Source of the DNA: Mesorhizobium sp. AR07
GTDB taxonomy: Bacteria > Pseudomonadota > Alphaproteobacteria > Rhizobiales > Rhizobiaceae
NCBI RefSeq assembly: GCF_024746815.1
Contig: NZ_CP080525.1
Coordinates: 6,194,501 to 6,258,500 of the forward strand
Direction of reading: 5' to 3'
DNA length: 64,000 nt
Made by a program: the position numbers and the translations under genes. This document shows, piece after piece, positions 1-64,000 of this stretch (positions within the stretch are counted from its first letter, which is position 1; each line of letters opens with the position of its first letter). Under the pieces are notes generated by a model. That model saw only the letters and a program-made list of their open reading frames with translations, did no database searches and had not been told where the DNA came from.

Positions 1-531
1 ACATCGATCGTGTCGATGACCGAACGCATCGGCGCGATCACCAACACCCTGCGCACCTTCGCCCGCCGGCCGGGCGTCGCCGCCTCGCCATTGCCGGTGC
101 GCGAGGCGATCGACGGCGCGCTGTCGTTGCTGTCGGGCCGCATCCGGGATTCCGGCGTGGCCATCGTCAAGCCGCGCGGCAATGCCTCGCCGGTGGTCAT
201 GGCCAGCCGCATCCGGCTGGAGCAGATCCTGGTCAACCTGTTGCAGAACGCGCTGGACGCGATGAAGGATCAGCCCGATGCCCGCATCGAGATCGATATC
301 GCCGAGCGTGACGACAGGGTGCTGATTTCGGTACGCGACAACGGCCCCGGCCTCGGTCCGGAAGCGGCCGGCAATCTGTTCATGCCGTTCCAGACCACCA
401 AGGAGAAGGGGCTTGGTCTCGGGCTGGTGATCTCGCAGGAGATCGCCCAGGAGCTGGGCGGCACGTTGCGGCTCGATCCAGGCAGCGCCAGCGGCGCGTC
501 CTTCACCATCGATCTGAGGCGAATTGAATGA
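1..531 (+). CDS. dctB: C4-dicarboxylate-type sensor histidine kinase, C-terminal part (DctB-like)
   Basis: The reading frame is open from the window edge, so the start, the sensor domain and the phosphoacceptor His lie upstream. What remains is the end of the dimerisation helix ([16 protein letters not shown]) and a complete HATPase domain: N box [16 protein letters not shown]1 box DNGPGL and G2 box [12 protein letters not shown]. It would autophosphorylate and pass phosphate to the response regulator that follows. The stop overlaps the next ATG in an ATGA junction, showing translational coupling. The DctB assignment rests mainly on the partner being a close DctD. The transporter gene dctA is not in the window. 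Confidence 0.8.
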
Positions 532-1919
532 CCGAGGGATCAGGGCTGGTGGCGCTCGTCGACGACGACGCGGACCTGCTGCACGCCACCACGCAATTGC
601 TCGAACTTGCCGGCTTCACCGTGGTCGCGCTCGACACTGCCGAGGCAGCGCTTGCCGTTGTCGACGGGAATTTCGAGGGCGTGGTTGTCAGCGATATCCG
701 CATGCCCGGCATGAACGGGCTGCAACTGTTCGATCGTATCAAGGCGATCGACCCCGACATACCGGTGATCCTGGTCACCGGGCATGGCGATGTCGATCTC
801 GCGGTGGCCGCGCTCAAGGACGGCGTCTACGATTTCATCCCGAAACCCTATGCCGGCGATCGGCTTGTCGAGGCACTGAAACGGGCGACGGAAAAGAGGC
901 GACTGGTGATGGAGAACCGGCGGCTGCGCGAAGCCGCCGCACTGGCCGCCGACGGAATGCCGCTGATCGGCGAGGCGCCAGCCATTCGGCGGTTGCGAGA
1001 GACCTTGCGGCAGATCGCCGACATGGATGTCGACGTGCTGGTGGAGGGAGAGACCGGAACCGGCAAGGAAGTGGTGGCGGACCTGCTGCACAGATGGGGC
1101 CGGCGGCGCGCAAAACCGTTCGTGGCGCTGAATTGCGGCGCCCTGCCGGAAACCGTCATAGAAAGCGAGCTGTTCGGCCACGAGGCGGGCGCGTTTACCG
1201 GCGCGCAGCGGCGACGGATCGGCCGCATCGAGCATTCCAGCGGCGGCACGCTGTTCCTCGACGAGATCGAATCCATGCCGCCGGCCCTTCAGGTCAAGCT
1301 GCTGCGCGTGCTCGAAACGCGCAGCGTCACCCCGCTTGGCTCGAACGAGACCAGGCGTGTCGACCTCAGGGTTGTCGCGGCAACCAAGGTCGATCTCGGC
1401 CGGCAGGACCAGCGCGGCGATTTTCGCGAGGATCTCTATTTCCGCCTCAACGTGGTGACGCTGCGCATCCCGCCATTGCGCGAGCGGCCCGGCGACATCC
1501 CGATGCTGTTCGGGCATTTTCTCGGCAAGGCCTCGGAACGGTTTGGCCGGCCTCTCGCCAGGGTGAACGCCGCGGTCAGCGATCATCTCCAGTCGCATGC
1601 CTGGCCGGGCAATGTCCGCGAACTCGCCCATTTCGCCGACCGTGTCGCCCTCGGTCTCGGCCCGGACGGCGAGACGAAGGCGGTTCCGGCGCAATTGCCA
1701 GAGCTTGCGGCAACGCTGCCCGAACGGGTCGGCCACTACGAGGCGCAACTCATCCGTGACGCGCTGCGCGATCACGGTGGCGATGTGCGCAGCGCCATCG
1801 ACGCGCTCGGCGTGCCGCGCAAGACCTTCTACGACAAGCTCAAGCGCTACGGCATTGTCGCGTCCGAATTTCGCAATGGCGGCGATGCGGATCCGCACCT
1901 TGTTCATGGCCAGACATAA
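528..1919 (+). CDS. dctD: C4-dicarboxylate transport transcriptional regulator, sigma-54 activator
   Basis: This 463-residue NtrC-family regulator has an N-terminal receiver (acidic pocket VDDDAD, phosphoacceptor in [11 protein letters not shown]). Its central AAA+ domain has Walker A GETGTGKE, the sigma-54 contact loop GAFTGA and Walker B LFLDEIE. A Fis-type helix-turn-helix lies near the C-terminus ([18 protein letters not shown]). The layout and wording match rhizobial DctD, which activates dctA when dicarboxylates such as succinate are sensed. The start ATG overlaps the dctB stop by four bases. The target promoter is not in this window, so the substrate is inferred from family resemblance. 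Confidence 0.88.
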
Positions 1920-1985
1920 ATTGCACGAGCGCCGTGCCCCTCGTAACGCTGCGTTCCCAGTCATCTGCGCATCTCGGAAAGAGCC

Positions 1986-2411
1986 ATGAACACGACACTT
2001 GAAACGACAGCAAATCCCCTGCCGGAAGACCTCGCCTTTCTCAGCGAACGGCTGACGGCGTTCAACGACGGTGATGTCGGTGCTTCCGAAAGAAAGGCCC
2101 TGGCGGTGTTCATGCGCGACGAGGATGGCGCGGTCGTCGCCGGCATCTCTGGCTATACCGCCTGGGGCTGGCTTTACGTGCAGTGGCTGTGGGTCGACGA
2201 AAGGCTGCGCGGCCAGCATATGGCCGGCAAGATGCTGGATGCGGCCGAACAGGAAGCCATGGCGCGCGGCTGCCGGAATGCCTGGATCGATACCTTCAAT
2301 CCGAACGCCGCCAAGGTCTATGAGCGCCAAGGTTATCGGCCTTTTGGCGCGCTTGCCGACTTCCCTGTCGGCCGCAGCCGTATTTTTCTCCAGAAGAAAC
2401 TGGCTGCGTGA
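1986..2411 (+). CDS. GNAT-family N-acetyltransferase
   Basis: A 141-residue single-domain GNAT protein. The acetyl-CoA loop (motif A) is visible as VDERLRGQHMAGKML, followed by the usual beta-bulge and C-terminal part (NAAKVYERQGYRPFGALADFP). The substrate cannot be told from sequence. It starts at an ATG 66 bases after dctD and ends flush against the convergent anmK gene (no bases between the stops), so there is no room for a terminator. It could be read through from dctD, but the two need not be related in function. Confidence 0.85.
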   Translation: MNTTLETTANPLPEDLAFLSERLTAFNDGDVGASERKALAVFMRDEDGAVVAGISGYTAWGWLYVQWLWVDERLRGQHMAGKMLDAAEQEAMARGCRNAWIDTFNPNAAKVYERQGYRPFGALADFPVGRSRIFLQKKLAA

Positions 2412-3530
2412 TCAACCGGCGAGCTTTCCACCGCGCATCGGCTGCGGCGCGCCGGTCGTGCTCGGGAAGCTGATCGGCAGGCCCCTCAGCACGCGAACCG
2501 CGAGAAAGGCAAAGCATTCGGCCTCCACGGCGTCGCCGCTCCAGCCGAGGCTTTCCGCCTGCACCACCTCGACGCCGGCGCGGCTGGCGAGCATTGCCAT
2601 CATCGTCGGGTTGTGGCGGCCACCACCGCTGACCACGAGTTTCTTGGGCCGGCGCGGCAGAAGGTCGAGCGCCTTGCCGACGGCAGCAGTGGTGAAGGCG
2701 GTCAACAGCGCCGCACCGTCCTCGGCGTTCAGGCCGTCCGCCATCGCGGCGCCGAAGTCGAAACGGTCCAGCGATTTCGGATAGGGTTTTGTGAGATAAG
2801 GATGTTGCAACAGCTTGGCGAGCCGTGCCTCGTCGACCGTTCCCGCGCGGCCGAGCGCGCCGTCGCGGTCCATTTCTCCCAGCCCCTTCGACTTGATGAA
2901 GTCGTTCAGCGGCGCGTTCGCCGGCCCTGTGTCGAAGGCGACGAAATTGTCGGCGCCATCCCACCAGGTGATGTTGGCGACGCCACCGAGATTGAGCACC
3001 GCCATGTCGCCGTTGGCGCCTGCGTTGCGCATCAGCGCGGCGTGGTAGGCGGCCGACAGCGGCGCGCCTTGCCCGCCGGCGCGCATGTCGGCCGAGCGGA
3101 AATCGTAGGCGACCTTGGTGCCCAATAGGGCGTGCATCAGTTCGCCGTCGCCGAGCTGCCTTGTCTGGCCGAGCCGACCGATTTGCGGCGCGCGATGCAG
3201 AACGGTCTGGCCGTGAAAGCCGACGACGCCGATGTTGGCCATCGTCATGCCATGGCCTTCGACCAGCTCCTTCACCGCCGCCGACTGGGCACGCGTCAGG
3301 GCTTCCTCGGCCTTGCGAAAGATCGCCGGCTCCGGCCCGGTGAAATTCCAGGCTCTTGCCTCTTTCAGTGTCTCTTCCAGCAGGGAGCGGATCGACTGCG
3401 GATAGGGCATCAGCCGATAGGTGCCGAAATCGTCGATGCGCTCGCCATCGGTCTTGATCAGCGCGACGTCGATATTGCCGTCAAGCACGGTGCCGGTCAT
3501 CAGGCCGACGGCCCAGATTGGTTCCATCAT
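2412..3530 (-). CDS. anmK: anhydro-N-acetylmuramic acid kinase
   Basis: 372 residues, normal length for AnmK. The enzyme opens the 1,6-anhydro ring of anhydro-MurNAc and phosphorylates it to MurNAc-6-phosphate, the substrate of the MurQ etherase encoded upstream. The N-terminal phosphate loop is [10 protein letters not shown], close to the family GTSLDG pattern. Later family blocks include [34 protein letters not shown] and [13 protein letters not shown]. It is the last gene of the minus-strand operon that begins at murQ, 7 bases after the serine hydrolase. The match to peptidoglycan recycling is strong. Confidence 0.93.
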
Positions 3531-3537
3531 CTAGCTC

Positions 3538-4548
3538 CTAGAGTCCATTGACGAGATCGCCGACTTCCTGCCGAAGCGAAACGATGCCGCTGTCGAAATG
3601 ACGTGTCGGATGGATCCGGTTGGTGAGCAAGGTCCAGGCCTTGCCTCTGTCGAAATCGATCCACAGCCCGGTGCCGGTAAAGCCGGTGTGGCCAATGGTT
3701 CCCGGGCTGCACAATCTTCCGCCGGACCAGCCTTCATAGGGGCGCTCCCAGCCGTGGGTGCGTGTCGCGGACAGGGGCGTGCGCATCAGCGCGATCGAAC
3801 GCTCGGAAGCGCCGGTGCCATCCAACAGCCCTTGAGCGAAATCGAGGACGGAAGCTGCTGTTCCGAACAGACCGGCATGCCCCGATCCTTGCAACGCCGA
3901 GCAATTGTCGTCGTGGACTTCGCCGGACAGCACGCGATGGCGCCAGGTGCAGTCCTCGGTCGCCGCTGCCGCATCCGGCTCGGCGGAGAAAGCGAAGCCG
4001 GGGCCGGGATCCATGTCTCTGATCGTCTTTCCCGACAGTCGCTCCAGCGCAAAGCCGAGCAGGATGAAGTTGATGTCGGAATAGACAGGCTCGCAGGCCC
4101 GCCATTCGCGCTGCAGGATGAAAGCGCGCAGCAGCTCGGGGTCGCGCCCATAGGTGTAGATCGGCTCGACGGCCGGAAACGCTGTCTGGTGGCCGAGACA
4201 CTGGCGGAAGGTCACCTTCCGTTCCCAAGCCTCTGCATCATACTGGCGAAGGTCCGGCAGGGCGGAGATCAGGGGCGCATCGAGATCGATGACACCGTCT
4301 TCCGCCAGCGCCAGGATGCGCGGTGTCGTGAAGATGACCTTGGTCAATGACGCCAGGTCGAACCAGGTCTGGTCCCGCATGGCGCGCGGCTTTGGCACGA
4401 GTTGCGCGGAGCCGACCGCCCTGACGGTGCGTTCGCCATGTCTGTCGACAATGCCGAGCATGCCGCCGGGGATGCGCTTGGCGGCGACCGCCGCCGCGAG
4501 CGGTTGGAACGCGCGATCGAAGACCTGGGCGAGGTCGCTCAATGCCAT
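3538..4548 (-). CDS. serine hydrolase of the class C beta-lactamase/PBP fold, YfeW (PBP4B)-like
   Basis: 336 residues. The catalytic SxxK is SLTK in the block TWFDLASLTKVIFTTP. A YxN-like motif is YSD in EPVYSDINFILLG, and the third box is GHTGFTGTG. The stretch GEVHDDNCSAL...GHAGLFGTA resembles E. coli YfeW, a low-activity D,D-carboxypeptidase encoded with murQ and murP. No signal peptide is evident, so it may be cytoplasmic, acting on imported muropeptides or amide/ester derivatives; that is inference. It sits between the importer ATPase gene and anmK in the recycling operon. Esterase activity is the main alternative. Confidence 0.82.
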   Translation of the reverse strand: MALSDLAQVFDRAFQPLAAAVAAKRIPGGMLGIVDRHGERTVRAVGSAQLVPKPRAMRDQTWFDLASLTKVIFTTPRILALAEDGVIDLDAPLISALPDLRQYDAEAWERKVTFRQCLGHQTAFPAVEPIYTYGRDPELLRAFILQREWRACEPVYSDINFILLGFALERLSGKTIRDMDPGPGFAFSAEPDAAAATEDCTWRHRVLSGEVHDDNCSALQGSGHAGLFGTAASVLDFAQGLLDGTGASERSIALMRTPLSATRTHGWERPYEGWSGGRLCSPGTIGHTGFTGTGLWIDFDRGKAWTLLTNRIHPTRHFDSGIVSLRQEVGDLVNGL

Positions 4549-4574
4549 CCTCCGCTCGAAAGTTGGCGATCCTT

Positions 4575-4670
4575 CGCGCCCCCCTCTGTCCTGCCGGACA
4601 TCTCCACCTCAAGGGGGGAGATTGGCAGCGTCGGCTTCGACGCCTTCTTCTCCAAGCCAGAGGGGGGTGC
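4575..4670. repeat. palindromic intergenic repeat
   Basis: Between the ATPase and serine-hydrolase genes lies a GC-rich element whose ends are a perfect 10-bp inverted repeat (CCCCCCTCTG at 4579-4588 and CAGAGGGGGG at 4658-4667). A shorter G-run stem lies inside. It looks like the short mosaic repeats common in rhizobial intergenic DNA. In the operon transcript it could form a hairpin that stabilises RNA or weakens read-through into the last two genes. Confidence 0.6.
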
Positions 4671-4678
4671 TACCGCGC

Positions 4679-6427
4679 TCACCCTTCCGCCCTCGCCATA
4701 TGATCCCGCCCAAACTGCTCCCAACTCGCCGGAGCCGGTTCAAACCCCTGCGGGCGGACCAGCGAGGGAACCTGGCGCGTGTCGAGCTCGAAATGTTCGT
4801 GGCGCCGGTCGATGGTCGGAACGGCGGCGATGAGCTTCTTCGTATAGGAATGTTTTGGCTTCGACAGCACCGAGGTCGCGTCGCCGATCTCGACGATCTG
4901 GCCGGCATAGATGACGGCGATCCGGTGCGCGATCCGCTCGACGACCGCCATGTCGTGCGAGATGAACAGGTAGGCCAGCCCGAACTCGCGCTGCAGGTCG
5001 ACCAGCAGCTCCAGCACCTTGGCCTGCACCGAGACGTCAAGCGCCGAAACCGCTTCATCCAGAACGACGACGGACGGGTTGAGCATCAGCGCGCGCGCAA
5101 TGCACAGCCTTTGCCGCTGGCCGCCGGAGAACTCGTGCGGATAGCGCTCCAGGCTGTTCTTTGGCAGGCCGACGCGTTCCAGCAGGCTTGCCATCCTGGC
5201 CCGCGTTTCAGCATTCACCCGGCCGCCGGTAGCGATCACCGGCTCGGCCAGAATGCTCTCGATGCTGAGCCTTGGGTTGAGCGACGCATAGGGGTTCTGG
5301 AACACCATCTGCACGGGCAGGGCGCTCTGCGCGGCCGAAGCCTTTCGGGCGCCGACCGAGAAGCTGCCGCGCGTCGAGCGCACCAGCCCCAGGACGGCGC
5401 GCGCGGTCGTGGATTTGCCCGAACCGCTCTCGCCGACGATGGCAAGTGTTTCGCCTGGCATCAGGTCGAAATCGACGCCATCGACGGCATGCACCGCGCC
5501 GGTGGCGCGGCTGAAGAAACTGCTTTTCAGGGGAAACCGCACCACAAGGTCGTCGACCTTCAAGGCTGGTTCCGTACTTCCATCCTTGTCGCGCTGGCCG
5601 TCCACGCGCGTCGCGCGGCCGTTGGCGAAATGCGGCACGGCGTGCAGCAGGTGCTGCGTGTAGGGATGTTGCGGACGGTCGAGGATCTGGCTCAGCTCAC
5701 CTTGCTCGACGGCCTGCCCGTTCTGCATCACCATCACTTTGTCGGCGATGCCGGCAACCAGGCCGATGTCGTGGGTGATGAAGATCATCGACATGCCGGT
5801 TTCCCGCTTCAGTTCCGCCAGCAGCGCCATGATCTGCGCCTGCACCGTGACGTCGAGCGCCGTCGTCGGCTCATCGGCGATCAGCAGGCGCGGATTGCAG
5901 GCAAGCGCAATGGCGATCATCACCCGTTGCAGCATGCCGCCAGACAATTGGTTCGGCGTGTATTTCAGCCGCCGTGCCGCATCGGGAATGCGCACCCGGT
6001 CAAGCGCATCCTTGGCCGCCGCCGTGGCTTGCCTGCCAGTTAGGCCCCGGTGCAGCCGAAACGATTCCTCGATCTGCGTGCCGATGGTCAGCACCGGGTT
6101 GAGCGAGGTCATCGGTTCCTGGAAGATCATGCCGATTTCGGCGCCGCGAATGCCGGTCAGTTGCGGTTCGGTCGCGGCCATCAGGTCGAAGAGGCTGCCG
6201 TCGGCCCGCTTCAGCGCAATAGTGCCGCCGGTGATGCGGCCGCCGCCGAAATCGATGAGTCGGTTGATCGACAACGCGGTGACGGATTTTCCGGAGCCGC
6301 TTTCGCCGACGATGGCCAGCGTTTCCCCATCGGCGAGGTCGAAGCTGACACCGCGCACCACCTCATTGGCTTGCGGGTTGCGGCCGAAGCCGACGCGCAG
6401 ATCACGCACGGACAGCAGCGGGGTCAT
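4679..6427 (-). CDS. peptide/muropeptide-type ABC transporter ATPase, two fused nucleotide-binding domains
   Basis: 582 residues with two complete ABC ATPase domains in one chain, as in YejF or DppD-DppF fusions. Domain 1 has Walker A GESGSGKS, signature LSGGMLQR and Walker B LLIADEP. Domain 2 repeats GESGSGKST, FSGGQRQRL and VVVLDEA. The ATG at 6427 overlaps the upstream permease stop (ATGA). The open frame runs further upstream only as a shadow of that permease. It energises uptake by the two permeases and binding protein of this operon. The operon context points to muropeptides or MurNAc derivatives as substrate, but a generic peptide remains possible. Confidence 0.9.
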   Translation of the reverse strand: MTPLLSVRDLRVGFGRNPQANEVVRGVSFDLADGETLAIVGESGSGKSVTALSINRLIDFGGGRITGGTIALKRADGSLFDLMAATEPQLTGIRGAEIGMIFQEPMTSLNPVLTIGTQIEESFRLHRGLTGRQATAAAKDALDRVRIPDAARRLKYTPNQLSGGMLQRVMIAIALACNPRLLIADEPTTALDVTVQAQIMALLAELKRETGMSMIFITHDIGLVAGIADKVMVMQNGQAVEQGELSQILDRPQHPYTQHLLHAVPHFANGRATRVDGQRDKDGSTEPALKVDDLVVRFPLKSSFFSRATGAVHAVDGVDFDLMPGETLAIVGESGSGKSTTARAVLGLVRSTRGSFSVGARKASAAQSALPVQMVFQNPYASLNPRLSIESILAEPVIATGGRVNAETRARMASLLERVGLPKNSLERYPHEFSGGQRQRLCIARALMLNPSVVVLDEAVSALDVSVQAKVLELLVDLQREFGLAYLFISHDMAVVERIAHRIAVIYAGQIVEIGDATSVLSKPKHSYTKKLIAAVPTIDRRHEHFELDTRQVPSLVRPQGFEPAPASWEQFGRDHMARAEG

Positions 6428-7266
6428 GCCGGCGCTCTCCGCATCCTGGGGTCGAGGATGTCGCGCAAGGCGTCGCCGAGCAGGTTGAAGCCGAGAATGC
6501 TGATCATGATCGCCAACCCGGGGAAGATCATCAGCCAGGGCGCTGTCTCCATCAGATTGCGACTGTCGCTCAGCATCAGGCCGAGCGATGCGGCGGGCGG
6601 CTGCGTACCGAGCCCCAGGAAACTCAGGCCCGCTTCCGTCAGCAGTGCCCAGGCCAGGGCCAGCGTCACCTGGACGGTCAACGGCGCCACCAGATTGAGC
6701 AGCAAATGCCGCGTCACGATGTAGCTCGAACTGCTGCCGAAGGTGCGCGCGGCATCGACGAACTCGCGTGTCTTGAGCGACAGAGCGGGGCCGCGCACCA
6801 CGCGGGTGAAGATCGGCGTGTAGACGATGCCGATGGCAACGACGCTGGTCCATGTACCCGGCCCGGCGACGGTGACGATGAGCAGCGCCAACAGGATTGC
6901 CGGGAAGGCCAGCAGCACATCCATGATCCGCATCACGATGCCGTCCCAGCGGCGTCCGAGCCAGGCGGCGGCTAGCCCTAGAACCGTGCCGGCAAGCGTC
7001 GCGAAGGCGACCGAAAAGAAGGCAACCGTGAAAGACTGCCCAACGCCCGCCATCAGCCGGCTGGCCACGTCGCGGCCGAACAGGTCGGTGCCCATCCAGT
7101 AGGCGCCGTTGGGCGCGTGCAGCCGGTCGACCCGGTACTGCGTGATGGGATTGTGCGGCGTCAGCCCCAGCATGCCGAGGATGGCGATCAGCAGATAGAC
7201 GCCGACGATGATGCCGCCGATGCGGCCACTGCCGTGTCCGAAGATGGCGCGCAGGATGCGCATCAT
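6424..7266 (-). CDS. ABC transporter permease, DppC type
   Basis: 280 residues with about six hydrophobic segments. The N-terminal periplasmic stretch VDRLHAPNGAYWMGTDLFGRDVASRLMAG is the hallmark of DppC/OppC proteins. The EAA loop that docks on the ATPase is near DAARTFGSSSSYIVTRHLL. It overlaps the DppB-type gene upstream and the ATPase gene downstream by four bases each, so the three are translationally coupled. It forms the inner-membrane channel together with the DppB-type partner. Confidence 0.9.
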   Translation of the reverse strand: MMRILRAIFGHGSGRIGGIIVGVYLLIAILGMLGLTPHNPITQYRVDRLHAPNGAYWMGTDLFGRDVASRLMAGVGQSFTVAFFSVAFATLAGTVLGLAAAWLGRRWDGIVMRIMDVLLAFPAILLALLIVTVAGPGTWTSVVAIGIVYTPIFTRVVRGPALSLKTREFVDAARTFGSSSSYIVTRHLLLNLVAPLTVQVTLALAWALLTEAGLSFLGLGTQPPAASLGLMLSDSRNLMETAPWLMIFPGLAIMISILGFNLLGDALRDILDPRMRRAPA

Positions 7267-8222
7267 TGCTCGCCCAGCCGGATGCGCGGGTCGAGCGCGA
7301 CATAAGCGAGGTCGACCAGGAGATTGATGATCATGAAGTTGAAGGCGATGAACAGCACGCTGCCTTGCACCAGCGCGTAGTCGCGCTGCAGGATCGCGTC
7401 GAGCACCATGCGCCCGAGGCCGGGCAGGGCATAGATCTGCTCGACGATGACAGCGCCGCCCAAGAGATAGCCGAATTCGATGCCGCTCAAGGTGACGACG
7501 GGGATCAGCGCATTGGGCAAAGCGTGCCGCCAGATGACGCTGCGCGCCGAGGCGCCCTTGCTGCGCGCGGTCCGGACATAGTCGTCGCTCAGCACGTCGA
7601 GCATCGCCGAGCGCGATATGCGGGTGACCGAGGCGGCGAAGGCGAAGCCGAGCGTGATGGCTGGCAGGATCAGCTGGCTGAGATTGCGCAAGGGATCCTG
7701 CCAGAGCGGCGCGAATTCGCCCATCGCCGGCAACACGCCAAAGCCGGCCGACAGCGTGTAGATGATCAGCAGGCCAAGCACGAAACTCGGCGTCGACTGG
7801 CCGATCATGGCGGCGATGCGCACACCGAGATCCGATAGTTTCTCATTGTGTGTGGCGGCAAAGATCCCTGCCGGCATGCCGACCGCGAGCGCGATGATCA
7901 TCGACAGCACAGCCAGCTCGAGCGTCAGCGGGAAGCGTTCGAGGATGACGTCGAGCACCGGCCTGCCATAGGTGACCGAGATGCCGAGATTGCCGTGCAG
8001 CATGCCGCCTATCCAGCGCCAGTACTGGATGAACCAGGGCTGGTCGATGCCGAAATAGGCGGCGAGCGAGTCGCGTTGCGCCGGGGTCAGCAGACCGGCT
8101 TCGGTCCCCAGCATCGCCGTGATCGAATCGCCCGGCACCATCCGGATCGCCACGAAGACCAGGATGGACACGCCAAGCAGGACGAGAGGAAACGTCGCCA
8201 GTCGTCGCATCAGATAGTTCAC
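7263..8222 (-). CDS. ABC transporter permease, DppB type
   Basis: 319 residues with the DppB/OppB layout: an N-terminal helix (RLATFPLVLLGVSILVFVAIR) followed by MVPGDSITAMLG, a long periplasmic loop and five further helices. The EAA loop is RTARSKGASARSVIWRHALPNALIP. It starts 34 bases after the binding-protein gene and overlaps the DppC-type gene. It is the channel half of the operon's importer. Confidence 0.9.
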   Translation of the reverse strand: MNYLMRRLATFPLVLLGVSILVFVAIRMVPGDSITAMLGTEAGLLTPAQRDSLAAYFGIDQPWFIQYWRWIGGMLHGNLGISVTYGRPVLDVILERFPLTLELAVLSMIIALAVGMPAGIFAATHNEKLSDLGVRIAAMIGQSTPSFVLGLLIIYTLSAGFGVLPAMGEFAPLWQDPLRNLSQLILPAITLGFAFAASVTRISRSAMLDVLSDDYVRTARSKGASARSVIWRHALPNALIPVVTLSGIEFGYLLGGAVIVEQIYALPGLGRMVLDAILQRDYALVQGSVLFIAFNFMIINLLVDLAYVALDPRIRLGEQ

Positions 8223-8256
8223 GCGAAGAAGTCCTCTCGTCCAATGCCGGCGGCGG

Positions 8257-9771
8257 TTACTGCTGGATGGTAACCTTGCTCAGGCTGAACAGCGTTCCCG
8301 TCGGCGTCGGCACGAACCCGGCTATGTTCTTCTGCTGGGCCGTATAGCTGTACGAGGTGTAGAGCCAGATCCACGGCGACATTTCGGCGAGGTGCTTCTC
8401 GAACTCGGCGAAGATCACCTTGCGTTTCGCCGGGTCGGTCTCGGCGCGGCCCTTCTGCATCAGGCTGTCGAGCGTATCGTCGATATAGTTCGCCACCTTC
8501 TGCAAATTGCCTGCCTTGGTCCAGTAGCGGTTGTACGTGGTGTAGGGGTCGGCTCGGCCGCCGTTGAGCGCGATCGCCATGTCGAAATCGCCTTTCAGCC
8601 AGGCGTCGACATAGACGTTGAGCTCCATCATCTTGATGTCGAGCTTGACGCCGATTTCGGCCAGCTGCGACTGGATGACCTGGGCTTCCGCCGCCGCCGT
8701 CGGCGGCTCGCCGGTGGCGCCGATCACGGTCGCCGAAAAACCTTCGGCATAGCCGGCCTCGGTCATCAGCTTCTTGGCCTTTTCGACGTCACGCTTGTAG
8801 CAGAACAGCTGGCTCGGATCGGTCGCCAGGGCCGGAATGGTCAGCGGTCCGGTGACCTTGCCTTCGCCGAGCGCGGCGGTGTCCAGCACCTCCTGCCGGT
8901 CGATGGCGCAGGAGATGGCCTGGCGCACCTTGAGCTCCGTCATCGGCTTGCGCGACGGATTGAGCTGCAGCACGTTATAGGCGAGCACCGGCACCCGGTT
9001 GAGTTGCAGGCTGGCTTCCTTTGGCACGAGCGTGGCGACAAGCGGATCGTTGAGCAGCGCGAAATCGATCTGCTTGGTGCGCATGGCGGCCAGGATCGCC
9101 GCTTCGTCGGGAAGCACGCTGATCTCGATGCCGTCGACGCCGGTCGGGCCGCCGGCCCAGTCCTTGTTGGTTACAAGCACCTCCTTGGCGTTGGGATCCC
9201 ATTTGTCGAGCTTGAACGGGCCGGAGCCGACCGCCTTGGTGCCGATCGAGCCGGCCTTTATTTCGCTCGCCGGAACGATGGCCGCGTTGACGTCGCTCAT
9301 CGCCGTCAGGATCGGCGCGTCCGGCTGCGACAGATGAAATACGACGGTGGCCGCATCCGGCGTGTCGATGCTGGCGATCGACAGGAAATTGGCGCGGGCG
9401 GCCGCCCCCGTCTTCTCGTCGAGGATGCGCTCGAACGAGGCCTTGACGTCGGCCGAGGTCACAGCGGTGCCGTCCTGGAATTTCGCCTTGGGATCGAGCT
9501 TGAAGGTCAGTTCCTTGCCGTCCTTGGAGAATTCCCAGGACGTGGCGATGGCAGGGATGATCTGCAGGCTGGCGTCGACCCGCACCAGCGGCTCATAGAT
9601 CAGCTCCAGCAGCCGCAGCGACGAAAAGGCCGTCTGTTTGTGCGGGTCGAGCCCGGTGGCGTCCTGCGCCCAGGCCATGTGCAGCGTTGCCGCCTGCGTC
9701 GAGACCGTCGTCAGGCCGAGTATCGCGGCCAGCGTGATGCCTGACAGCAGCTTTCTTATGAGGTGAACCAT
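8257..9771 (-). CDS. periplasmic substrate-binding protein of the SBP_bac_5 (DppA/OppA) family
   Basis: 504 residues from the ATG at 9771, preceded by a GGGAG ribosome site. A Sec signal peptide is clear (KLLSGITLAAILGLTTVS, cut near TQA-AT). The mature part opens with the family block DATGLDPHKQTAFSSLRLLELIYEPL and carries the conserved KFQDGTAVTSADVKASFERI region. An open frame extends 39 codons further upstream but lacks a signal peptide there. The protein delivers ligand to the fused-ATPase importer. Its place between murQ and the permeases suggests a cell-wall sugar or muropeptide ligand; no binding data can be read from sequence. Confidence 0.9.
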   Translation of the reverse strand: MVHLIRKLLSGITLAAILGLTTVSTQAATLHMAWAQDATGLDPHKQTAFSSLRLLELIYEPLVRVDASLQIIPAIATSWEFSKDGKELTFKLDPKAKFQDGTAVTSADVKASFERILDEKTGAAARANFLSIASIDTPDAATVVFHLSQPDAPILTAMSDVNAAIVPASEIKAGSIGTKAVGSGPFKLDKWDPNAKEVLVTNKDWAGGPTGVDGIEISVLPDEAAILAAMRTKQIDFALLNDPLVATLVPKEASLQLNRVPVLAYNVLQLNPSRKPMTELKVRQAISCAIDRQEVLDTAALGEGKVTGPLTIPALATDPSQLFCYKRDVEKAKKLMTEAGYAEGFSATVIGATGEPPTAAAEAQVIQSQLAEIGVKLDIKMMELNVYVDAWLKGDFDMAIALNGGRADPYTTYNRYWTKAGNLQKVANYIDDTLDSLMQKGRAETDPAKRKVIFAEFEKHLAEMSPWIWLYTSYSYTAQQKNIAGFVPTPTGTLFSLSKVTIQQ

Positions 9772-9860
9772 TCTCGTCTCCCATTGTGATTGAACTTGAT
9801 GCCTTGCAGTTTCTGCGGACCGCTTCCAAGACACACATGCTTTGGAGTATCGGCCCAGTC

Positions 9861-9962
9861 TATGCGGCTTCACACCGTCTTGTCCCATGCGGCTTTGCCG
9901 TCTTGTCCCATGCGGCGTCCTTCACGCCGTCATGTCATGCGGCTTCATGCTGCCGTCCTGTC
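9861..9962. repeat. four imperfect tandem copies of a ~25-bp unit overlapping the murQ 3' end
   Basis: Four units built on ATGCGGC(T)T...CCGTC(T)TGTC follow each other at about 9861, 9887, 9910 and 9937, each 23-28 bp long. The last unit runs into the final murQ codons, so the repeat may have moved or extended the MurQ C-terminus. Slipped-strand duplication is the likely origin. No regulatory role is evident. Confidence 0.6.
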
Positions 9963-10871
9963 GCTGATCGCCTTTCGCAGGAAGCCTCCGGCCTTGCCGA
10001 GAGCCGTGCGCGCCTCCTCGACGCCCATGCCGGTGATCGTCATCAGGATCGCCAGCTTCACGTCGTTGCCGGTCTGGGCGAGAACCTGTTTGGCCTGTTG
10101 CGCCGCGCAGCCGGTGGTCTGCATGACGATCCTGGTCGCCCTGGCGACAAGCTTCTTGTTGGAGGGGTTGAGGTCGACCATCAGGTTCTGGTAGCTCTTG
10201 CCGATGCGGATCATGCTGGCGGTGGTCAGCATGTTGAGCACCAGCTTCTGCGCGGTTCCCGACTTCAGCCGGGTCGAGCCGGTGAGCACCTCGGGCCCCA
10301 CAACCGGCGAGATGGCAATGTCGGCGATGCCAGCGATGGTCGATGAAGGATTGCAGGACAGTGCGACCGTCGTTGCGCCCACCTGCCTGGCATAGTTCAA
10401 CCCGCCGATGACATAGGGTGTGCGCCCGCTGACCGCGATGCCGACCACCACATCGTCCGATGTAAGCCCGATCTCCTGCAATGCCTTGGCACCCATTTTC
10501 GGATCATCCTCGGCGCCTTCCGTCGACCGCACCAGGGCGTCGGAACCGCCGGCGATCAGGCCGACGACCATGCCTTCGGGCACGCCGAAAGTCGGCGGAC
10601 ACTCCGAAGCGTCGAGAACCCCGAGCCGGCCGCTGGTGCCGGCGCCGATATAGATCAGCCGCGCGCCTTTCTGGAAGGCAAGCACGATACGGTCCACCGC
10701 GGCGGCGATTTCCGGGACGACCTTTTCGACCGCCACTGGAACAGCTTTGTCTTCGTCGTTGATCTTGCGCAAGACGTCGATGGTCGGCAGCAGGTCGATG
10801 TCCATCGTCCTCGGGTTTCGGCCTTCGGAAACCAGCCGGTCCAGCTCAGACATCAACCCTTGTTCGGTCAT
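9945..10871 (-). CDS. murQ: N-acetylmuramic acid 6-phosphate etherase
   Basis: 308 residues, close to the usual ~300. MurQ removes D-lactate from MurNAc-6-phosphate to give GlcNAc-6-phosphate in the cytoplasm. The SIS sugar-phosphate fold is plain, with [26 protein letters not shown], the family signature [14 protein letters not shown], and EGAEDD. A C-terminal helical part carries the conserved [14 protein letters not shown]. It is the first gene of the operon ending at anmK. The predicted promoter and a MurR-type operator lie about 110-165 bases upstream. Confidence 0.95.
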
Positions 10872-10983
10872 CTCTTGCTTTCAAATCGTGCCGCACGGCC
10901 GGCGTCGAGCATGGCTCCCCGGCCGGCGCCGGCGCACACGGACCATGAGGCCGTTGTCGTTACCCCTGTTTTCTTTTGTTAAC

Positions 10984-11036
10984 TTTTTAGAATTTTATAT
11001 TCGCACCGTCAACCGGAATATGGAATATATTATTCC
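10984..11036 (-). promoter_or_regulatory. promoter and RpiR/MurR-type operator of the murQ operon
   Basis: Read on the minus strand, TTGACG (11012-11007) and TAAAAA (10989-10984) are separated by 17 bp, a fair sigma-70 promoter. Nine bases further upstream is the perfect palindrome GGAATA-TAT-TATTCC (11022-11036), followed by CTCAGG. An extra half-site CGGAATA is at 11014-11020. The same palindrome stands at the murA/rpiR junction (13250-13264) at the same offset from a -35. Binding by the RpiR regulator at 13326 is inferred. Confidence 0.65.
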
Positions 11037-11049
11037 CTCAGGCAGGGCG

Positions 11050-11931
11050 CTATCGCCCGCCAAAAAACCTTTTGGCCAGGATGATCGCACCTGAGACGGC
11101 GTCGCTGTCAGCGGGTTTCAGCCGACGCCGGACGTCGGGAGCAAGCCAAGGCTCGAGCGGGCTGGACAGGCCGCCCAGCAAGGTCACGCGCGGCGCGCCT
11201 TGTTCAAACAGCACCCGCACCAGCGTATCGATCTGCTCGGCCGCACTTTGCACGATGCGCCGTCCGACCGGATCGCCCTGGTCGGCATGGCGCATCACCA
11301 TCGGCGCCAGCGCCGCATAGTCCGTGGCGCTGGCGCGGTCCATCCAGGCGACCGCTTCCATCGGATCGCCTTCGAAGCGCTGCATCACCTCCGCCAGCAG
11401 TGCTGTCCGCTCATGCCGGCCGTCATGCGCGCGCAACGCCAGCTGCACGGCCTTCAGTCCAAGGTCGGCACCGCTGCCCTCATCGGAGATCGGAAAGCCG
11501 TAACCGCCGACGCGCAGGTCGCGACCCTCGACGAAGCCAAGGCCGATCGAACCGGTGCCGGCGATGACGATGGCGCCGTCCTGGCCGGAATGGGCGCCAA
11601 GGCAGGCGCCGACCCCGTCGCTGACGAAATCGATGCTGGCAAACGGATGCGCGATCGCCCGTAGCGCCTCCAGCGCACCCTTGCGGCCGATGCCGGCAAG
11701 GCCGATGCCGGCACTAATCCGGGCAGTCTCGGCCGGTCCGAAACCTGCCTCCTCGATCGCCGCGCCAAAAGCTTTCGCAATGGAAGCCCAGGCCGCGTCG
11801 ATGCCAAGCCGCGTTGTCGCGGGGCCTGACAGACCCTGTCCCAGCACGGTTCCGTCCGCATCCTCGATGCGGGCCCGGCAACCGGTGCCGCCGCCATCGA
11901 CACCGAGAAAATAATCAGCGCCACTGTTCAT
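11050..11931 (-). CDS. BadF/BadG-type sugar kinase, probable MurNAc/GlcNAc kinase
   Basis: 293 residues from the ATG at 11931, which overlaps the murA-type stop (ATGA). It is an ASKHA-fold kinase with phosphate-1 loop FLGVDGGGTGCRARI, IVIAGTGSIGLGF, and the family block ISDEGSGADLGLKAV. BadF-type kinases include GlcNAc kinases and the MurK MurNAc/GlcNAc kinase of Clostridium. Given murQ, anmK and MurR-type sites next door, the best inference is 6-phosphorylation of free MurNAc (and perhaps GlcNAc), feeding MurQ. It would stand in for the phosphorylating PTS permease MurP of enterobacteria. Confidence 0.82.
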   Translation of the reverse strand: MNSGADYFLGVDGGGTGCRARIEDADGTVLGQGLSGPATTRLGIDAAWASIAKAFGAAIEEAGFGPAETARISAGIGLAGIGRKGALEALRAIAHPFASIDFVSDGVGACLGAHSGQDGAIVIAGTGSIGLGFVEGRDLRVGGYGFPISDEGSGADLGLKAVQLALRAHDGRHERTALLAEVMQRFEGDPMEAVAWMDRASATDYAALAPMVMRHADQGDPVGRRIVQSAAEQIDTLVRVLFEQGAPRVTLLGGLSSPLEPWLAPDVRRRLKPADSDAVSGAIILAKRFFGGR

Positions 11932-13184
11932 GCGCTCAGCCGCTCGATGTCGGCGCCGCACAGGCGCAGCTTGCGGTCCAGCTGCTCATAGCCTCGGTCG
12001 AGGTGATAGACTCGGTTGATGATCGTCTCGCCCTCGCACACCAGCGCCGCCAGCACCAACGACACCGAGGCGCGCAGGTCGGTGGCCATTACTGGCGCGC
12101 CATGCAATGTCTCGCCGCCACGCACCAGCGCCGTGGTGCCCTGCAGCTTGATGTTGGCGCCGAGCCGCATCAATTCGGGAACATGCATGAAGCGGTTCTC
12201 GAAGATGGTTTCACGCAGCAGCGATGCGCCCTCCGCACAACACATCAGCGCCATGAACTGTGCCTGAAGATCGGTCGGAAACCCCGGATAGGGTTCCGTC
12301 GTGAGGTCGACAGCCTTGAGCGGCCGGTCGCGCGACACGATGAGCCCGCGATCGCCCGGCCAGACGCTGACGCCGGTGGCTTCCAGCAGTTGCACCACCG
12401 AGGCCATGTGTTCGAGCCGGGCATGCGTCAGCTCAAGCTGGCCGCCAGTGATAGCGGCGGCGATGGCATAGGTGCCGGCCTCGATCCGGTCCGGGATGAT
12501 GTCGTGCCTGGCCGCATGCCAGCCCGTGTCGCCGGCGATCAGGATGCGGTGCGTGCCGGCGCCCTCGATGCGCGCGCCCATGGCGATGAGACAGGCTGCA
12601 AGGTCCGCCACTTCGGGCTCGCGCGCCGCGTTGAGGATTTCGGTTTCGCCCTTGGCCGTGGTCGCCGCCATCATGGCGGTCTCCGTTGCTCCGACCGATG
12701 GCGAACTCAAGACGATGCGCGTGCCGGTCAGCCCGTTCGGCACTGATGCGACGATCGAGCCGTTTTCGATGACGATCCGGGCGCCCAGTGCCGCGAGTGC
12801 CGCGACATGCATGTCGACCGGCCGCGCGCCGATCGCGCAGCCGCCCGGCAGCGAAACCCGCGCATGACCGAAGCGGGCGAGCAGCGGCGCCAGGACGAGC
12901 ACCGTTGCCCGCATCTTTCTCACCGTGTCGTAGGACGTCTCCTTGGAAACGGCGGCGCTGGTGTCGATCGTCGCGGCATGGGCCGATCGCGTCACCTCGG
13001 CGCCATGAAGCCGCATCACGCCGAGCATGTTTTCGACATCGGTCACATCAGGCAGGTTGGTCAGTTCGAGCGGGAAGGGGCTGAGCAGGGCGGCCGCGAT
13101 CTGCGGCAAAGCGGCGTTCTTGGCGCCGGATATGGTGACCGCGCCTTCCAATCTGTGTCCGCCGACGATCCGCAATCTGTCCAT
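11928..13184 (-). CDS. murA: UDP-N-acetylglucosamine 1-carboxyvinyltransferase (MurA-type), recycling-locus copy
   Basis: 418 residues from the ATG at 13184; a longer open frame adds 19 residues that do not look like MurA. The N-terminus (LRIVGGHRLEGAVTISGAKNAALP) and the active-site loop LPGGCAIGARPVD are intact, including the Cys that fosfomycin alkylates in MurA. The C-terminal part keeps TEPYPGFPTDLQAQFMAL and ENRFMHVPEL. MurA makes the first committed murein precursor from UDP-GlcNAc and PEP. Finding it under a MurR-type operator with a sugar kinase is unusual. I infer it is a second copy, but cannot check the rest of the genome. Confidence 0.88.
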   Translation of the reverse strand: MDRLRIVGGHRLEGAVTISGAKNAALPQIAAALLSPFPLELTNLPDVTDVENMLGVMRLHGAEVTRSAHAATIDTSAAVSKETSYDTVRKMRATVLVLAPLLARFGHARVSLPGGCAIGARPVDMHVAALAALGARIVIENGSIVASVPNGLTGTRIVLSSPSVGATETAMMAATTAKGETEILNAAREPEVADLAACLIAMGARIEGAGTHRILIAGDTGWHAARHDIIPDRIEAGTYAIAAAITGGQLELTHARLEHMASVVQLLEATGVSVWPGDRGLIVSRDRPLKAVDLTTEPYPGFPTDLQAQFMALMCCAEGASLLRETIFENRFMHVPELMRLGANIKLQGTTALVRGGETLHGAPVMATDLRASVSLVLAALVCEGETIINRVYHLDRGYEQLDRKLRLCGADIERLSA

Positions 13185-13213
13185 GCGCTGAAACCTTGTG
13201 TGATGAGGTTCGA

Positions 13214-13264
13214 GAATTAATTGTGCGTTCTTGGCTGTCAATCAGAATTGGAATAATTTATTCC
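13214..13264. promoter_or_regulatory. divergent murA/rpiR control region with RpiR/MurR-type operator
   Basis: The perfect palindrome GGAATA-ATT-TATTCC (13250-13264), followed by CTCAG, matches the site upstream of murQ. On the minus strand a consensus TTGACA (13241-13236) lies 8 bases downstream of it, with AT-rich -10 candidates around 13214-13220, giving a murA promoter with the operator centred near -50. On the plus strand a weak TTGGCT (13231-13236) with TAATTT (13254-13259) would put the same palindrome over the rpiR -10 region, which suits autorepression. Confidence 0.6.
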
Positions 13265-13325
13265 TCAGCAGCGACCAGCCAGTTGGCTGTGCGGCTTGCG
13301 GGCCTGAAAAGCGCGAGGGAATCCC

Positions 13326-14186
13326 GTGTCCGTTCTGAACAGGATCAATGCGAAGCTCGACGGCATGGCGCCTGGCGATCGGGAGATCGGCCAGTACATC
13401 GTCGACAATCCCGACCAGATGCTGCGCCTGTCGACCGCGGCTCTCGCGGCCGAGATCGGCCGCAGCCAGTCGAGCGTCGTCAAGTTCAGCCAGAAACTCG
13501 GCTATGCCAGCTACCAGGAGCTGAAGCTCGCCGTCAGCGAGGCCAAGGCGCAGGAATGGCAAGTACCGGCCGGCGTGATCCACGGTTCGATCGAGGTCGG
13601 CGACAGCTACCAGGTCATTTTGAAGAAGCTGATAGGCAGCAAGCTTCTGTCGGTGCAGCAGACGGTTGCCGCCAACAGCGAGCGGATCATCTCCAGGGCG
13701 CTGGAACTGCTCGATGGCGCGCGCCGCATCCATCTGGTCGGCGTCGGCGCCTCCTCGCTGGTGGCGCGCGATTTCTCCTACAAGCTGATGAAGCTCGGCC
13801 GCAATGTCCTGCATGACAGCGACAGCCACATCCAGATGGCCAATGTCTCGACGCTCGGGCCTGGCGACGTGCTGTTCGCGCTCTCTTATTCCGGCGCCAG
13901 CATCGAAACCTTGCGCATCGCCGAGCTTGCCCGCAAGCGCGGCACGACCGTGATCGCCGTCACCGGCCTGCACGACAATCCGCTGAGCCGCGTCGCCGAC
14001 ATCCGCCTCTACACCATCGCCGACGAGGAGCGCGCGCGCTCGTCATCGATCACCGCGCGCGACGCGCAACTGGCGCTGACCGACCTTTTGTTCATCCTGC
14101 TGGTGCAGAAGCAGCCGGATGCCAACGAGTATGTCCACAACAGCGAAATGGCGGTTTCGGTGCTGAAGGCCGAGCGGTCCCCGTAG
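13326..14186 (+). CDS. RpiR/MurR-family transcriptional regulator
   Basis: 286 residues from a GTG with GAGGGA upstream. Residues 1-80 form the RpiR helix-turn-helix (STAALAAEIGRSQSSVVKFSQKLGYASYQELKLAV). Residues ~120-260 are a SIS sugar-phosphate domain (RRIHLVGVGASSLVARDFSYKLMKLG and LFALSYSGASIETLRIAE). It is divergent from the murA-kinase operon, and both that junction and the murQ promoter carry the same 15-bp palindrome. By analogy with E. coli MurR the effector would be MurNAc-6-phosphate. A GlcNAc-phosphate effector is possible. Confidence 0.88.
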   Translation: MSVLNRINAKLDGMAPGDREIGQYIVDNPDQMLRLSTAALAAEIGRSQSSVVKFSQKLGYASYQELKLAVSEAKAQEWQVPAGVIHGSIEVGDSYQVILKKLIGSKLLSVQQTVAANSERIISRALELLDGARRIHLVGVGASSLVARDFSYKLMKLGRNVLHDSDSHIQMANVSTLGPGDVLFALSYSGASIETLRIAELARKRGTTVIAVTGLHDNPLSRVADIRLYTIADEERARSSSITARDAQLALTDLLFILLVQKQPDANEYVHNSEMAVSVLKAERSP

Positions 14187-14197
14187 CCGATCTTGCT

Positions 14198-14222
14198 TCG
14201 AGGGTATGCTGGCGGCCCTCGA
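14198..14222. terminator. possible bidirectional terminator hairpin
   Basis: A perfect 7-bp stem (TCGAGGG / CCCTCGA) with an 11-base loop lies in the 51-bp gap between the convergent rpiR and glutamine-synthetase-like genes. There is no clear T tract on either strand, so termination strength is doubtful. Confidence 0.35.
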
Positions 14223-14237
14223 CTTTCCGATCGTGCC

Positions 14238-15593
14238 TCAAACGCTTTCGAGATAGGTCTCGATCTCGAAGTCGCTGACATTGAGGGCGAACGTGTTCAA
14301 CTCCTGGCGTTTGCAGGCGATGAAAGAGTCGCGCAAGATTGCCGGAAAGATCTCCGCCACATGTGTCCCGCTTTCAAAGGCGGCGATCGCGGACGCCCAG
14401 TCCGGCGGCAGCTTGGCCGGCACAAGCCCTTGCCCGTCGCTCCCGGTCGGATCGCCGGGCGGCAACTGTCTTTCAATGCCGATCAGCGCCGCGCCCAATA
14501 TGGCGGCAAGCACCAGATAGGGGTTGGCATCCGCTCCCGAAACGCGGTGCTCGATGCGGCGCGCGCCGGTCGGGCCGCCGGGAATGCGGATCGCGACCAT
14601 GCGGTTCTCGTAGCCCCAGGCGACAGCGGTCGGCGCGTAGGACCTCGGACGCAGCCTGCGGTATGAATTGAAATGCGGTGCGAACACCAGCGTGCTTTCG
14701 GCCATCGCCGCGAGAAGGCCGCCAACCGCATGGCGCATGATTTCCGAGCCCTGATCCGTGCCGTCGTCGAACACGTTGCGCCCCTCGGCGTCGGTCAGGC
14801 TGAAATGGACGTGAAAGCCATTGCCGGCGCGGTCGCCATACGGCTTGGCCATGAAACAGGCGGCGAAGCCGTGCTTGCGGGCGATGCCCTTCACCGTGCG
14901 CTTGAACAACACGGCATCGTCGGCGGCGCGCAGGGCGTCCGCGACATGGTTCAAATTGATCTCGAACTGGCCAACGCCATTTTCGGCGATGGCTGTGTCG
15001 ACGGGAATGCCTTGTGTCCTGCAGGCCTCGTAGACATCGTGGATGAAGGATTCGAAGTCGTCGATCTCGTCGATCGACAACGCGGCATCGGAATCGAGCC
15101 GCCGCCCGGTGACCGGTGAGACCGGTCCGACCGGCCGCTGCGACTGCGGATCGACCAGATAGAATTCGAGTTCCGTCGCCGCGACCGGGGTCAAACCCAG
15201 GGCCTTGTAGCGATCGAGAATGCGGGCCAGCGCCCGCCGTGGATCGCCAAGATAGGGCGCGCCGGTTTCATCGGCGAGCCAGAGCGGGACAAGCGCCGTC
15301 GGATGCGCCGTCCAGGCCACCGGAAGAATGCCGCGCCCCGTCCATTGGCAAAGTCCGTCGGCGTCGCCCGTCGAGAAAACCAGCGTGTTGCCTTCGATGT
15401 CTTCGCCCCAGATGTCGAGGCCGATCAGGGAGTAAGGCATGCGCAGCTTGCCTTCCAGCGCCTTGCGCGCCTGCTCGACCGGGATGCGCTTGCCGCGCAT
15501 GACACCGTTGAGGTCGCACACCGCTGCCCTCAGGCTCTGGATGTCGTTTCTGCTTTCAAGCCAGTTCAAAACGTCCGCAATTGCATCGCTCAA
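14238..15593 (-). CDS. glutamine synthetase family protein, probable gamma-glutamyl-amine ligase (PuuA-like)
   Basis: 451 residues with the glutamine synthetase fold: beta-grasp N-terminus (residues ~15-105, including CDLNGVMRGKRIP) and catalytic domain with metal/ATP motifs ATELEFYLVD, GVGQFEINLNH, GNGFHVHFSL and ENRMVAIRIPGG...RIEHRVSGADANPYLVLA. The C-terminus ends FEIETYLESV, as in gamma-glutamylputrescine synthetases. It would join glutamate to a polyamine or other amine using ATP. The amine is not deducible, and no other puu genes lie nearby. It converges on rpiR and is probably unrelated to the recycling operons. Confidence 0.82.
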   Translation of the reverse strand: MSDAIADVLNWLESRNDIQSLRAAVCDLNGVMRGKRIPVEQARKALEGKLRMPYSLIGLDIWGEDIEGNTLVFSTGDADGLCQWTGRGILPVAWTAHPTALVPLWLADETGAPYLGDPRRALARILDRYKALGLTPVAATELEFYLVDPQSQRPVGPVSPVTGRRLDSDAALSIDEIDDFESFIHDVYEACRTQGIPVDTAIAENGVGQFEINLNHVADALRAADDAVLFKRTVKGIARKHGFAACFMAKPYGDRAGNGFHVHFSLTDAEGRNVFDDGTDQGSEIMRHAVGGLLAAMAESTLVFAPHFNSYRRLRPRSYAPTAVAWGYENRMVAIRIPGGPTGARRIEHRVSGADANPYLVLAAILGAALIGIERQLPPGDPTGSDGQGLVPAKLPPDWASAIAAFESGTHVAEIFPAILRDSFIACKRQELNTFALNVSDFEIETYLESV

Positions 15594-15889
15594 TTTCTAA
15601 CCTCTGGTTTTTGAAAGTGCCGCAGCCTGACCGGCTACACTGTCCTGGTAAAGATAGCTTGTGAGTTTTCGAAAACCGAACCCCGACTATCGCCGGAGGT
15701 TTTCTTTATTTTTTCAAGTCACTAGCTGGGATGTCGGGAGGCATTTCAAAACCAATTTCGCGATCTGCGATCGCAACATAGAGGCAAGACGATGGAAAGC
15801 CAAGTGGCATTTGGACTGCCGTGGCCCAGCGCACTCGTGCGGTTTTGTGCTAGTCTCGCGAACTATCAAACGGACGGCGGGTGGTGGCA
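15594..15889. other. intergenic region, divergent promoters expected
   Basis: About 296 bases between the divergent glutamine-synthetase-like and methyltransferase genes. It contains the perfect 12-bp palindrome GTTTTCGAAAAC near 15665 and an AT-rich patch near 15705-15720. I see no convincing ORF, RNA or repeat. Confidence 0.4.
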
Positions 15890-16702
15890 ATGTTGGAAAC
15901 GGACCAGGTGTTCACGGGCTCGATTCCGGAAAACTACGACCGCTATATGGTGCCGTTGATTTTCGAACCGTTCGCGGCGGATCTTGCGCAACGGGCGGCG
16001 TCCCTGTCGCCAGGTGCCGTCTTGGAAATCGCCGCGGGCACCGGTGTCGTCACGCGCGCACTGGCGCCAAAACTGTCGCCCGGTGCAAGCTATATCGTAA
16101 CCGATCTCAACCAGCCGATGCTCGACCACGCGGCTTCGCGACAAGCTCCTGACAGTCGCATCAAATGGCGCCAGGCGGACGCTTTGGCGCTGCCGTTTGA
16201 AAATGCGGCCTTCGATCTCGTTTGTTGTCAGTTCGGCGCGATGTTCTTTCCTAACCGCCTATCTGCCTACCGCGAAGCAAAGCGGGTCCTGAAGCCCGGA
16301 GGACATTTCTTATTCAACGTATGGGATCGCATCGAGGAGAATGTATTTGCCAATGATGTGACGAATGCTCTCGCAAGGATTTTTCCGAACGATCCGCCGC
16401 GCTTTTTGGCACGCACGCCACACGGCTACCACGATACGGCACTGATCCGTAGCGAGTTGGAGGACGCAGGCTTCTCCCGCGTCGTGATCGAGACGAGAGC
16501 CGAGCAAAGTCGCGCATCTTCGCCGCGCCTTCCGGCCGTTGCCTATTGTCAGGGAACGGTTCTTCGCAACGAAATCGAGGCCAGAGGCGCGGGAGGACTG
16601 GAAGCTGCAACCGACTACGCCGCATCCGCGATTGCAGACAGACATGGCCGTGGCGAGGTTGCCGCCAAAATTCAGGCCCACGTAATCATGGCTGCGGTCT
16701 AA
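15890..16702 (+). CDS. class I SAM-dependent methyltransferase
   Basis: 270 residues if the ATG at 15890 is used; an in-frame GTG at 15881 would add three residues. The SAM-binding motif I is AVLEIAAGTGVVTRAL, motif II DLNQPMLDHA, and motif IV FDLVCCQFGAMFFPNR, as in UbiE/Methyltransf_11 small-molecule methyltransferases. The substrate is unknown. It stands alone and its stop abuts the stop of the convergent GntR gene. Its codon choice looks less GC-biased than its neighbours, which may hint at later acquisition. Confidence 0.83.
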   Translation: MLETDQVFTGSIPENYDRYMVPLIFEPFAADLAQRAASLSPGAVLEIAAGTGVVTRALAPKLSPGASYIVTDLNQPMLDHAASRQAPDSRIKWRQADALALPFENAAFDLVCCQFGAMFFPNRLSAYREAKRVLKPGGHFLFNVWDRIEENVFANDVTNALARIFPNDPPRFLARTPHGYHDTALIRSELEDAGFSRVVIETRAEQSRASSPRLPAVAYCQGTVLRNEIEARGAGGLEAATDYAASAIADRHGRGEVAAKIQAHVIMAAV

Positions 16703-17398
16703 CTAGCTTCTCGTTTCCGGAAACCGGGCCTGCTGAAGGATATGCGTCGCGCCTTCGTCGATGTCACGGACGATGGCCGCGCGCGCGCGCTCCCCGTCCT
16801 GGGCCTCGATCGCAGCCACGACTTCCTCGTGATAGTCGATGTCGAGAATGGAGGCGAGATCGTCCTCGAAGCCCATGGCCAGGTTCCGCAGAAATGGGCC
16901 GACCTGCATCCACACGGTCTCGATCAGGAAGATCATCTGCTCATTGCCGCAATGGCGATAGATCGAGAATTTGAAGTCGTAGTTCTTCCTGAGATAGTCG
17001 TCGATATCGCCCTTGCGGGCCGCCAAGGTCAGGTCGGTGCAGTGGCGCCGGATCGTGCGCAGATTGTTGCCGTTGATGAGCTTTGTCGCCAGTTCGGTCG
17101 CCGAGCCTTCGAGGATCGTCCGCACGGCGGTCAGCTGCGAAAACCGTTCGGCCGAAATGACCGGCACTTCCACGCTGCCGTTCGGCATCGGGCTGAGCGC
17201 CCGCAGCGCTTGCAGCCGCATGAAGGCGCTGCGCACCGGCATGTCGCTTGTGCCGAGTTCCTTGGCAAGTTTTCGCGAGGTCAGCTTCTGGCCAGGCAAG
17301 AACTGGCCGGACATCAGGGCTCTGACGAGCTCCAGATAGACTTTCTCATGCAAGGGGACGGTGTCGACGGCTGTCAACCCGAATTGTGTTCTGTCCAT
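16703..17398 (-). CDS. GntR-family transcriptional regulator, FCD subfamily
   Basis: 231 residues. The N-terminal winged helix carries LMSGQFLPGQKLTSRKLAKELGTSDMPVRSAFMRLQALRAL. The C-terminal all-helical FCD ligand domain (residues ~90-220) has the metal-site pattern in its last helices (DYHEEVVAAIEAQDGERARAAIVRDIDEG). FCD regulators usually sense small carboxylic acids. It lies 175 bases downstream of the C45 acyltransferase gene on the same strand, so it may control that gene. Confidence 0.87.
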   Translation of the reverse strand: MDRTQFGLTAVDTVPLHEKVYLELVRALMSGQFLPGQKLTSRKLAKELGTSDMPVRSAFMRLQALRALSPMPNGSVEVPVISAERFSQLTAVRTILEGSATELATKLINGNNLRTIRRHCTDLTLAARKGDIDDYLRKNYDFKFSIYRHCGNEQMIFLIETVWMQVGPFLRNLAMGFEDDLASILDIDYHEEVVAAIEAQDGERARAAIVRDIDEGATHILQQARFPETRS

Positions 17399-17573
17399 TG
17401 GCGGCGCGCTACTTCATTCGTTCTGAAATCTACGCAGCTGGCCAAATCCGCCGCTAGTCATTGTTTGCTCACTGAACGCGGTGTGGCCGTTGTCAGCGAT
17501 TTCTTGGCCAGCATGATAGACGCATCGATCGCAACGCCGCAAGCCGTGTTGGCAATACGGCCTTTGCCGCTGG

Positions 17574-18713
17574 CTACCGCTTTTTCGCCTTTTCCAGAAC
17601 CGTTTCGTCCATTGTCAGCGCGTAGCGCGTGAAGTCGCGGTTCTCGGCCGGCAGCGGTGCGATTTCCATGACCCCGCTGGCCGGCTCGAAGATGATCATC
17701 GCCACCGTTGCCGAGAGGTTGCCGCCTTCCTTGCGGAGTGCCGGCCGGCAGACGCTGAGCGGCGCGGCGAAATCGTCGAACAGCGCCTGCTTGAGGTCAT
17801 CGACGGTGATGTCGCCATGCCGCGCGGTGAGATGCCGGCGCACCCGATAGTCGCGATAAAGGCTGTCCGGCACGTCGCTCAGGCCAGTCTCGCGCAGCTT
17901 CGACAGGGCGACCGGGCTCTGCCAGTGATTGGCGTGCACGATCAGATCGTTGTCGGGATAGATCGGGAAGGCTTCGTCCGGCGCGCATTCGAAGTCGACC
18001 GCGAACCCCTCGGCCGTGCTCAGGATCATGTTGTTGGAGCCGGATTTTTGCGTCGTCGCCACCACCTTAATGGCATGGGCGAAATGCCGCGCCTCCAGCG
18101 CGCGGCGACGGATGAAGGGCAGGGGAATGCCGATCTCGCGGTAGTCGCGATCCGATTCCAGATAGTTGGCGGTGATGCCGATACCGGCCGAGTTGAAGCC
18201 GCTGCGCGCCAGTCCGCCGGCCTCGGTGAAGGTGAGGAGGTCAGGCCCATCGCTGCGCCGCACACGCAGGACAATCGAGGTCTCGGCGCATTCGGCGCGC
18301 CAGTCCCAGTTCTGGCCATGGATCAGCCGGCCGGCCTTCGTCGCCTCCGGCAGGATCACGGCACCCGTGCAGCCATCCGGCTCGTCGTCGGAAATGCCCT
18401 TCTCGCGCTTGGCCAGTTGCAGGATTTCGGTGCGGGCGTTGACCAGCAGGATCGAGGAGAGGCCGACATTGGCGCCGGCGGCGATCCCTTCCATTTCCTC
18501 GACAAGGTCGGGCGCCCATTGCCGAAGGCGGGGCAGGAATATGCCGCTGAAGCGCTCGACATCGCTCTCGCCGAAGCCGAATTTGTCAAGCTGCGCGGCA
18601 TACAAAGCCACGGAGGCATGGATGCGCCCGCGCGCCTGTTCGCCGTACGCCTTGCCGCGCTCAGAAGGTGTTCCGCTCACATCGACAAGCGGAAATGGCA
18701 TAACTGCGATCAT
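17574..18713 (-). CDS. C45-family Ntn hydrolase (acyl-CoA:6-aminopenicillanate acyltransferase-like)
   Basis: 379 residues. Members process themselves so that an internal Cys becomes the N-terminal nucleophile; here it is the Cys in DEPDGCTGAVIL, around residue 120, followed by the typical GRLIHGQNWDW. The N-terminal pre-region begins PLVDVSGTPSERGKAYGEQ. Substrates of the family are N-acyl amides, such as penicillins in fungi, and in bacteria mostly unknown. It would sit in the cytoplasm, as there is no signal peptide. A GntR-type regulator follows on the same strand. Confidence 0.8.
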   Translation of the reverse strand: MIAVMPFPLVDVSGTPSERGKAYGEQARGRIHASVALYAAQLDKFGFGESDVERFSGIFLPRLRQWAPDLVEEMEGIAAGANVGLSSILLVNARTEILQLAKREKGISDDEPDGCTGAVILPEATKAGRLIHGQNWDWRAECAETSIVLRVRRSDGPDLLTFTEAGGLARSGFNSAGIGITANYLESDRDYREIGIPLPFIRRRALEARHFAHAIKVVATTQKSGSNNMILSTAEGFAVDFECAPDEAFPIYPDNDLIVHANHWQSPVALSKLRETGLSDVPDSLYRDYRVRRHLTARHGDITVDDLKQALFDDFAAPLSVCRPALRKEGGNLSATVAMIIFEPASGVMEIAPLPAENRDFTRYALTMDETVLEKAKKR

Positions 18714-18993
18714 GGAAGGGGCCCTCGAATTTGCTGCTGAGATCGATCGTAGTGCATTCTATGGGCCGAGGCGCTGCTTCGCCAGCACCTGCGCCGAGCG
18801 TCTATGCCACGTTGTGCAAAACCATCATCACAAATCTTGACCTCGCGCGCACTTGCACCTCTGGCCGCTCTCTGGCTTTTTGAGCTACCCATCGCAACGG
18901 ACTGATTCGCGTCATGCCGCTCGATTGCAATGTCCCAAAGGCAATCTGCGGGTGGGTCGTGAAGCGCGCGCAATTGGCGAAGGAGAAGCAGGC

Positions 18994-20031
18994 ATGGCCG
19001 AGTTCAAGAAGCCCGAAATCTCCGAGATGAGGCCCAAGATCACCGTTATCGGCGTCGGCGGCGGCGGCGGCAACGCCGTCAACAACATGATCGTGGAGCA
19101 GCTTCAGGGGACCGAGTTCATCGCCGCCAACACCGACGCGCAGGCGCTGACCATGTCGAAGGCAACGCGGCTGATCCAGCTTGGCGCTCACGTCACCGAA
19201 GGATTGGGCGCCGGATCGCTTCCCGAGATCGGCCGCGCCGCGGCCGAGGAATCGCTCGACGAGATCATGGATCATCTGGCCGGCACGCATATGTGCTTCG
19301 TTACCGCCGGAATGGGCGGCGGCACGGGAACCGGCGCTGCGCCGATCATCGCGCAAGCGGCGCGCAAGGCCGGCATCCTGACGGTGGGTGTCGTCACCAA
19401 GCCTTTCGCCTTCGAGGGCCGGCGCCGCATGCAGATGGCCGAAGAGGGCATCGAGCGGCTGCGCGAGAGCGCCGACACGGTGATCGTCATCCCCAACCAG
19501 AACCTGTTCAGGATCGCCGATGCCAAGACCACCTTCGCCGATGCGTTCGTCATCGCCGACCGGGTGCTTTATTCCGGTGTCAGCTGCATCACCGACCTCA
19601 TCGTCAAGGAGGGCCTGATCAATCTCGACTTCGCCGACGTCAAATCGGTGATGCGCGACATGGGCCGCGCCATGATGGGAACCGGCGAGGCGTCCGGCGA
19701 GGGCAGGGCGATGAAGGCGGCGGAAGCCGCGATCGCCAATCCGCTGCTCGACGAGGTGTCGATGAAGGGCGCCAAGGGCGTCCTGGTCTCGATCTCGGGC
19801 GGCAGGGACATGACCTTGTTCGAGGTCGACGAGGCCGCGACCCGTATCCGCGAGGAAGTCTACGAGGACGCCGACATCATCGTCGGCGCGATCTTCGACA
19901 AGAGCATGGAAGGCCGATTCAGGGTCTCGGTGGTGGCGACGGGGCTCGACCGTTCGTTTGGGGCAGAGGATGCCGATGCCGGCATTGCGCGCGACCATGT
20001 CGGCCAACCGCCAGCGCGGACGCTTCAGTAG
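18994..20031 (+). CDS. ftsZ: tubulin-like GTPase FtsZ, short form without C-terminal tail
   Basis: 345 residues from the ATG at 18994, which has AAGGAG 9-14 bases upstream; an upstream extension of the frame does not look like FtsZ. The GTPase fold is complete: [17 protein letters not shown], tubulin signature [12 protein letters not shown], and T7 loop [11 protein letters not shown]. After the core ([15 protein letters not shown]) only ~20 residues follow. The long linker and conserved C-terminal peptide that bind FtsA and other partners are missing. This matches the rhizobial FtsZ2 type, a second copy beside the ~590-residue essential FtsZ1. Its job in division is not known from sequence. 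Confidence 0.9.
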
Positions 20032-20103
20032 CGCGTATTCGATCCGGCCAGCGCCTCTTTCCCTCCTCCCACCAGGGGAGAAGGAAAAATTGCGTCAGAC
20101 AGC

Positions 20104-21168
20104 TCAGCCGAACTTCGGATCGAGACTGCCCGACTTGTAGCGCTTGGCCATTTCGGCGACCGGCAGCGGCTTGATCTTCTGCGCGTTGCCGGCGGTGCCG
20201 AACTGCTCGAAGCGCTCCTTGCACAGCTTGCGCATCGCGGCCATCGCCGGCGTTAGATATTTGCGCGGGTCGAATTCGCTCGGGTTCTCGGTCAGCACCT
20301 TGCGGATCGCGCCGGTCAGCGCCATGCGGTTGTCGGTGTCGATGTTGATCTTCCGCACGCCATGCTTGATGCCGCGCTGGATCTCCTCGACCGGCACGCC
20401 CCAGGTCGGCTTCATCTGGCCGCCATATTTGTTGATGATCTCCTGCAGATCCTCCGGCACCGAGGACGAGCCGTGCATGACCAGATGCATGTTCGGCAGC
20501 CGGCGGTGGATCTCCTCGATGACGTTCATGGCCAGCACCGCGCCGTCGGGCTTGCGCGAGAATTTGTAGGCGCCGTGGCTGGTGCCCATGGCAACCGCCA
20601 GCGCGTCGACATGGGTGTCCTTGACGAACTCAACCGCCTGCACCGGGTCGGTCAAGAGCTGGTCGTGGCTGATCGCGCCTTCGACGCCGTGGCCGTCTTC
20701 CTGCTCGCCCCCGCCGCTCTCCAGCGAGCCGAGCACGCCGATCTCGCCTTCCACCGAAACGCCGCCCCAATGCGCCATGTCAACGACGCGCCGCGTGATG
20801 CCGGAATTGTAGGTGTAGTCGGCTGGTGTCTTGCCGTCTTCCTTCAGCGATCCGTCCATCATCACCGACGTGAAGCCATACTGGATCGCGGTGACGCAGG
20901 TGGCTTCGTTGTTGCCATGGTCGAGATGCATGCAGACCGGGATGTCGGGGTGGATTTCGACCAGCGCGTCGATCAGCTTGGCCAGCACCACGTCATTGGC
21001 ATAGGCGCGAGCCCCACGGCTCGCCTGCAGAATGACCGGTGATTTGGTCTCTTCGGCGGCCTCCATGATGGCGAGGCCCTGTTCCATGTTGTTCATGTTG
21101 AAAGCGGGCACGCCGTAGCCGTATTCGGCGGCGTGGTCGAGCAATTGTCTCAGTGTTATGCGAGCCAC
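20104..21168 (-). CDS. fba: fructose-bisphosphate aldolase class II, Calvin-cycle subtype
   Basis: 354 residues from a GTG at 21168 with GGGAGA upstream. It cleaves fructose-1,6-bisphosphate (or condenses DHAP with GAP) in the cytoplasm using Zn. Ligand and active-site blocks are [39 protein letters not shown] and [11 protein letters not shown]. The C-terminal part ([16 protein letters not shown]) is typical of the CbbA-type subfamily found in rhizobia. It converges with ftsZ across 72 bases that hold a short pyrimidine-rich, repeat-like stretch. Confidence 0.93.
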
Positions 21169-21205
21169 CCAATAGTCTCCCGTATCTGGTTTCAAGCGCA
21201 ACGTC

Positions 21206-21319
21206 GCGGGCCGGCCGATCGCCGGTCGGCCCGCTGATGCTTCTGGCCGGATTTCAGGTCAACCGCAACCTTCAGAGGCCTTGTCGACCGCAATTCTTGT
21301 TGCAGGGCTGAAATCCGGC
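21206..21319. repeat. hairpin and long-looped 12-bp inverted repeat between ribH2 and fba
   Basis: Two structures fill the gap. GCCGGATTTCAG (21246-21257) and CTGAAATCCGGC (21308-21319) are perfect 12-bp arms about 50 bases apart, starting just after the ribH2 stop. A GC-rich stem (21206-21234, 12-14 bp with small mismatches) follows downstream on the minus strand. Neither has a T tract. They may act as a rho-dependent or weak terminator. Confidence 0.4.
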
Positions 21320-21331
21320 GGCTTGCTGATC

Positions 21332-22024
<693 letters not shown>

Positions 22025-22035
22025 TTAACGCCGTT

Positions 22036-22064
22036 TGTATGGAAGGGCAGGGCGCCGCTGTCAA
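22036..22064 (-). promoter_or_regulatory. predicted sigma-70 promoter of the riboswitch-ribH2 unit
   Basis: On the minus strand TTGACA (22064-22059) and CATACA (22041-22036) are 17 bp apart, and the riboswitch P1 helix begins about 13 bases downstream of the -10. The -35 is perfect; the -10 keeps three of six positions. Confidence 0.5.
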
Positions 22065-22132
22065 CTGGGTGAAAGACTGATCAGGGAAATCGCTCCAGAC
22101 CAACGACAGGAGACCGTCAATCGCCGAAGTCA

Positions 22133-22304
22133 GCGCCGCCCCTCATTGCCCTGCCGGGCATTTCTCCCCGTATAGTGACGGGGAGAAAGTAACTGGCCGC
22201 AACCTCAGCGCCCTTCTTGCGATGCTGGCGATTGGCGAAACCGTCGATGAGAGTGCCCCTCTCCCCGTCACTATACGGGGAGAGGATGCCGGCAGGCAGG
22301 TGAG
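22133..22304. repeat. MITE-like palindromic intergenic repeat, copy 1 (split by the IS110 element)
   Basis: The left part of a ~185-bp element whose right end resumes at 23451-23465. Its ends are inverted copies of GCGCCGCCCCTCA. Inside are two strong stems built on CTCCCCGT...ACGGGGAG, and a central block containing GATTGGCGAAACCGTCGATGAGAG. The same block, in the opposite orientation, occurs in the copy at 61584-61761. No ORF is present. Confidence 0.75.
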
Positions 22305-23450
<1,146 letters not shown>

Positions 23451-23538
23451 AGGGGCGGCGCCAGCGCCCGTAAAAGGTGACGGGCGAATTTGAAGCCTGA
23501 AGCGATTGCCCTGAAAGACGGATGGCCAATACAGTCTG

Positions 23539-24717
23539 TCAATTGGCCGTGCGCCATGCCGCCGCCGAGGCGGCCACCAGCATCAGCAATGCCGCGACCA
23601 TCGCGCAGGTGGCAAAACCGAAGCTGGCATAAAGCGGCCCGAAGCCGGTGGTGCCGACAAAGACCGCCAGATAGGTCACCGCGCTATTCAGGCCCATGAT
23701 CGTGCCGCGCCTTGATGGATCGAGCGCCGACAGGCGCATCACCAGGACGTTCAGGCCGAAGTGGTTGGCCAGTCCCCAGACCGCGATCATGGCGATGGTC
23801 AGGCCGAAACTGCCGCTGGCCACTGCAATCGCGACATAGACCACTGCGACAAGAAGATAGGCGAAAGGCATGACACGCCGCGCGCCCAGCCAATCGATCA
23901 CGCCGTCGAGGAGAGCAGCCGTGCCGAAGCCGACGCCATAGGCAAGTGCCGCCCAGCCGTTGGCGCTCACCGGTTTGCCCAATCCGCTGTGCAGGTGATC
24001 GCCGAGATAGCCATACACACCGTAGAACGCGGTCATGAAGGCAGCGCAGGCGATCAGCAGCGGCACGATGCCGGGAATGCCGAGCGCCTCCAGTGGCGTA
24101 GGCGCCGGGCCGCTCTTCCTGACGTCGCTCAGCGACGTCATCGTGAGGCAGGCCAGGGCAAGCATTGCAAACAGCGCGACCGCTGCGAACACGGCGCGCC
24201 AATGCACCAGATCGGCAAGCACGGCCGACAGCGAGACGCCGGCCACCATGCTCAAGGTCCAGCCGGTCAGTACGACGCCGATCGTGCCGCTCTCACGACC
24301 CGGCGGCGCGATGGCCGCCGCGCTCGCATAGATCGAAGGCATGGCGATACCGGCAGCGATGCCGGCGACGGACTGGGCCACGACCAGCGCCGCGACCGTC
24401 GGCGCCACGGCGCTGGCGACAAGGGCTATCGCCAGCAACAGCAATGCGCCCTGCAGCATCCGGCGGGCGCCGATCCGGTCGATATAGCGTGCCAGGAACA
24501 GGGCGCTCGCGGAGGTGCCGAGGCCGAACGCGGCCGCCGCGATCATGACGACCGGCACGCTTGTCTCGAACGACGAGGCCACGGCCGGTGCTATCGGACC
24601 CAGCACAAGCGAGTTCGAGCCGATCACGGCGATGCATCCGGTCAGGAGATAGGCGAGAGCCGGGATCGGCGCCTGGGGGTTCGCGGCCAATGGTGCAACT
24701 TGATCAGTGTTCGACAT
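23539..24717 (-). CDS. MFS transporter
   Basis: 392 residues with about twelve hydrophobic segments. The A-like motif between helices 2 and 3 is FLARYIDRIGARRMLQGA, and PPGRESGTIGVVLTGWTLSMVAGV marks helix 5, as in arabinose/drug-efflux type MFS proteins. Substrate unknown; export of an amino acid or drug is plausible. It is divergent from an Lrp-type regulator across 48 bases, a common arrangement in which the regulator controls the exporter. Confidence 0.88.
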   Translation of the reverse strand: MSNTDQVAPLAANPQAPIPALAYLLTGCIAVIGSNSLVLGPIAPAVASSFETSVPVVMIAAAAFGLGTSASALFLARYIDRIGARRMLQGALLLLAIALVASAVAPTVAALVVAQSVAGIAAGIAMPSIYASAAAIAPPGRESGTIGVVLTGWTLSMVAGVSLSAVLADLVHWRAVFAAVALFAMLALACLTMTSLSDVRKSGPAPTPLEALGIPGIVPLLIACAAFMTAFYGVYGYLGDHLHSGLGKPVSANGWAALAYGVGFGTAALLDGVIDWLGARRVMPFAYLLVAVVYVAIAVASGSFGLTIAMIAVWGLANHFGLNVLVMRLSALDPSRRGTIMGLNSAVTYLAVFVGTTGFGPLYASFGFATCAMVAALLMLVAASAAAWRTAN

Positions 24718-24765
24718 AAGATCATAATGGCCGTATTTTATTCAGCATCAATCGGGAGTTTCGAT

Positions 24766-25305
24766 ATGGATGAAGAAACAGATAGCATTCTGCGGAACAA
24801 GCCTGCGCCCCGTGATGTCGATGCAATCGACCGAAAGATATTAGGCGTCCTGGTCGACGATGCGACGGTCAGTTATGCCGAACTCGGCGAGCGTGGCGGC
24901 CTTTCGCCGCCAGCGGCGCATGAGCGCGTCAAGCGCCTGCGGCGCAGCGGCGCCATCCGCAACACCGCGGCCATCATCGATCCCAACGCGGTGCGCAAGC
25001 CGCTGCTGGCCTTCGTGCATATCGACACCAAGGGTTGGGGAAAGACCCCGGAACTGATGGCGGTTTCGCAGTATCCGGAAGTCGAGGAAATCCACACCGT
25101 CGCCGGCGACACCTGCATGCTGCTCAAGGTCCGCACCGAGGACACCAGAGCGCTCGAAGGGTTGCTGTCGCGCCTTTACGAAACGCCGGGCGTCACCTCG
25201 ACGCGCAGCTATGTGGTGCTGTCGACCTATCTCGAACGGCCGGTGCAGCCCGGCGTCACCGCGCATTGGCCAACGCCCAAGCACATGGCCAAGCCGCTCT
25301 ATTAG
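24766..25305 (+). CDS. Lrp/AsnC-family transcriptional regulator
   Basis: 179 residues from the ATG at 24766 with CGGGAG upstream; an in-frame ATG at 24727 is possible. A helix-turn-helix (VSYAELGERGGLSPPAAHERVKRLRRSGAI) is followed by the RAM ligand domain (FVHIDTKGWGKTPELMAVSQYPEVEEIHTVAGDTCMLLKVRTED). Such proteins usually sense amino acids. It is the likely controller of the divergent MFS gene, and ends 12 bases from the convergent mtnA. Confidence 0.88.
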   Translation: MDEETDSILRNKPAPRDVDAIDRKILGVLVDDATVSYAELGERGGLSPPAAHERVKRLRRSGAIRNTAAIIDPNAVRKPLLAFVHIDTKGWGKTPELMAVSQYPEVEEIHTVAGDTCMLLKVRTEDTRALEGLLSRLYETPGVTSTRSYVVLSTYLERPVQPGVTAHWPTPKHMAKPLY

Positions 25306-25316
25306 CGTTGGGTTCG

Positions 25317-26411
25317 TTAGCCGCGCTCGGGAAACATCGCCTTCAGGCCCTCGCGCGACGCCTTGGCGATGCCGCGTTCGGTGATCAGGCCGGTGACCAG
25401 TCGCGCCGGTGTCACGTCAAAGGCCGGGTTTGCCGCGGGCGTCGCCTCGGGCGAGATCCGCACCTGGGCGATCTCGCCGGCGGTGGTCTTGCCCCAGACC
25501 AGCGACACCTCGTCGGGGGAGCGCTGCTCGATCGGGATCTCGGCCAGCCCGTCATGCACCGTCCAGTCGATGGTCGGCGACGGCAGCGCGACATAGAACG
25601 GCACGCCATTGTCGGCGGCGGCAAGCGCCTTGAGATAGGTGCCGATCTTGTTGCAGACATCGCCATCGGCGGTGGTGCGGTCGGTGCCAACGATGACCAT
25701 GTCGATCTCGCCACGCTGCATCAGATGGCCGCCGGCATTGTCGACGATCAGCGTGTGCGGCACGCCGTGGCCGGCCATCTCCCAGGCGGTCAGCTGCGCA
25801 CCCTGGTTGCGCGGCCGCGTCTCGTCGACATAGACGTGGACCGGAATGCCGGCCTCGGTCGCCAGATAGATCGGCGCGGTGGCGGTGCCGTAGTCGACGG
25901 TTGCCAGCCAGCCGGCATTGCAGTGGGTCAGGATGTTGACAGGCTCGCCCTTCTGCTTGCCCGCTGCGATCGCCTTGATGATGGCAAGGCCATTCTCGCC
26001 AATGGCGCGGTTGAGGCCGACATCCTCATCGGCGATTTCAGCCGCGCGCTGGTACGCGGCTTCGGCGCGTTGTTCTGTTGGCAGCGGCTTGAGGAAGCGC
26101 CGCATCCCATCCAGCGCCCAGCGCAGATTGATCGCGGTCGGCCGCGTCTCGTGCAGGGTCTCCCACACGGCATCGAGCGCGGCATCCGACGGATCGTGCG
26201 CCATCTGCATGGCGACGCCACAGGCTGCTGTGACGCCGATCAGCGGCGCGCCGCGCACCCACATGTCGCGGATCGCGGTGGCGATGCCGGCCACGCTGCC
26301 GATCTTCTCGATGCGGAAGTCATGCGGCAGCCAGCGCTGGTCGATGATCTCCACCGAACGCCCGTCGTCGCTCAGCCAGATGGTGCGATAGTGGCGATCG
26401 CCGACGTTCAA
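25317..26411 (-). CDS. mtnA: S-methyl-5-thioribose-1-phosphate isomerase
   Basis: 364 residues, normal for MtnA. It isomerises methylthioribose-1-phosphate to methylthioribulose-1-phosphate (eIF2B-like fold). The catalytic Cys is in [16 protein letters not shown] and the catalytic Asp in [37 protein letters not shown] forms the substrate loop. Its ATG overlaps the mtnK stop (ATGA). No mtnB, mtnC or mtnD lies nearby, so the classic methionine salvage route is not encoded here. MtnA also accepts 5-deoxyribose-1-phosphate in known bifunctional pathways. Confidence 0.94.
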
Positions 26412-27679
26412 ATGCTGCTCTCCTGTTCGATCAGCGCGGCCAGGGTATTGACCTCGTCGATGCTGTGGATCTGGCGCCGGTTGACAGCGAGGTGGCGGCC
26501 GAATTTCAGCGCCTTCGCCTCACAACTGGCGCGCAAATCCTCATCGGCAATGGTCTCGAAATCGGCATTGTGGGCGAGGCCGAGGATGCGCCGGTGGACC
26601 TCGATGCCGGCAAAGCCGAGCAGGTCGGTCCACATCTGGTGCAGCACATGGTCGAGCGCCTGTTCGGCGCCAAGCCTGTCGCCCTGATCCTCGAACAGGC
26701 TTTTCTGGTAGAGCATGCCGCTCCGCTCGGTGCGCCAGAGATGCGAGAACTCGGCGCGGAACACGACCCAGGTCTCGACGGTCACCTCGAGCAGATAGGC
26801 ACGCATGGCGTCGCGCTTTGCCTTCTGCTCGTGGCCGCGCTGCGAGAAGAAGGACATCCAGAAATTGGCGAGCAGCATGCCGACATCGAAGGCCATCGGA
26901 CCGTAGAAAGCGAACTCCGGATCGATCATTCGGGTCTGGCTGTCGGTGACCATGATCGAGCCGGAATGCAGGTCGCCATGGAGCAGCGTTTCGGCATTGG
27001 CGGCGAAGATATGCTTCAGCCGCTGCGCCTCGACCTTGAGATCACGGTCGGCACGCAACTGCGCGACGATACCGTCGAGTTGCGGCGAGGTATGCCGGTT
27101 CATCTTGGCGTCGAAATAGGGGTCGGAGAACACCAGGCTCTCTGTGATGTCGCAAAGTTCGACATTGTCGGCGAACAGCGCCAGATCGGCCTTGCGGTCC
27201 TTGGCCGCCATATGCAGGTCGGAGCCTCGGAACAGGGTGCGGGCCATGAACAGGCCGATATCCCGGGCAATGTTCGGCAATTGCCGGCCTTCGATCAGCG
27301 CCCGCCGCAGGATGATGTGCGGCGACAGATATTCCATGATGATCAGCGCCTGGCCTTCGTCGAAATGGTAGATGGCCGGCACCGAGCCGGGCGCGCGCGC
27401 CTGTTGCCGGGTCAGCGCGTGGTATTCGAAGAAGGAGCGCTTGAGCGGCAGCGGCCAGCTGTCCCCGACCAGGCGGACATAGGGCAGGGCCTGCTTGACG
27501 ACAGCCGCACCGCTGGCGCCCTCGACGATGAACACCAGGTTGAGATTGCCGTCGCCGACCTCGCGGACCTTCCAGGCGCTCGTGTCCTTGCCGATCTTCG
27601 CGCGCAACGCTTCGTTGGCGCCAAGGCGGGCCGGGAGCGTCTCGACCGATAGTGCTTCGAACTGCAATTTCCCAGTCAT
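26408..27679 (-). CDS. mtnK: S-methyl-5-thioribose kinase
   Basis: 423 residues from the ATG at 27679; two more codons are gained with the ATG at 27685, but the GGGAGG ribosome site is better spaced for the former. An aminoglycoside-phosphotransferase-like fold with Brenner motif [11 protein letters not shown] and metal site [17 protein letters not shown] is clear; [15 protein letters not shown] is the glycine-rich loop. It phosphorylates methylthioribose (and in known cases 5-deoxyribose) at C1. It is first of the mtnK-mtnA operon, divergent from a ribose-type importer. Confidence 0.94.
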
Positions 27680-27733
27680 CGTCATCCTCCCGCATATGCA
27701 CTCCGAACATAACGGAGGCATGGCTGCCGGGCC

Positions 27734-27796
27734 AAGCTAGGAAGCGATCTGGCAATTGTCAATCGTGTTGACAATTGCCGATGTAGCCCATAGCGT
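27734..27796. promoter_or_regulatory. symmetric operator with back-to-back promoters for mtnKA and the ribose-type ABC operon
   Basis: GGCAATTGTCAA (27751-27762) and TTGACAATTGCC (27768-27779) are perfect 12-bp arms around TCGTG. Each arm contains a consensus TTGACA facing outward: plus strand 27768-27773 with TAGCGT at 27791-27796 (17-bp spacer), minus strand 27762-27757 with TAGCTT at 27739-27734 (17-bp spacer). One bound repressor would cover both -35 boxes and shut kinase/isomerase and importer together. The SorC regulator at 35290-36249 is the nearest candidate. Confidence 0.68.
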
Positions 27797-27814
27797 CGTG
27801 TCAGGGAGGAACGC

Positions 27815-29326
27815 ATGATCGGCGATGCCGTGTTCCGCGCAGAGGGGCTGAGGAAATCCTTTGGCCGCAACGAGGTGCTTGGTGGCGTCTCGCTTGAACT
27901 GCATGCCGGCGAAGTGACCGTGCTGATGGGCGCCAACGGCGCCGGCAAATCCACCCTCGTCAAGATCATCAGCGGCGTCTACGAACGCGGTGGCGGCACC
28001 ATGGGCCTCGCCGGTCAGGATTTCGTGCCGAACACACCGGCGGAAGCGATCCGCGCCGGCGTCGTCACCGTGCATCAGAACATCAATGATGGTGTCGTCG
28101 CCGATCTCGACGTCGCCACCAATTTGACGCTAGACCGGCTGAGCGGCAGCGGCGTCCCGTTCCTGTTCAATCCAGCCCGCGTGCGCCGCGAGGCCAAGGC
28201 CGTTGCCGACCGCATGGGCCTGGCCATCGATCTCAAAGCGCGCGTCAGCGATCTTTCGCTGGCCGACCGCCAGATGGTGGCGATTGCGCGGGCCATGGCG
28301 CACCAGCCGAAGGTGCTCATTCTGGACGAACCGACCTCCTCATTGTCCAGCGCTGAAGCCGATCGGCTGTTCGCCCTGCTCGACCGGTTGCGCCAGCAAA
28401 GCGTGGCGATCCTCTACATCTCGCATCGTATGTCTGACATCAGGCGGTTGGCCGATCGCATCATCTCGATGCGGGACGGGATGATCTCAGGCATTTTCGA
28501 CAGAAAACCGCTCGACTATGAAGGCGCGGTCAACGCCATGCTCGGCCGCAAGATCCATCTCGACCAGATCGTGGTCAGGGACTCGGCCAACGCCGTCCTC
28601 GCGGTCGAAGGCCTGCGCATTGCGCAGGGCGCCAAGCCGATCTCGCTGACGCTCGGCGACGGCGAGGTCGTTGCCATCACCGGCCTCGTCGGCGTCGGCA
28701 AGACGGCGCTCGCCGAGACGCTGTTTGGCGTGCGCAGGCCGCTCGCCGGCACCATGACGTTGAATGGCAAACCCTATTCACCGCAATCGGCGGGCGAGGC
28801 GATCGCCGCCGGCGTGTTTCTCGTCGCCAAGGACCGCGGCGAAAACGGCATCGTCGGCGGCTTCAATATCCAGGAAAACATCAGCCTGCCGTTTCACAAG
28901 CGGATGTCGCGTTTCGCCGTTCTCAGGCGCCGTCTGGAGCGCGCCACCGCGCGCCGGCAGATCGAAGAACTGGGCATCGTCTGCCGCTCCGAGAAGGACG
29001 AGATGGCGGCACTTTCCGGCGGCAACCAGCAGAAGGTGATGGTCGCCCGCTGGATGGCGCAGAATGCAAAACTGTTCATTCTCGACGAACCGTTTCAGGG
29101 CGTCGATATTTCGGCGAGGCGCGACATCGCCGCCAAGTTGCGAGCAAGCGCCAGTGGCCGCGCGACGATGCTGTTCGTCACCGAACTCGACGAGGCGCTG
29201 GAGACGGCCGACCGCATCCTGGTCATGTCCGAGCAGACCATCGTCGGCGAGCACCGCAACGCCGACGTCGATCTCGACCGCCTGCTGGCCGAAGTCGCCG
29301 GCGGGCCGCTGCACAGCGCCGCCTGA
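27815..29326 (+). CDS. ribose-type ABC transporter ATPase (RbsA-like, two domains)
   Basis: 503 residues with the tandem-ATPase layout of sugar importers. Domain 1 has Walker A GANGAGKST, signature-region LSLADRQMV and Walker B VLILDEPTSSLS. Domain 2 has a degenerate Walker A GLVGVGKTA, LSGGNQQKVMVARWM and LFILDEPFQGVD. It powers the permease and binding protein that follow. Being divergent from mtnK-mtnA through a shared operator, it is a good candidate for methylthioribose or 5-deoxypentose uptake (inference). Confidence 0.92.
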   Translation: MIGDAVFRAEGLRKSFGRNEVLGGVSLELHAGEVTVLMGANGAGKSTLVKIISGVYERGGGTMGLAGQDFVPNTPAEAIRAGVVTVHQNINDGVVADLDVATNLTLDRLSGSGVPFLFNPARVRREAKAVADRMGLAIDLKARVSDLSLADRQMVAIARAMAHQPKVLILDEPTSSLSSAEADRLFALLDRLRQQSVAILYISHRMSDIRRLADRIISMRDGMISGIFDRKPLDYEGAVNAMLGRKIHLDQIVVRDSANAVLAVEGLRIAQGAKPISLTLGDGEVVAITGLVGVGKTALAETLFGVRRPLAGTMTLNGKPYSPQSAGEAIAAGVFLVAKDRGENGIVGGFNIQENISLPFHKRMSRFAVLRRRLERATARRQIEELGIVCRSEKDEMAALSGGNQQKVMVARWMAQNAKLFILDEPFQGVDISARRDIAAKLRASASGRATMLFVTELDEALETADRILVMSEQTIVGEHRNADVDLDRLLAEVAGGPLHSAA

Positions 29327-29408
29327 GTGCGGCGTTGGATAGGAATTGGAATGGAGAGATGATGGGTTCGAGTTGGGTAAAAATCGCAGCGGCGCGCGGG
29401 AGCGCTGA

Positions 29409-30404
29409 ATGACGCTGCGCGACCATGCCATCCGCTACGGCTTCATCGTCCTCTTGTTCGGGCTCGTCGCCTATTTCGCGACCGCCGCCGACGGTTTTGT
29501 CTCGCCGCAAAGTGCCGTCTTCATCTTCCAGTCGGTCGCCATTACCGGCGTGCTGGCGCTCGGCGTCACCGCGACCTTGGTCGTCGGCGGTTTCGACCTG
29601 TCGATCGGCTCGGTCGCCACATCGGCCATGATGGCGGCCGCCTATGTCATGGTGGTGCTGGAGCAGAACGCCTTTATCGCGGTCGTCGTCTGCCTGCTCA
29701 TCGGCGCCATTGTCGGTCTCATCAATGGCTGGCTGATCGTCTATATGCGCGTGCCCGATCTCCTGGCGACGCTCGGCATGATGTTCCTGCTGGTCGGCCT
29801 GCAACGCATCCCGACCGAAGGCCGCTCGATCGCCACCGGCATGACGATGCCGGACGGTTCGGTCGCCAATGGCAAGTTCTCCGATGCCTTCCTGGCGCTC
29901 GGTCGCCACCGCTTCGACTTCTTCATCCCGAACCTCATTCCGGTGTCGGTCGTGGTGCTGCTCGTGCTCGCCGCGCTGATCTGGTTCTTCCTCGAATACA
30001 CGCGGTTCGGCCGCATGATGTATGCCGTCGGCAGCAACGAGCGGGCCGCCGAACTCGCCGGTGCGCCTGTCAAGGCATACAAGATCTGGGCCTACGTCAT
30101 TTCAGGAGTTTTTGCCTCGATCGGCGGCATTTTGCTCGCCGCCCGACTTGGACGCGGCGATATCGCCTCGGGTAATAATCTGCTGCTCGACGCTGTCGCC
30201 GCGGCGCTCATCGGCTACGCGGTGCTCGGCGCCGCCAAGCCGAACGCCTTCGGCACCGCCGTCGGCGCGCTGTTCGTCGGCATCTTGCTGCAGGGCCTGA
30301 CGATGATGAACGCGCCTTACTACACGCAGGATTTCGTCAAGGGCGTGGTTCTGGTCGTCGCCCTTGTCTTCACCTTTGCCCTTTCGGGCAGGGGCAGGAG
30401 GTAG
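29409..30404 (+). CDS. ribose-type ABC transporter permease (RbsC-like)
   Basis: 331 residues with eight to ten hydrophobic segments. Family blocks are VGGFDLSIGSVATSAMMAAAYV, LINGWLIVYMRVPDLLATLGMMFL and NERAAELAGAPVKAYKIWAYVISG. It is the membrane channel of the importer. The 82 bases after the ATPase gene contain no terminator, so the three genes form one operon. Confidence 0.91.
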   Translation: MTLRDHAIRYGFIVLLFGLVAYFATAADGFVSPQSAVFIFQSVAITGVLALGVTATLVVGGFDLSIGSVATSAMMAAAYVMVVLEQNAFIAVVVCLLIGAIVGLINGWLIVYMRVPDLLATLGMMFLLVGLQRIPTEGRSIATGMTMPDGSVANGKFSDAFLALGRHRFDFFIPNLIPVSVVVLLVLAALIWFFLEYTRFGRMMYAVGSNERAAELAGAPVKAYKIWAYVISGVFASIGGILLAARLGRGDIASGNNLLLDAVAAALIGYAVLGAAKPNAFGTAVGALFVGILLQGLTMMNAPYYTQDFVKGVVLVVALVFTFALSGRGRR

Positions 30405-30453
30405 CTTTCGACCGGGACAGGTTTTGGGTTTCAACAAGAGTGGAGGAAACGAA

Positions 30454-31506
30454 GTGAACATCACAAGAAGACTTCTGGGGAAGGCAGCGCTCGGACTGGC
30501 CGGCGCAACCATGCTGATGCAGGTCCCGGCGCTGGCCGCGGACAAGCCGGCGCCGTTCGACAAGCCCGGCGTCAAGATCGCGCTGGTGCGCTATCTCTCG
30601 ACCGGCGACTTCTTCCAGGCCTATCTCTCCGGCGTCGAGGCGCAGTCGAAGGCGCTCGGCGTCGACCTGCGCGTGCTCGACAGCCGACAGGACGCCGCGC
30701 TTCAGTCCGACATGGTCGACCAGGCCATCGCGCTTGGCGTGCAGGGCATCATTATCCAGCACGGCCTGACGGAATCGATGAAGGACGCCGCCCAGCGCGC
30801 GGTCGATGCCGGCATCAAGGTTGTGGCTTTCGACGTCAATGTCGAAAACCCCAAGATCCCGCAGATCGAACAATCCGACCGCGACTTGGCTCGCCTGGCC
30901 CTCGAACAGGCGGTCAAGGACAATGGCGAGAGCTGGAAGGCCGGCTATGTCTACGTCGCCGGCATCGCGCCGCTCGACCGCCGCAACGAGACCTGGGTCG
31001 ACGTCAAGAAGAAGCATGCCGGCATCAACGAAGTCGCGATGTTCGGCACGCTCGACAATCCGATCGCCAACTCCGTCGCCAACCAGGCGCGTTCGGTGCT
31101 GTCGGCCCATCCCGAGATCAAGGTGATGTTCGCGCCGTATGACGAATTCGCCAAGGGCGTGAAGATCGCCGTCGACGAGGCGGGCCTGAACAAGGGCATC
31201 AAGATCTATTCGGCCGATATCTCGACGTCCGACATCGCCGCGATGCGTGAGCCTGACAGCGCCTGGGCGGCGACCGCCGCCACCAACCCGGCCGTCGTCG
31301 GCCAGGTCTCGGTGCGTGCGCTGGCACAGCTGCTCGCCGGTGAAGACCCCGGCCACAACGTCGTCGTGCCGCCGACGCTGATCACCCAGAAGGACCTCAT
31401 CGACAAGGACATCAAGAACATGGAAGACCTGTCGGCCAAGCTGCCGCAGTTCGCCCATGCCGATGTCGCGATGCCGGCCTGGATGCCGAACCCGAACGCG
31501 AAGTAG
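30454..31506 (+). CDS. ribose-type periplasmic sugar-binding protein
   Basis: 350 residues from a GTG at 30454 with TGGAGGAAAC upstream. The signal peptide reads NITRRLLGKAALGLAGATML, with cleavage near ALAAD. The mature part is a Peripla_BP_4 fold, with FFQAYLSGVEAQSKALGVDLRVLDSRQD and AIALGVQGIIIQHG in lobe 1. It gives the importer its specificity. Co-control with mtnKA suggests methylthioribose or 5-deoxyribose as ligand, but a plain pentose or hexose cannot be excluded. Confidence 0.9.
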   Translation: MNITRRLLGKAALGLAGATMLMQVPALAADKPAPFDKPGVKIALVRYLSTGDFFQAYLSGVEAQSKALGVDLRVLDSRQDAALQSDMVDQAIALGVQGIIIQHGLTESMKDAAQRAVDAGIKVVAFDVNVENPKIPQIEQSDRDLARLALEQAVKDNGESWKAGYVYVAGIAPLDRRNETWVDVKKKHAGINEVAMFGTLDNPIANSVANQARSVLSAHPEIKVMFAPYDEFAKGVKIAVDEAGLNKGIKIYSADISTSDIAAMREPDSAWAATAATNPAVVGQVSVRALAQLLAGEDPGHNVVVPPTLITQKDLIDKDIKNMEDLSAKLPQFAHADVAMPAWMPNPNAK

Positions 31507-31520
31507 GTTTCGCTCCCGAG

Positions 31521-31556
31521 GGCCGCTTGCAGCAGCTTGTTGCAGGCGGCCTTTTT
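31521..31556 (+). terminator. intrinsic terminator of the ribose-type ABC operon
   Basis: A strong stem GGCCGCTTGCA / TGCAGGCGGCC with one mismatched pair is followed directly by CTTTTTG, 14 bases after the binding-protein stop. It separates the importer operon from the hydrolase gene downstream. Confidence 0.85.
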
Positions 31557-31608
31557 GCCGAATATTGGAGCCGGATTGCAGATTCCGTCCCTAAGGTTCG
31601 GTTCGTAT

Positions 31609-32454
31609 ATGGAAGTGCAGACGGCAATCGAAGAAAACCTGTCCGGCGCCGTCGCTGGAAAATTGTTCCGATGCCCGCAGGCCACCACGGGCGTCGTGGT
31701 GTTGGGTGGATCGAGTGGCCGCGTCGATGTTGGGCGCGCGAGGCTCTTTGCAGACGAGGGTACCTCGGCCTTGGCGCTGCGGTGGTTTGGCGGTGAGGGC
31801 CAGATTCCCGGAATCTGTGAGATTCCCCTCGAAATGTTCTTCGCGGCAACCGGTTATCTGCTCGAAACGGGATGCCGTCGCATCGTCTATGTCGGTACAT
31901 CCAAGGGTGCCGAGGCCTCATTGCTTGCGGCCGTCCATGACCAGCGGATCAGCGCCGTGGTCGCCATCAGCCCGTCATCGGTGGTCTGGGGAAATATCGG
32001 CGCGGGCCGGGATGGCGTCAGTTGGCCCGAACGATCTTCTTGGTCTCTCAACCGTATCCCCTTGCCGTTTGTGCCGACAGATCCGAACTGGGCACCAGAA
32101 TACGTGGATGGCCTGGTGGCCTACAGGGGGCTTTTCGAACACTGTTTGAAAATCTCCAAGCGGGAAGCCAAGGCGGCGGCTATCCCCGTTGAGACCGCAT
32201 CGGCCGAGATTCTGCTTGTCGCGGGTGGCGACGATGCGCTGTGGCCCTCCCTATCGTTCGCGACGGATATCGTCCGACGGCGAGACAAGGCAGGTAAGGT
32301 CACACATCTCATCTCGTCGCCGGATGCGGGACACCGCATTCTCTTGCCAGGCGAAAACACACCACGTTCGACAATGCATGCGCACGGCGGCAATGACGAG
32401 GCCGATTCAAGGCTGGGCAGAAAGGCTTGGGAAGGCATTCGGGAACTGCTGTAG
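31609..32454 (+). CDS. alpha/beta hydrolase related to acyl-CoA thioesterase/BAAT C-terminal domain
   Basis: 281 residues from the ATG at 31609. The nucleophile elbow is VGTSKGAEASLLAA, followed by AVVAISPSSVVWGN as in the BAAT C-terminal family of acyl-CoA thioesterases. An acid (GGDDALWPS) and His (SPDAGHRILLPGE) complete the triad in the expected order. There is no signal peptide. It lies after the ABC-operon terminator and so has its own expression. Codon use is slightly less GC-biased than the ABC genes. Its link to methylthioribose salvage is unknown. Confidence 0.72.
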   Translation: MEVQTAIEENLSGAVAGKLFRCPQATTGVVVLGGSSGRVDVGRARLFADEGTSALALRWFGGEGQIPGICEIPLEMFFAATGYLLETGCRRIVYVGTSKGAEASLLAAVHDQRISAVVAISPSSVVWGNIGAGRDGVSWPERSSWSLNRIPLPFVPTDPNWAPEYVDGLVAYRGLFEHCLKISKREAKAAAIPVETASAEILLVAGGDDALWPSLSFATDIVRRRDKAGKVTHLISSPDAGHRILLPGENTPRSTMHAHGGNDEADSRLGRKAWEGIRELL

Positions 32455-32495
32455 CTGCCGTTCAGTGTCTGCGCACTTGGCGGCACGTGGTGTCT

Positions 32496-32768
32496 TCACT
32501 CATTGAACAGATCGGAATGGGAGCCGGTGCGGGCAAGCTGCAGTTCGTCGGGGGCCACACGATAGATCAAGAGCCAGTCCGGTTCTATGTGCGCGTCACG
32601 ATAGCCTTTCCAATCTCCTTTCAGAGGGTGATCTTTATAACTCGCCGGTAACTCATCTTCGGCAATCAGAAGGCCGAGCAGCTCGCGTAATTTACCAAGG
32701 TCTTTGCCACGCTTCTCCGCACGTTTCACGTCGCGACGGAATTGCCCGGAGCGAACAGGCGTCAGCAC
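32496..32768 (-). CDS. YafQ-family mRNA interferase toxin
   Basis: 90 residues from a GTG at 32768 just after the antitoxin stop; the frame is open further upstream but that part overlaps the antitoxin. The small RelE/ParE fold carries the YafQ signature: SGQFRRDVKRAEKRGKDL at the start, DHPLKGDWKGYRDAHIEPDWLLIYRV with the catalytic His, and the end RTGSHSDLF. It would cut ribosome-bound mRNA until neutralised by the upstream gene product. Confidence 0.86.
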   Translation of the reverse strand: MLTPVRSGQFRRDVKRAEKRGKDLGKLRELLGLLIAEDELPASYKDHPLKGDWKGYRDAHIEPDWLLIYRVAPDELQLARTGSHSDLFNE

Positions 32769-32769
32769 A

Positions 32770-33027
32770 TCAGAGACCCAAATCCTTGAACAGCTCATCG
32801 GCCGAGGCGAAACGCTTGCCCTTGCCTTCTTCCAATTCGGCCATGGCCTTTCGAGTGGTTGCGTTAGGCACCTTCACCTGAAAGGGAAATTCCTTGTCGG
32901 CAGCGACACGGACCAGCAGCAGGCGGATGGCGTCGGAAATGGACAATCCCATTGCCGCCAGGGCTTCCGTTGCCTGATCCTTTGTCGCCGTATCGATCCG
33001 AGCGCGGACCACGGTATCCGTTGCCAT
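32770..33027 (-). CDS. RelB/DinJ-family antitoxin
   Basis: 85 residues from the ATG at 33027, with GAGGAG 7-12 bases upstream. A ribbon-helix-helix N-terminus (VVRARIDTATKDQATEALAAMGLSISDAIRLLLVRVA) is followed by the toxin-binding tail (PNATTRKAMAELEEGKG). The toxin gene follows at once, the usual order. The pair sits between the methylthioribose importer side and the aldolase gene, so it may mark an insertion. Confidence 0.87.
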   Translation of the reverse strand: MATDTVVRARIDTATKDQATEALAAMGLSISDAIRLLLVRVAADKEFPFQVKVPNATTRKAMAELEEGKGKRFASADELFKDLGL

Positions 33028-33054
33028 TTCGTGACTCCTCTTAGCAAGCCACAA

Positions 33055-33064
33055 TGTAGCTACA
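33055..33064 (-). promoter_or_regulatory. toxin-antitoxin promoter palindrome
   Basis: The perfect palindrome TGTAGCTACA overlaps a minus-strand -10 candidate TACATT, about 25 bases upstream of the antitoxin start. Autorepression by antitoxin at such sites is usual in this family. Confidence 0.4.
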
Positions 33065-33142
33065 GGCGACCAGCTGCGCAAGCCCTTTGGTTCTCGCGCA
33101 AACTTATTCGAAAAGTCTGGCTTTCCCGTGGCGCAGTCGCAG

Positions 33143-35197
33143 CTACCGCAGCGCCGCCGCGATGTTGCCGCCGTCAACCGTCGTCACATCGGCGGTGGTC
33201 CGTTCGGCCAGCGCCTGATGCAGGAAGGCCTGCGCCACATCCTGCGCCGTCACTTCCTGGCCGAGCAGATTGCCGGACATGTATTCCTTCTCCGAGACGC
33301 CACGCGCGCCCGAACGGCTGGCGATCATGGCGTCGGTCAAAAGACCCGAGCGGATGCGGTCGGCGTTGACGGCGTTGGAGCGGATGCCGTGCGCGCCATA
33401 GTCGAGCGCGTATTGCCTGGACAGGAACAGCGTCGCCGCCTTCGGCACGCCATAGGCGCCGAACTTCGGACCCGGATTGACCGCCTGCTTGGAGGTGTTG
33501 AACAAAAGCACGCCGCCGGTACCCTGTTCGAGCATGATGCGCACGGCATTCTGCGCCACCGACTGGTGGGCGAAGAAATTGAGTTCGAAACTCCTGCGCA
33601 GGAGCGTATCGTCGAGCTCGCCGATCCGGCCTTCCCAGGCAGCACCCGCATTGGACACCAGGATGTCGACGCCGCCGAACACGGCGACCGCTCTGTCGAA
33701 GGCGGCGCGCACCTGTGCCGGATCGGTGATATCTGCGGCGACGCCGATTGAGTTGTTACCGGCCTTCTTTGCCGCCTCGGCAGCCTTGTCGGCGTCGAGA
33801 TCGACGACGACCGCATGCGCGCCATTGTCGGCGAACAGTTTTGCTGTCGCGGCCCCGATTGCGCCGGCGCCGCCGGTGATCAGCACCACCTGGCCGGTCA
33901 GCGGCTTCGGCTTGTTGGAGGCGAGCTTGGCCTGTTCCAGCGACCAGTATTCCAGCGGGAACAGGTCGGCCTTGGAGAGAGGATGGAAACGGCCGACCGC
34001 CTCGGCGCCACGCACCGCCTCGATCCACATCTCACCGACGTCGGAGGCGATCCTGGCATCCTTCAGCGTGCGGCCATGGCCGAACATGCCGAGGCCCGGC
34101 ACCAGCGTCAGCCGAGGCATCTGGTCGAGCATGGTGCGCTTGACGTCGTCGAGCGCATCGTTGGTTTCGAAATAGGCTCGATAATCCTTGGCGAAGGCCT
34201 CAACGTGATCCTCGATCACGGATTTGTACTCGCCGATCTTGTCGGCATCGGGCGCCGGCAGCGCCATCGGCCCGGTCTTGATGCGGATCGACAAATCGGG
34301 GGTCGAAACACCACGTCCGGCATAGTCGGCAATCTCAGCCGAATTGATGAAGTCGACGATTGCGTCCGAGGTGCGGAAGTCGCTGATCATGCGGTCGAAG
34401 CGACCTTCGCCGCGTGCCACCGCGACGGCGCCGCGCAGCGTCGGCGCAATGGCCGCCGGTGTCGCGAGCTTTGCCGGCAACGCCGCCTTCGCCGCTTGCG
34501 GCTTGGCGTTCCCAGCGATGTACGCCTCGGCGACATTCACATAGTGGATCATCCGGTCGTAGGCCTGCCTGGCATCGTCGCCGAAGGTGAAGATGCCATG
34601 CTTGTCGAGGATCAGGCCTTCGACCGTCGGATCGGCGTCGAAAATATCGGCCGCCGCCTTGGCGAGGTCGAAGCCGGGCATGATGTAGGGCACATAACCC
34701 ATCTTCGCGCCGAACACCGTCTTCACCAGCGGCTTGCTGTCCTCTTGGTCGACGATGGCCAGGATGGCGGTCGAATGCGTGTGGTCGACGAATTTGTGCG
34801 GCAGGAAGGCATGCAGCAGCGTCTCGACCGAGGGGTTGGGCGATGACGGGTCGATGAGGTTGACGCGTTGCAGCGCAACCATGTCCTCGTCGGCCAGTCT
34901 GTTGAGCGCGCGCGCCTTGAGCAGCGGCTTGAGCTTGACCGCCGGCAGGCCCTGCGGCTCGATGACACCCATGTCCCAGCCGCTGCCCTTGACGCACAGC
35001 ACATCCCATTGGTCGCCGACGAGATCGGTGGCCGTCGTCTTGCAGGACGTGTTACCGCCGCCATGCAGGACCAGTCGTGGCTCGCCGCCAAGCAGCCGGG
35101 TCGTGTAGACGCGCAGTGCCAGGTCGCGGCCGACACCCTTCTTTGCATAGTCGGCAACGAGTTTCTCGGCTGCGTCGTCGTTCCACAGGTTCTTCAT
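33143..35197 (-). CDS. bifunctional class II aldolase / short-chain dehydrogenase (RhaD-like fusion)
   Basis: 684 residues from the ATG at 35197. Residues ~20-320 are a class II (araD/FucA-like) aldolase with the metal motif FVDHTHSTA and LRVYTTRLLGGEPRLVLHGGGNTSCK. Residues ~430-684 are an NAD(P) short-chain dehydrogenase with TGGAGAIG, SNAG, a catalytic Ser in LFNTSKQAV and YGVPK. In rhizobial rhamnose use this fusion splits rhamnulose-1-phosphate to DHAP and lactaldehyde and then acts on the aldehyde. No rhamnose isomerase or kinase is here; mtnK/mtnA are. It may therefore cleave methylthioribulose- or 5-deoxyribulose-1-phosphate (inference). Confidence 0.88.
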   Translation of the reverse strand: MKNLWNDDAAEKLVADYAKKGVGRDLALRVYTTRLLGGEPRLVLHGGGNTSCKTTATDLVGDQWDVLCVKGSGWDMGVIEPQGLPAVKLKPLLKARALNRLADEDMVALQRVNLIDPSSPNPSVETLLHAFLPHKFVDHTHSTAILAIVDQEDSKPLVKTVFGAKMGYVPYIMPGFDLAKAAADIFDADPTVEGLILDKHGIFTFGDDARQAYDRMIHYVNVAEAYIAGNAKPQAAKAALPAKLATPAAIAPTLRGAVAVARGEGRFDRMISDFRTSDAIVDFINSAEIADYAGRGVSTPDLSIRIKTGPMALPAPDADKIGEYKSVIEDHVEAFAKDYRAYFETNDALDDVKRTMLDQMPRLTLVPGLGMFGHGRTLKDARIASDVGEMWIEAVRGAEAVGRFHPLSKADLFPLEYWSLEQAKLASNKPKPLTGQVVLITGGAGAIGAATAKLFADNGAHAVVVDLDADKAAEAAKKAGNNSIGVAADITDPAQVRAAFDRAVAVFGGVDILVSNAGAAWEGRIGELDDTLLRRSFELNFFAHQSVAQNAVRIMLEQGTGGVLLFNTSKQAVNPGPKFGAYGVPKAATLFLSRQYALDYGAHGIRSNAVNADRIRSGLLTDAMIASRSGARGVSEKEYMSGNLLGQEVTAQDVAQAFLHQALAERTTADVTTVDGGNIAAALR

Positions 35198-35289
35198 GTT
35201 CGTTTCGTCCGGTTGCTGTCTTTGATGGTGAAACAGGAATGCCGCGACGCTTTGATGACAATGCGCCGGCGGCGGAAATTTGTGCTTTC

Positions 35290-36249
35290 CTACGAGGCCT
35301 TTTCTGTCGTGGCAGCTGCATGATCCAGCAGTCGCTGCGCCATGCGTGCGCCAATCACCAGATGCGTGCAAAGTCCGCCCGCGATCGCCGCCAGCAGCGG
35401 TTCGAACTTGCTGTCCTCCTGCACGACCATCAGGCGCCTGGCGATGGCGCGCAGCGAGGCAAGTTCGGCTGAGATCACCCGGCGGTTGTAGCTGCAGTCG
35501 AGCACCTTGCCGTCGGCGTCGATGATCTGTCCGGCGATGACGCCGGCAGCGCCTCGGCTGCGCAGCTCCGCCATTTCACTTGCTGTCAGCGCGCCGCATT
35601 TGACCAGATGGCTGTCGGCGTCGACCGCGCCGACCGAGTACAGGGCGAGATCGCATTCACCGACGCCGGACAATTGCTCGCGGATCACCGGTTCGGCACG
35701 CAGCGCGCGCGCCAGCTCTTCCGTCGACAGCACCAGCGGCGCGTAGAAGTTGAGGCCCTTGGCGTTGAGCCGCCGCGCGATCTCCATCGTGCACTGGTCG
35801 GGCCGGTAGGAGTAGGGCGCGCCGAGATTGCCGCACAGCTGCACCACGGTGACATCCTGCAGGTCGGCATAGGACATGATGTCGGCGATGGTGTAGACGG
35901 TGCGGCCCCAGGCGACGCCGATGCGATCGCCCTTCTTGACCAGTTCGAGAAAGACGCTGGCCGCCAGAACGGCGATTTCCGTCGAAGGGTCGGCGATGTT
36001 TTCCGGGGCGATCCAGACGGCGTCGAGGCTCAGCGCATCCTCGATCTTGCGCGCCAGAACGTCGTCGGTGAAGAGCTGGGTCGAGGTCGAGATGTTGACG
36101 ATGCCGGTTTCGCGCGCCTTGCGCAGATACATGGCGACCGAGGCGCGGGAAATGTTAAGCTGGCTCGCCACCTGGTCCTGCCGCAGGCCATGCGCATAGT
36201 AGAGCCAGGCGGCCTTGTGGATGAGCTGTTCTGCCGGTCGGATCGCCAT
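35290..36249 (-). CDS. SorC/DeoR-type sugar-binding transcriptional regulator
   Basis: 319 residues from the ATG at 36249 with GAGGAGA upstream. The N-terminal helix-turn-helix is YAHGLRQDQVASQLNISRASVAMYLRKARETGIV. The sugar-phosphate-binding SorC domain (residues ~55-315) has GVAWGRTVYTIADIM and DLALYSVGAVD. It lies 92 bases upstream of the aldolase fusion on the same strand and is probably cotranscribed. A sugar phosphate from the mtnK/mtnA/aldolase route would be a fitting effector. Confidence 0.87.
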   Translation of the reverse strand: MAIRPAEQLIHKAAWLYYAHGLRQDQVASQLNISRASVAMYLRKARETGIVNISTSTQLFTDDVLARKIEDALSLDAVWIAPENIADPSTEIAVLAASVFLELVKKGDRIGVAWGRTVYTIADIMSYADLQDVTVVQLCGNLGAPYSYRPDQCTMEIARRLNAKGLNFYAPLVLSTEELARALRAEPVIREQLSGVGECDLALYSVGAVDADSHLVKCGALTASEMAELRSRGAAGVIAGQIIDADGKVLDCSYNRRVISAELASLRAIARRLMVVQEDSKFEPLLAAIAGGLCTHLVIGARMAQRLLDHAAATTEKAS

Positions 36250-36405
36250 GCCGTCTCCTCGGCTGACATTATTCACGGCCTTCGACAAAAGTCAAACTTG
36301 CTGAATGTATCCCGCATGCGGATCGTAGCGGTTTGGCAGTTTGACGGGGGATGACGCCAGCGCGAGCCTGTGGTTAGAAGTCTTCTATAGGAATGGGAGC
36401 ACGGG

Positions 36406-38046
36406 ATGGGCAATCCTTACGAGCGGGACCTCGACAAGAACGCGGCCAACCATCAGCCGCTGACGCCGCTCACCTATCTGGAGCGCGCGGCAAAGACCTA
36501 TCCCGACCATATCGCCATCATCCATGGCCGCCAGCGCATGAACTATCGCACGTTCTGGCAGCGATCGTTGAAGCTTGCCTCGGCCCTTCAGAAGCGCGGC
36601 ATCGGCAAGGGCGACACCGTCACCGTCATGCTGTCCAACACGCCGCCGATGCTGGAGGCGCATTTCGGCGTGCCGATGACCAAGGCGGTGCTGCATTCGC
36701 TCAACACCCGCCTCGATGCGGCGGTCATCGCCTTCCAGCTCGACCATGCCGAGACCAGGATACTGATCGTCGACCGCGAGTTCTCTGGCGTCGTCAAGCA
36801 GGCCTTGGAACTGGCCAAGGTCAAGCCGCTGGTCATCGACTATGACGATCCCGACTACGCCGCCGACGCACCCTATCCGAAGGGCGAGCGCATAGGCACG
36901 CTCGACTATGAGGACTTCGTCGCTGGCGGCGATGAGGATTTCGCCTGGTCGATGCCCGACGATGAGTGGGACGCCATCTCGCTCAACTACACCTCCGGCA
37001 CGACAGGCAACCCGAAGGGCGTCGTCTATCACCATCGCGGTGCTGCCCTGATGGCCTACACCAACACCATCCACGCCGGCATGGCCAAGCACGCCGTCTA
37101 TCTGTGGACCCTGCCGATGTTCCACTGCAATGGCTGGTGCTTCCCGTGGACGCTCGCCGTGCAGGCCGGCACTCATGTCTGCCTGCGCTGGGTGCGGCCG
37201 AAGCCGATCTACGACGCCATCGCCGATCAGGGCGTCACCCATCTGTGCGGCGCGCCGGTCGTCATGTCGGTGCTGATCAATGCGAAGGACGAGGACAAGC
37301 GCGAATTCCCGCAGACCGTCACCTTCAACACCGCGGCTGCTCCGCCACCGGAAGCCGTGCTGTCCGGCATGGCCGATGCCGGCTTTGCCGTCACCCATCT
37401 CTATGGCCTGACCGAGACCTATGGCCCGGCGGTCGTCAACGAATGGCACGGCGAATGGGACGATCTCGAAAAAGGGGAGCGCAGCGCCAAGAAGGCACGG
37501 CAGGGCGTGCGCTACGCGGCCCTTGAAGGCCTGACCGTCATGGACCCCGAGACGATGCGGACGACGCCGGCTGATGGCGAGACCATTGGCGAGGTGATGT
37601 TCCGCGGCAACATCGTCATGAAGGGCTATCTCAAGAACCGCAAGGCCAGCGACGAGGCCTTTGCCGGCGGCTGGTTCCATTCCGGCGATCTCGGCGTCAT
37701 GCATGCCGATGGCTACATCCAGCTCAAGGACCGCTCCAAGGACATCATCATCTCCGGCGGCGAGAATATCTCGTCGATCGAGGTCGAGGATGCGCTCTAC
37801 AAGCACCCTGCGGTTGCCTCCTGCGGTGTCGTTGCCAGACCCGACGACAAATGGGGCGAGGTGCCCATAGCGTATGTCGAGCTGAAGCCTGGCAAGGTGG
37901 CGACCGAGGCCGAGATCATCGAGCACTGCCGGGGGCTGCTTGCCCGCTTCAAGGTGCCGAAGGCGGTGATCTTCGCCGAAATCCCGAAGACCTCGACCGG
38001 CAAGATCCAAAAATTCCGGCTGCGGGAAATGGCCAAGGTCGCCTGA
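36406..38046 (+). CDS. acyl-CoA synthetase, DmdB-like (AMP-forming)
   Basis: 546 residues. The ANL-superfamily motifs are A3 YTSGTTGNPKGVVYHHRG, A5 HLYGLTETYGP, A7 WFHSGDLGVMHADGY and A10 PKTSTGKIQKF. The block LPMFHCNGWCFPWTLAVQAGTHVCLR marks the medium-chain branch that includes the 3-methylmercaptopropionyl-CoA ligase DmdB. It makes acyl-CoA from a carboxylic acid, ATP and CoA. Divergent from the SorC gene across 156 bases. A methylthio-acid substrate would fit the salvage genes next door but is speculative. Confidence 0.88.
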   Translation: MGNPYERDLDKNAANHQPLTPLTYLERAAKTYPDHIAIIHGRQRMNYRTFWQRSLKLASALQKRGIGKGDTVTVMLSNTPPMLEAHFGVPMTKAVLHSLNTRLDAAVIAFQLDHAETRILIVDREFSGVVKQALELAKVKPLVIDYDDPDYAADAPYPKGERIGTLDYEDFVAGGDEDFAWSMPDDEWDAISLNYTSGTTGNPKGVVYHHRGAALMAYTNTIHAGMAKHAVYLWTLPMFHCNGWCFPWTLAVQAGTHVCLRWVRPKPIYDAIADQGVTHLCGAPVVMSVLINAKDEDKREFPQTVTFNTAAAPPPEAVLSGMADAGFAVTHLYGLTETYGPAVVNEWHGEWDDLEKGERSAKKARQGVRYAALEGLTVMDPETMRTTPADGETIGEVMFRGNIVMKGYLKNRKASDEAFAGGWFHSGDLGVMHADGYIQLKDRSKDIIISGGENISSIEVEDALYKHPAVASCGVVARPDDKWGEVPIAYVELKPGKVATEAEIIEHCRGLLARFKVPKAVIFAEIPKTSTGKIQKFRLREMAKVA

Positions 38047-38162
38047 CGTCTCCGACTGCCTCTCGCGAAAATATTTTCAGGGACCCGCATCCTGCGGCCG
38101 CGTCGTGACGTCTATTGCATGTCACCAGCTGTCACCAATCGTACAAGTACGTCGAAATCGCA

Positions 38163-38218
38163 TTGACAGGTCGCCTATTTCAATTTACGAGTGATGAAAA
38201 TCAAAATTCGTCACTCGT
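38163..38218 (+). promoter_or_regulatory. promoter and TetR operator of the RND efflux operon
   Basis: A consensus TTGACA (38163-38168) is followed after 17 bp by TACGAG (38186-38191). ACGAGTGATGAA (38187-38198) and TTCGTCACTCGT (38207-38218) are 12-bp inverted arms with one mismatch and an 8-bp spacer, overlapping the -10 and lying 16 bases upstream of the tetR ATG. This is the expected autorepressor layout. Confidence 0.65.
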
Positions 38219-38234
38219 TAAACAATAGAGAGCC

Positions 38235-38843
38235 ATGTCCGAAGCCGCCAACATAGTCGCCGATGCCGCCCGACAGGAAAATGTGACGCGCATTCTCGAC
38301 TGCGCCGAGCGCCTGTTCCGGCACTATGGCTACGGCAAGACCAATGTAGCCGACATCGCCCGCGAACTCGGCATGTCGCCTGCCAACATCTACCGTTTCT
38401 TCGCCTCCAAGGTCGAAATCCACCAAGCGGTCTGCGGCCGGATGCTCGGCGCCAGCTACAAGATGGCCTACGAGATTTCGCGTCTGCCGATCAGCGCCGA
38501 GGAGCGGCTTCGGCGCTACGTTCATGCGCAATACAAGATGACGATGGAGGTCATGCTCGACGAGCAGAAGGTCCATGAAATGGTCATCGTCGCGCTCGAA
38601 CGGGATTGGGGCGTCATCGACAAGCATGTCGACGGCATTCACGACCTGTTCGCGGAGGTGATCAGAGACGGCATCGAGGCCGGCGAGTTCAGGGAACAGG
38701 ATCCGGTGATCGCGTCGCGCTGCTTCGGCGCCGCCACCGTCATCCTGTGCCATCCGCAGATGGTGGCGCAGTGCCTTGCCAAGACCAATCGGGCGATGCC
38801 CGACGACCTCATCGATTATGCAATCAAGGCCTTGAAGAAATAG
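38235..38843 (+). CDS. TetR-family repressor of the RND efflux operon
   Basis: 202 residues. The TetR helix-turn-helix is RLFRHYGYGKTNVADIARELGMSPANIYRFFASK (residues ~28-61); the C-terminal helical ligand domain is of the CprB/TetR_C_33-like type. It is followed after 52 bases by the efflux adaptor on the same strand and carries its probable operator directly upstream. The ligand would be the compound exported by the pump. Confidence 0.9.
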   Translation: MSEAANIVADAARQENVTRILDCAERLFRHYGYGKTNVADIARELGMSPANIYRFFASKVEIHQAVCGRMLGASYKMAYEISRLPISAEERLRRYVHAQYKMTMEVMLDEQKVHEMVIVALERDWGVIDKHVDGIHDLFAEVIRDGIEAGEFREQDPVIASRCFGAATVILCHPQMVAQCLAKTNRAMPDDLIDYAIKALKK

Positions 38844-38895
38844 CGCCGCACGTCGGTGCCGGTGTCGACCATTCATCTCCAGTTGGAGTACCAAG

Positions 38896-40038
38896 ATGTC
38901 TTTGTCCCGTTCCGTCCTTCGCAAGCTGCCAGCCGCCGGCCTGATCGTCGCGGCGCTCGGGCTTGCCGGCTGCTCGCAGGAGAAAGCCGAAGTCAAGGAC
39001 ATCATCCGCCCAGTCAAGGTCGTCGAGATCGCCCAGGCGCATGACACCCGCACGCTCTCCTATTCCGGGTCGGTGCGCGCCCGCACCGAAAGCGCCCTGG
39101 CGTTCCGGGTCAACGGCAAGATCACGCAGCGCCTCGTCGACATTGGTCAGCACGTGGCCTCAGGCGATGTTCTCGCCCGCATCGATCCCGTGGATTACGA
39201 CCTTTCGGTCAAGAGCGCCCAGGCAGCGCTCGATGCCGCCGAGCGGCAGGTCGAGACGGTCGAGCTTGCCCGCAAGCGCGCCGAGCAGCTTTTTGCCAAG
39301 AACTTTGCACCGAAATCGCAACTCGAACAGGCGACGCTGACCTATGACCAGGCGGTTGCCACGCGTGATTCCGCGCGTTCGTCGCTGGACCAGGCCAAGA
39401 ACCAGGTCGGCTATACCGACCTCAAGGCCGACAGGGATGGCATCGTCACCGCGGTCAGTGCCGATGTCGGCCAGGTGGTCGGCTCCGGTACGCCGGTGGT
39501 CACAGTCGCGGTCGACGGCGAAAAGGAAGTGCTGATCGCCGTGCCGGAGATGGAAATCGCCGAATTCAAGCCGGGCAAGGTGGTCAAGGCGGGCTTCTGG
39601 TCCGACGATAGACTGGCGCTCGAGGGCAAGGTTCGCGAAGTCGCCGGCAGCGCCGATCCGCAATCGCGCACCTTCGCCGTTCGCGTCAGTTTGCCCAACG
39701 ATCCGCGCGTTCTCCTCGGCATGACCGCCGGGATCGAGGCGTCGGCGGCCAATGAGCGGCAGCTCGTTTCGATCCCGCTGAGCGCGCTGGCGCAGAAGGA
39801 CAGCCAGTCGATCGTCTGGACCGTCGATCGCGGCGCCGACACCGTTCATGCCCGTCCGGTCAAGGTCGCCGAGTTCGCCGCCGATGGCGTGCGGGTCGCC
39901 GAAGGGTTGAAGCCCGGCGATGTCGTGGTCGCTGCCGGTACGCAGTTCATGACCGAGAACCTGAAGGTGAAGCTCGCGGGTGACACGGTGCTGCAATCCG
40001 CCTCCGCGGCAGACAGCGACGCCAGGCAGGTGCGCTGA
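38896..40038 (+). CDS. RND efflux membrane-fusion lipoprotein
   Basis: 380 residues with a lipoprotein signal ending in the lipobox LAGC (Cys near residue 24). The mature chain has the HlyD/AcrA order: lipoyl-like strands (GSVRARTESALAFRVNGKI), coiled-coil hairpin (AQAALDAAERQVETVELARKRAEQLFAK), second lipoyl half (DLKADRDGIVTAVSADVGQVV) and beta-barrel. It bridges the inner-membrane pump to an outer-membrane channel, whose gene is not present here. A GGAG-type ribosome site precedes the ATG. Confidence 0.9.
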   Translation: MSLSRSVLRKLPAAGLIVAALGLAGCSQEKAEVKDIIRPVKVVEIAQAHDTRTLSYSGSVRARTESALAFRVNGKITQRLVDIGQHVASGDVLARIDPVDYDLSVKSAQAALDAAERQVETVELARKRAEQLFAKNFAPKSQLEQATLTYDQAVATRDSARSSLDQAKNQVGYTDLKADRDGIVTAVSADVGQVVGSGTPVVTVAVDGEKEVLIAVPEMEIAEFKPGKVVKAGFWSDDRLALEGKVREVAGSADPQSRTFAVRVSLPNDPRVLLGMTAGIEASAANERQLVSIPLSALAQKDSQSIVWTVDRGADTVHARPVKVAEFAADGVRVAEGLKPGDVVVAAGTQFMTENLKVKLAGDTVLQSASAADSDARQVR

Positions 40039-40240
40039 AGACAGACAACCGGCTGCGCGTTCCCGCGGCCGCTGGTTTCCGGGCGGCAAGCGCCCAGACC
40101 GAGGCGCTCGATTGATGCGTCCCCCGCGCATCGATTCTCGCGTCCCACCGCGATGAGTGTTTCTCCGCTCGGAGAGCCTTGCCGCCCGGAAGCCACCACC
40201 GAACTCGATCTTGTTGCACTAGACAGATGGACCTGCATCG

Positions 40241-43200
40241 ATGACCAATTCCACGGAAGAGAAGCGGCCCTTCAACCTTTCGCGCTGGGCAATCGGCCAC
40301 CCCTCGATTGCGCGCTTCCTGTTCGGCCTCATCATCATTTCCGGCGCGCTCGGCCTGATGCGCATGGGCCAGAAGGAAGACCCCGATTTCACCTTCCGGG
40401 TGATGGTCGTCCAGGCGATCTGGCCGGGCTCCTCGATCCAGGAGATGGAAGACCAGGTCGTCAACAAGATCGAACGCAAGCTGCAGGAGACGCCGCATCT
40501 CGACTTCGTGCGCTCCTTCACCCGCGCCGGCAGCGCCATCATCACGGTGCAGATCAAGGGCGACACCAACGCCGCCGAAGTGACGGACGCCTTCTATCAG
40601 GTGCGCAAGAAGGTCGGCGATATATCAGGCGATCTGCCGCAAGGCCTGCTCGGTCCCTATTTCAACGATGAGTTCGGCGACACCTTCATCACCCTGCATT
40701 CGATCAGCGGCGACGGCTTCAGCTATCCGGAATTGAAGAAATTCGCCATCCAGGCCCGCGACATGCTGCTGACGACGCCCGGCGTCGAGAAGGCCGTGAT
40801 CATCGGCGACCAGCCGGAAAAGCTCTACATTGACGTCTCGTCCAAGGCGTTGGCCGAACGCGGCCTGACGCTTCCCGATCTGCAGAACGCGATCAAGGGA
40901 CAGAACAATGTCGACCCGGCCGGCTCAGTCGACACCGGCGCCAACTCGGTGCGCATTTCGGTCGAGGGCGATGTCAGCAAGGTCGAGGATATCCGTAATC
41001 TGCGCCTGCGCGCCGGTGGCCAGGTCACCCGGCTGGGCGACATTGCCACCGTGACGTCGGGGCTGGAAGATCCGTTCCAGCGCAAATACCGCTTCAACGG
41101 TCACGACAGCGTGCAGCTTGGCGTCGTCATGGCCAAGGGCTTCAAGGTCACCGATGTCGGCAAGGATGTCGAGGCGACCTACAAGCGCTTCGAAGAGACG
41201 CTGCCCTATGGCGTTTCGGTCGACCAGATTTCCGATCAGCCGGGCGTCGTCACGGATGCGGTCGCCGAATTCATGCATGCGCTTGGCGAAGCGCTGCTGA
41301 TCGTGCTCGTCGTCTCGTTCCTGTCGATCGGCTGGCGTTCCGGCCTGGTCATCGCCATCGCCATTCCGCTGGTTCTGGCCGCCACTTTTGCCATCATGTA
41401 CGAACTCGGCATCGACCTGCAGCGCATCTCGCTCGGCGCGCTGATCATAGCGCTCGGCCTGCTCGTCGACGACGCGATGATCGTCGTCGAAATGATGGAG
41501 CGCAAGCTGGAGGAAGGGTTGGTCAAGATCGAGGCGGCGAGTTTCGCCTATTCCTCGACCGCCTTCCCGATGCTAACCGGCACGCTGATCACCACCGCCG
41601 GCTTCATCCCCGTCGGCTTTGCCGCCTCGACGGCCGGCGAATATGTCCGCACTCTGTTCTATGTCGTCGGCATCGCGCTGATCGTTTCCTGGTTCGTCGC
41701 GGTCTATTTCACGCCATGGCTCGGCAACATGATCCTGAAGCAGCGCAAGCATGCCGGCAGCCATCACGATGTCTTCGACACCCGTTTCTACCGACGGCTG
41801 CGCTCGACCGTGGGCTGGGCCGTGCGCCATCGCATCATCGTGCTTGTCATGACGCTGGTGACCTTCGGCACCAGCCTGTGGGCGTTCCAGTTCATCCCGC
41901 AGAACTTCTTCCCGCAATCGTCGCGGCCGGAAATCCTCGTCGATCTCTGGCTGCCGGAAGGCACCAGCATCAAAGAAGTCGAGGCGCAGGCCAAGGCGCT
42001 TGAAACCAAGATGATGGACGACAAGGACAAGCGTTTCATCGCCACCTATATCGGCGAAGGCGCGCCGCGCTTCTTCCTGCCGCTCGATCAGCAATTGCGC
42101 AATCCGAACTTCGCCCAGCTTCTGGTGATGGCCAATGATGAGCCGGCCCGCGAACGGCTGATCGTCAAGCTCCGCACCGTCCTGGCCGAGGACTTCCCGT
42201 CGGTCCGCGCCAAGGTCGACCGCCTGTTCCTCGGCCCGCCCACCGGCTGGCCGGTGCAGATGCGCGTCATGGGTCCGGATCGCCAGGAGGTGCGCCGCAT
42301 CGCCGACCAGGTGAAGGCGAAGTTCCGCGAAGACCCGCTGCTTGGCGCCGTGCATGACGATTGGCTGGAGCCGGTGCCGGCGATGAAGCTGGTCATCGAC
42401 CAGGATCGCGCCCGGGCGCTTGGCGTCACATCGCAGCGCATCCGCCAGATGCTGCAGGCGACGATGTCCGGCGCGCCGCTCGACGACTTCCGCGACGGTG
42501 AGGAGACGGTCTCCATCGTTGCCCGCGAGCCGGATGCCAGCCGCAGCCTGCTGTCCTCGGTCGACTCCGTCTATATCCCGACCGATTTCGGCGGCTTCGT
42601 GCCGCTGTCACAGGTGGCCAAGGTGGTGCCGGTGCTGGAGCAAGGCATCGAATGGCGGCGTGACCGCCTGCCGACCATCAGCGTGCGGGCGACGCTGCCC
42701 GACGGTGTGCAGTCGAACGACGTCGTCACCAAGATGTACAAGGACATGCAGGGCCTGCGCGACGGGCTGGCGCCCGGCTACAAGATCGAGATCCAGGGTG
42801 GTGCGGAAGACTCTGCCGAAAGCCAGGCGTCGATCGCCGCCAAGGCGCCGATCATGCTGGCCATCATCGTCGTGCTGTTGATGATCCAGCTGCAGAATTT
42901 CGGCAAGGCGATGCTGGTGCTGGCGACCGGCCCGCTCGGCATCATCGGTGCTGCCGCCGCCCTGCTGATCAGCGGCGCACCGTTCGGCTTCGTCGCCATC
43001 CTCGGCGTCATCGCGCTGCTCGGCATCATCATGCGCAACTCGATCATCCTGGTCGACCAGATCGATCAGGACATCGCCAAGGGCATGGAGCGCTCGGAGG
43101 CGATCATCGGCTCGGCTGTCCGCCGCTTCCGGCCGATCGTGCTGACGGCGATGACGGCGGTGCTGGCGCTGATCCCGATTTCGCGTGCCGTGTTCTGGGG

Positions 43201-43381
43201 GCCGCTTGCTTACGCCATGATGGGCGGCATTCTCGTTGCCACGGTGCTGACCATCCTGGTCCTGCCGGCTGGCTACGCCCTGTTCTTCGGCCGGGAGCCC
43301 AAGAAGCGCGGGGCCGATGCTGCCGAAGCATCCGTGACGGACCAGCCGGAAAGGCCCCAACTGGCGCTGGCCGCCGAATAG
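40241..43381 (+). CDS. RND efflux pump, inner-membrane permease
   Basis: 1046 residues, full length for an HAE1/AcrB-like RND transporter with twelve membrane segments and two large periplasmic loops. The proton-relay Asp pair of helix 4 is in LGLLVDDAMIVVEMMERKLEEG. The second half repeats the fold (GAPFGFVAILGVIALLGIIMRNSIILVDQI). It drives export of a drug, fatty acid or solvent by proton antiport. A 202-base gap separates it from the adaptor gene; I see no ORF or terminator there, so both are probably cotranscribed with tetR. Confidence 0.93.
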   Translation: MTNSTEEKRPFNLSRWAIGHPSIARFLFGLIIISGALGLMRMGQKEDPDFTFRVMVVQAIWPGSSIQEMEDQVVNKIERKLQETPHLDFVRSFTRAGSAIITVQIKGDTNAAEVTDAFYQVRKKVGDISGDLPQGLLGPYFNDEFGDTFITLHSISGDGFSYPELKKFAIQARDMLLTTPGVEKAVIIGDQPEKLYIDVSSKALAERGLTLPDLQNAIKGQNNVDPAGSVDTGANSVRISVEGDVSKVEDIRNLRLRAGGQVTRLGDIATVTSGLEDPFQRKYRFNGHDSVQLGVVMAKGFKVTDVGKDVEATYKRFEETLPYGVSVDQISDQPGVVTDAVAEFMHALGEALLIVLVVSFLSIGWRSGLVIAIAIPLVLAATFAIMYELGIDLQRISLGALIIALGLLVDDAMIVVEMMERKLEEGLVKIEAASFAYSSTAFPMLTGTLITTAGFIPVGFAASTAGEYVRTLFYVVGIALIVSWFVAVYFTPWLGNMILKQRKHAGSHHDVFDTRFYRRLRSTVGWAVRHRIIVLVMTLVTFGTSLWAFQFIPQNFFPQSSRPEILVDLWLPEGTSIKEVEAQAKALETKMMDDKDKRFIATYIGEGAPRFFLPLDQQLRNPNFAQLLVMANDEPARERLIVKLRTVLAEDFPSVRAKVDRLFLGPPTGWPVQMRVMGPDRQEVRRIADQVKAKFREDPLLGAVHDDWLEPVPAMKLVIDQDRARALGVTSQRIRQMLQATMSGAPLDDFRDGEETVSIVAREPDASRSLLSSVDSVYIPTDFGGFVPLSQVAKVVPVLEQGIEWRRDRLPTISVRATLPDGVQSNDVVTKMYKDMQGLRDGLAPGYKIEIQGGAEDSAESQASIAAKAPIMLAIIVVLLMIQLQNFGKAMLVLATGPLGIIGAAAALLISGAPFGFVAILGVIALLGIIMRNSIILVDQIDQDIAKGMERSEAIIGSAVRRFRPIVLTAMTAVLALIPISRAVFWGPLAYAMMGGILVATVLTILVLPAGYALFFGREPKKRGADAAEASVTDQPERPQLALAAE

Positions 43382-43440
43382 GTGTTGTCGGCTGGGGCCG
43401 GTCTGCCCAGGCTATCGCATATGGATTCTTGCGAAGAAGG

Positions 43441-43596
43441 ACCCCCACCCTAACCAACCGGGGCGAGCCACGGGTCTCGCCCGTCCTTCGGACCCCCACA
43501 AGGGGGAGGGAAGCTGCCGCGCTCTTCCCCTTTGGCGTAAAACGTCGGCAATATGTCGAGATCAGCACCTACGGAAGTTTCCCTCCCCCTTGTGGG
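43441..43596. repeat. palindromic intergenic repeat split by the IS481-type element
   Basis: The left outer arm ACCCCCACCCTAACC (43441-43455) pairs with GGTTAGGGGTGGGGGT near 44876-44891, beyond the insertion. Inside are several stems of CCCCCAC/GTGGGGG type and CCCTCCCC...GGGGAGGG, the last of which is the insertion point. Similar repeats are common in rhizobial intergenic DNA. Confidence 0.65.
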
Positions 43597-44866
43597 TGTT
43601 TGGACCGGAGACATCGCGAACAGGTGTGCGAGGACATCGCGAACAGTTTTGCATGCTATCGAGCCATGGCATTGAGGTCGATGGTTTCTATTTTCTGGTG
43701 CCTGAACCAGGCGTCGAAGAGGCCGTCTGTTGCGGTCGGACGGAAGGCAACGGATTTTCCGGCGAAGGCTTTGCAGAGGCGCATTTTGCGGCCGAGAATA
43801 GAGACGAAGCCATGCTGCTGAACGCGGCGGATGAGATCGTCCTTGGCGTATTCGAACGGCTCGACAATTTCGCGATACTGGCGCTGCGAGGCCCGGTAGC
43901 GGTCGAGCGGCACGGCGCCGTCCAGCGCGTCGTGGGGACGCTGGGCGTTGTAGACATGGCGCCACTGGTCGAAGGCGTGCTGAGCCTTGGCGAGATCGGC
44001 GAAGGGTGGTCCCTGCAGCGCCTCGGCCTTGAGCGTTCGGTGGAAGCGCTCGTCCTTGCCGAGTGTCTGCGGGTGGCAAGGCCTGGAGTGGCTGACGGCG
44101 ACGCTGGCCTCGATCAACCAGACGGTGAGCAGCGTGAAGTTGTTGCGGCCGCCATCGCCCCAGGGCGGGCCATTGTCGGTGGCGATGCGCCACGGCAGGC
44201 CATAGCGACGGAAGGCCTCGATCAGGCGCGTTTGCACGGTTTGGGTGGTCTGATCGGAGCAGGCCGACAGCACGATCGAGAAGCGCGAATGGTCGTCGAG
44301 CACGGTGAGCGGATGCAGCCGGCCGGTGCGCAGGGCGACATGGCCCTTGAAGTCCATCTGCCACAGATCGTTGGGGGCTTCGTGCTCGAAGCGGATGAAA
44401 GGCTGCGCCCCGCCGCCCTGCAATCCGAGCTCGATCCCGTTGCGGCGCAGGATGCCGGTCACCGTCGAGGGCGAAGGGGTGCCGATACCCTCGCGAGCGA
44501 GCACACGCGCGATCTTGCGCCCACCCCAGGCCGGATGCGCCGCACGCACCCAAAGGGCTGCCGCTTCGACCTCAGGGGCGCTGCGCCGTGGGCTCAAATG
44601 GGGCTGCCGCGAACGCTCCAAAAGCCCCGCATCGCCTTGCGCTCGATAGCGAGCGATCAGCTTGTGGGCCAACGTCCGGCCGATTCCGAAGCGCCGACAC
44701 AACGCGCTCACATTCGCACCCGCCGCGCTCGCCAACCTGACGAATTCCAATTTCTGTTTCATCGCGCTGTTGTCCCCGAATGGCATCCCGAACCCCCTCG
44801 CGCAAAACGCGCAAAACTGTTCGCGATGTCTTCGCACACCTGTTCGCGATGTCTCCGGTCCAAACA
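43597..44866 (-). mobile_element. IS481-type insertion sequence, 1270 bp, intact
   Basis: Terminal inverted repeats of 56 bp (43597-43652 and 44811-44866) start TGTTTGGACCGG and differ at one position (36th base). Each end holds two direct copies of GACATCGCGAACAG with a 23-bp period, probable transposase sites. The flanks show a 5-bp target duplication GTGGG (43592-43596 and 44867-44871). Removing the element rejoins CCCTCCCC-CTTGT-GGGGAGGG, a perfect repeat hairpin. The only gene is the transposase. Confidence 0.93.
43656..44786 (-). CDS. IS481-family transposase (DDE)
   Basis: 376 residues from the ATG at 44786; the open frame begins 17 codons earlier inside the inverted repeat. N-terminal helix-turn-helix domain (VSALCRRFGIGRTLAHKLIARYRAQG), then an rve integrase core with D in NDLWQMDFKGH, D in IATDNGPPWG and E in LGKDERFHRTLKAE. 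The frame is uninterrupted, so it is likely functional. It has no role in the neighbouring pathways. Confidence 0.93.
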   Translation of the reverse strand: MPFGDNSAMKQKLEFVRLASAAGANVSALCRRFGIGRTLAHKLIARYRAQGDAGLLERSRQPHLSPRRSAPEVEAAALWVRAAHPAWGGRKIARVLAREGIGTPSPSTVTGILRRNGIELGLQGGGAQPFIRFEHEAPNDLWQMDFKGHVALRTGRLHPLTVLDDHSRFSIVLSACSDQTTQTVQTRLIEAFRRYGLPWRIATDNGPPWGDGGRNNFTLLTVWLIEASVAVSHSRPCHPQTLGKDERFHRTLKAEALQGPPFADLAKAQHAFDQWRHVYNAQRPHDALDGAVPLDRYRASQRQYREIVEPFEYAKDDLIRRVQQHGFVSILGRKMRLCKAFAGKSVAFRPTATDGLFDAWFRHQKIETIDLNAMAR

Positions 44867-45003
44867 GTGGGGAGGGGTTAGGGGTGGGGGTATTTGTAGG
44901 GCGAAACCTCGGTTTTCCGCCTGCGATCTGCCGCCGGTCGCACTCACCCGGCGCCGCGCATTACCGGTATTCGGCGTCAAAAAGCGCGAAGCGGGATTGC
45001 GCC

Positions 45004-45045
45004 TTAAATCGCCTTGTTGTACGAACGTTCAACAAGGCGATTTAA
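45004..45045. promoter_or_regulatory. 42-bp palindromic operator, site 1 of the methylated-amine regulon
   Basis: Perfect 16-bp arms TTAAATCGCCTTGTTG and CAACAAGGCGATTTAA flank a near-symmetric core TACGAACGTT. It ends 12 bases before the hydrolase start codon. The inner part (CTTGTTG - ACGA/CGT - CAACAAG) recurs at 56926-56963. A BetI-like TetR regulator encoded at the end of the same operon is the probable binder. Confidence 0.75.
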
Positions 45046-45057
45046 CGAGTACCTGCC

Positions 45058-47066
45058 GTGGTACGGACCGAGTTCCCCTTTGCCGTCGAAACCGTCGATC
45101 CGCTCTGGATCACGCTGGCCGACGGCACACGCATCGCCGCCACTCTGTGGCGCCCGCGCACCGACGTGAAGGTGCCGGTCGTCGTCGAAATGGTGCCCTA
45201 TCGGCGCCGCGATGGCACCGTTGCGCGCGACATCGATATCCACCCCTGGCTTGCCGGCCACGGCATCGCTTGCGCCCGCATCGATATCAGGGGCTCGGGC
45301 GATTCAGACGGCGATCTTGCCGACGAATATCTGCCGCGCGAGCAAGAGGACGCCTGCGAGATCATCGCCCATCTGGCAGCACTGCCCTGGTGCAACGGCA
45401 ATGTCGGCATGACCGGCATTTCCTGGGGCGGCTTCAACGCGCTGCAGGTGGCGGCACGCCGGCCGCCGGCCTTGAAGGCCATCATCGCCAACTGCGCCAC
45501 CGACGATCGCTACGCCGACGACATCCACTATATGGGCGGCGCGCTGCTGACCGAGCAGGAGATGTGGTCGAATTTCATGCTGGTGAAGAAGGCGATGGCG
45601 CCCGATCCGCAGATCGTCGGCGACGCCTGGCGCGCCATGGGACCAGCCGTCTGGCGGCGACCAGCTCGCTGTCGGAAACCTGGCTGGCGCATCAGCGCCG
45701 CGACGACTACTGGCGGCAGGGTTCGGTTTGCGAAGACCGCGCCGCGATCGAATGCGCGGTCATGGCCGTCTGCGGCTGGGAAGACAGCTACTCCAACTTC
45801 GTGCCGCGCCTGCTCGAGCACCTGCCGGGACCGAAGCTTGGCATTGTTGGTCCGTGGTCGCATGCCTATCCCTGCCGCGGCGCGCCGGGGCCGCTGATCG
45901 GCTATTTGCAGGAAGCGCTGCGCTGGTGGCGCCATTGGCTGTGTGGCGAAGACACCGGCATCATGGATGAGCCGCTCTACCGAGTCTGGATCACCGGCGA
46001 GGAGCGGCCTCAACCTTTCTATCTCCCCGATCATGCCGGCAACTGGGCCGCCGAGGATGTGTGGCCGTCGCCGCGCGTCGAGCGCCGTGCCTTGCACCTG
46101 AACGCCGCCGGGCTGGGCAGTCAGGCAGTGCCCGGCGCCACGCTTGCCGTACGCTCGCCGGCCACCGCCGGCCGCGATTGCGGCCGCTGGGGCGGCTATG
46201 GCGGCTCTTGCCCTGATATGGCCATCGACCAGCGCCGCGAGGACGGTCAGGCCTTGTGCTTCGACACGCCACCTCTTGACGGCGACCTGACATTGCTCGG
46301 CGCGCCGGAACTCGATCTGCTCGTCAGCGTCGACCAGCCGCATGTCAATTTCGCCGCCCGACTCTGCGATATCTATCCCGACGGCACCTCGGCGCTGATG
46401 ACTTATGGCGTGCTCAATCTCAGCCACCGCGACAGCCACGAGCATCCGACGCCGTGCCCAGTGGGCACTCAATTTCGCGTGCGGCTGAAGCTCAACGATT
46501 TCGCCCGCACTGTGCCCAAGGGCCATCGCATCCGGCTGGCGCTGGCCAACCAGCACTGGCCGATCCTGTGGCCGCAACCGAAATTGTCGACGCTGTCGGT
46601 GGCGAGCGGCGACAGCACGGTGATGCTTCCGGTGCGCCCGCCGTCGCCGCGCGACCGTGACGTCCGCTTCGAGCCGGCCGAAACCGCGCCGCCGGTTCCC
46701 ACCACCACGCTGGATGACGGCTTCGACCGCCGCATCGTCACCGATGATGTCGGCACGGGCATACAGACCATCGCGCTGTCTTCCGACCATGGATGCAGGC
46801 GCTACGACGATCGCGCAATCACCGTGTCCTCGGCCAACAGCGATACGATGAGCATTCGCGCCGACGATCCGCTGTCGGCCAAGCTCGTCACGGAATACCG
46901 CTGGGCCGTCGCCAGCGGCGATGCCGGCACCGAAGCGATGGCGGTGACCGAACTGACATCAGATGAGACCCATTTCAACTTGAGTTGGCGCCTTGAGGCG
47001 CGAGAACGAGGCAAGCTCGTCCACAGCGCCTCGGCAACGCGGCGCATCAGGCGCGATTTCGCCTGA
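45058..47066 (+). pseudogene. CocE/NonD-family (X-Pro dipeptidyl-peptidase-like) hydrolase, frameshifted
   Basis: From a GTG at 45058 the frame is a typical alpha/beta hydrolase: FAVETVDPLWITLADGTRIAATLWRP, DIRGSGDSDG and nucleophile elbow GMTGISWGGFNAL. After GDAWRAM (45639) the frame is lost. It resumes in the next frame as TSRLAATSSLSETWLAHQRRDDYW and runs through the C-terminal PepX_C beta domain to 47066. Restoring one T between 45639 and 45640 gives MWTSRL and a 669-residue full-length protein. It is either a recent inactivating deletion or a sequencing error. The family cleaves amides and esters. Confidence 0.82.
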
Positions 47067-47085
47067 CAGGAGCGGAGAGGGGACC

Positions 47086-48036
47086 ATGCTTGCATATGCA
47101 GTGAAGCGCATCGGTCTCGGCCTCCTGATCCTAATGCTCGTCATGATCGCCATGTACGCGGCCGTCTTCCTGGTTCCGGGCGATCCGGCAACCGTGGCGC
47201 TTGGTCCGCGCGCCACGCCGGAACTGAAGCGGCTGCTGATCGAGCGCATGGGCCTAGACCAGCCTGTCTGGTGGCAGATCGTCGAATTCTTCCGCAACGC
47301 GCTGACCGGCAATCTCGGCTACGACGTCTGGTCGAATCGGCCGGTCTCCACTCTGGTCCTGGAGGCGCTGCCGAACACGCTGATCCTCGGGCTGACCGCG
47401 CTTGGCGTCGCGCTTCTCATCGGCGTTCCGCTCGCCTGCCTGTCGGTGATGCGGCGCGGCACGCTCGCCGATGCCGTCATCGGCGTACTCTCGGTCGGCG
47501 TCATCGCCGTGCCGTCTTTCGTCGTCGCCATCTATTCGCTGCTGCTCTTTGCCGTGACGCTGCGCTGGCTGCCGGCCATCGGCGCCGGCGAGGCCGGCGA
47601 TTTCATCAGCCAAGCCAAGGCGCTGATCATGCCGGCCGCGGCCATCGCGCTCGGCTGGATCGGCTATATCGCTCGCATGGTGCGTGCCTCGATGATGGAG
47701 GTGATGGGCGAGCCGCACATCCGCACCGCGCGCTCCTTCGGCCTGCCGGAGTGGAAGATCGTCTCCAAATACGCGCTGCGCATCGCCATCATCCCGACCA
47801 TCTCGCTGGTCGCCGTCAGCCTCGGCAGCATCCTGTCCAGCGCCGTCTTCGTCGAGGCGGTGTTCGCGCGGCCCGGCATCGGCAAGCTGATCACCGATGC
47901 CGTCAACACCCGCAACTATCCGGTCGTCATGGGCACCGTGCTGATCATGACCGCCATCTACGTCTCCATCACCATCGCCGCCGATCTGTTGATCGCGCGG
48001 CTCGACCCGAGGGTGCGCGATGTCTTCCGTGGCTGA
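47086..48036 (+). CDS. ABC transporter permease, DppB type (methylated-amine locus)
   Basis: 316 residues from the ATG at 47086 with GGAGAGGGG upstream, 19 bases after the hydrolase. It has six membrane segments; after helix 1 comes LVPGDPATVALGPRATPELKRLLIERMGLDQPVWWQ, as in DppB. The EAA loop is RTARSFGLPEWKIVSKYALRIAIIP. It overlaps the DppC-type gene by 17 bases. It forms the channel of the importer encoded by the next four genes. Confidence 0.9.
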   Translation: MLAYAVKRIGLGLLILMLVMIAMYAAVFLVPGDPATVALGPRATPELKRLLIERMGLDQPVWWQIVEFFRNALTGNLGYDVWSNRPVSTLVLEALPNTLILGLTALGVALLIGVPLACLSVMRRGTLADAVIGVLSVGVIAVPSFVVAIYSLLLFAVTLRWLPAIGAGEAGDFISQAKALIMPAAAIALGWIGYIARMVRASMMEVMGEPHIRTARSFGLPEWKIVSKYALRIAIIPTISLVAVSLGSILSSAVFVEAVFARPGIGKLITDAVNTRNYPVVMGTVLIMTAIYVSITIAADLLIARLDPRVRDVFRG

Positions 48037-48907
48037 CGCCTCTCTGTCCCTTCCGGACCGACAACGGTTTCCGCTACTGCGCGCACTGCTGGCCGATCCG
48101 TTCACCTGCGTCGCGCTGATCCTTGTCACCGGCTTCCTCATCACCGCCGTCTTCGCGCCGTGGCTGGCACCCTATTCGCCGCTCAAGATCGATGTGCTGC
48201 ACAAATTGCAGCCGCCATCGGTCGAACACTGGTTCGGCACCGATCATCTCGGCCGCGATCTGCTGTCGCGCGTCATCTATGGCGCGCGCACGGCGCTGAC
48301 CATCGCCATCGTGTCGGTGGCGATCGCCGGCGCGATCGGCCTGTTGCTCGGGTTGATCGCCGGCTACGGGCCGCGCTGGCTCGACGCCATTCTGGTGCTG
48401 AGCTTCGACAGCCTGAATTCGCTGCCGATGATCATGTTCGCGCTCGCCATCATCACCGTGCTCGGCGCGGGCACTGGCACGCTGATCATCGTCATCGCCG
48501 CGACCTCGTTCCCGAGCTATGCCAGACTGATTAGGGCGCAGACGCTGGCGCTGAAGAACAGCGACTATATCCTCGCCGAGCGCCTGCTCGATGCCGGTGC
48601 GGCGCGCATCATCTTCATCCACCTCCTGCCCAATGTCGTCGGCCCGCTGATCATCCTTTTGTCGATGGACATTCCGGTCGTCATCATGGTCGAGGCGGGC
48701 TTGAGCTTCCTCGGTCTCGGCGTGCGGCCGCCGACGCCGTCCTGGGGCTCGATCCTCTATGACGGCTACACCAGCATCCGTTCCGCACCCTTCATGGTCA
48801 TCTTCGGCGGCCTGCCGCTGGTGCTCGCCACCCTCGGCTTCACCTTCCTCGGCGAAGGCCTGCGCGACTATCTCGACCCGCGCCTGCAATTGCGGAGGCC
48901 GGCATGA
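48020..48907 (+). CDS. ABC transporter permease, DppC type (methylated-amine locus)
   Basis: 295 residues. The periplasmic DppC signature is VEHWFGTDHLGRDLLSRVIYGARTAL, and the EAA-like loop is ERLLDAGAARIIFIHLLPNVVGPLI. Its start lies inside the DppB-type gene and its end overlaps the next ATPase start by four bases, so the set is translationally coupled. Confidence 0.9.
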   Translation: MSSVADASLSLPDRQRFPLLRALLADPFTCVALILVTGFLITAVFAPWLAPYSPLKIDVLHKLQPPSVEHWFGTDHLGRDLLSRVIYGARTALTIAIVSVAIAGAIGLLLGLIAGYGPRWLDAILVLSFDSLNSLPMIMFALAIITVLGAGTGTLIIVIAATSFPSYARLIRAQTLALKNSDYILAERLLDAGAARIIFIHLLPNVVGPLIILLSMDIPVVIMVEAGLSFLGLGVRPPTPSWGSILYDGYTSIRSAPFMVIFGGLPLVLATLGFTFLGEGLRDYLDPRLQLRRPA

Positions 48908-49869
48908 GCGGTTCGCTCGCCGCTAGCGACCTCAGCGTCCGCTACGAGACGCCGCATGGCAGCGTGCACGCTCTGCGCCATGTCGACATCGAGGCACATC
49001 CCGGCGAGGTCATCGGCATTGTCGGCGAAAGCGGCTGCGGCAAGTCCACGCTGGTCACTGCTCTGGCAAACCTGCTGCCGGCCAACGCCCGCGTCGACGG
49101 GTCGATCAGTTACAACGGCGTCGACCTGGCCAAGCTCGACGCGCACCGCCAGCGCCTGTTGCGCGGCGACGAAATCGCGCTGGTCAGCCAGGATCCGATG
49201 ACCGCCTTCAACCCGGTGCTGACCATCGGCGACCAGCTCGTCGACTTCCAGCATCACCGCAAGGATCTCGGCCGCGCGCAGAAACGGGCGCGCATCGCCG
49301 CCATGCTCGGCCGCGTCGGCATCGCGGACGCCGAGCGGCGGATGGACAACTATCCGCATGAACTGTCCGGCGGCATGCGCCAGCGGGTGGCGATTGCCGC
49401 CGCCCTGCTGACCGATCCCGGCCTTCTTATCGCCGACGAGCCGACGACGGCGCTCGATGTCACCATGGAGGCGCAGATCATCCATCTGCTGCGTGAACTC
49501 AGGCGCGAATACAACGGCATCATCATCGTCGTCTCGCACCATCTCGGCGTCATCGCCGAGCTCTGCGACCGCGTCTATGTCATGTATGCCGGCGAGGTGG
49601 TCGAGGGCGGCGAGGTCGACGCGATCTTCCACGACGCCAGGCATCCCTATACGCAAGCGCTGCTCGCCTGCGACCCGGCCCGCTTTCACGAAAGGCTGGA
49701 CAGGCTGCCGACCATTCCCGGTTCGCTGCCCAACCTGACCCAGCCGCCGTCCGGATGCGTCTACGCGCCGCGCTGCGACCGCACCTTCGCGCCATGCGGC
49801 TCAGTCGCGCCGCCATTGGTGAAACTGCCCGCCTCGCATATGGCGCGCTGCCATGCGGTGACGCCATGA
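48904..49869 (+). CDS. ABC transporter ATPase, DppD type
   Basis: 321 residues with Walker [10 protein letters not shown], signature [15 protein letters not shown] and Walker [13 protein letters not shown]. The C-terminal oligopeptide-transporter extension has the Cys pattern [14 protein letters not shown], which may hold an iron-sulfur or metal site as in other DppD proteins. It pairs with the DppF-type ATPase that follows. Confidence 0.9.
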
Positions 49870-50894
49870 GCCCACTGCTCGCCATCGACGACCTGTCGGT
49901 GACCTTCTCACGCAAGGGCCTGCTTAGCCGGCTTATCAACCCGTTCCCGCTGCCGAGCTTCAACGTCATCGATGGCGTGACGCTGTCGCTGATGCCGGGC
50001 GAGACGCTTGGCCTGGTCGGCGAATCCGGTTCCGGCAAGACCACGCTTGCCCGCACTATCCTTGGCCTGGTGCGCGCGGCGGCCGGCCGCATCGTCTTCG
50101 AGGGCAGGGATGTGCGGACGCCGGCCGATTTCCGCGCCATGCGCCGACGCTCGGCAATGATGTTCCAGGACCCGGTGGCCTCGCTCAGCCCGCGCCTGCG
50201 CATCGGCACGCTGCTGACAGAACCGCAGATCATCCAGGGGCTGCCGATGCCGGATCGCCGCGCCGCGGCAAAAGCGCTGCTGGCGCTGGTCGGACTGCCG
50301 GCCTCCTTCGTCGACCGCTTCCCGCACGAACTGTCGGGCGGGCAGGCGCGCCGGGTTGGTGTTGCGCGGGCGCTGGCGATGAAGCCGCATCTGCTGCTCG
50401 CCGACGAGCCGACCGCCGGCCTCGATGTGTCGGTGCAGGGCGACGTGCTCAATCTGATCGGCGAATTGAAACGCGAACTCGGCTTCGCCGCCATGATCGT
50501 CACCCACAATCTGGCAATGATCCGCCATGTCAGCGATCGGCTCGCCATCATGTATCTCGGCCGGCTGGTCGAGACCGGACCGACGCAGGAGGTGTTTTCG
50601 GCGCCGATGCATCCCTACACCGCGACGCTGATCCAGTCCGAGCCGATACCCGACCCGCGCCGGCGCAGCCAGAACCCTGCCGTCAGCGGCGAGATTCCAA
50701 GTGTGTTCCGCCGCCCATCGGGCTGCGAGTTCCACACACGCTGCCCGATCGCGCGCGATCGTTGCAAGACCGATGCACCGACCTACCGACCGATGGGCAC
50801 TGATCGGATGGTGCGCTGCCATTTCCCGCTGGTATCCGGCGGGCAAGAACGGGAAGCCTTCTCACGCGCTTCCGCAAACCAAAGGGGAAACTGA
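49866..50894 (+). CDS. ABC transporter ATPase, DppF type
   Basis: 342 residues from the ATG at 49866, overlapping the DppD-type stop (ATGA); an earlier in-frame Met is within that gene. Walker A GESGSGKTT, signature LSGGQARRVGVARAL and Walker B LLLADEPTAGLD are intact. The C-terminus carries CEFHTRCPIARDRC. It is the second ATPase of the importer. Confidence 0.9.
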   Translation: MSPLLAIDDLSVTFSRKGLLSRLINPFPLPSFNVIDGVTLSLMPGETLGLVGESGSGKTTLARTILGLVRAAAGRIVFEGRDVRTPADFRAMRRRSAMMFQDPVASLSPRLRIGTLLTEPQIIQGLPMPDRRAAAKALLALVGLPASFVDRFPHELSGGQARRVGVARALAMKPHLLLADEPTAGLDVSVQGDVLNLIGELKRELGFAAMIVTHNLAMIRHVSDRLAIMYLGRLVETGPTQEVFSAPMHPYTATLIQSEPIPDPRRRSQNPAVSGEIPSVFRRPSGCEFHTRCPIARDRCKTDAPTYRPMGTDRMVRCHFPLVSGGQEREAFSRASANQRGN

Positions 50895-50895
50895 C

Positions 50896-52458
50896 ATGAC
50901 GCAATGGAACATGGACAGACGTGCATTCCTGAAAGCGGCCGGCGTGCTGGGCGCCGGCCTCGCGATGAAACCGGGTTTCGCCTGGTCGGCCGTCGGCGAC
51001 ACGTTGCGCATCCGCATGGAAGGTGATCTTCAGACCCTCGATCCTGCCTTCATGAACGGCGGCATCGAGGATGTCATCATGCGCGGCATCTATGTCACGC
51101 TGAACCATTTCGGCGACATCCAGAAAGGGTCGCCGTGGGCGCCCTGGGGCGCCGAAAAGCTCGAACAGAAAGACCCGAAAACCATCGCCTTCACCTTGAT
51201 CGATGGGCTGAAATGGTCTGGCGGTTTTGGCGCGGTCACCGCCGACGACGTAAAATTCTCGTTCGAGCGCATCGCCGACAAGGCTCTGTCGTCGCCCTGG
51301 GCCTATCAGTTCGAGAAGCTCGACCGTGTCGAGGTCGTTGATGGCAGATCCGGCATCATCCACCTGAAAGAACCCTACCAGCCGATCTTCGTCACCAGCC
51401 TACCTTACTATGGCGGCCACATCATCAGCCGCGCCGGCACCGAAAAAGCCGGCGGCAAATTCACCACCGAACCGCCGGCGACATGCGGTCCCTATCTCTT
51501 TACCGACTGGAAGCAGAAGCAGAAGGTGACGCTGACCGCCAATCCAGACTGGCCGGGACCGAAGCCGGATTTCGGCAAGGTCGAGATCTATGTCGTCGCC
51601 GACGATCAGGCAGCGCAACTGGCCTATGAGGCCGACGCCTTTGACTACACCAAGATCGCCATTTCGGCGACCAAGGCGGTCAAGGCCAAGCCGCCCGCCG
51701 ACACAACCCTGATAGAGGCGCAGTCGACCCGTTACGTCTGGCTGACCATCAACATGCTGAGCCCGCGCCTCAAGGACCTCAAGGTCCGCCAGGCCGTGCA
51801 GTATGGCGTCGATGTCGGGCAGATCCTGACCGGCGTCTATGACGATCTCACCAAGCGTTCCACGGGCGTCGTCCAGCCGGGGACCAAATTCGCGCGCGCC
51901 AGCAATCTGATCGCCGCACCTGATTATGAGAAGTCCGCTGCGCTGCTCACCGAGGCCGGCGTCAGCGACCTGTCGCTGACCTTGACGGTGATGAACGATT
52001 CCATCCGCAGCGCGACCGCCCAGATCATCCAGGCCAGCCTCGAACAGGCCGGTATCAAGGTCGACATCCAGCCCTATGACGAGGCGGCGTTCTGGGGCGT
52101 CGGCGACAAGACGCAAGGCGACGGCTACAAGAACATCGATCTGGCGCTGATGGATTTCGCCGGCGGCATCGACCCTTCCGAAAATCTGGTCTGGTTCCGC
52201 CCCGACCAGATCGGCGCCTACAACTGGTCCGGCTTCGACAGCCCCGAGTTCGAGACCAGCTATCAGCAATTGGTGGCGGAAAGCGACGAGGCCAAGCGCA
52301 TCGCATTGTCTAACCGCATGGAGGACCTGATGGAGCAATCCGGCGGTTTCGTCTTCATCTGCCACCAGCCGCTGGTCGTCATCCACAAGGCTGGTTTCGA
52401 GCCGGTCATCTATCCCGACGGCCATCCCAATCCGGTCTTGTTCAAGAAGAAGGCGTGA
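50896..52458 (+). CDS. periplasmic binding protein of the SBP_bac_5 family, Tat-type signal
   Basis: 520 residues from the ATG at 50896, directly after the DppF-type stop. The N-terminus DRRAFLKAAGVLGAGLAM is a twin-arginine (RRxFLK) signal, suggesting export in folded form. The mature part has TLRIRMEGDLQTLDPAFMNGG and LKDLKVRQAVQYGVDVGQIL, as in dipeptide/nickel-type binding proteins. It determines the importer substrate; hydrolase and demethylase neighbours suggest an N-methylated amide or peptide-like compound. Confidence 0.88.
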   Translation: MTQWNMDRRAFLKAAGVLGAGLAMKPGFAWSAVGDTLRIRMEGDLQTLDPAFMNGGIEDVIMRGIYVTLNHFGDIQKGSPWAPWGAEKLEQKDPKTIAFTLIDGLKWSGGFGAVTADDVKFSFERIADKALSSPWAYQFEKLDRVEVVDGRSGIIHLKEPYQPIFVTSLPYYGGHIISRAGTEKAGGKFTTEPPATCGPYLFTDWKQKQKVTLTANPDWPGPKPDFGKVEIYVVADDQAAQLAYEADAFDYTKIAISATKAVKAKPPADTTLIEAQSTRYVWLTINMLSPRLKDLKVRQAVQYGVDVGQILTGVYDDLTKRSTGVVQPGTKFARASNLIAAPDYEKSAALLTEAGVSDLSLTLTVMNDSIRSATAQIIQASLEQAGIKVDIQPYDEAAFWGVGDKTQGDGYKNIDLALMDFAGGIDPSENLVWFRPDQIGAYNWSGFDSPEFETSYQQLVAESDEAKRIALSNRMEDLMEQSGGFVFICHQPLVVIHKAGFEPVIYPDGHPNPVLFKKKA

Positions 52459-52502
52459 CCACTTCCGTGGACAGGAGACATGTGATCATTTAGCTGGGCT
52501 CG

Positions 52503-53183
52503 ATGACGGACAGAGAACCAGCACCTGAAAAACGCAAGCGCGGCGCCAAGAAATCGCCGCCGCGCTTCAGCCGTGAACAGGCGGATGTACGCCGTTCGAT
52601 GCTGATCGAGGCGGCGACGCGATGCCTGTCGGTCGGCGGCATCGGTGCCTTCACCATCGATCGCATCTGCAAGGAGGCCGGCGTCTCGCGCGGCCTCATC
52701 AACCATCACTTCGAAGGCCTCGATGGCTTGCTGGTCGAGGTCTACAAATCCTCGCTCTATGCCAGCGTCAACAACCAGATCGCCGAGGCCAAGCGGCGCC
52801 GCGCGGAGACGTCCGATTGGTCGCCGCAGGCAGCACTCGCTGCCTTGGTGCACTCCAATTTTTCGCCCGATTATTTCAGCCGCGACAATCTGCTGATCTG
52901 GCTGTCGCTGTGGGGCGAGATCGCCGTCAACCCGCGCCTCAAGGCGGCGCACCGCGAACTCTATGACGCCTATCGGGCGGAACTCGCCGAGGACATCGCC
53001 GCGGTCGCCGTGCCGCGTGGCAGGCAAGTCGATGCCCCGACGCTGGCGCGCAATTTCATCGCTTTGGTCGACGGGCTCTGGCTCGAATGGTGCCTCGACG
53101 AAAGCGTGGTGACGCCGCAGGCCGCCGAAGCCGCCGGCTTCGAGATGCTTGAGGCGCAAGTCGGGCCGTTGCGAGAAAGCTAG
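52503..53183 (+). CDS. BetI-like TetR-family regulator
   Basis: 226 residues. A basic N-terminal extension precedes the helix-turn-helix GIGAFTIDRICKEAGVSRGLINHHFEGLDGLLVEVY. The C-terminal domain ends with ALVDGLWLEWCLD, close to BetI, the choline-responsive repressor. It lies 44 bases after the binding-protein gene with no terminator between, so it is probably under the 45004-45045 operator. Its last four bases overlap the convergent mttB-family stop. The ligand may be a quaternary amine. Confidence 0.86.
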   Translation: MTDREPAPEKRKRGAKKSPPRFSREQADVRRSMLIEAATRCLSVGGIGAFTIDRICKEAGVSRGLINHHFEGLDGLLVEVYKSSLYASVNNQIAEAKRRRAETSDWSPQAALAALVHSNFSPDYFSRDNLLIWLSLWGEIAVNPRLKAAHRELYDAYRAELAEDIAAVAVPRGRQVDAPTLARNFIALVDGLWLEWCLDESVVTPQAAEAAGFEMLEAQVGPLRES

Positions 53184-54718
53184 TTCAGCGGCGAACCGCC
53201 CTCGCGCTTGCGGCGTTCCATGTAATCGCGCAGCGCTTCGTCGATGCCGGGATCGATCGGCGGTTGTTCGTATTCGGCGACCATGCGCTTCCACACGACA
53301 TTGGCGCGCTCGCGCGCCGTCACCTGGCCGCGCTCCATCCAGGTGTCGTAATTATCCCAGTTGGAGACCAGCGGCGAATAGAAGGCCCGCTCGTAGCGCT
53401 GCATGGTGTGCGCCGCGCCGAAGAAGTGCCCGGCCGGGCCGACCTCGCGCACCGCCTCCAGCGCCAGCGTGTCGATGTCGACCACCGGCGGGTCGAAATA
53501 GGCGCACATCATCTGCAGCATTTCGGCATCGATGACCAGTTTCTCGAATGATGCGGTCAGCCCGCCGCCGAGCCATCCGGCGGCATGCAGCACCAGATTG
53601 GCGCCGCCCATCAGGCAACCCCACAACGACATGGCGCTCTCATAGGCCGCCTGCGCGTCGACCGAATTGGCGGCGGTGACATTGCTGGAGCGGAACGGCA
53701 CCCCGATCAACCGGCACAGCTGGCCGGTGATCTGCGCGGCCTGCGTATATTCGGGCGTGCCGAAGGCCGGCGCCCCGGTCTTCATGTCGACATTGGAGGT
53801 GAAGCCGCCATACATCACCGGCACCCCGGGTCGCACGATCTGGGTCAGCACGATGCCGGCCAGCGCCTCGGCATGCTGCTGCGACAGCGCGCCGGCAAGC
53901 GTCACCGGGCTCATTGCGCCGGCCAGCGTGAAGGGCGTGATGACATTGACCTGGCCATGCTCGGCCAGCGCGATCAACCCTTCGGCCATCGGTTCGTCGA
54001 GCTGCAGCGGCGAGTTGGTGTTGATGATGCCTGTGAAGACCGGCATCTCCTGCACCAGCTTCTCGCGCGTCGTGCCCAGCGAAATCGCCACCATCTCCAG
54101 CGCGTCGACGGCGCGCCCGCGGCCGAGCGCCTGCGGCTGCCAGTTCTTGTCGAGCAAAGTGATCTCGGCATAGTAGAGGTCGAGATGGCGCGTGTTCTGG
54201 TGCAGGTCGAGCGGCTCGAACGGCCCGCCGCCTTCCTGATGCAGCACGTTGAACGACTGGATCAGTTTCAAATAGTCGCACATCTCGGCATAGGTGCCGG
54301 GACGGCGTCCGCGATCATTGTCCATGACATAGGCCGGCCCGCCGACCGACGACAGGATGCAGTGCCGCCCGCCGACCTTGACGTTCTTAGCCGGATTGCG
54401 AGCCCGCAATTCGAACGACGATGGCGCCATGGCGACGCGCTCCATGACCATGGCGCGGTCGAAGCGCACCCGCATCTCGCCTTCGTCAACGTCACAGCCC
54501 GCGGCGCGATAGAATTGCCGCGCCTGCGGCTGCAGCACGCGCATGCCGATCTCCTCGAGGATGGTCAGGCCCATCTCGTGGATCGTCCGCACCTGGTCGG
54601 CCGACAGGATTTCGATCGGCGCATAGGGCCGCGTCAGCTGCTGCCACGGCCGCTGTTCTATGCCGCCGATCTCGCGCTGCGGGCGGCCGGGTCTGCGACG
54701 TGCGGTGATGCGCTCCAT
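53180..54718 (-). CDS. non-pyrrolysine MttB-family (trimethylamine methyltransferase-like) protein
   Basis: 512 residues, usual length for COG5598. There is no in-frame TAG, so it belongs to the non-Pyl branch, which includes glycine betaine and proline betaine:corrinoid methyltransferases. Typical blocks are RTIHEMGLTILEEIGMRVL, TGIINTNSPLQLDEPM, FTLAGAMSPVTLAGALSQQHAEALAG and SSNVTAANSVDAQAAYES. It should pull one methyl group off a quaternary amine. No corrinoid protein or its reactivase is in the window. It follows the flavoprotein gene after 93 bases on the same strand. Confidence 0.88.
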   Translation of the reverse strand: MERITARRRPGRPQREIGGIEQRPWQQLTRPYAPIEILSADQVRTIHEMGLTILEEIGMRVLQPQARQFYRAAGCDVDEGEMRVRFDRAMVMERVAMAPSSFELRARNPAKNVKVGGRHCILSSVGGPAYVMDNDRGRRPGTYAEMCDYLKLIQSFNVLHQEGGGPFEPLDLHQNTRHLDLYYAEITLLDKNWQPQALGRGRAVDALEMVAISLGTTREKLVQEMPVFTGIINTNSPLQLDEPMAEGLIALAEHGQVNVITPFTLAGAMSPVTLAGALSQQHAEALAGIVLTQIVRPGVPVMYGGFTSNVDMKTGAPAFGTPEYTQAAQITGQLCRLIGVPFRSSNVTAANSVDAQAAYESAMSLWGCLMGGANLVLHAAGWLGGGLTASFEKLVIDAEMLQMMCAYFDPPVVDIDTLALEAVREVGPAGHFFGAAHTMQRYERAFYSPLVSNWDNYDTWMERGQVTARERANVVWKRMVAEYEQPPIDPGIDEALRDYMERRKREGGSPLN

Positions 54719-54742
54719 GGCTTTCTAGAACTCCTTTTTGAC

Positions 54743-54810
54743 GCAATTCCCTAGGGAAAGCGCTACGCGGTTTTCCCGGGAAAACCGCTTCACACTTTTC
54801 CTGGAATTGC
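54743..54810. repeat. nested palindromic intergenic repeat
   Basis: Outer arms GCAATTCC (54743-54750) and GGAATTGC (54803-54810) enclose GGAAA/TTTCC and a perfect 22-bp inner palindrome from 54767 to 54788 (GCGGTTTTCCC / GGGAAAACCGC). The text resembles a repeat seen in many rhizobial intergenic regions. It lies between two cotranscribed genes and could form an RNA-stabilising hairpin. Confidence 0.65.
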
Positions 54811-54811
54811 T

Positions 54812-56914
54812 CTATTCGGCCGCCGTCCGCATGTCGAAATCCGCCACTTGATCGACAATCGGCGTGTCGCGGCGGTAGGGCTGCCAGCGGATTTTTGCGC
54901 CGATCTCCTGAGCAAGCTTGTGGCCGCTATGCACCGCATGGGCGATGGCTCCCGGCGCCAGCGTGTCGCCGATACGATCGACGCCGCGGATGCCGGCGGC
55001 CGCAAGCTCGCTCGCCCGCTCCGTCAGCGTCTCGAACAGCTCGCCCCGCGGTAATCTCAGCCCGACGATCAGCACCGAGCGGCAGGCCACGCGGGTTTCC
55101 TCGCCGGTGAACAGATGCGCGAGCGTCGCCGTCTCGCCGTCGAAGGATTTGAGCAGATGCAGCGTCGTTACCGGCACCTTGCGCCGCGCCAGCGCGCGAT
55201 GCACCAGCGGCAGCTCGTTGGTCATGATCGTCCAGGCGGACGCCTGGCCCGCCGGGGTCACATAGCTGACCGGGATGCCGTGCGCGGCCAGATGCTCGGT
55301 GAGAACGCCGCCCATATAGTAGTTGTCGAAATCGAAGACGAGGGTCGGTCCTTGCGGAAGCCGGCCACCGGCGATGTCGTCTGGAGTGAAGACATTGGGA
55401 TGGTCGAGCCGCCCGACCGGAATCTCCAGCGAGGAATAGAGCATATCAGTCCAGCGCGCGCCGGTCGCCAGCACGACGCGATCCGGCGCCAGGTCGATGA
55501 TCTCGTCAGCGCCCAAAACACTCTCGGGATAGAGCGTGACGTTGCTCATCTCGTTGAGGCGCCCGAGGCGGTAGTCGACGACGCGGTTCCAGGCCGAGAG
55601 GCCGGGCAACGTCTTCTCGAAGGTCAGCCGCCCGCCGAAGGTCCGGCTGCTGTCGGCGAGCGTCACTTCATGGCCGCGACGGCCAAGCGTCAGCGCGCAT
55701 TCCAGCCCGGCCGGTCCGCCGCCGACGACCAGGATCCGCTCCGGATTGTCGGTGCGCTCGACACGTTCGGGGTGCCAGCCGCGCCGCCATTCCTCGCCGG
55801 CGGTCGGGTTCTGGGTGCAACGCACCGGCACGCCATCATGCCAGCTCGAAATGCAGATGTTGCAGCCGATGCATTCGCGGATTTCAGCCTCGCGGCCCTC
55901 GCGGATCTTGTTCGGCAGGAAGGGGTCGGCGATCGAAGGCCGCGCGCCGCCGATGAAGTCCAGCACGCCCTGCCGGATCTGCGAGACCATGGTGTCGGGC
56001 GAGGTGAAGCGCCCGACACCGACCACTGGCTTTCTCGTCAGCGATTTGACGAAATCGATCACCGGCTCGTGGCTGCCTTCGCCGCTGAAGCGCGACGCCG
56101 AGCAGTCGGTCGGACTGGAATCCATCTTGACGTCGAACAGGTCCGGCAGGTCCGCGAGCAGCTCGACCAGTTCGTGCGCCTCGGAGGGCTGATTGCGGCC
56201 GGGCCGGCCGCGCAGTTCCTCGAGACTGACCCGCAGGGCGACGCCGCAATCCTTGCCGACGGCATCCTTGGTGACCTCGATCATCTCGCGCACGAAGCGC
56301 ACCCGGTTTTCGATCGGCCCGCCATAACAGTCGGAGCGATGGTTGTATTCGGGCAGCAGGAACTCGTAGCCGAGATAACCCATGCCGGCATAGACGTAGA
56401 CGATGTCGAAGCCGGCCGTGCGCGCCTTGCGCGCCGCTTCGGTCTGGCATCTTAGGACGTCGCGTATATCGGCCTTGTCCATGGTCTTTGGCCGCAAATT
56501 GCCCATGAAGCCGACATGGGTGGCCATCCACGGAATTCCCGACGGCGACAGCGGCGGCAGGCGGCTTGTCCGGTTCATCACCGATGCGCCGCCATGCCAC
56601 AATTCCACGCCGGCAAGCGCGCCATGGCGATGCACCGCCTCCGTCATCAGCGCATGCGCGCGGATATCGTTGTCGTCCCACATCGTGGCGAAAGGCAGCG
56701 GCGTGTCGTCCGAGCTGGGGTCGATCGAACAGGCCCCGGTGCAGATCACCCCCCAGCCGCCCTCGGCCTTGGCTTCGCGAAAGGCTGCGCGCACCCTGGG
56801 CAATGCGTTGGTCATGCCGCTTGCGTGCGGCACTTGATAGAAGCGGTTCGGCGCGGTGACCGGCCCGATCCGCATCGGCTCGAACAGGATTTCGTAGCGA
56901 GGATTGCAGGTCAT
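54812..56914 (-). CDS. trimethylamine-dehydrogenase-like flavoprotein, probable N-demethylase
   Basis: 700 residues from the ATG at 56914. Order of domains: FMN-binding TIM barrel (1-~335; VTAPNRFYQVPHASG, LPEYNHRSDCYGGPIENR), 4Fe-4S site CIGCNICISSWHDGVPVRC, then an FAD/NAD-type domain (ILVVGGGPAGLECALTLGRRG). This matches trimethylamine/dimethylamine dehydrogenases and N-methylproline demethylase. Odd: the Cys that links FMN covalently in trimethylamine dehydrogenase (PHCIG) is Ala here (PHASG), so FMN must be bound non-covalently. Its operator lies 11 bases upstream, and mttB follows. Confidence 0.88.
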   Translation of the reverse strand: MTCNPRYEILFEPMRIGPVTAPNRFYQVPHASGMTNALPRVRAAFREAKAEGGWGVICTGACSIDPSSDDTPLPFATMWDDNDIRAHALMTEAVHRHGALAGVELWHGGASVMNRTSRLPPLSPSGIPWMATHVGFMGNLRPKTMDKADIRDVLRCQTEAARKARTAGFDIVYVYAGMGYLGYEFLLPEYNHRSDCYGGPIENRVRFVREMIEVTKDAVGKDCGVALRVSLEELRGRPGRNQPSEAHELVELLADLPDLFDVKMDSSPTDCSASRFSGEGSHEPVIDFVKSLTRKPVVGVGRFTSPDTMVSQIRQGVLDFIGGARPSIADPFLPNKIREGREAEIRECIGCNICISSWHDGVPVRCTQNPTAGEEWRRGWHPERVERTDNPERILVVGGGPAGLECALTLGRRGHEVTLADSSRTFGGRLTFEKTLPGLSAWNRVVDYRLGRLNEMSNVTLYPESVLGADEIIDLAPDRVVLATGARWTDMLYSSLEIPVGRLDHPNVFTPDDIAGGRLPQGPTLVFDFDNYYMGGVLTEHLAAHGIPVSYVTPAGQASAWTIMTNELPLVHRALARRKVPVTTLHLLKSFDGETATLAHLFTGEETRVACRSVLIVGLRLPRGELFETLTERASELAAAGIRGVDRIGDTLAPGAIAHAVHSGHKLAQEIGAKIRWQPYRRDTPIVDQVADFDMRTAAE

Positions 56915-56925
56915 CGGAGCTTCAT

Positions 56926-56963
56926 GAATATGCTTGTTGAACGATCGTACAACAAGCATATTC
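56926..56963. promoter_or_regulatory. 38-bp palindromic operator, site 2 of the methylated-amine regulon
   Basis: Perfect 14-bp arms GAATATGCTTGTTG and CAACAAGCATATTC flank AACGATCGTA, a near-symmetric core. Compared with 45004-45045 the inner CTTGTTG-(A/T)ACGA(A/T)CGT(A/T)-CAACAAG is shared while outer arm sequences differ. It ends 11 bases before the start codon of the flavoprotein gene, the same placement as site 1. Confidence 0.75.
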
Positions 56964-57002
56964 GCACGTCGGCCCCTGCGCAATGGGCAGGGAGGCAAAC
57001 AA

Positions 57003-57036
57003 CAAAAAATCCATCCCGGCTTTCGCAGGGATGGAT
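57003..57036 (-). terminator. intrinsic terminator after the APC permease gene
   Basis: On the minus strand a perfect 9-bp stem ATCCATCCC / GGGATGGAT with a 10-base loop runs straight into TTTTTTG. A second stem (57060-57083, ACTGGGCGC / GCGCCCAGT) lies between it and the permease stop. This ends the permease transcript before the operator that starts the flavoprotein-mttB unit. Confidence 0.87.
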
Positions 57037-57095
57037 CTGAGGTCAATGAGAGGATACGGACTGGGCGCCCTTAAGCGCCCAGTCAACGGCGGACG

Positions 57096-58805
57096 TCAGA
57101 TGACGAAATACCAGTTGGCGAGCAGCATCACCGCCACGCCGGCAACCAGCGTCAGGTAGGGCAGCATTCCCGCCTTCCTGACCGCCAGATCGGACGAACT
57201 CATGCCGAGGTCGGCCAGCATATGGTCTGGGAACTTGCCACCGTCCTGGATGTAGTGGCGATAGCAGAACACCGGGATGATCAGCGCGGCGGTGATCAGT
57301 CCGGCCCACAGCGCCATCGGGTTCCACACCTTGGCGCCGGCGCCCATGAAGATGGCGTTGACATAGGCGAAGATGGCGCCGACGCCGAGCAGCCAGCTCG
57401 GCGCCTTCCACGGCCGCGCGATATGGCCGTTGTCGATGCGATGGATCCAGCCGGCGTTGAGGTTGAGGAAGTTGAAGATGATGTAGCCGCAGTTCGACAC
57501 GGCGAGGATGAAGAAGAAGCTCGTCGCGTCGGCCGAAGCGATGGCCAGCACGATCAGGTTGAAACAGAGGTCGGTCCACATGGCCCGCGTCGGCGCGCCA
57601 TGCTCGTTCACATGGCTGAGGTAGCGCGGCAGCCAGCCATCGACGGAACCCTGATAGAGCGTGCGCGAAGAACCCGCCATCGCCGTCATGATGCACAACA
57701 CCAGCGCCAGGATCATCAGCATCACCAGCAGGCTGTGGATCAGGGCTCCACCACCAACCATGCCGGCCAGCGCGTCGGCGACACCGGAGCCGTCGACGAT
57801 CGGCGTCGCCAGCATGCCGTTCAAGCCGAGTACGCCCTGGAAGGTGAACGGCACCAGGATGAACAGCAGCATGCAAAGCAGGCCGGAATAGAAGATGGCC
57901 TTGAACGTGTCGGTGCCGGGGTTCTTGAATTCGGATGTGTAGCAGACGGCAGTCTCGAAACCGTAGGTCGACCATGCCGCGATGAACATGCCGCCAAGCA
58001 CGAGCGTCCAGCCGGCAATGTTCCACGAGCCGGGCTCCGGCGCGTAGGCGGCGGCCAGCGGCACCAGCGGTGAAAAATTCGCCCAGTTGATCTGGCCGGT
58101 GACGATCGGCACGACACCGACGATCAGCATTGGGATGATGACCAGCAGGCCGATATATTTCTGCACATTGGCGGTGCCCAGGATGCCGCGATGCTGGATG
58201 GAGAAGATGATCAGCATCAGCACCGCGCCGATGAAGAAGGTTGCGTTGAGCGTGAAGGAGACCGGACCCAACGTGTGGCTGAACAGCGTCCAGTTGCGGA
58301 TCGCCGGCGTGGCGGCCGCGGTCACTGCCGTGACGGCGTCGGCGGCACTCGTGCCGGCGTGCGCCGCGATATAGGCGACGACATCGGGCGAGGCATCGGT
58401 GAACAGCGGCATCGGCGCCAGCGCGTTGAGGATATAGGCGGCAGCGATCGAGCAGCCGAGCGACAGCACCGGCGACCAAGCGAACCAGTTGCACCACACC
58501 GACAGCGGCGCGATGAATTTGGAGTAACGCAGCCAGGCGGTGGCGCCGTAGATTGAGGCGCCGCCCGACTTGTTCGGGAACAGGCCGGCGATCTCGGCAT
58601 AGGTGAAGGATTGCAGGAAGCCCATGATCATGGAGAAGATCCAGATCGCGAAGGCCAGCGTGCCGGTCGTGCCGGCAATGCCGCCGATCGAAAACAGGAC
58701 GAGGGCCGGGACGCCGCTTGCCACCCAGAAGGCGCCGCGCCAGTCGATGTTCCGGTGCAGCTTGCTTTCGGCAGGCTGCTCCAGTGCAGTGCTTATCGTG
58801 CTCAT
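57096..58805 (-). CDS. APC-superfamily amino acid/amine permease
   Basis: 569 residues with twelve to fourteen membrane segments, larger than the usual ~450-500. Helix 1 has the APC ligand-binding break in GVPALVLFSIGGIAGTTG, followed by FAIWIFSMIMGFLQSFTYAEIAGLFPNKSGGASIYG. The final segments lie near LPYLTLVAGVAVMLLANWYFVI. It probably imports an amino acid betaine or amine used by the demethylases either side. It is separated from the flavoprotein gene by a terminator, so it is its own transcript. Confidence 0.87.
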   Translation of the reverse strand: MSTISTALEQPAESKLHRNIDWRGAFWVASGVPALVLFSIGGIAGTTGTLAFAIWIFSMIMGFLQSFTYAEIAGLFPNKSGGASIYGATAWLRYSKFIAPLSVWCNWFAWSPVLSLGCSIAAAYILNALAPMPLFTDASPDVVAYIAAHAGTSAADAVTAVTAAATPAIRNWTLFSHTLGPVSFTLNATFFIGAVLMLIIFSIQHRGILGTANVQKYIGLLVIIPMLIVGVVPIVTGQINWANFSPLVPLAAAYAPEPGSWNIAGWTLVLGGMFIAAWSTYGFETAVCYTSEFKNPGTDTFKAIFYSGLLCMLLFILVPFTFQGVLGLNGMLATPIVDGSGVADALAGMVGGGALIHSLLVMLMILALVLCIMTAMAGSSRTLYQGSVDGWLPRYLSHVNEHGAPTRAMWTDLCFNLIVLAIASADATSFFFILAVSNCGYIIFNFLNLNAGWIHRIDNGHIARPWKAPSWLLGVGAIFAYVNAIFMGAGAKVWNPMALWAGLITAALIIPVFCYRHYIQDGGKFPDHMLADLGMSSSDLAVRKAGMLPYLTLVAGVAVMLLANWYFVI

Positions 58806-59056
58806 GTGTTTGGCTTTCCCATTTTGATGTTCCCCGTCGGCGACGCCTCGACTGCGCGAGACTTCATCGCCGGCATGAATTGAACGACCATGGTGTTTCC
58901 ACTCAGTCGTATTTTTTTCTTAACAGTGAAGATTGATCCGGCGCACTTGCACGTCAAGCGTTTTGTGAAGCCGTGCACATCACGCTTGTGAGCGCGCGGG
59001 TTCACGCGCCCAGCGACACAGTCGACCGGCCTGTCAGTATGTTGGGAAAACGGTTG

Positions 59057-61426
59057 TCAGGAGCGCGGCTTGGTCTTCTGCGGATCGTAATGGGCAAAGG
59101 CGACGACGCGCGCAGGCAGCCGCTTGGCATGGCCGTCGAGCTTGCCTATCTCGACCTCGGTGCCGACAGCCGAATGCGTGACGTCGAGCCGCGCCAGCGC
59201 GATGGTCTTGTTCAGCACCGGCGAGCGCATGCCTGAGGTGACCACGCCGATCTGGGCGCGGCCGACATGCACGCAATCGCCATGGCCGACAGCGACGTTG
59301 GCGTCGATGTCGAGGCCGACCAGTTTTGTCTGCGGGTTTTCCTTGCGCCGGATCAGCGCCTCGCGGCCGATGAAATCGTCGGTCTTGGTTTTCAGCGGTA
59401 CGGTGAAGCCAATGCCGGCCTCGAACGGATCGGTCTGGTCCGAGAATTCGTAAGCTGCGAAGATCAGCCCGGCCTCGATGCGCACCATGTCGAGCGCTTG
59501 CAGCCCCATCGGCTTCAGCCCGTGCGGCTGGCCGGCCTCCCAGATCGCGTCGAACACTTTTTCGGCGTCGCGTGGATGGCACCAGATCTCGTAGCCCAAC
59601 TCGCCGGTATAGCCGGTGCGCGAGATGACGACCGGAATACCGTTGCCGCCGCCGATGCGAGCAACAGCGAAGCGGAACCACTCGAGCTCGTCCATCGACG
59701 GCTGCAATGGCGAGGTCCAGATGACTTCCCTAAGGATGTCGCGGCTCTTCGGCCCCTGCACGGCGACATTGTGCATCTGGTCGGTGGAGGAGCGCACCAG
59801 CACGTTGAGGCCAAGTTTTGTCGCGGTCTCACGCAGCCATTCGCCGGACAGATCGTCGCCGCCAACCCAGCGGAAATTGTCCTTGCCGAGCCGCAGCAGC
59901 GTGCCGTCATCGATCATGCCGCCATGCTCGTAGCACATCGCGGAATAGACGACCTGACCGACGCCAAGCTTCTTGACGTCGCGGGTCAGCGTGTATTGCA
60001 GCAGCGCTTCCGAGTCCGGGCCGGTGACCTCGAACTTGCGCAGCGGCGACAGGTCCATGATCACCGCGTCCTGCCGGCAGGCCCAGTATTCGGCGATCGG
60101 CCCGTCCTTGGCGAAGGAATTGGCCAGCCAATAGCCCCGATACTCGACGAAGTTGCGGGTGTGCTTGGCAAAGCTCGAATGAAATGAAGTCTCGCGGGTC
60201 ATTTTCGGTTCCGAATCAGGCGTCATGCGTCTTGCGATCGCTCGCGAGAATTTGTGCTGGCCGAAATAGGTCCGCACATGGATGTCGGTCAGGTTCCAGC
60301 CATTGGCCGGTGTCGTGTCGTCGGGGCAGGCTGAGGACACGCAGACGATGTCGGTCAGCGCCCGCAACAGCACATAGTCGCCGGCGCGCGACCATGGTTC
60401 GTCGGACACCATGACGCCGTGCGCGTCGATCGCGGTGTTGAAGAAGAAGTTGATCGCCATCCAGCCGGCGCGCGGATTGACGCCCTTGTCGGCCAGAGCG
60501 CGGTTGAAATTCTCCGAGCAGTTGGTGTGGCCGGGATAGCCGATGTCGTCGTAATACTTCGCGGCGCAAGCGAGCGCGAACGCATCGTGCCGGCCACAGG
60601 TGTCCTGCACCACCTCCACCAGCGGCTCCATGTCCTGGTCATAATATTTCGAATGCAGGCCGGGCATCGGATAACTCGCACCCATCAGCGTGCGCGTCGT
60701 CGTCACGTCGAGCGGATGGTCGCGGCCCTTGTCCAGCTTGCGCGCTGAAAAGCACTGGAAGTCGGTGCATTGGCGCCCGTCGACATCGATGATCTGCAGA
60801 TAGTCGCCAGCCCTAACGAAATAGGATTCCGCCGTCGCCGAATGGACGCGCAGGTCGAGCACCGGGTCGGCGAGCGGATCGGCCAATTGCGATTTCGCCG
60901 CCGGGCGGATGGTGGCGCGCCGGACGATGACACTGAGCGGCGTCGCCGTGTCGTGGCCATCGACCAGCATCGGCCCGCCGGGGGCGGCGATGACCATCGC
61001 GCCGTCGCGTGCAACGGTGAAAGCCTGTTCGGTACCTGCGGGCGTGGTGCCACCGAACGCGCGCACGGCCTTCGCCTGATCAAGCTGCACCTGCCGGCGC
61101 TCAAGGCCACGGCGCAGGGTTGCGAGACTATCGTCGCCCGCGGCCAGCAGCGCCTTGATGCCGGCTGCATTGCTGTTGGTAGTTTCACCGAAAATGCCAG
61201 GGTCTGTCGCGCCGCTCCTGTCCCATGCCAGCAACTCGCAGGCCTGGCCGCCCTCGACATTGCGCACGGTAAGGGTGTCGCCGGCCTCGACCTCGATGAA
61301 CACCGCGCCGTTGCCCTGGATCGTATAGCGCTCCATACCGGGCGGCAGCGCGATCTGGCCGGGCCTCAGGATAAGGCTCGGCCTCGGCGGTCCAGCGGCA
61401 ATTGCAGGGTAGGGCGACGGGCTCAT
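59057..61426 (-). CDS. DUF1989-GcvT fusion, probable folate-dependent demethylase
   Basis: 789 residues. Residues ~15-400 hold two DUF1989-type (urea-carboxylase-associated) cupin-like halves, e.g. IEVEAGDTLTVRNVEGGQACELLAWD and VRAGDYLQIIDVDGRQCTDFQCF, with TNCSENFNRAL and GWMAINFFFNTAID. Residues ~410-789 are a GcvT/aminomethyltransferase domain (RGYWLANSFAKDG, CRQDAVIMDLSPLRKFEVTGPD, GYTGELGYEIW), which binds tetrahydrofolate and accepts one-carbon units. It has no flavin domain of its own, so it probably works with a partner oxidase. Soluble, minus strand, 376 bases downstream of soxG. Confidence 0.84.
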   Translation of the reverse strand: MSPSPYPAIAAGPPRPSLILRPGQIALPPGMERYTIQGNGAVFIEVEAGDTLTVRNVEGGQACELLAWDRSGATDPGIFGETTNSNAAGIKALLAAGDDSLATLRRGLERRQVQLDQAKAVRAFGGTTPAGTEQAFTVARDGAMVIAAPGGPMLVDGHDTATPLSVIVRRATIRPAAKSQLADPLADPVLDLRVHSATAESYFVRAGDYLQIIDVDGRQCTDFQCFSARKLDKGRDHPLDVTTTRTLMGASYPMPGLHSKYYDQDMEPLVEVVQDTCGRHDAFALACAAKYYDDIGYPGHTNCSENFNRALADKGVNPRAGWMAINFFFNTAIDAHGVMVSDEPWSRAGDYVLLRALTDIVCVSSACPDDTTPANGWNLTDIHVRTYFGQHKFSRAIARRMTPDSEPKMTRETSFHSSFAKHTRNFVEYRGYWLANSFAKDGPIAEYWACRQDAVIMDLSPLRKFEVTGPDSEALLQYTLTRDVKKLGVGQVVYSAMCYEHGGMIDDGTLLRLGKDNFRWVGGDDLSGEWLRETATKLGLNVLVRSSTDQMHNVAVQGPKSRDILREVIWTSPLQPSMDELEWFRFAVARIGGGNGIPVVISRTGYTGELGYEIWCHPRDAEKVFDAIWEAGQPHGLKPMGLQALDMVRIEAGLIFAAYEFSDQTDPFEAGIGFTVPLKTKTDDFIGREALIRRKENPQTKLVGLDIDANVAVGHGDCVHVGRAQIGVVTSGMRSPVLNKTIALARLDVTHSAVGTEVEIGKLDGHAKRLPARVVAFAHYDPQKTKPRS

Positions 61427-61583
61427 CTCAGCCTTGCGTTTCGAGAAACAAGTTTGCCTGTGTGTGAAATTATTTTAGCAGCAAGAATAGGCAGCAGGGT
61501 TGGATTTGGCAAGGCGAAGGTGGTGTGGCGGGCGCAGTCACTTGGGGTCGGAGTTCGCCGCTTAAACCTATCTGCCGAGCGTC
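61427..61583. other. upstream region of the DUF1989-GcvT gene
   Basis: About 157 bases between the DUF1989-GcvT start and a palindromic repeat. It is AT-richer than its surroundings near 61465-61485 and probably holds the promoter, but no clear -35/-10 pair or operator of the 45004 type is visible. Confidence 0.35.
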
Positions 61584-61761
61584 GGCGCTGCCCCTCACCT
61601 GCCTGCCGGCATCCTCTCCCCGTAAACGGGGCGAGGGGTGCTCTCATCGACCGTTTCGCCAATCACGGGCGTTGCAAAAAGGGGGCCGGGGTTGCGGCCA
61701 GCCCCTTCTCCCCGTCGCTATACGGGGAGAAGATGCCGGCAGGCAGATGAGGGGCAGCGCC
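61584..61761. repeat. MITE-like palindromic intergenic repeat, copy 2 (intact)
   Basis: 178 bp with perfect 14-bp terminal inverted repeats GGCGCTGCCCCTCA / TGAGGGGCAGCGCC. Two inner stems of CTCCCCGT...ACGGGG type and a central block with CTCATCGACCGTTTCGCCAATC match copy 1 at 22133 in reverse orientation. No coding capacity; it lies between soxG and the DUF1989-GcvT gene. Confidence 0.8.
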
Positions 61762-61802
61762 GAGATCCGGAATTGGCCGCCCTCAGCAAAAACTGGAAGC
61801 CA

Positions 61803-62426
61803 TCATTCCTCCGAATGCGTGATCGTCACCCCATATTCCGCAGCCGCGTCAAGCATCGTGTGCCACAGGCTTTCGGCGAAGGTCGCGAACACCAGAAGGT
61901 TGAAAACTGCCTGCCCATCCGGCCGGTCGCCACCGCGCCAGAGCGCGATGCTGGTGTGGTCCATCGAGGTCGCGGCAGCCGCTCCAACCGGGAATGCCGC
62001 CGGATGCAGGTCGATCGACGACAGCTTGGCCAGCATGGCGCGTGCCTTGGCGCCCGAGATGCTGATCAGGGCGCGGGCGTGCGACTGGTCCGACAGCGAG
62101 GCGGGGCCGGACAATGCCGGCGCCAGCGTGCCCATCGTATGCCTGCCGCCCTTCGACAGGACGAAGACCTGATCCGGCCCGGACCAGATCAGCGTGGCGT
62201 CCTGAGATTGCACCGCCTTGGGCGCATCCGGGGCAGGAATGCCGAAACGGGTCTCGGTCGCCCTTGCCAGCTCTGTCGCTTTGCCGCGCCGCGCCATCAC
62301 CTGGATCAGGTCGAAATTGCGGACTTCCGTCAGCGACACGCCGGCCTCGACGCCGCGCGCACCATGCGCGCCGGTGACAAGTGCATGCTCCAGCGGACTG
62401 CGAGTAACCCAGGAAAACTCAGCCAC
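61803..62426 (-). CDS. soxG: heterotetrameric sarcosine oxidase, gamma subunit
   Basis: 207 residues from a GTG at 62426, with GGAGGG 8 bases upstream; that start overlaps the soxA stop. The GcvT-like small subunit is recognised by VTRSPLEHALVTGAHGARGVEAGVSLTEVRNFDLIQVMAR and the C-terminal FPVGAAAATSMDHTSIALWR...FATFAESLWHTMLDAAAEYGV. It is the last gene of a soxBDAG-type operon reading from beyond the window. Confidence 0.88.
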   Translation of the reverse strand: MAEFSWVTRSPLEHALVTGAHGARGVEAGVSLTEVRNFDLIQVMARRGKATELARATETRFGIPAPDAPKAVQSQDATLIWSGPDQVFVLSKGGRHTMGTLAPALSGPASLSDQSHARALISISGAKARAMLAKLSSIDLHPAAFPVGAAAATSMDHTSIALWRGGDRPDGQAVFNLLVFATFAESLWHTMLDAAAEYGVTITHSEE

Positions 62427-64000
62427 GCTGGCGCCCTCCATCCGGATCGTAGAAGACGGGATTGCACAGCTCGACATCATAGTCCTCGCCGCGCAGCGGG
62501 TCGTGCGCATGGACGATCTCGCCGATGCGTTCGCGGCCACGTTCGACAAGGCCGAGCCCGATCCACTGATCTGATGTCGGCGAGAAGCAGACCGAGGTGA
62601 CATAGCCCTGGTCGTTGCCCGGTCCGGGTGCCTGGCCCTTCGGGATGATGTGCGCGCCGGAGCGCAAGCGGCGTGCCTTGTCGACTGGCTTGATGCCGAC
62701 CACCACCTGGCGGTCCGGAGCAACCAGCGCCTCGCGGCCGGCCATGACGCGGCCGATAAAATCCTTCTTGGTCGACATCATCTTGCCGAGACCAAGATCG
62801 GCCGCGGTGGTCGTGCCGCTCAATTCCGGTCCGGCGATGTGGCCCTTTTCGACGCGCATGACACCGAGCGCCTCGGTGCCGTAGGGCGTGACGCCGAATA
62901 GCGCGCCGGCCAGCATCAGATTGCGTGCCATGGCGTCGCCGAAGCGTGCCGGCACCGAAATCTCGAATGCCATTTCGCCGGAGAAGGAGATGCGGAACAG
63001 CCGCGCCTTGATGCCGCCGCGAAGCGCGACTTCGCGCGCGCCCATGAACGGAAAGCCTTCGTTGGACAGGTCCTCGGCCGGATCGACAATCTCCCTGAGC
63101 AAGTCCCGCGTCTTCGGCCCGGCGATCGAGAATTGCGCCCACTGGTCGGAGACCGAGGTCAACTGCACATCGAGTTCGGGAAACAGCACCTGCCTGCAGA
63201 ATTCGAGATGCTGCATAACAAGTCCGGCCTTGGCCGTCGTGGTCGTCAGGAAATAGTGATCCTCGGCCAGCCGCGACGTGGTGCCGTCGTCATAGACGAT
63301 GCCATCCTCGCGCAGCATCAGCCCATAGCGGGCCTTGCCGACGGCGAGGTTAGAGAAGGTGTTGATGTAGACGCGGTCGAGGAAGGCACCGGCATCCGGG
63401 CCGTGCACGTCGATCTTGCCGAGCGTCGAGACATCGCAGAAGCCGACGCCGCCGCGCACCGCCTTGACCTCACGGGTGACCGATTCCAGCCAGTCCTTCT
63501 CGCCGGTGCGCGGATACCATTGCGCGCGCTTCCACAGGCCGGTGTCGACGAAGACAGCACCCTGTTCCGCCGCCCAATGATGCGACGGCGTCAGCCGCGT
63601 CGCGTGGAACGTCTCGTCGCGGTGATGACCGGCAAAGGCGCCGATCGCGACCGGCACATAGGGTGGGCGGTAGATCGTGGTGCCGGTCTCGGGAATGGAT
63701 CGGCCGCTGACCGCGGCCATGATGGCGAGGCCGGCGACATTCGAGGTTTTGCCCTGGTCGGTGGCCATGCCGAGCGTCGTGTAACGCTTCAGATGCTCGA
63801 CCGATTCAAAGCCTTCGCGTTGCGCCAGCTCGATGTCAGAGGCGGTGACGTCATGTTGGTAATCGACAAATGCTTTTCCCTTTCCGGCGACGTGCCAGAG
63901 CGGTGTGAGCGAGAAGGCTTCGCTATCGGCGACAGGCGCCGTGCCTGCCTTGCCGCTGCGCCCGGCATCAAGCGCGGCTGCCCCGCCCGCGGCAAACCCT
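62419..64000 (-). CDS. soxA: heterotetrameric sarcosine oxidase, alpha subunit, C-terminal part
   Basis: The frame is open to the window edge, so the N-terminal dinucleotide-binding domain is only partly present (GGAAALDAGRSG...PLWHVAGKGKAFVDYQHDVTASDIELA). The visible part has the HLKRYTTLGMATDQGKTSNV block and the whole GcvT-like tetrahydrofolate domain (WYPRTGEKDWLESV, VRGGVGFCDVSTLGKIDVHGPDAGAFLDRVY). The enzyme oxidises sarcosine to glycine, H2O2 and 5,10-methylene-tetrahydrofolate. It overlaps soxG. Sarcosine would be a late intermediate of betaine breakdown. Confidence 0.92.
   Translation of the reverse strand, partial: GFAAGGAAALDAGRSGKAGTAPVADSEAFSLTPLWHVAGKGKAFVDYQHDVTASDIELAQREGFESVEHLKRYTTLGMATDQGKTSNVAGLAIMAAVSGRSIPETGTTIYRPPYVPVAIGAFAGHHRDETFHATRLTPSHHWAAEQGAVFVDTGLWKRAQWYPRTGEKDWLESVTREVKAVRGGVGFCDVSTLGKIDVHGPDAGAFLDRVYINTFSNLAVGKARYGLMLREDGIVYDDGTTSRLAEDHYFLTTTTAKAGLVMQHLEFCRQVLFPELDVQLTSVSDQWAQFSIAGPKTRDLLREIVDPAEDLSNEGFPFMGAREVALRGGIKARLFRISFSGEMAFEISVPARFGDAMARNLMLAGALFGVTPYGTEALGVMRVEKGHIAGPELSGTTTAADLGLGKMMSTKKDFIGRVMAGREALVAPDRQVVVGIKPVDKARRLRSGAHIIPKGQAPGPGNDQGYVTSVCFSPTSDQWIGLGLVERGRERIGEIVHAHDPLRGEDYDVELCNPVFYDPDGGRQRG

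Follow-up and report, generated by a model that had tools for sequence, protein, structure and literature searches.

What does a protein do that joins a DUF1989 domain to a GcvT domain? A gene for such a fusion lies at positions 59057–61426 (minus strand) of the stretch of the Mesorhizobium sp. AR07 genome analysed here (64,000 nucleotides; hereafter, the window), next to genes that an initial annotation, made from the sequence alone, had read as soxA and soxG.

Identity of the DUF1989–GcvT fusion

The gene is a single ATG-start open reading frame (ORF) of 789 aa with no internal stops, in which a Pfam search detected a DUF1989 domain (173.6 bits; best stretch, residues 194–361), a GCV_T domain (226.9 bits; residues 418–674), and a GCV_T_C domain (59.7 bits; residues 701–781), and no flavin domain, bearing out the initial description of a fusion that lacks one. 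Searched by themselves, residues 1–176 gave a second, degenerate DUF1989 match just below the Pfam cut-off (25.2 vs 27 bits). The part of PMC12560246 that was consulted divides the trimethylamine N-oxide (TMAO) demethylase of Methylocella silvestris, Tdm, into three domains (DUF1989-like, DUF1989, and GcvT); a first part that falls below the cut-off is expected from this description, and the same three-part layout is present in the protein from the window.

Full-length comparisons point to this enzyme. The protein exceeded the cut-off of the NCBIfam equivalog model for trimethylamine N-oxide demethylase (NF053776; 1262.1 vs 1100 bits), with residues 23–788 covering profile positions 5–762 of 763, and a phmmer search against PDB sequences aligned residues 2–789 to 9q59 and 9q5l (1189.3 bits) and to 9q5a (1182 bits), all of them named trimethylamine N-oxide demethylase. 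As the alignment to these solved chains spans residues 2–789, both start and end of the ORF appear correct, and chance or a frame artefact is ruled out as its origin. In domain order and full length, the protein is like the Tdm of M. silvestris BL2 and Ruegeria pomeroyi, the NF053776 family, and the three PDB chains. From its sequence, the gene is thus almost certainly tdm, with the following parts:

59057–61426, minus strand: tdm, predicted trimethylamine N-oxide demethylase, 789 aa (NCBIfam NF053776; PDB 9q59, 9q5l, 9q5a)
60887–61426, minus strand: N-terminal degenerate DUF1989-like region, approximately residues 1–180 (Pfam, 25.2 bits, below cut-off; domain described in the consulted part of PMC12560246)
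60344–60847, minus strand: putative metal-binding DUF1989 domain, residues 194–361 (Pfam and residue mapping)
59405–60175, minus strand: GcvT folate-type domain, residues 418–674 (Pfam GCV_T)
59084–59326, minus strand: GcvT C-terminal barrel, residues 701–781 (Pfam GCV_T_C)

What looked like a new fusion is settled as an orthologue of a characterised and structurally solved enzyme; it is already known, and ordinary. The two-component demethylase initially envisaged gives way to a known single-polypeptide enzyme. Our literature search found no paper on PDB entries 9q59, 9q5l, or 9q5a, and none from 2023 on that combined TMAO demethylase, formaldehyde, and tunnel.

Other identities were tried and rejected. 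The protein stayed below the cut-offs of the NCBIfam models for glycine cleavage GcvT (215.3 vs 235.85, 254.4 vs 300, and 149.8 vs 459 bits) and for the urea-carboxylase-associated proteins UAAP2 (100.6 vs 284.7 bits) and UAAP1 (53 vs 205.95 bits). A dimethylglycine or sarcosine oxidase was dismissed on the lack, in Pfam, of an FAD-binding domain joined to GcvT and on a score below the NCBIfam soxA cut-off (173.2 vs 1164 bits). The GcvT folate domain does have homologues in dimethylglycine oxidase and dehydrogenase (1pj5, 5l46; 133 and 118 bits), but where these enzymes carry an FAD oxidase half, the Tdm of the window has its presumed metal-binding DUF1989 half. Among 25 matches to Tdm in its own genome, the ORF at 59057–61426 was the sole full-length one; the other 24 were partial (GcvT half, 23; DUF1989 half, one).

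Residues of the predicted metal site

The N-terminal half had been expected to bind a metal or an amine, and residues reported for the metal site of Tdm are present in it. According to the consulted part of PMC12560246, zinc in M. silvestris Tdm is bound by C263, C279, and C343, iron is placed near H276 and D346, and D198 is implicated by mutagenesis credited to Zhu et al. 2016. All six residues have counterparts of the same type at a constant offset of +24—D222, C287, H300, C303, C367, and D370—and these sit in the DUF1989 domain (194–361) or just past it. None of 19 other offsets tested (15 to 34) fitted all six. From the offset alone, M. silvestris Tdm would have 24 fewer residues before the metal site; the two proteins also differ at M. 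silvestris F487 and A344, which are L511 and P368 here.

Every one of the 81 aligned Tdm (the window's and the best 80 of 579 relatives) has all six residues, an invariance that is modest evidence by itself, since the aligned proteins are close relatives (69.8–95.8% identical to the Tdm of the window). While the residues are observed directly, the metals themselves, the reaction, and the folate step considered below are carried over from the characterised enzyme. By this analogy, Tdm would take one methyl group off TMAO at the DUF1989 metal site, yielding dimethylamine and formaldehyde; as the N-oxide itself brings the oxidising equivalent, neither flavin nor O2 would be needed.

Gene neighbourhood of tdm and related loci

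The genes that flank tdm within the window are as follows:

62419–64000, minus strand: putative mgdC (SoxA-like), which leaves the window (complete, 993 aa, in L009:3419–6400)
61803–62423, minus strand: putative mgdD, SoxG-like (Pfam SoxG, 46.8 bits; cut-off 21) and, from its place in the gene order, a subunit of N-methylglutamate dehydrogenase
57096–58805, minus strand: tmoP, TMAO permease, 569 aa (NCBIfam NF053774, 892.5 bits; cut-off 690)
54812–57046, minus strand, likely start at 56911: flavoprotein like TMA dehydrogenase (TMADH) or histamine dehydrogenase (closest solved structures 6l6j, 3k30, 6de6, 1djq/1djn)
53180–54718, minus strand: MttB-superfamily methyltransferase, 512 aa (closest to 4yyc, 2qne, and glycine betaine methyltransferase 9yce)
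48904–53183, plus strand: Opp/Dpp-like ABC transporter ATPases, family 5 solute-binding protein, and BetI-like TetR regulator (facing the MttB-like and flavoprotein genes)

Downstream, tmoP adjoins tdm on the same strand. Upstream, the order towards tdm is mgsA, mgsB, mgsC, gmaS, mgdA, mgdB, mgdC, mgdD, and the supposed soxA and soxG are best read as mgdC and mgdD, the end of an mgsABC–gmaS–mgdABCD cluster that would process methylamine via N-methylglutamate. Full-length MgdC passes the NCBIfam soxA model (1531.8 vs 1164 bits) and MgdD falls under that for soxG (95.9 vs 143.95 bits); the GmaS candidate passes the type III glutamate–ammonia ligase model (678.1 vs 469.6 bits) and the MgdA candidate the SoxB model (696.7 vs 529.45 bits). 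Matches of the three Mgs candidates to glutamate synthase, formylmethanofuran dehydrogenase subunit C, and amidotransferase models were all below cut-off, and mgdB is a 91-aa ORF named from place and size alone. The names are therefore a reading, drawn from domain matches (weak for mgs), the order of the genes, and the cluster that the consulted part of PMC4543880 describes. On this reading, the neighbours encode N-methylglutamate dehydrogenase and not sarcosine oxidase, which was rejected as a partner of Tdm because the SoxAG-like genes are part of the mgd cluster. With the Tdm equivalog match, the TMAO permease, and the N-methylglutamate pathway genes, the initial picture of an amine demethylase in an amine gene cluster was right in outline.

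Approximately 14–20 kb upstream of tdm, the other strand encodes a DmmD-like GcvT protein, a DmmA-family protein (116.9 bits; cut-off 60), a ferredoxin-reductase-like protein, an HODM-like protein (Pfam, 241.8 bits; no NCBIfam match up to E 1e-10), and then trimethylamine monooxygenase (Tmm; NCBIfam NF058570, 849.5 vs 675 bits, with structure matches too). When the DmmD-like protein was compared with PDB sequences, the Tdm chains came first (176 bits). Given the tmm, dmm, tdm, tmoP, and mgs–gmaS–mgd genes in this neighbourhood, the known TMA–TMAO–DMA–MMA pathway appears complete at the Mesorhizobium locus, as judged from the encoded proteins. TMAO would be imported by the neighbouring TmoP or made by Tmm from trimethylamine. 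The next steps would fall to enzymes with genes in the vicinity: Dmm for dimethylamine, and GmaS, Mgs, and Mgd for methylamine.

The pathway is described in Ruegeria (PMC5520151, PMC13390433; consulted in part), and Tdm clusters described earlier likewise have a TMAO permease and methylamine-pathway neighbours. The methylotrophy or TMA islands known from Paracoccus and from Roseobacter-clade bacteria (PMC4543880, PMC5520151, PMC13390433, as far as consulted) have tmm, tdm, tmoP, dmmDABC, gmaS, mgsABC, and mgdABCD in common with the present locus, which differs in its Mesorhizobium host and in having mgsABC–gmaS–mgdABCD–tdm–tmoP on one strand and dmm and tmm on the other. A literature search joining Mesorhizobium, trimethylamine N-oxide, and tdm found no paper.

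For comparison, we took the best 80 of 579 confirmed matches, a set of loci thereby biased to close relatives (the nearest being Mesorhizobium, with up to 96% identity), and dropped locus matches that covered <40% of the query or overlapped a better match by >30%. Among these 80 loci, tmoP lay ≤1500 bp from tdm in 42, mgdD did so in 39, and 37 had both; at least one of tmoP, mgdD, gmaS, and the DmmD-like gene was present in 64. None of these four was found near tdm in 16 of the 80, of which 14 are cut by contig ends and two (L059, L064) have full 10 kb flanks. In L028 (Mesorhizobium sp. L2C084A000), mgdC gave two matches instead of one (93% and 97% identity), which may reflect a frameshift or a split gene.

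Could sarcosine, dimethylglycine, or a quaternary amine instead be the substrate, and the protein a new demethylase whose partner is a sarcosine oxidase or the TMADH-like flavoprotein (the latter named as a possible partner in the initial annotation)? The flavoprotein and MttB-like genes, downstream and on the same strand, would fit such a role. Across the best 80 of 579 loci, however, this pair follows tmoP in only three (L014, L021, L033), against 64 of 80 with at least one pathway gene, and the flavoprotein occurs in two of the 60 loci with at least 8 kb downstream; one more MttB-like match (38% identity) lies in L081. The two proteins were accordingly rejected as functional partners. With the SoxAG-like genes assigned to the mgd cluster and the protein itself over the Tdm equivalog cut-off, we regard a demethylase for another amine as very improbable.

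The genes at 48904–53183 are possibly a separate quaternary-amine cassette. In L014 and L021, as here, the TetR and solute-binding genes adjoin those for the MttB-like protein and the flavoprotein. Lacking an in-frame stop, the MttB-like protein is not of the pyrrolysine type. The genome holds seven MttB-family matches vs two B12-binding_2 matches, one of which (C1:1401810) is close to an MttB gene (C1:1399927–1401426); neither is near the window. In TMADH, a cysteine binds FMN covalently, and at its motif position the flavoprotein has the alanine of VPHA.

The GcvT half and folate

The idea that the C-terminal half moves carbon to folate came close to the published picture: the domain is of the folate type, and folate capture may take place. 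As reported in the consulted part of PMC12560246, F487 and L618 of M. silvestris Tdm replace Y101 and R223 of E. coli GcvT, from which tetrahydrofolate (THF) coordination as in GcvT was inferred to be impossible and THF use in Tdm probably vestigial. In our HMMER alignments, read by eye, the equivalents of Y101 and R223 in the Tdm of the window are L511 and L645. The two columns hold Y and R in 1yx2 (B. subtilis GcvT) and in 1woo, which we take to be the T. maritima GcvT, and A and F in dimethylglycine oxidase (1pj5), whose entries 1pj6 and 1pj7 presumably hold folates. The loss of folate-binding residues, which the initial annotation had named as evidence against its reading, is thus partly seen here and is not decisive: as dimethylglycine oxidase is without both contacts too, their absence does not by itself exclude THF binding, which weakens the published argument that it rules out THF coordination.

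Does Tdm then do without folate, its GcvT half serving only as a module for structure or oligomerisation while all formaldehyde is released? All 81 Tdm (the window's and the best 80 of 579 relatives) have L at position 645, whereas position 511 is L in 58, F in 22, and V in one, as such a module would allow, and the vestigial role argued in the literature agrees. Against this stand the acidic residues D506, D507, E609, and E613, kept in all 81, and a GcvT half nearly as conserved as the DUF1989 half (mean majority share, 0.879 vs 0.913). R at the 645 column is likewise found in none of eight other GcvT-domain proteins of the same genome, among which no glycine-cleavage GcvT is known. Moreover, THF slightly lowers formaldehyde release, as the consulted part of PMC12560246 relates, citing Zhu et al. 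2016. A Tdm without any folate use is hence conceivable, yet we doubt it.

A small tree, meant as a check only, comprised 15 of the 81 Tdm and eight distinct other proteins: seven of the 25 own-genome matches (among them L002, the DmmD-like protein) and mgdC, with the genome's other GcvT-domain matches left out. All 15 Tdm GcvT halves grouped together (support 0.905).

By analogy, the GcvT half may hand part of the formaldehyde to THF. Whether, throughout the Tdm family, it binds THF without the Tyr/Arg contacts, as dimethylglycine oxidase appears to, and captures formaldehyde from the DUF1989 half is in our view evenly poised. What the GcvT half does with formaldehyde is a question for the whole family, and, if such capture is true, the fusion would be a detoxifying channel and no vestige.
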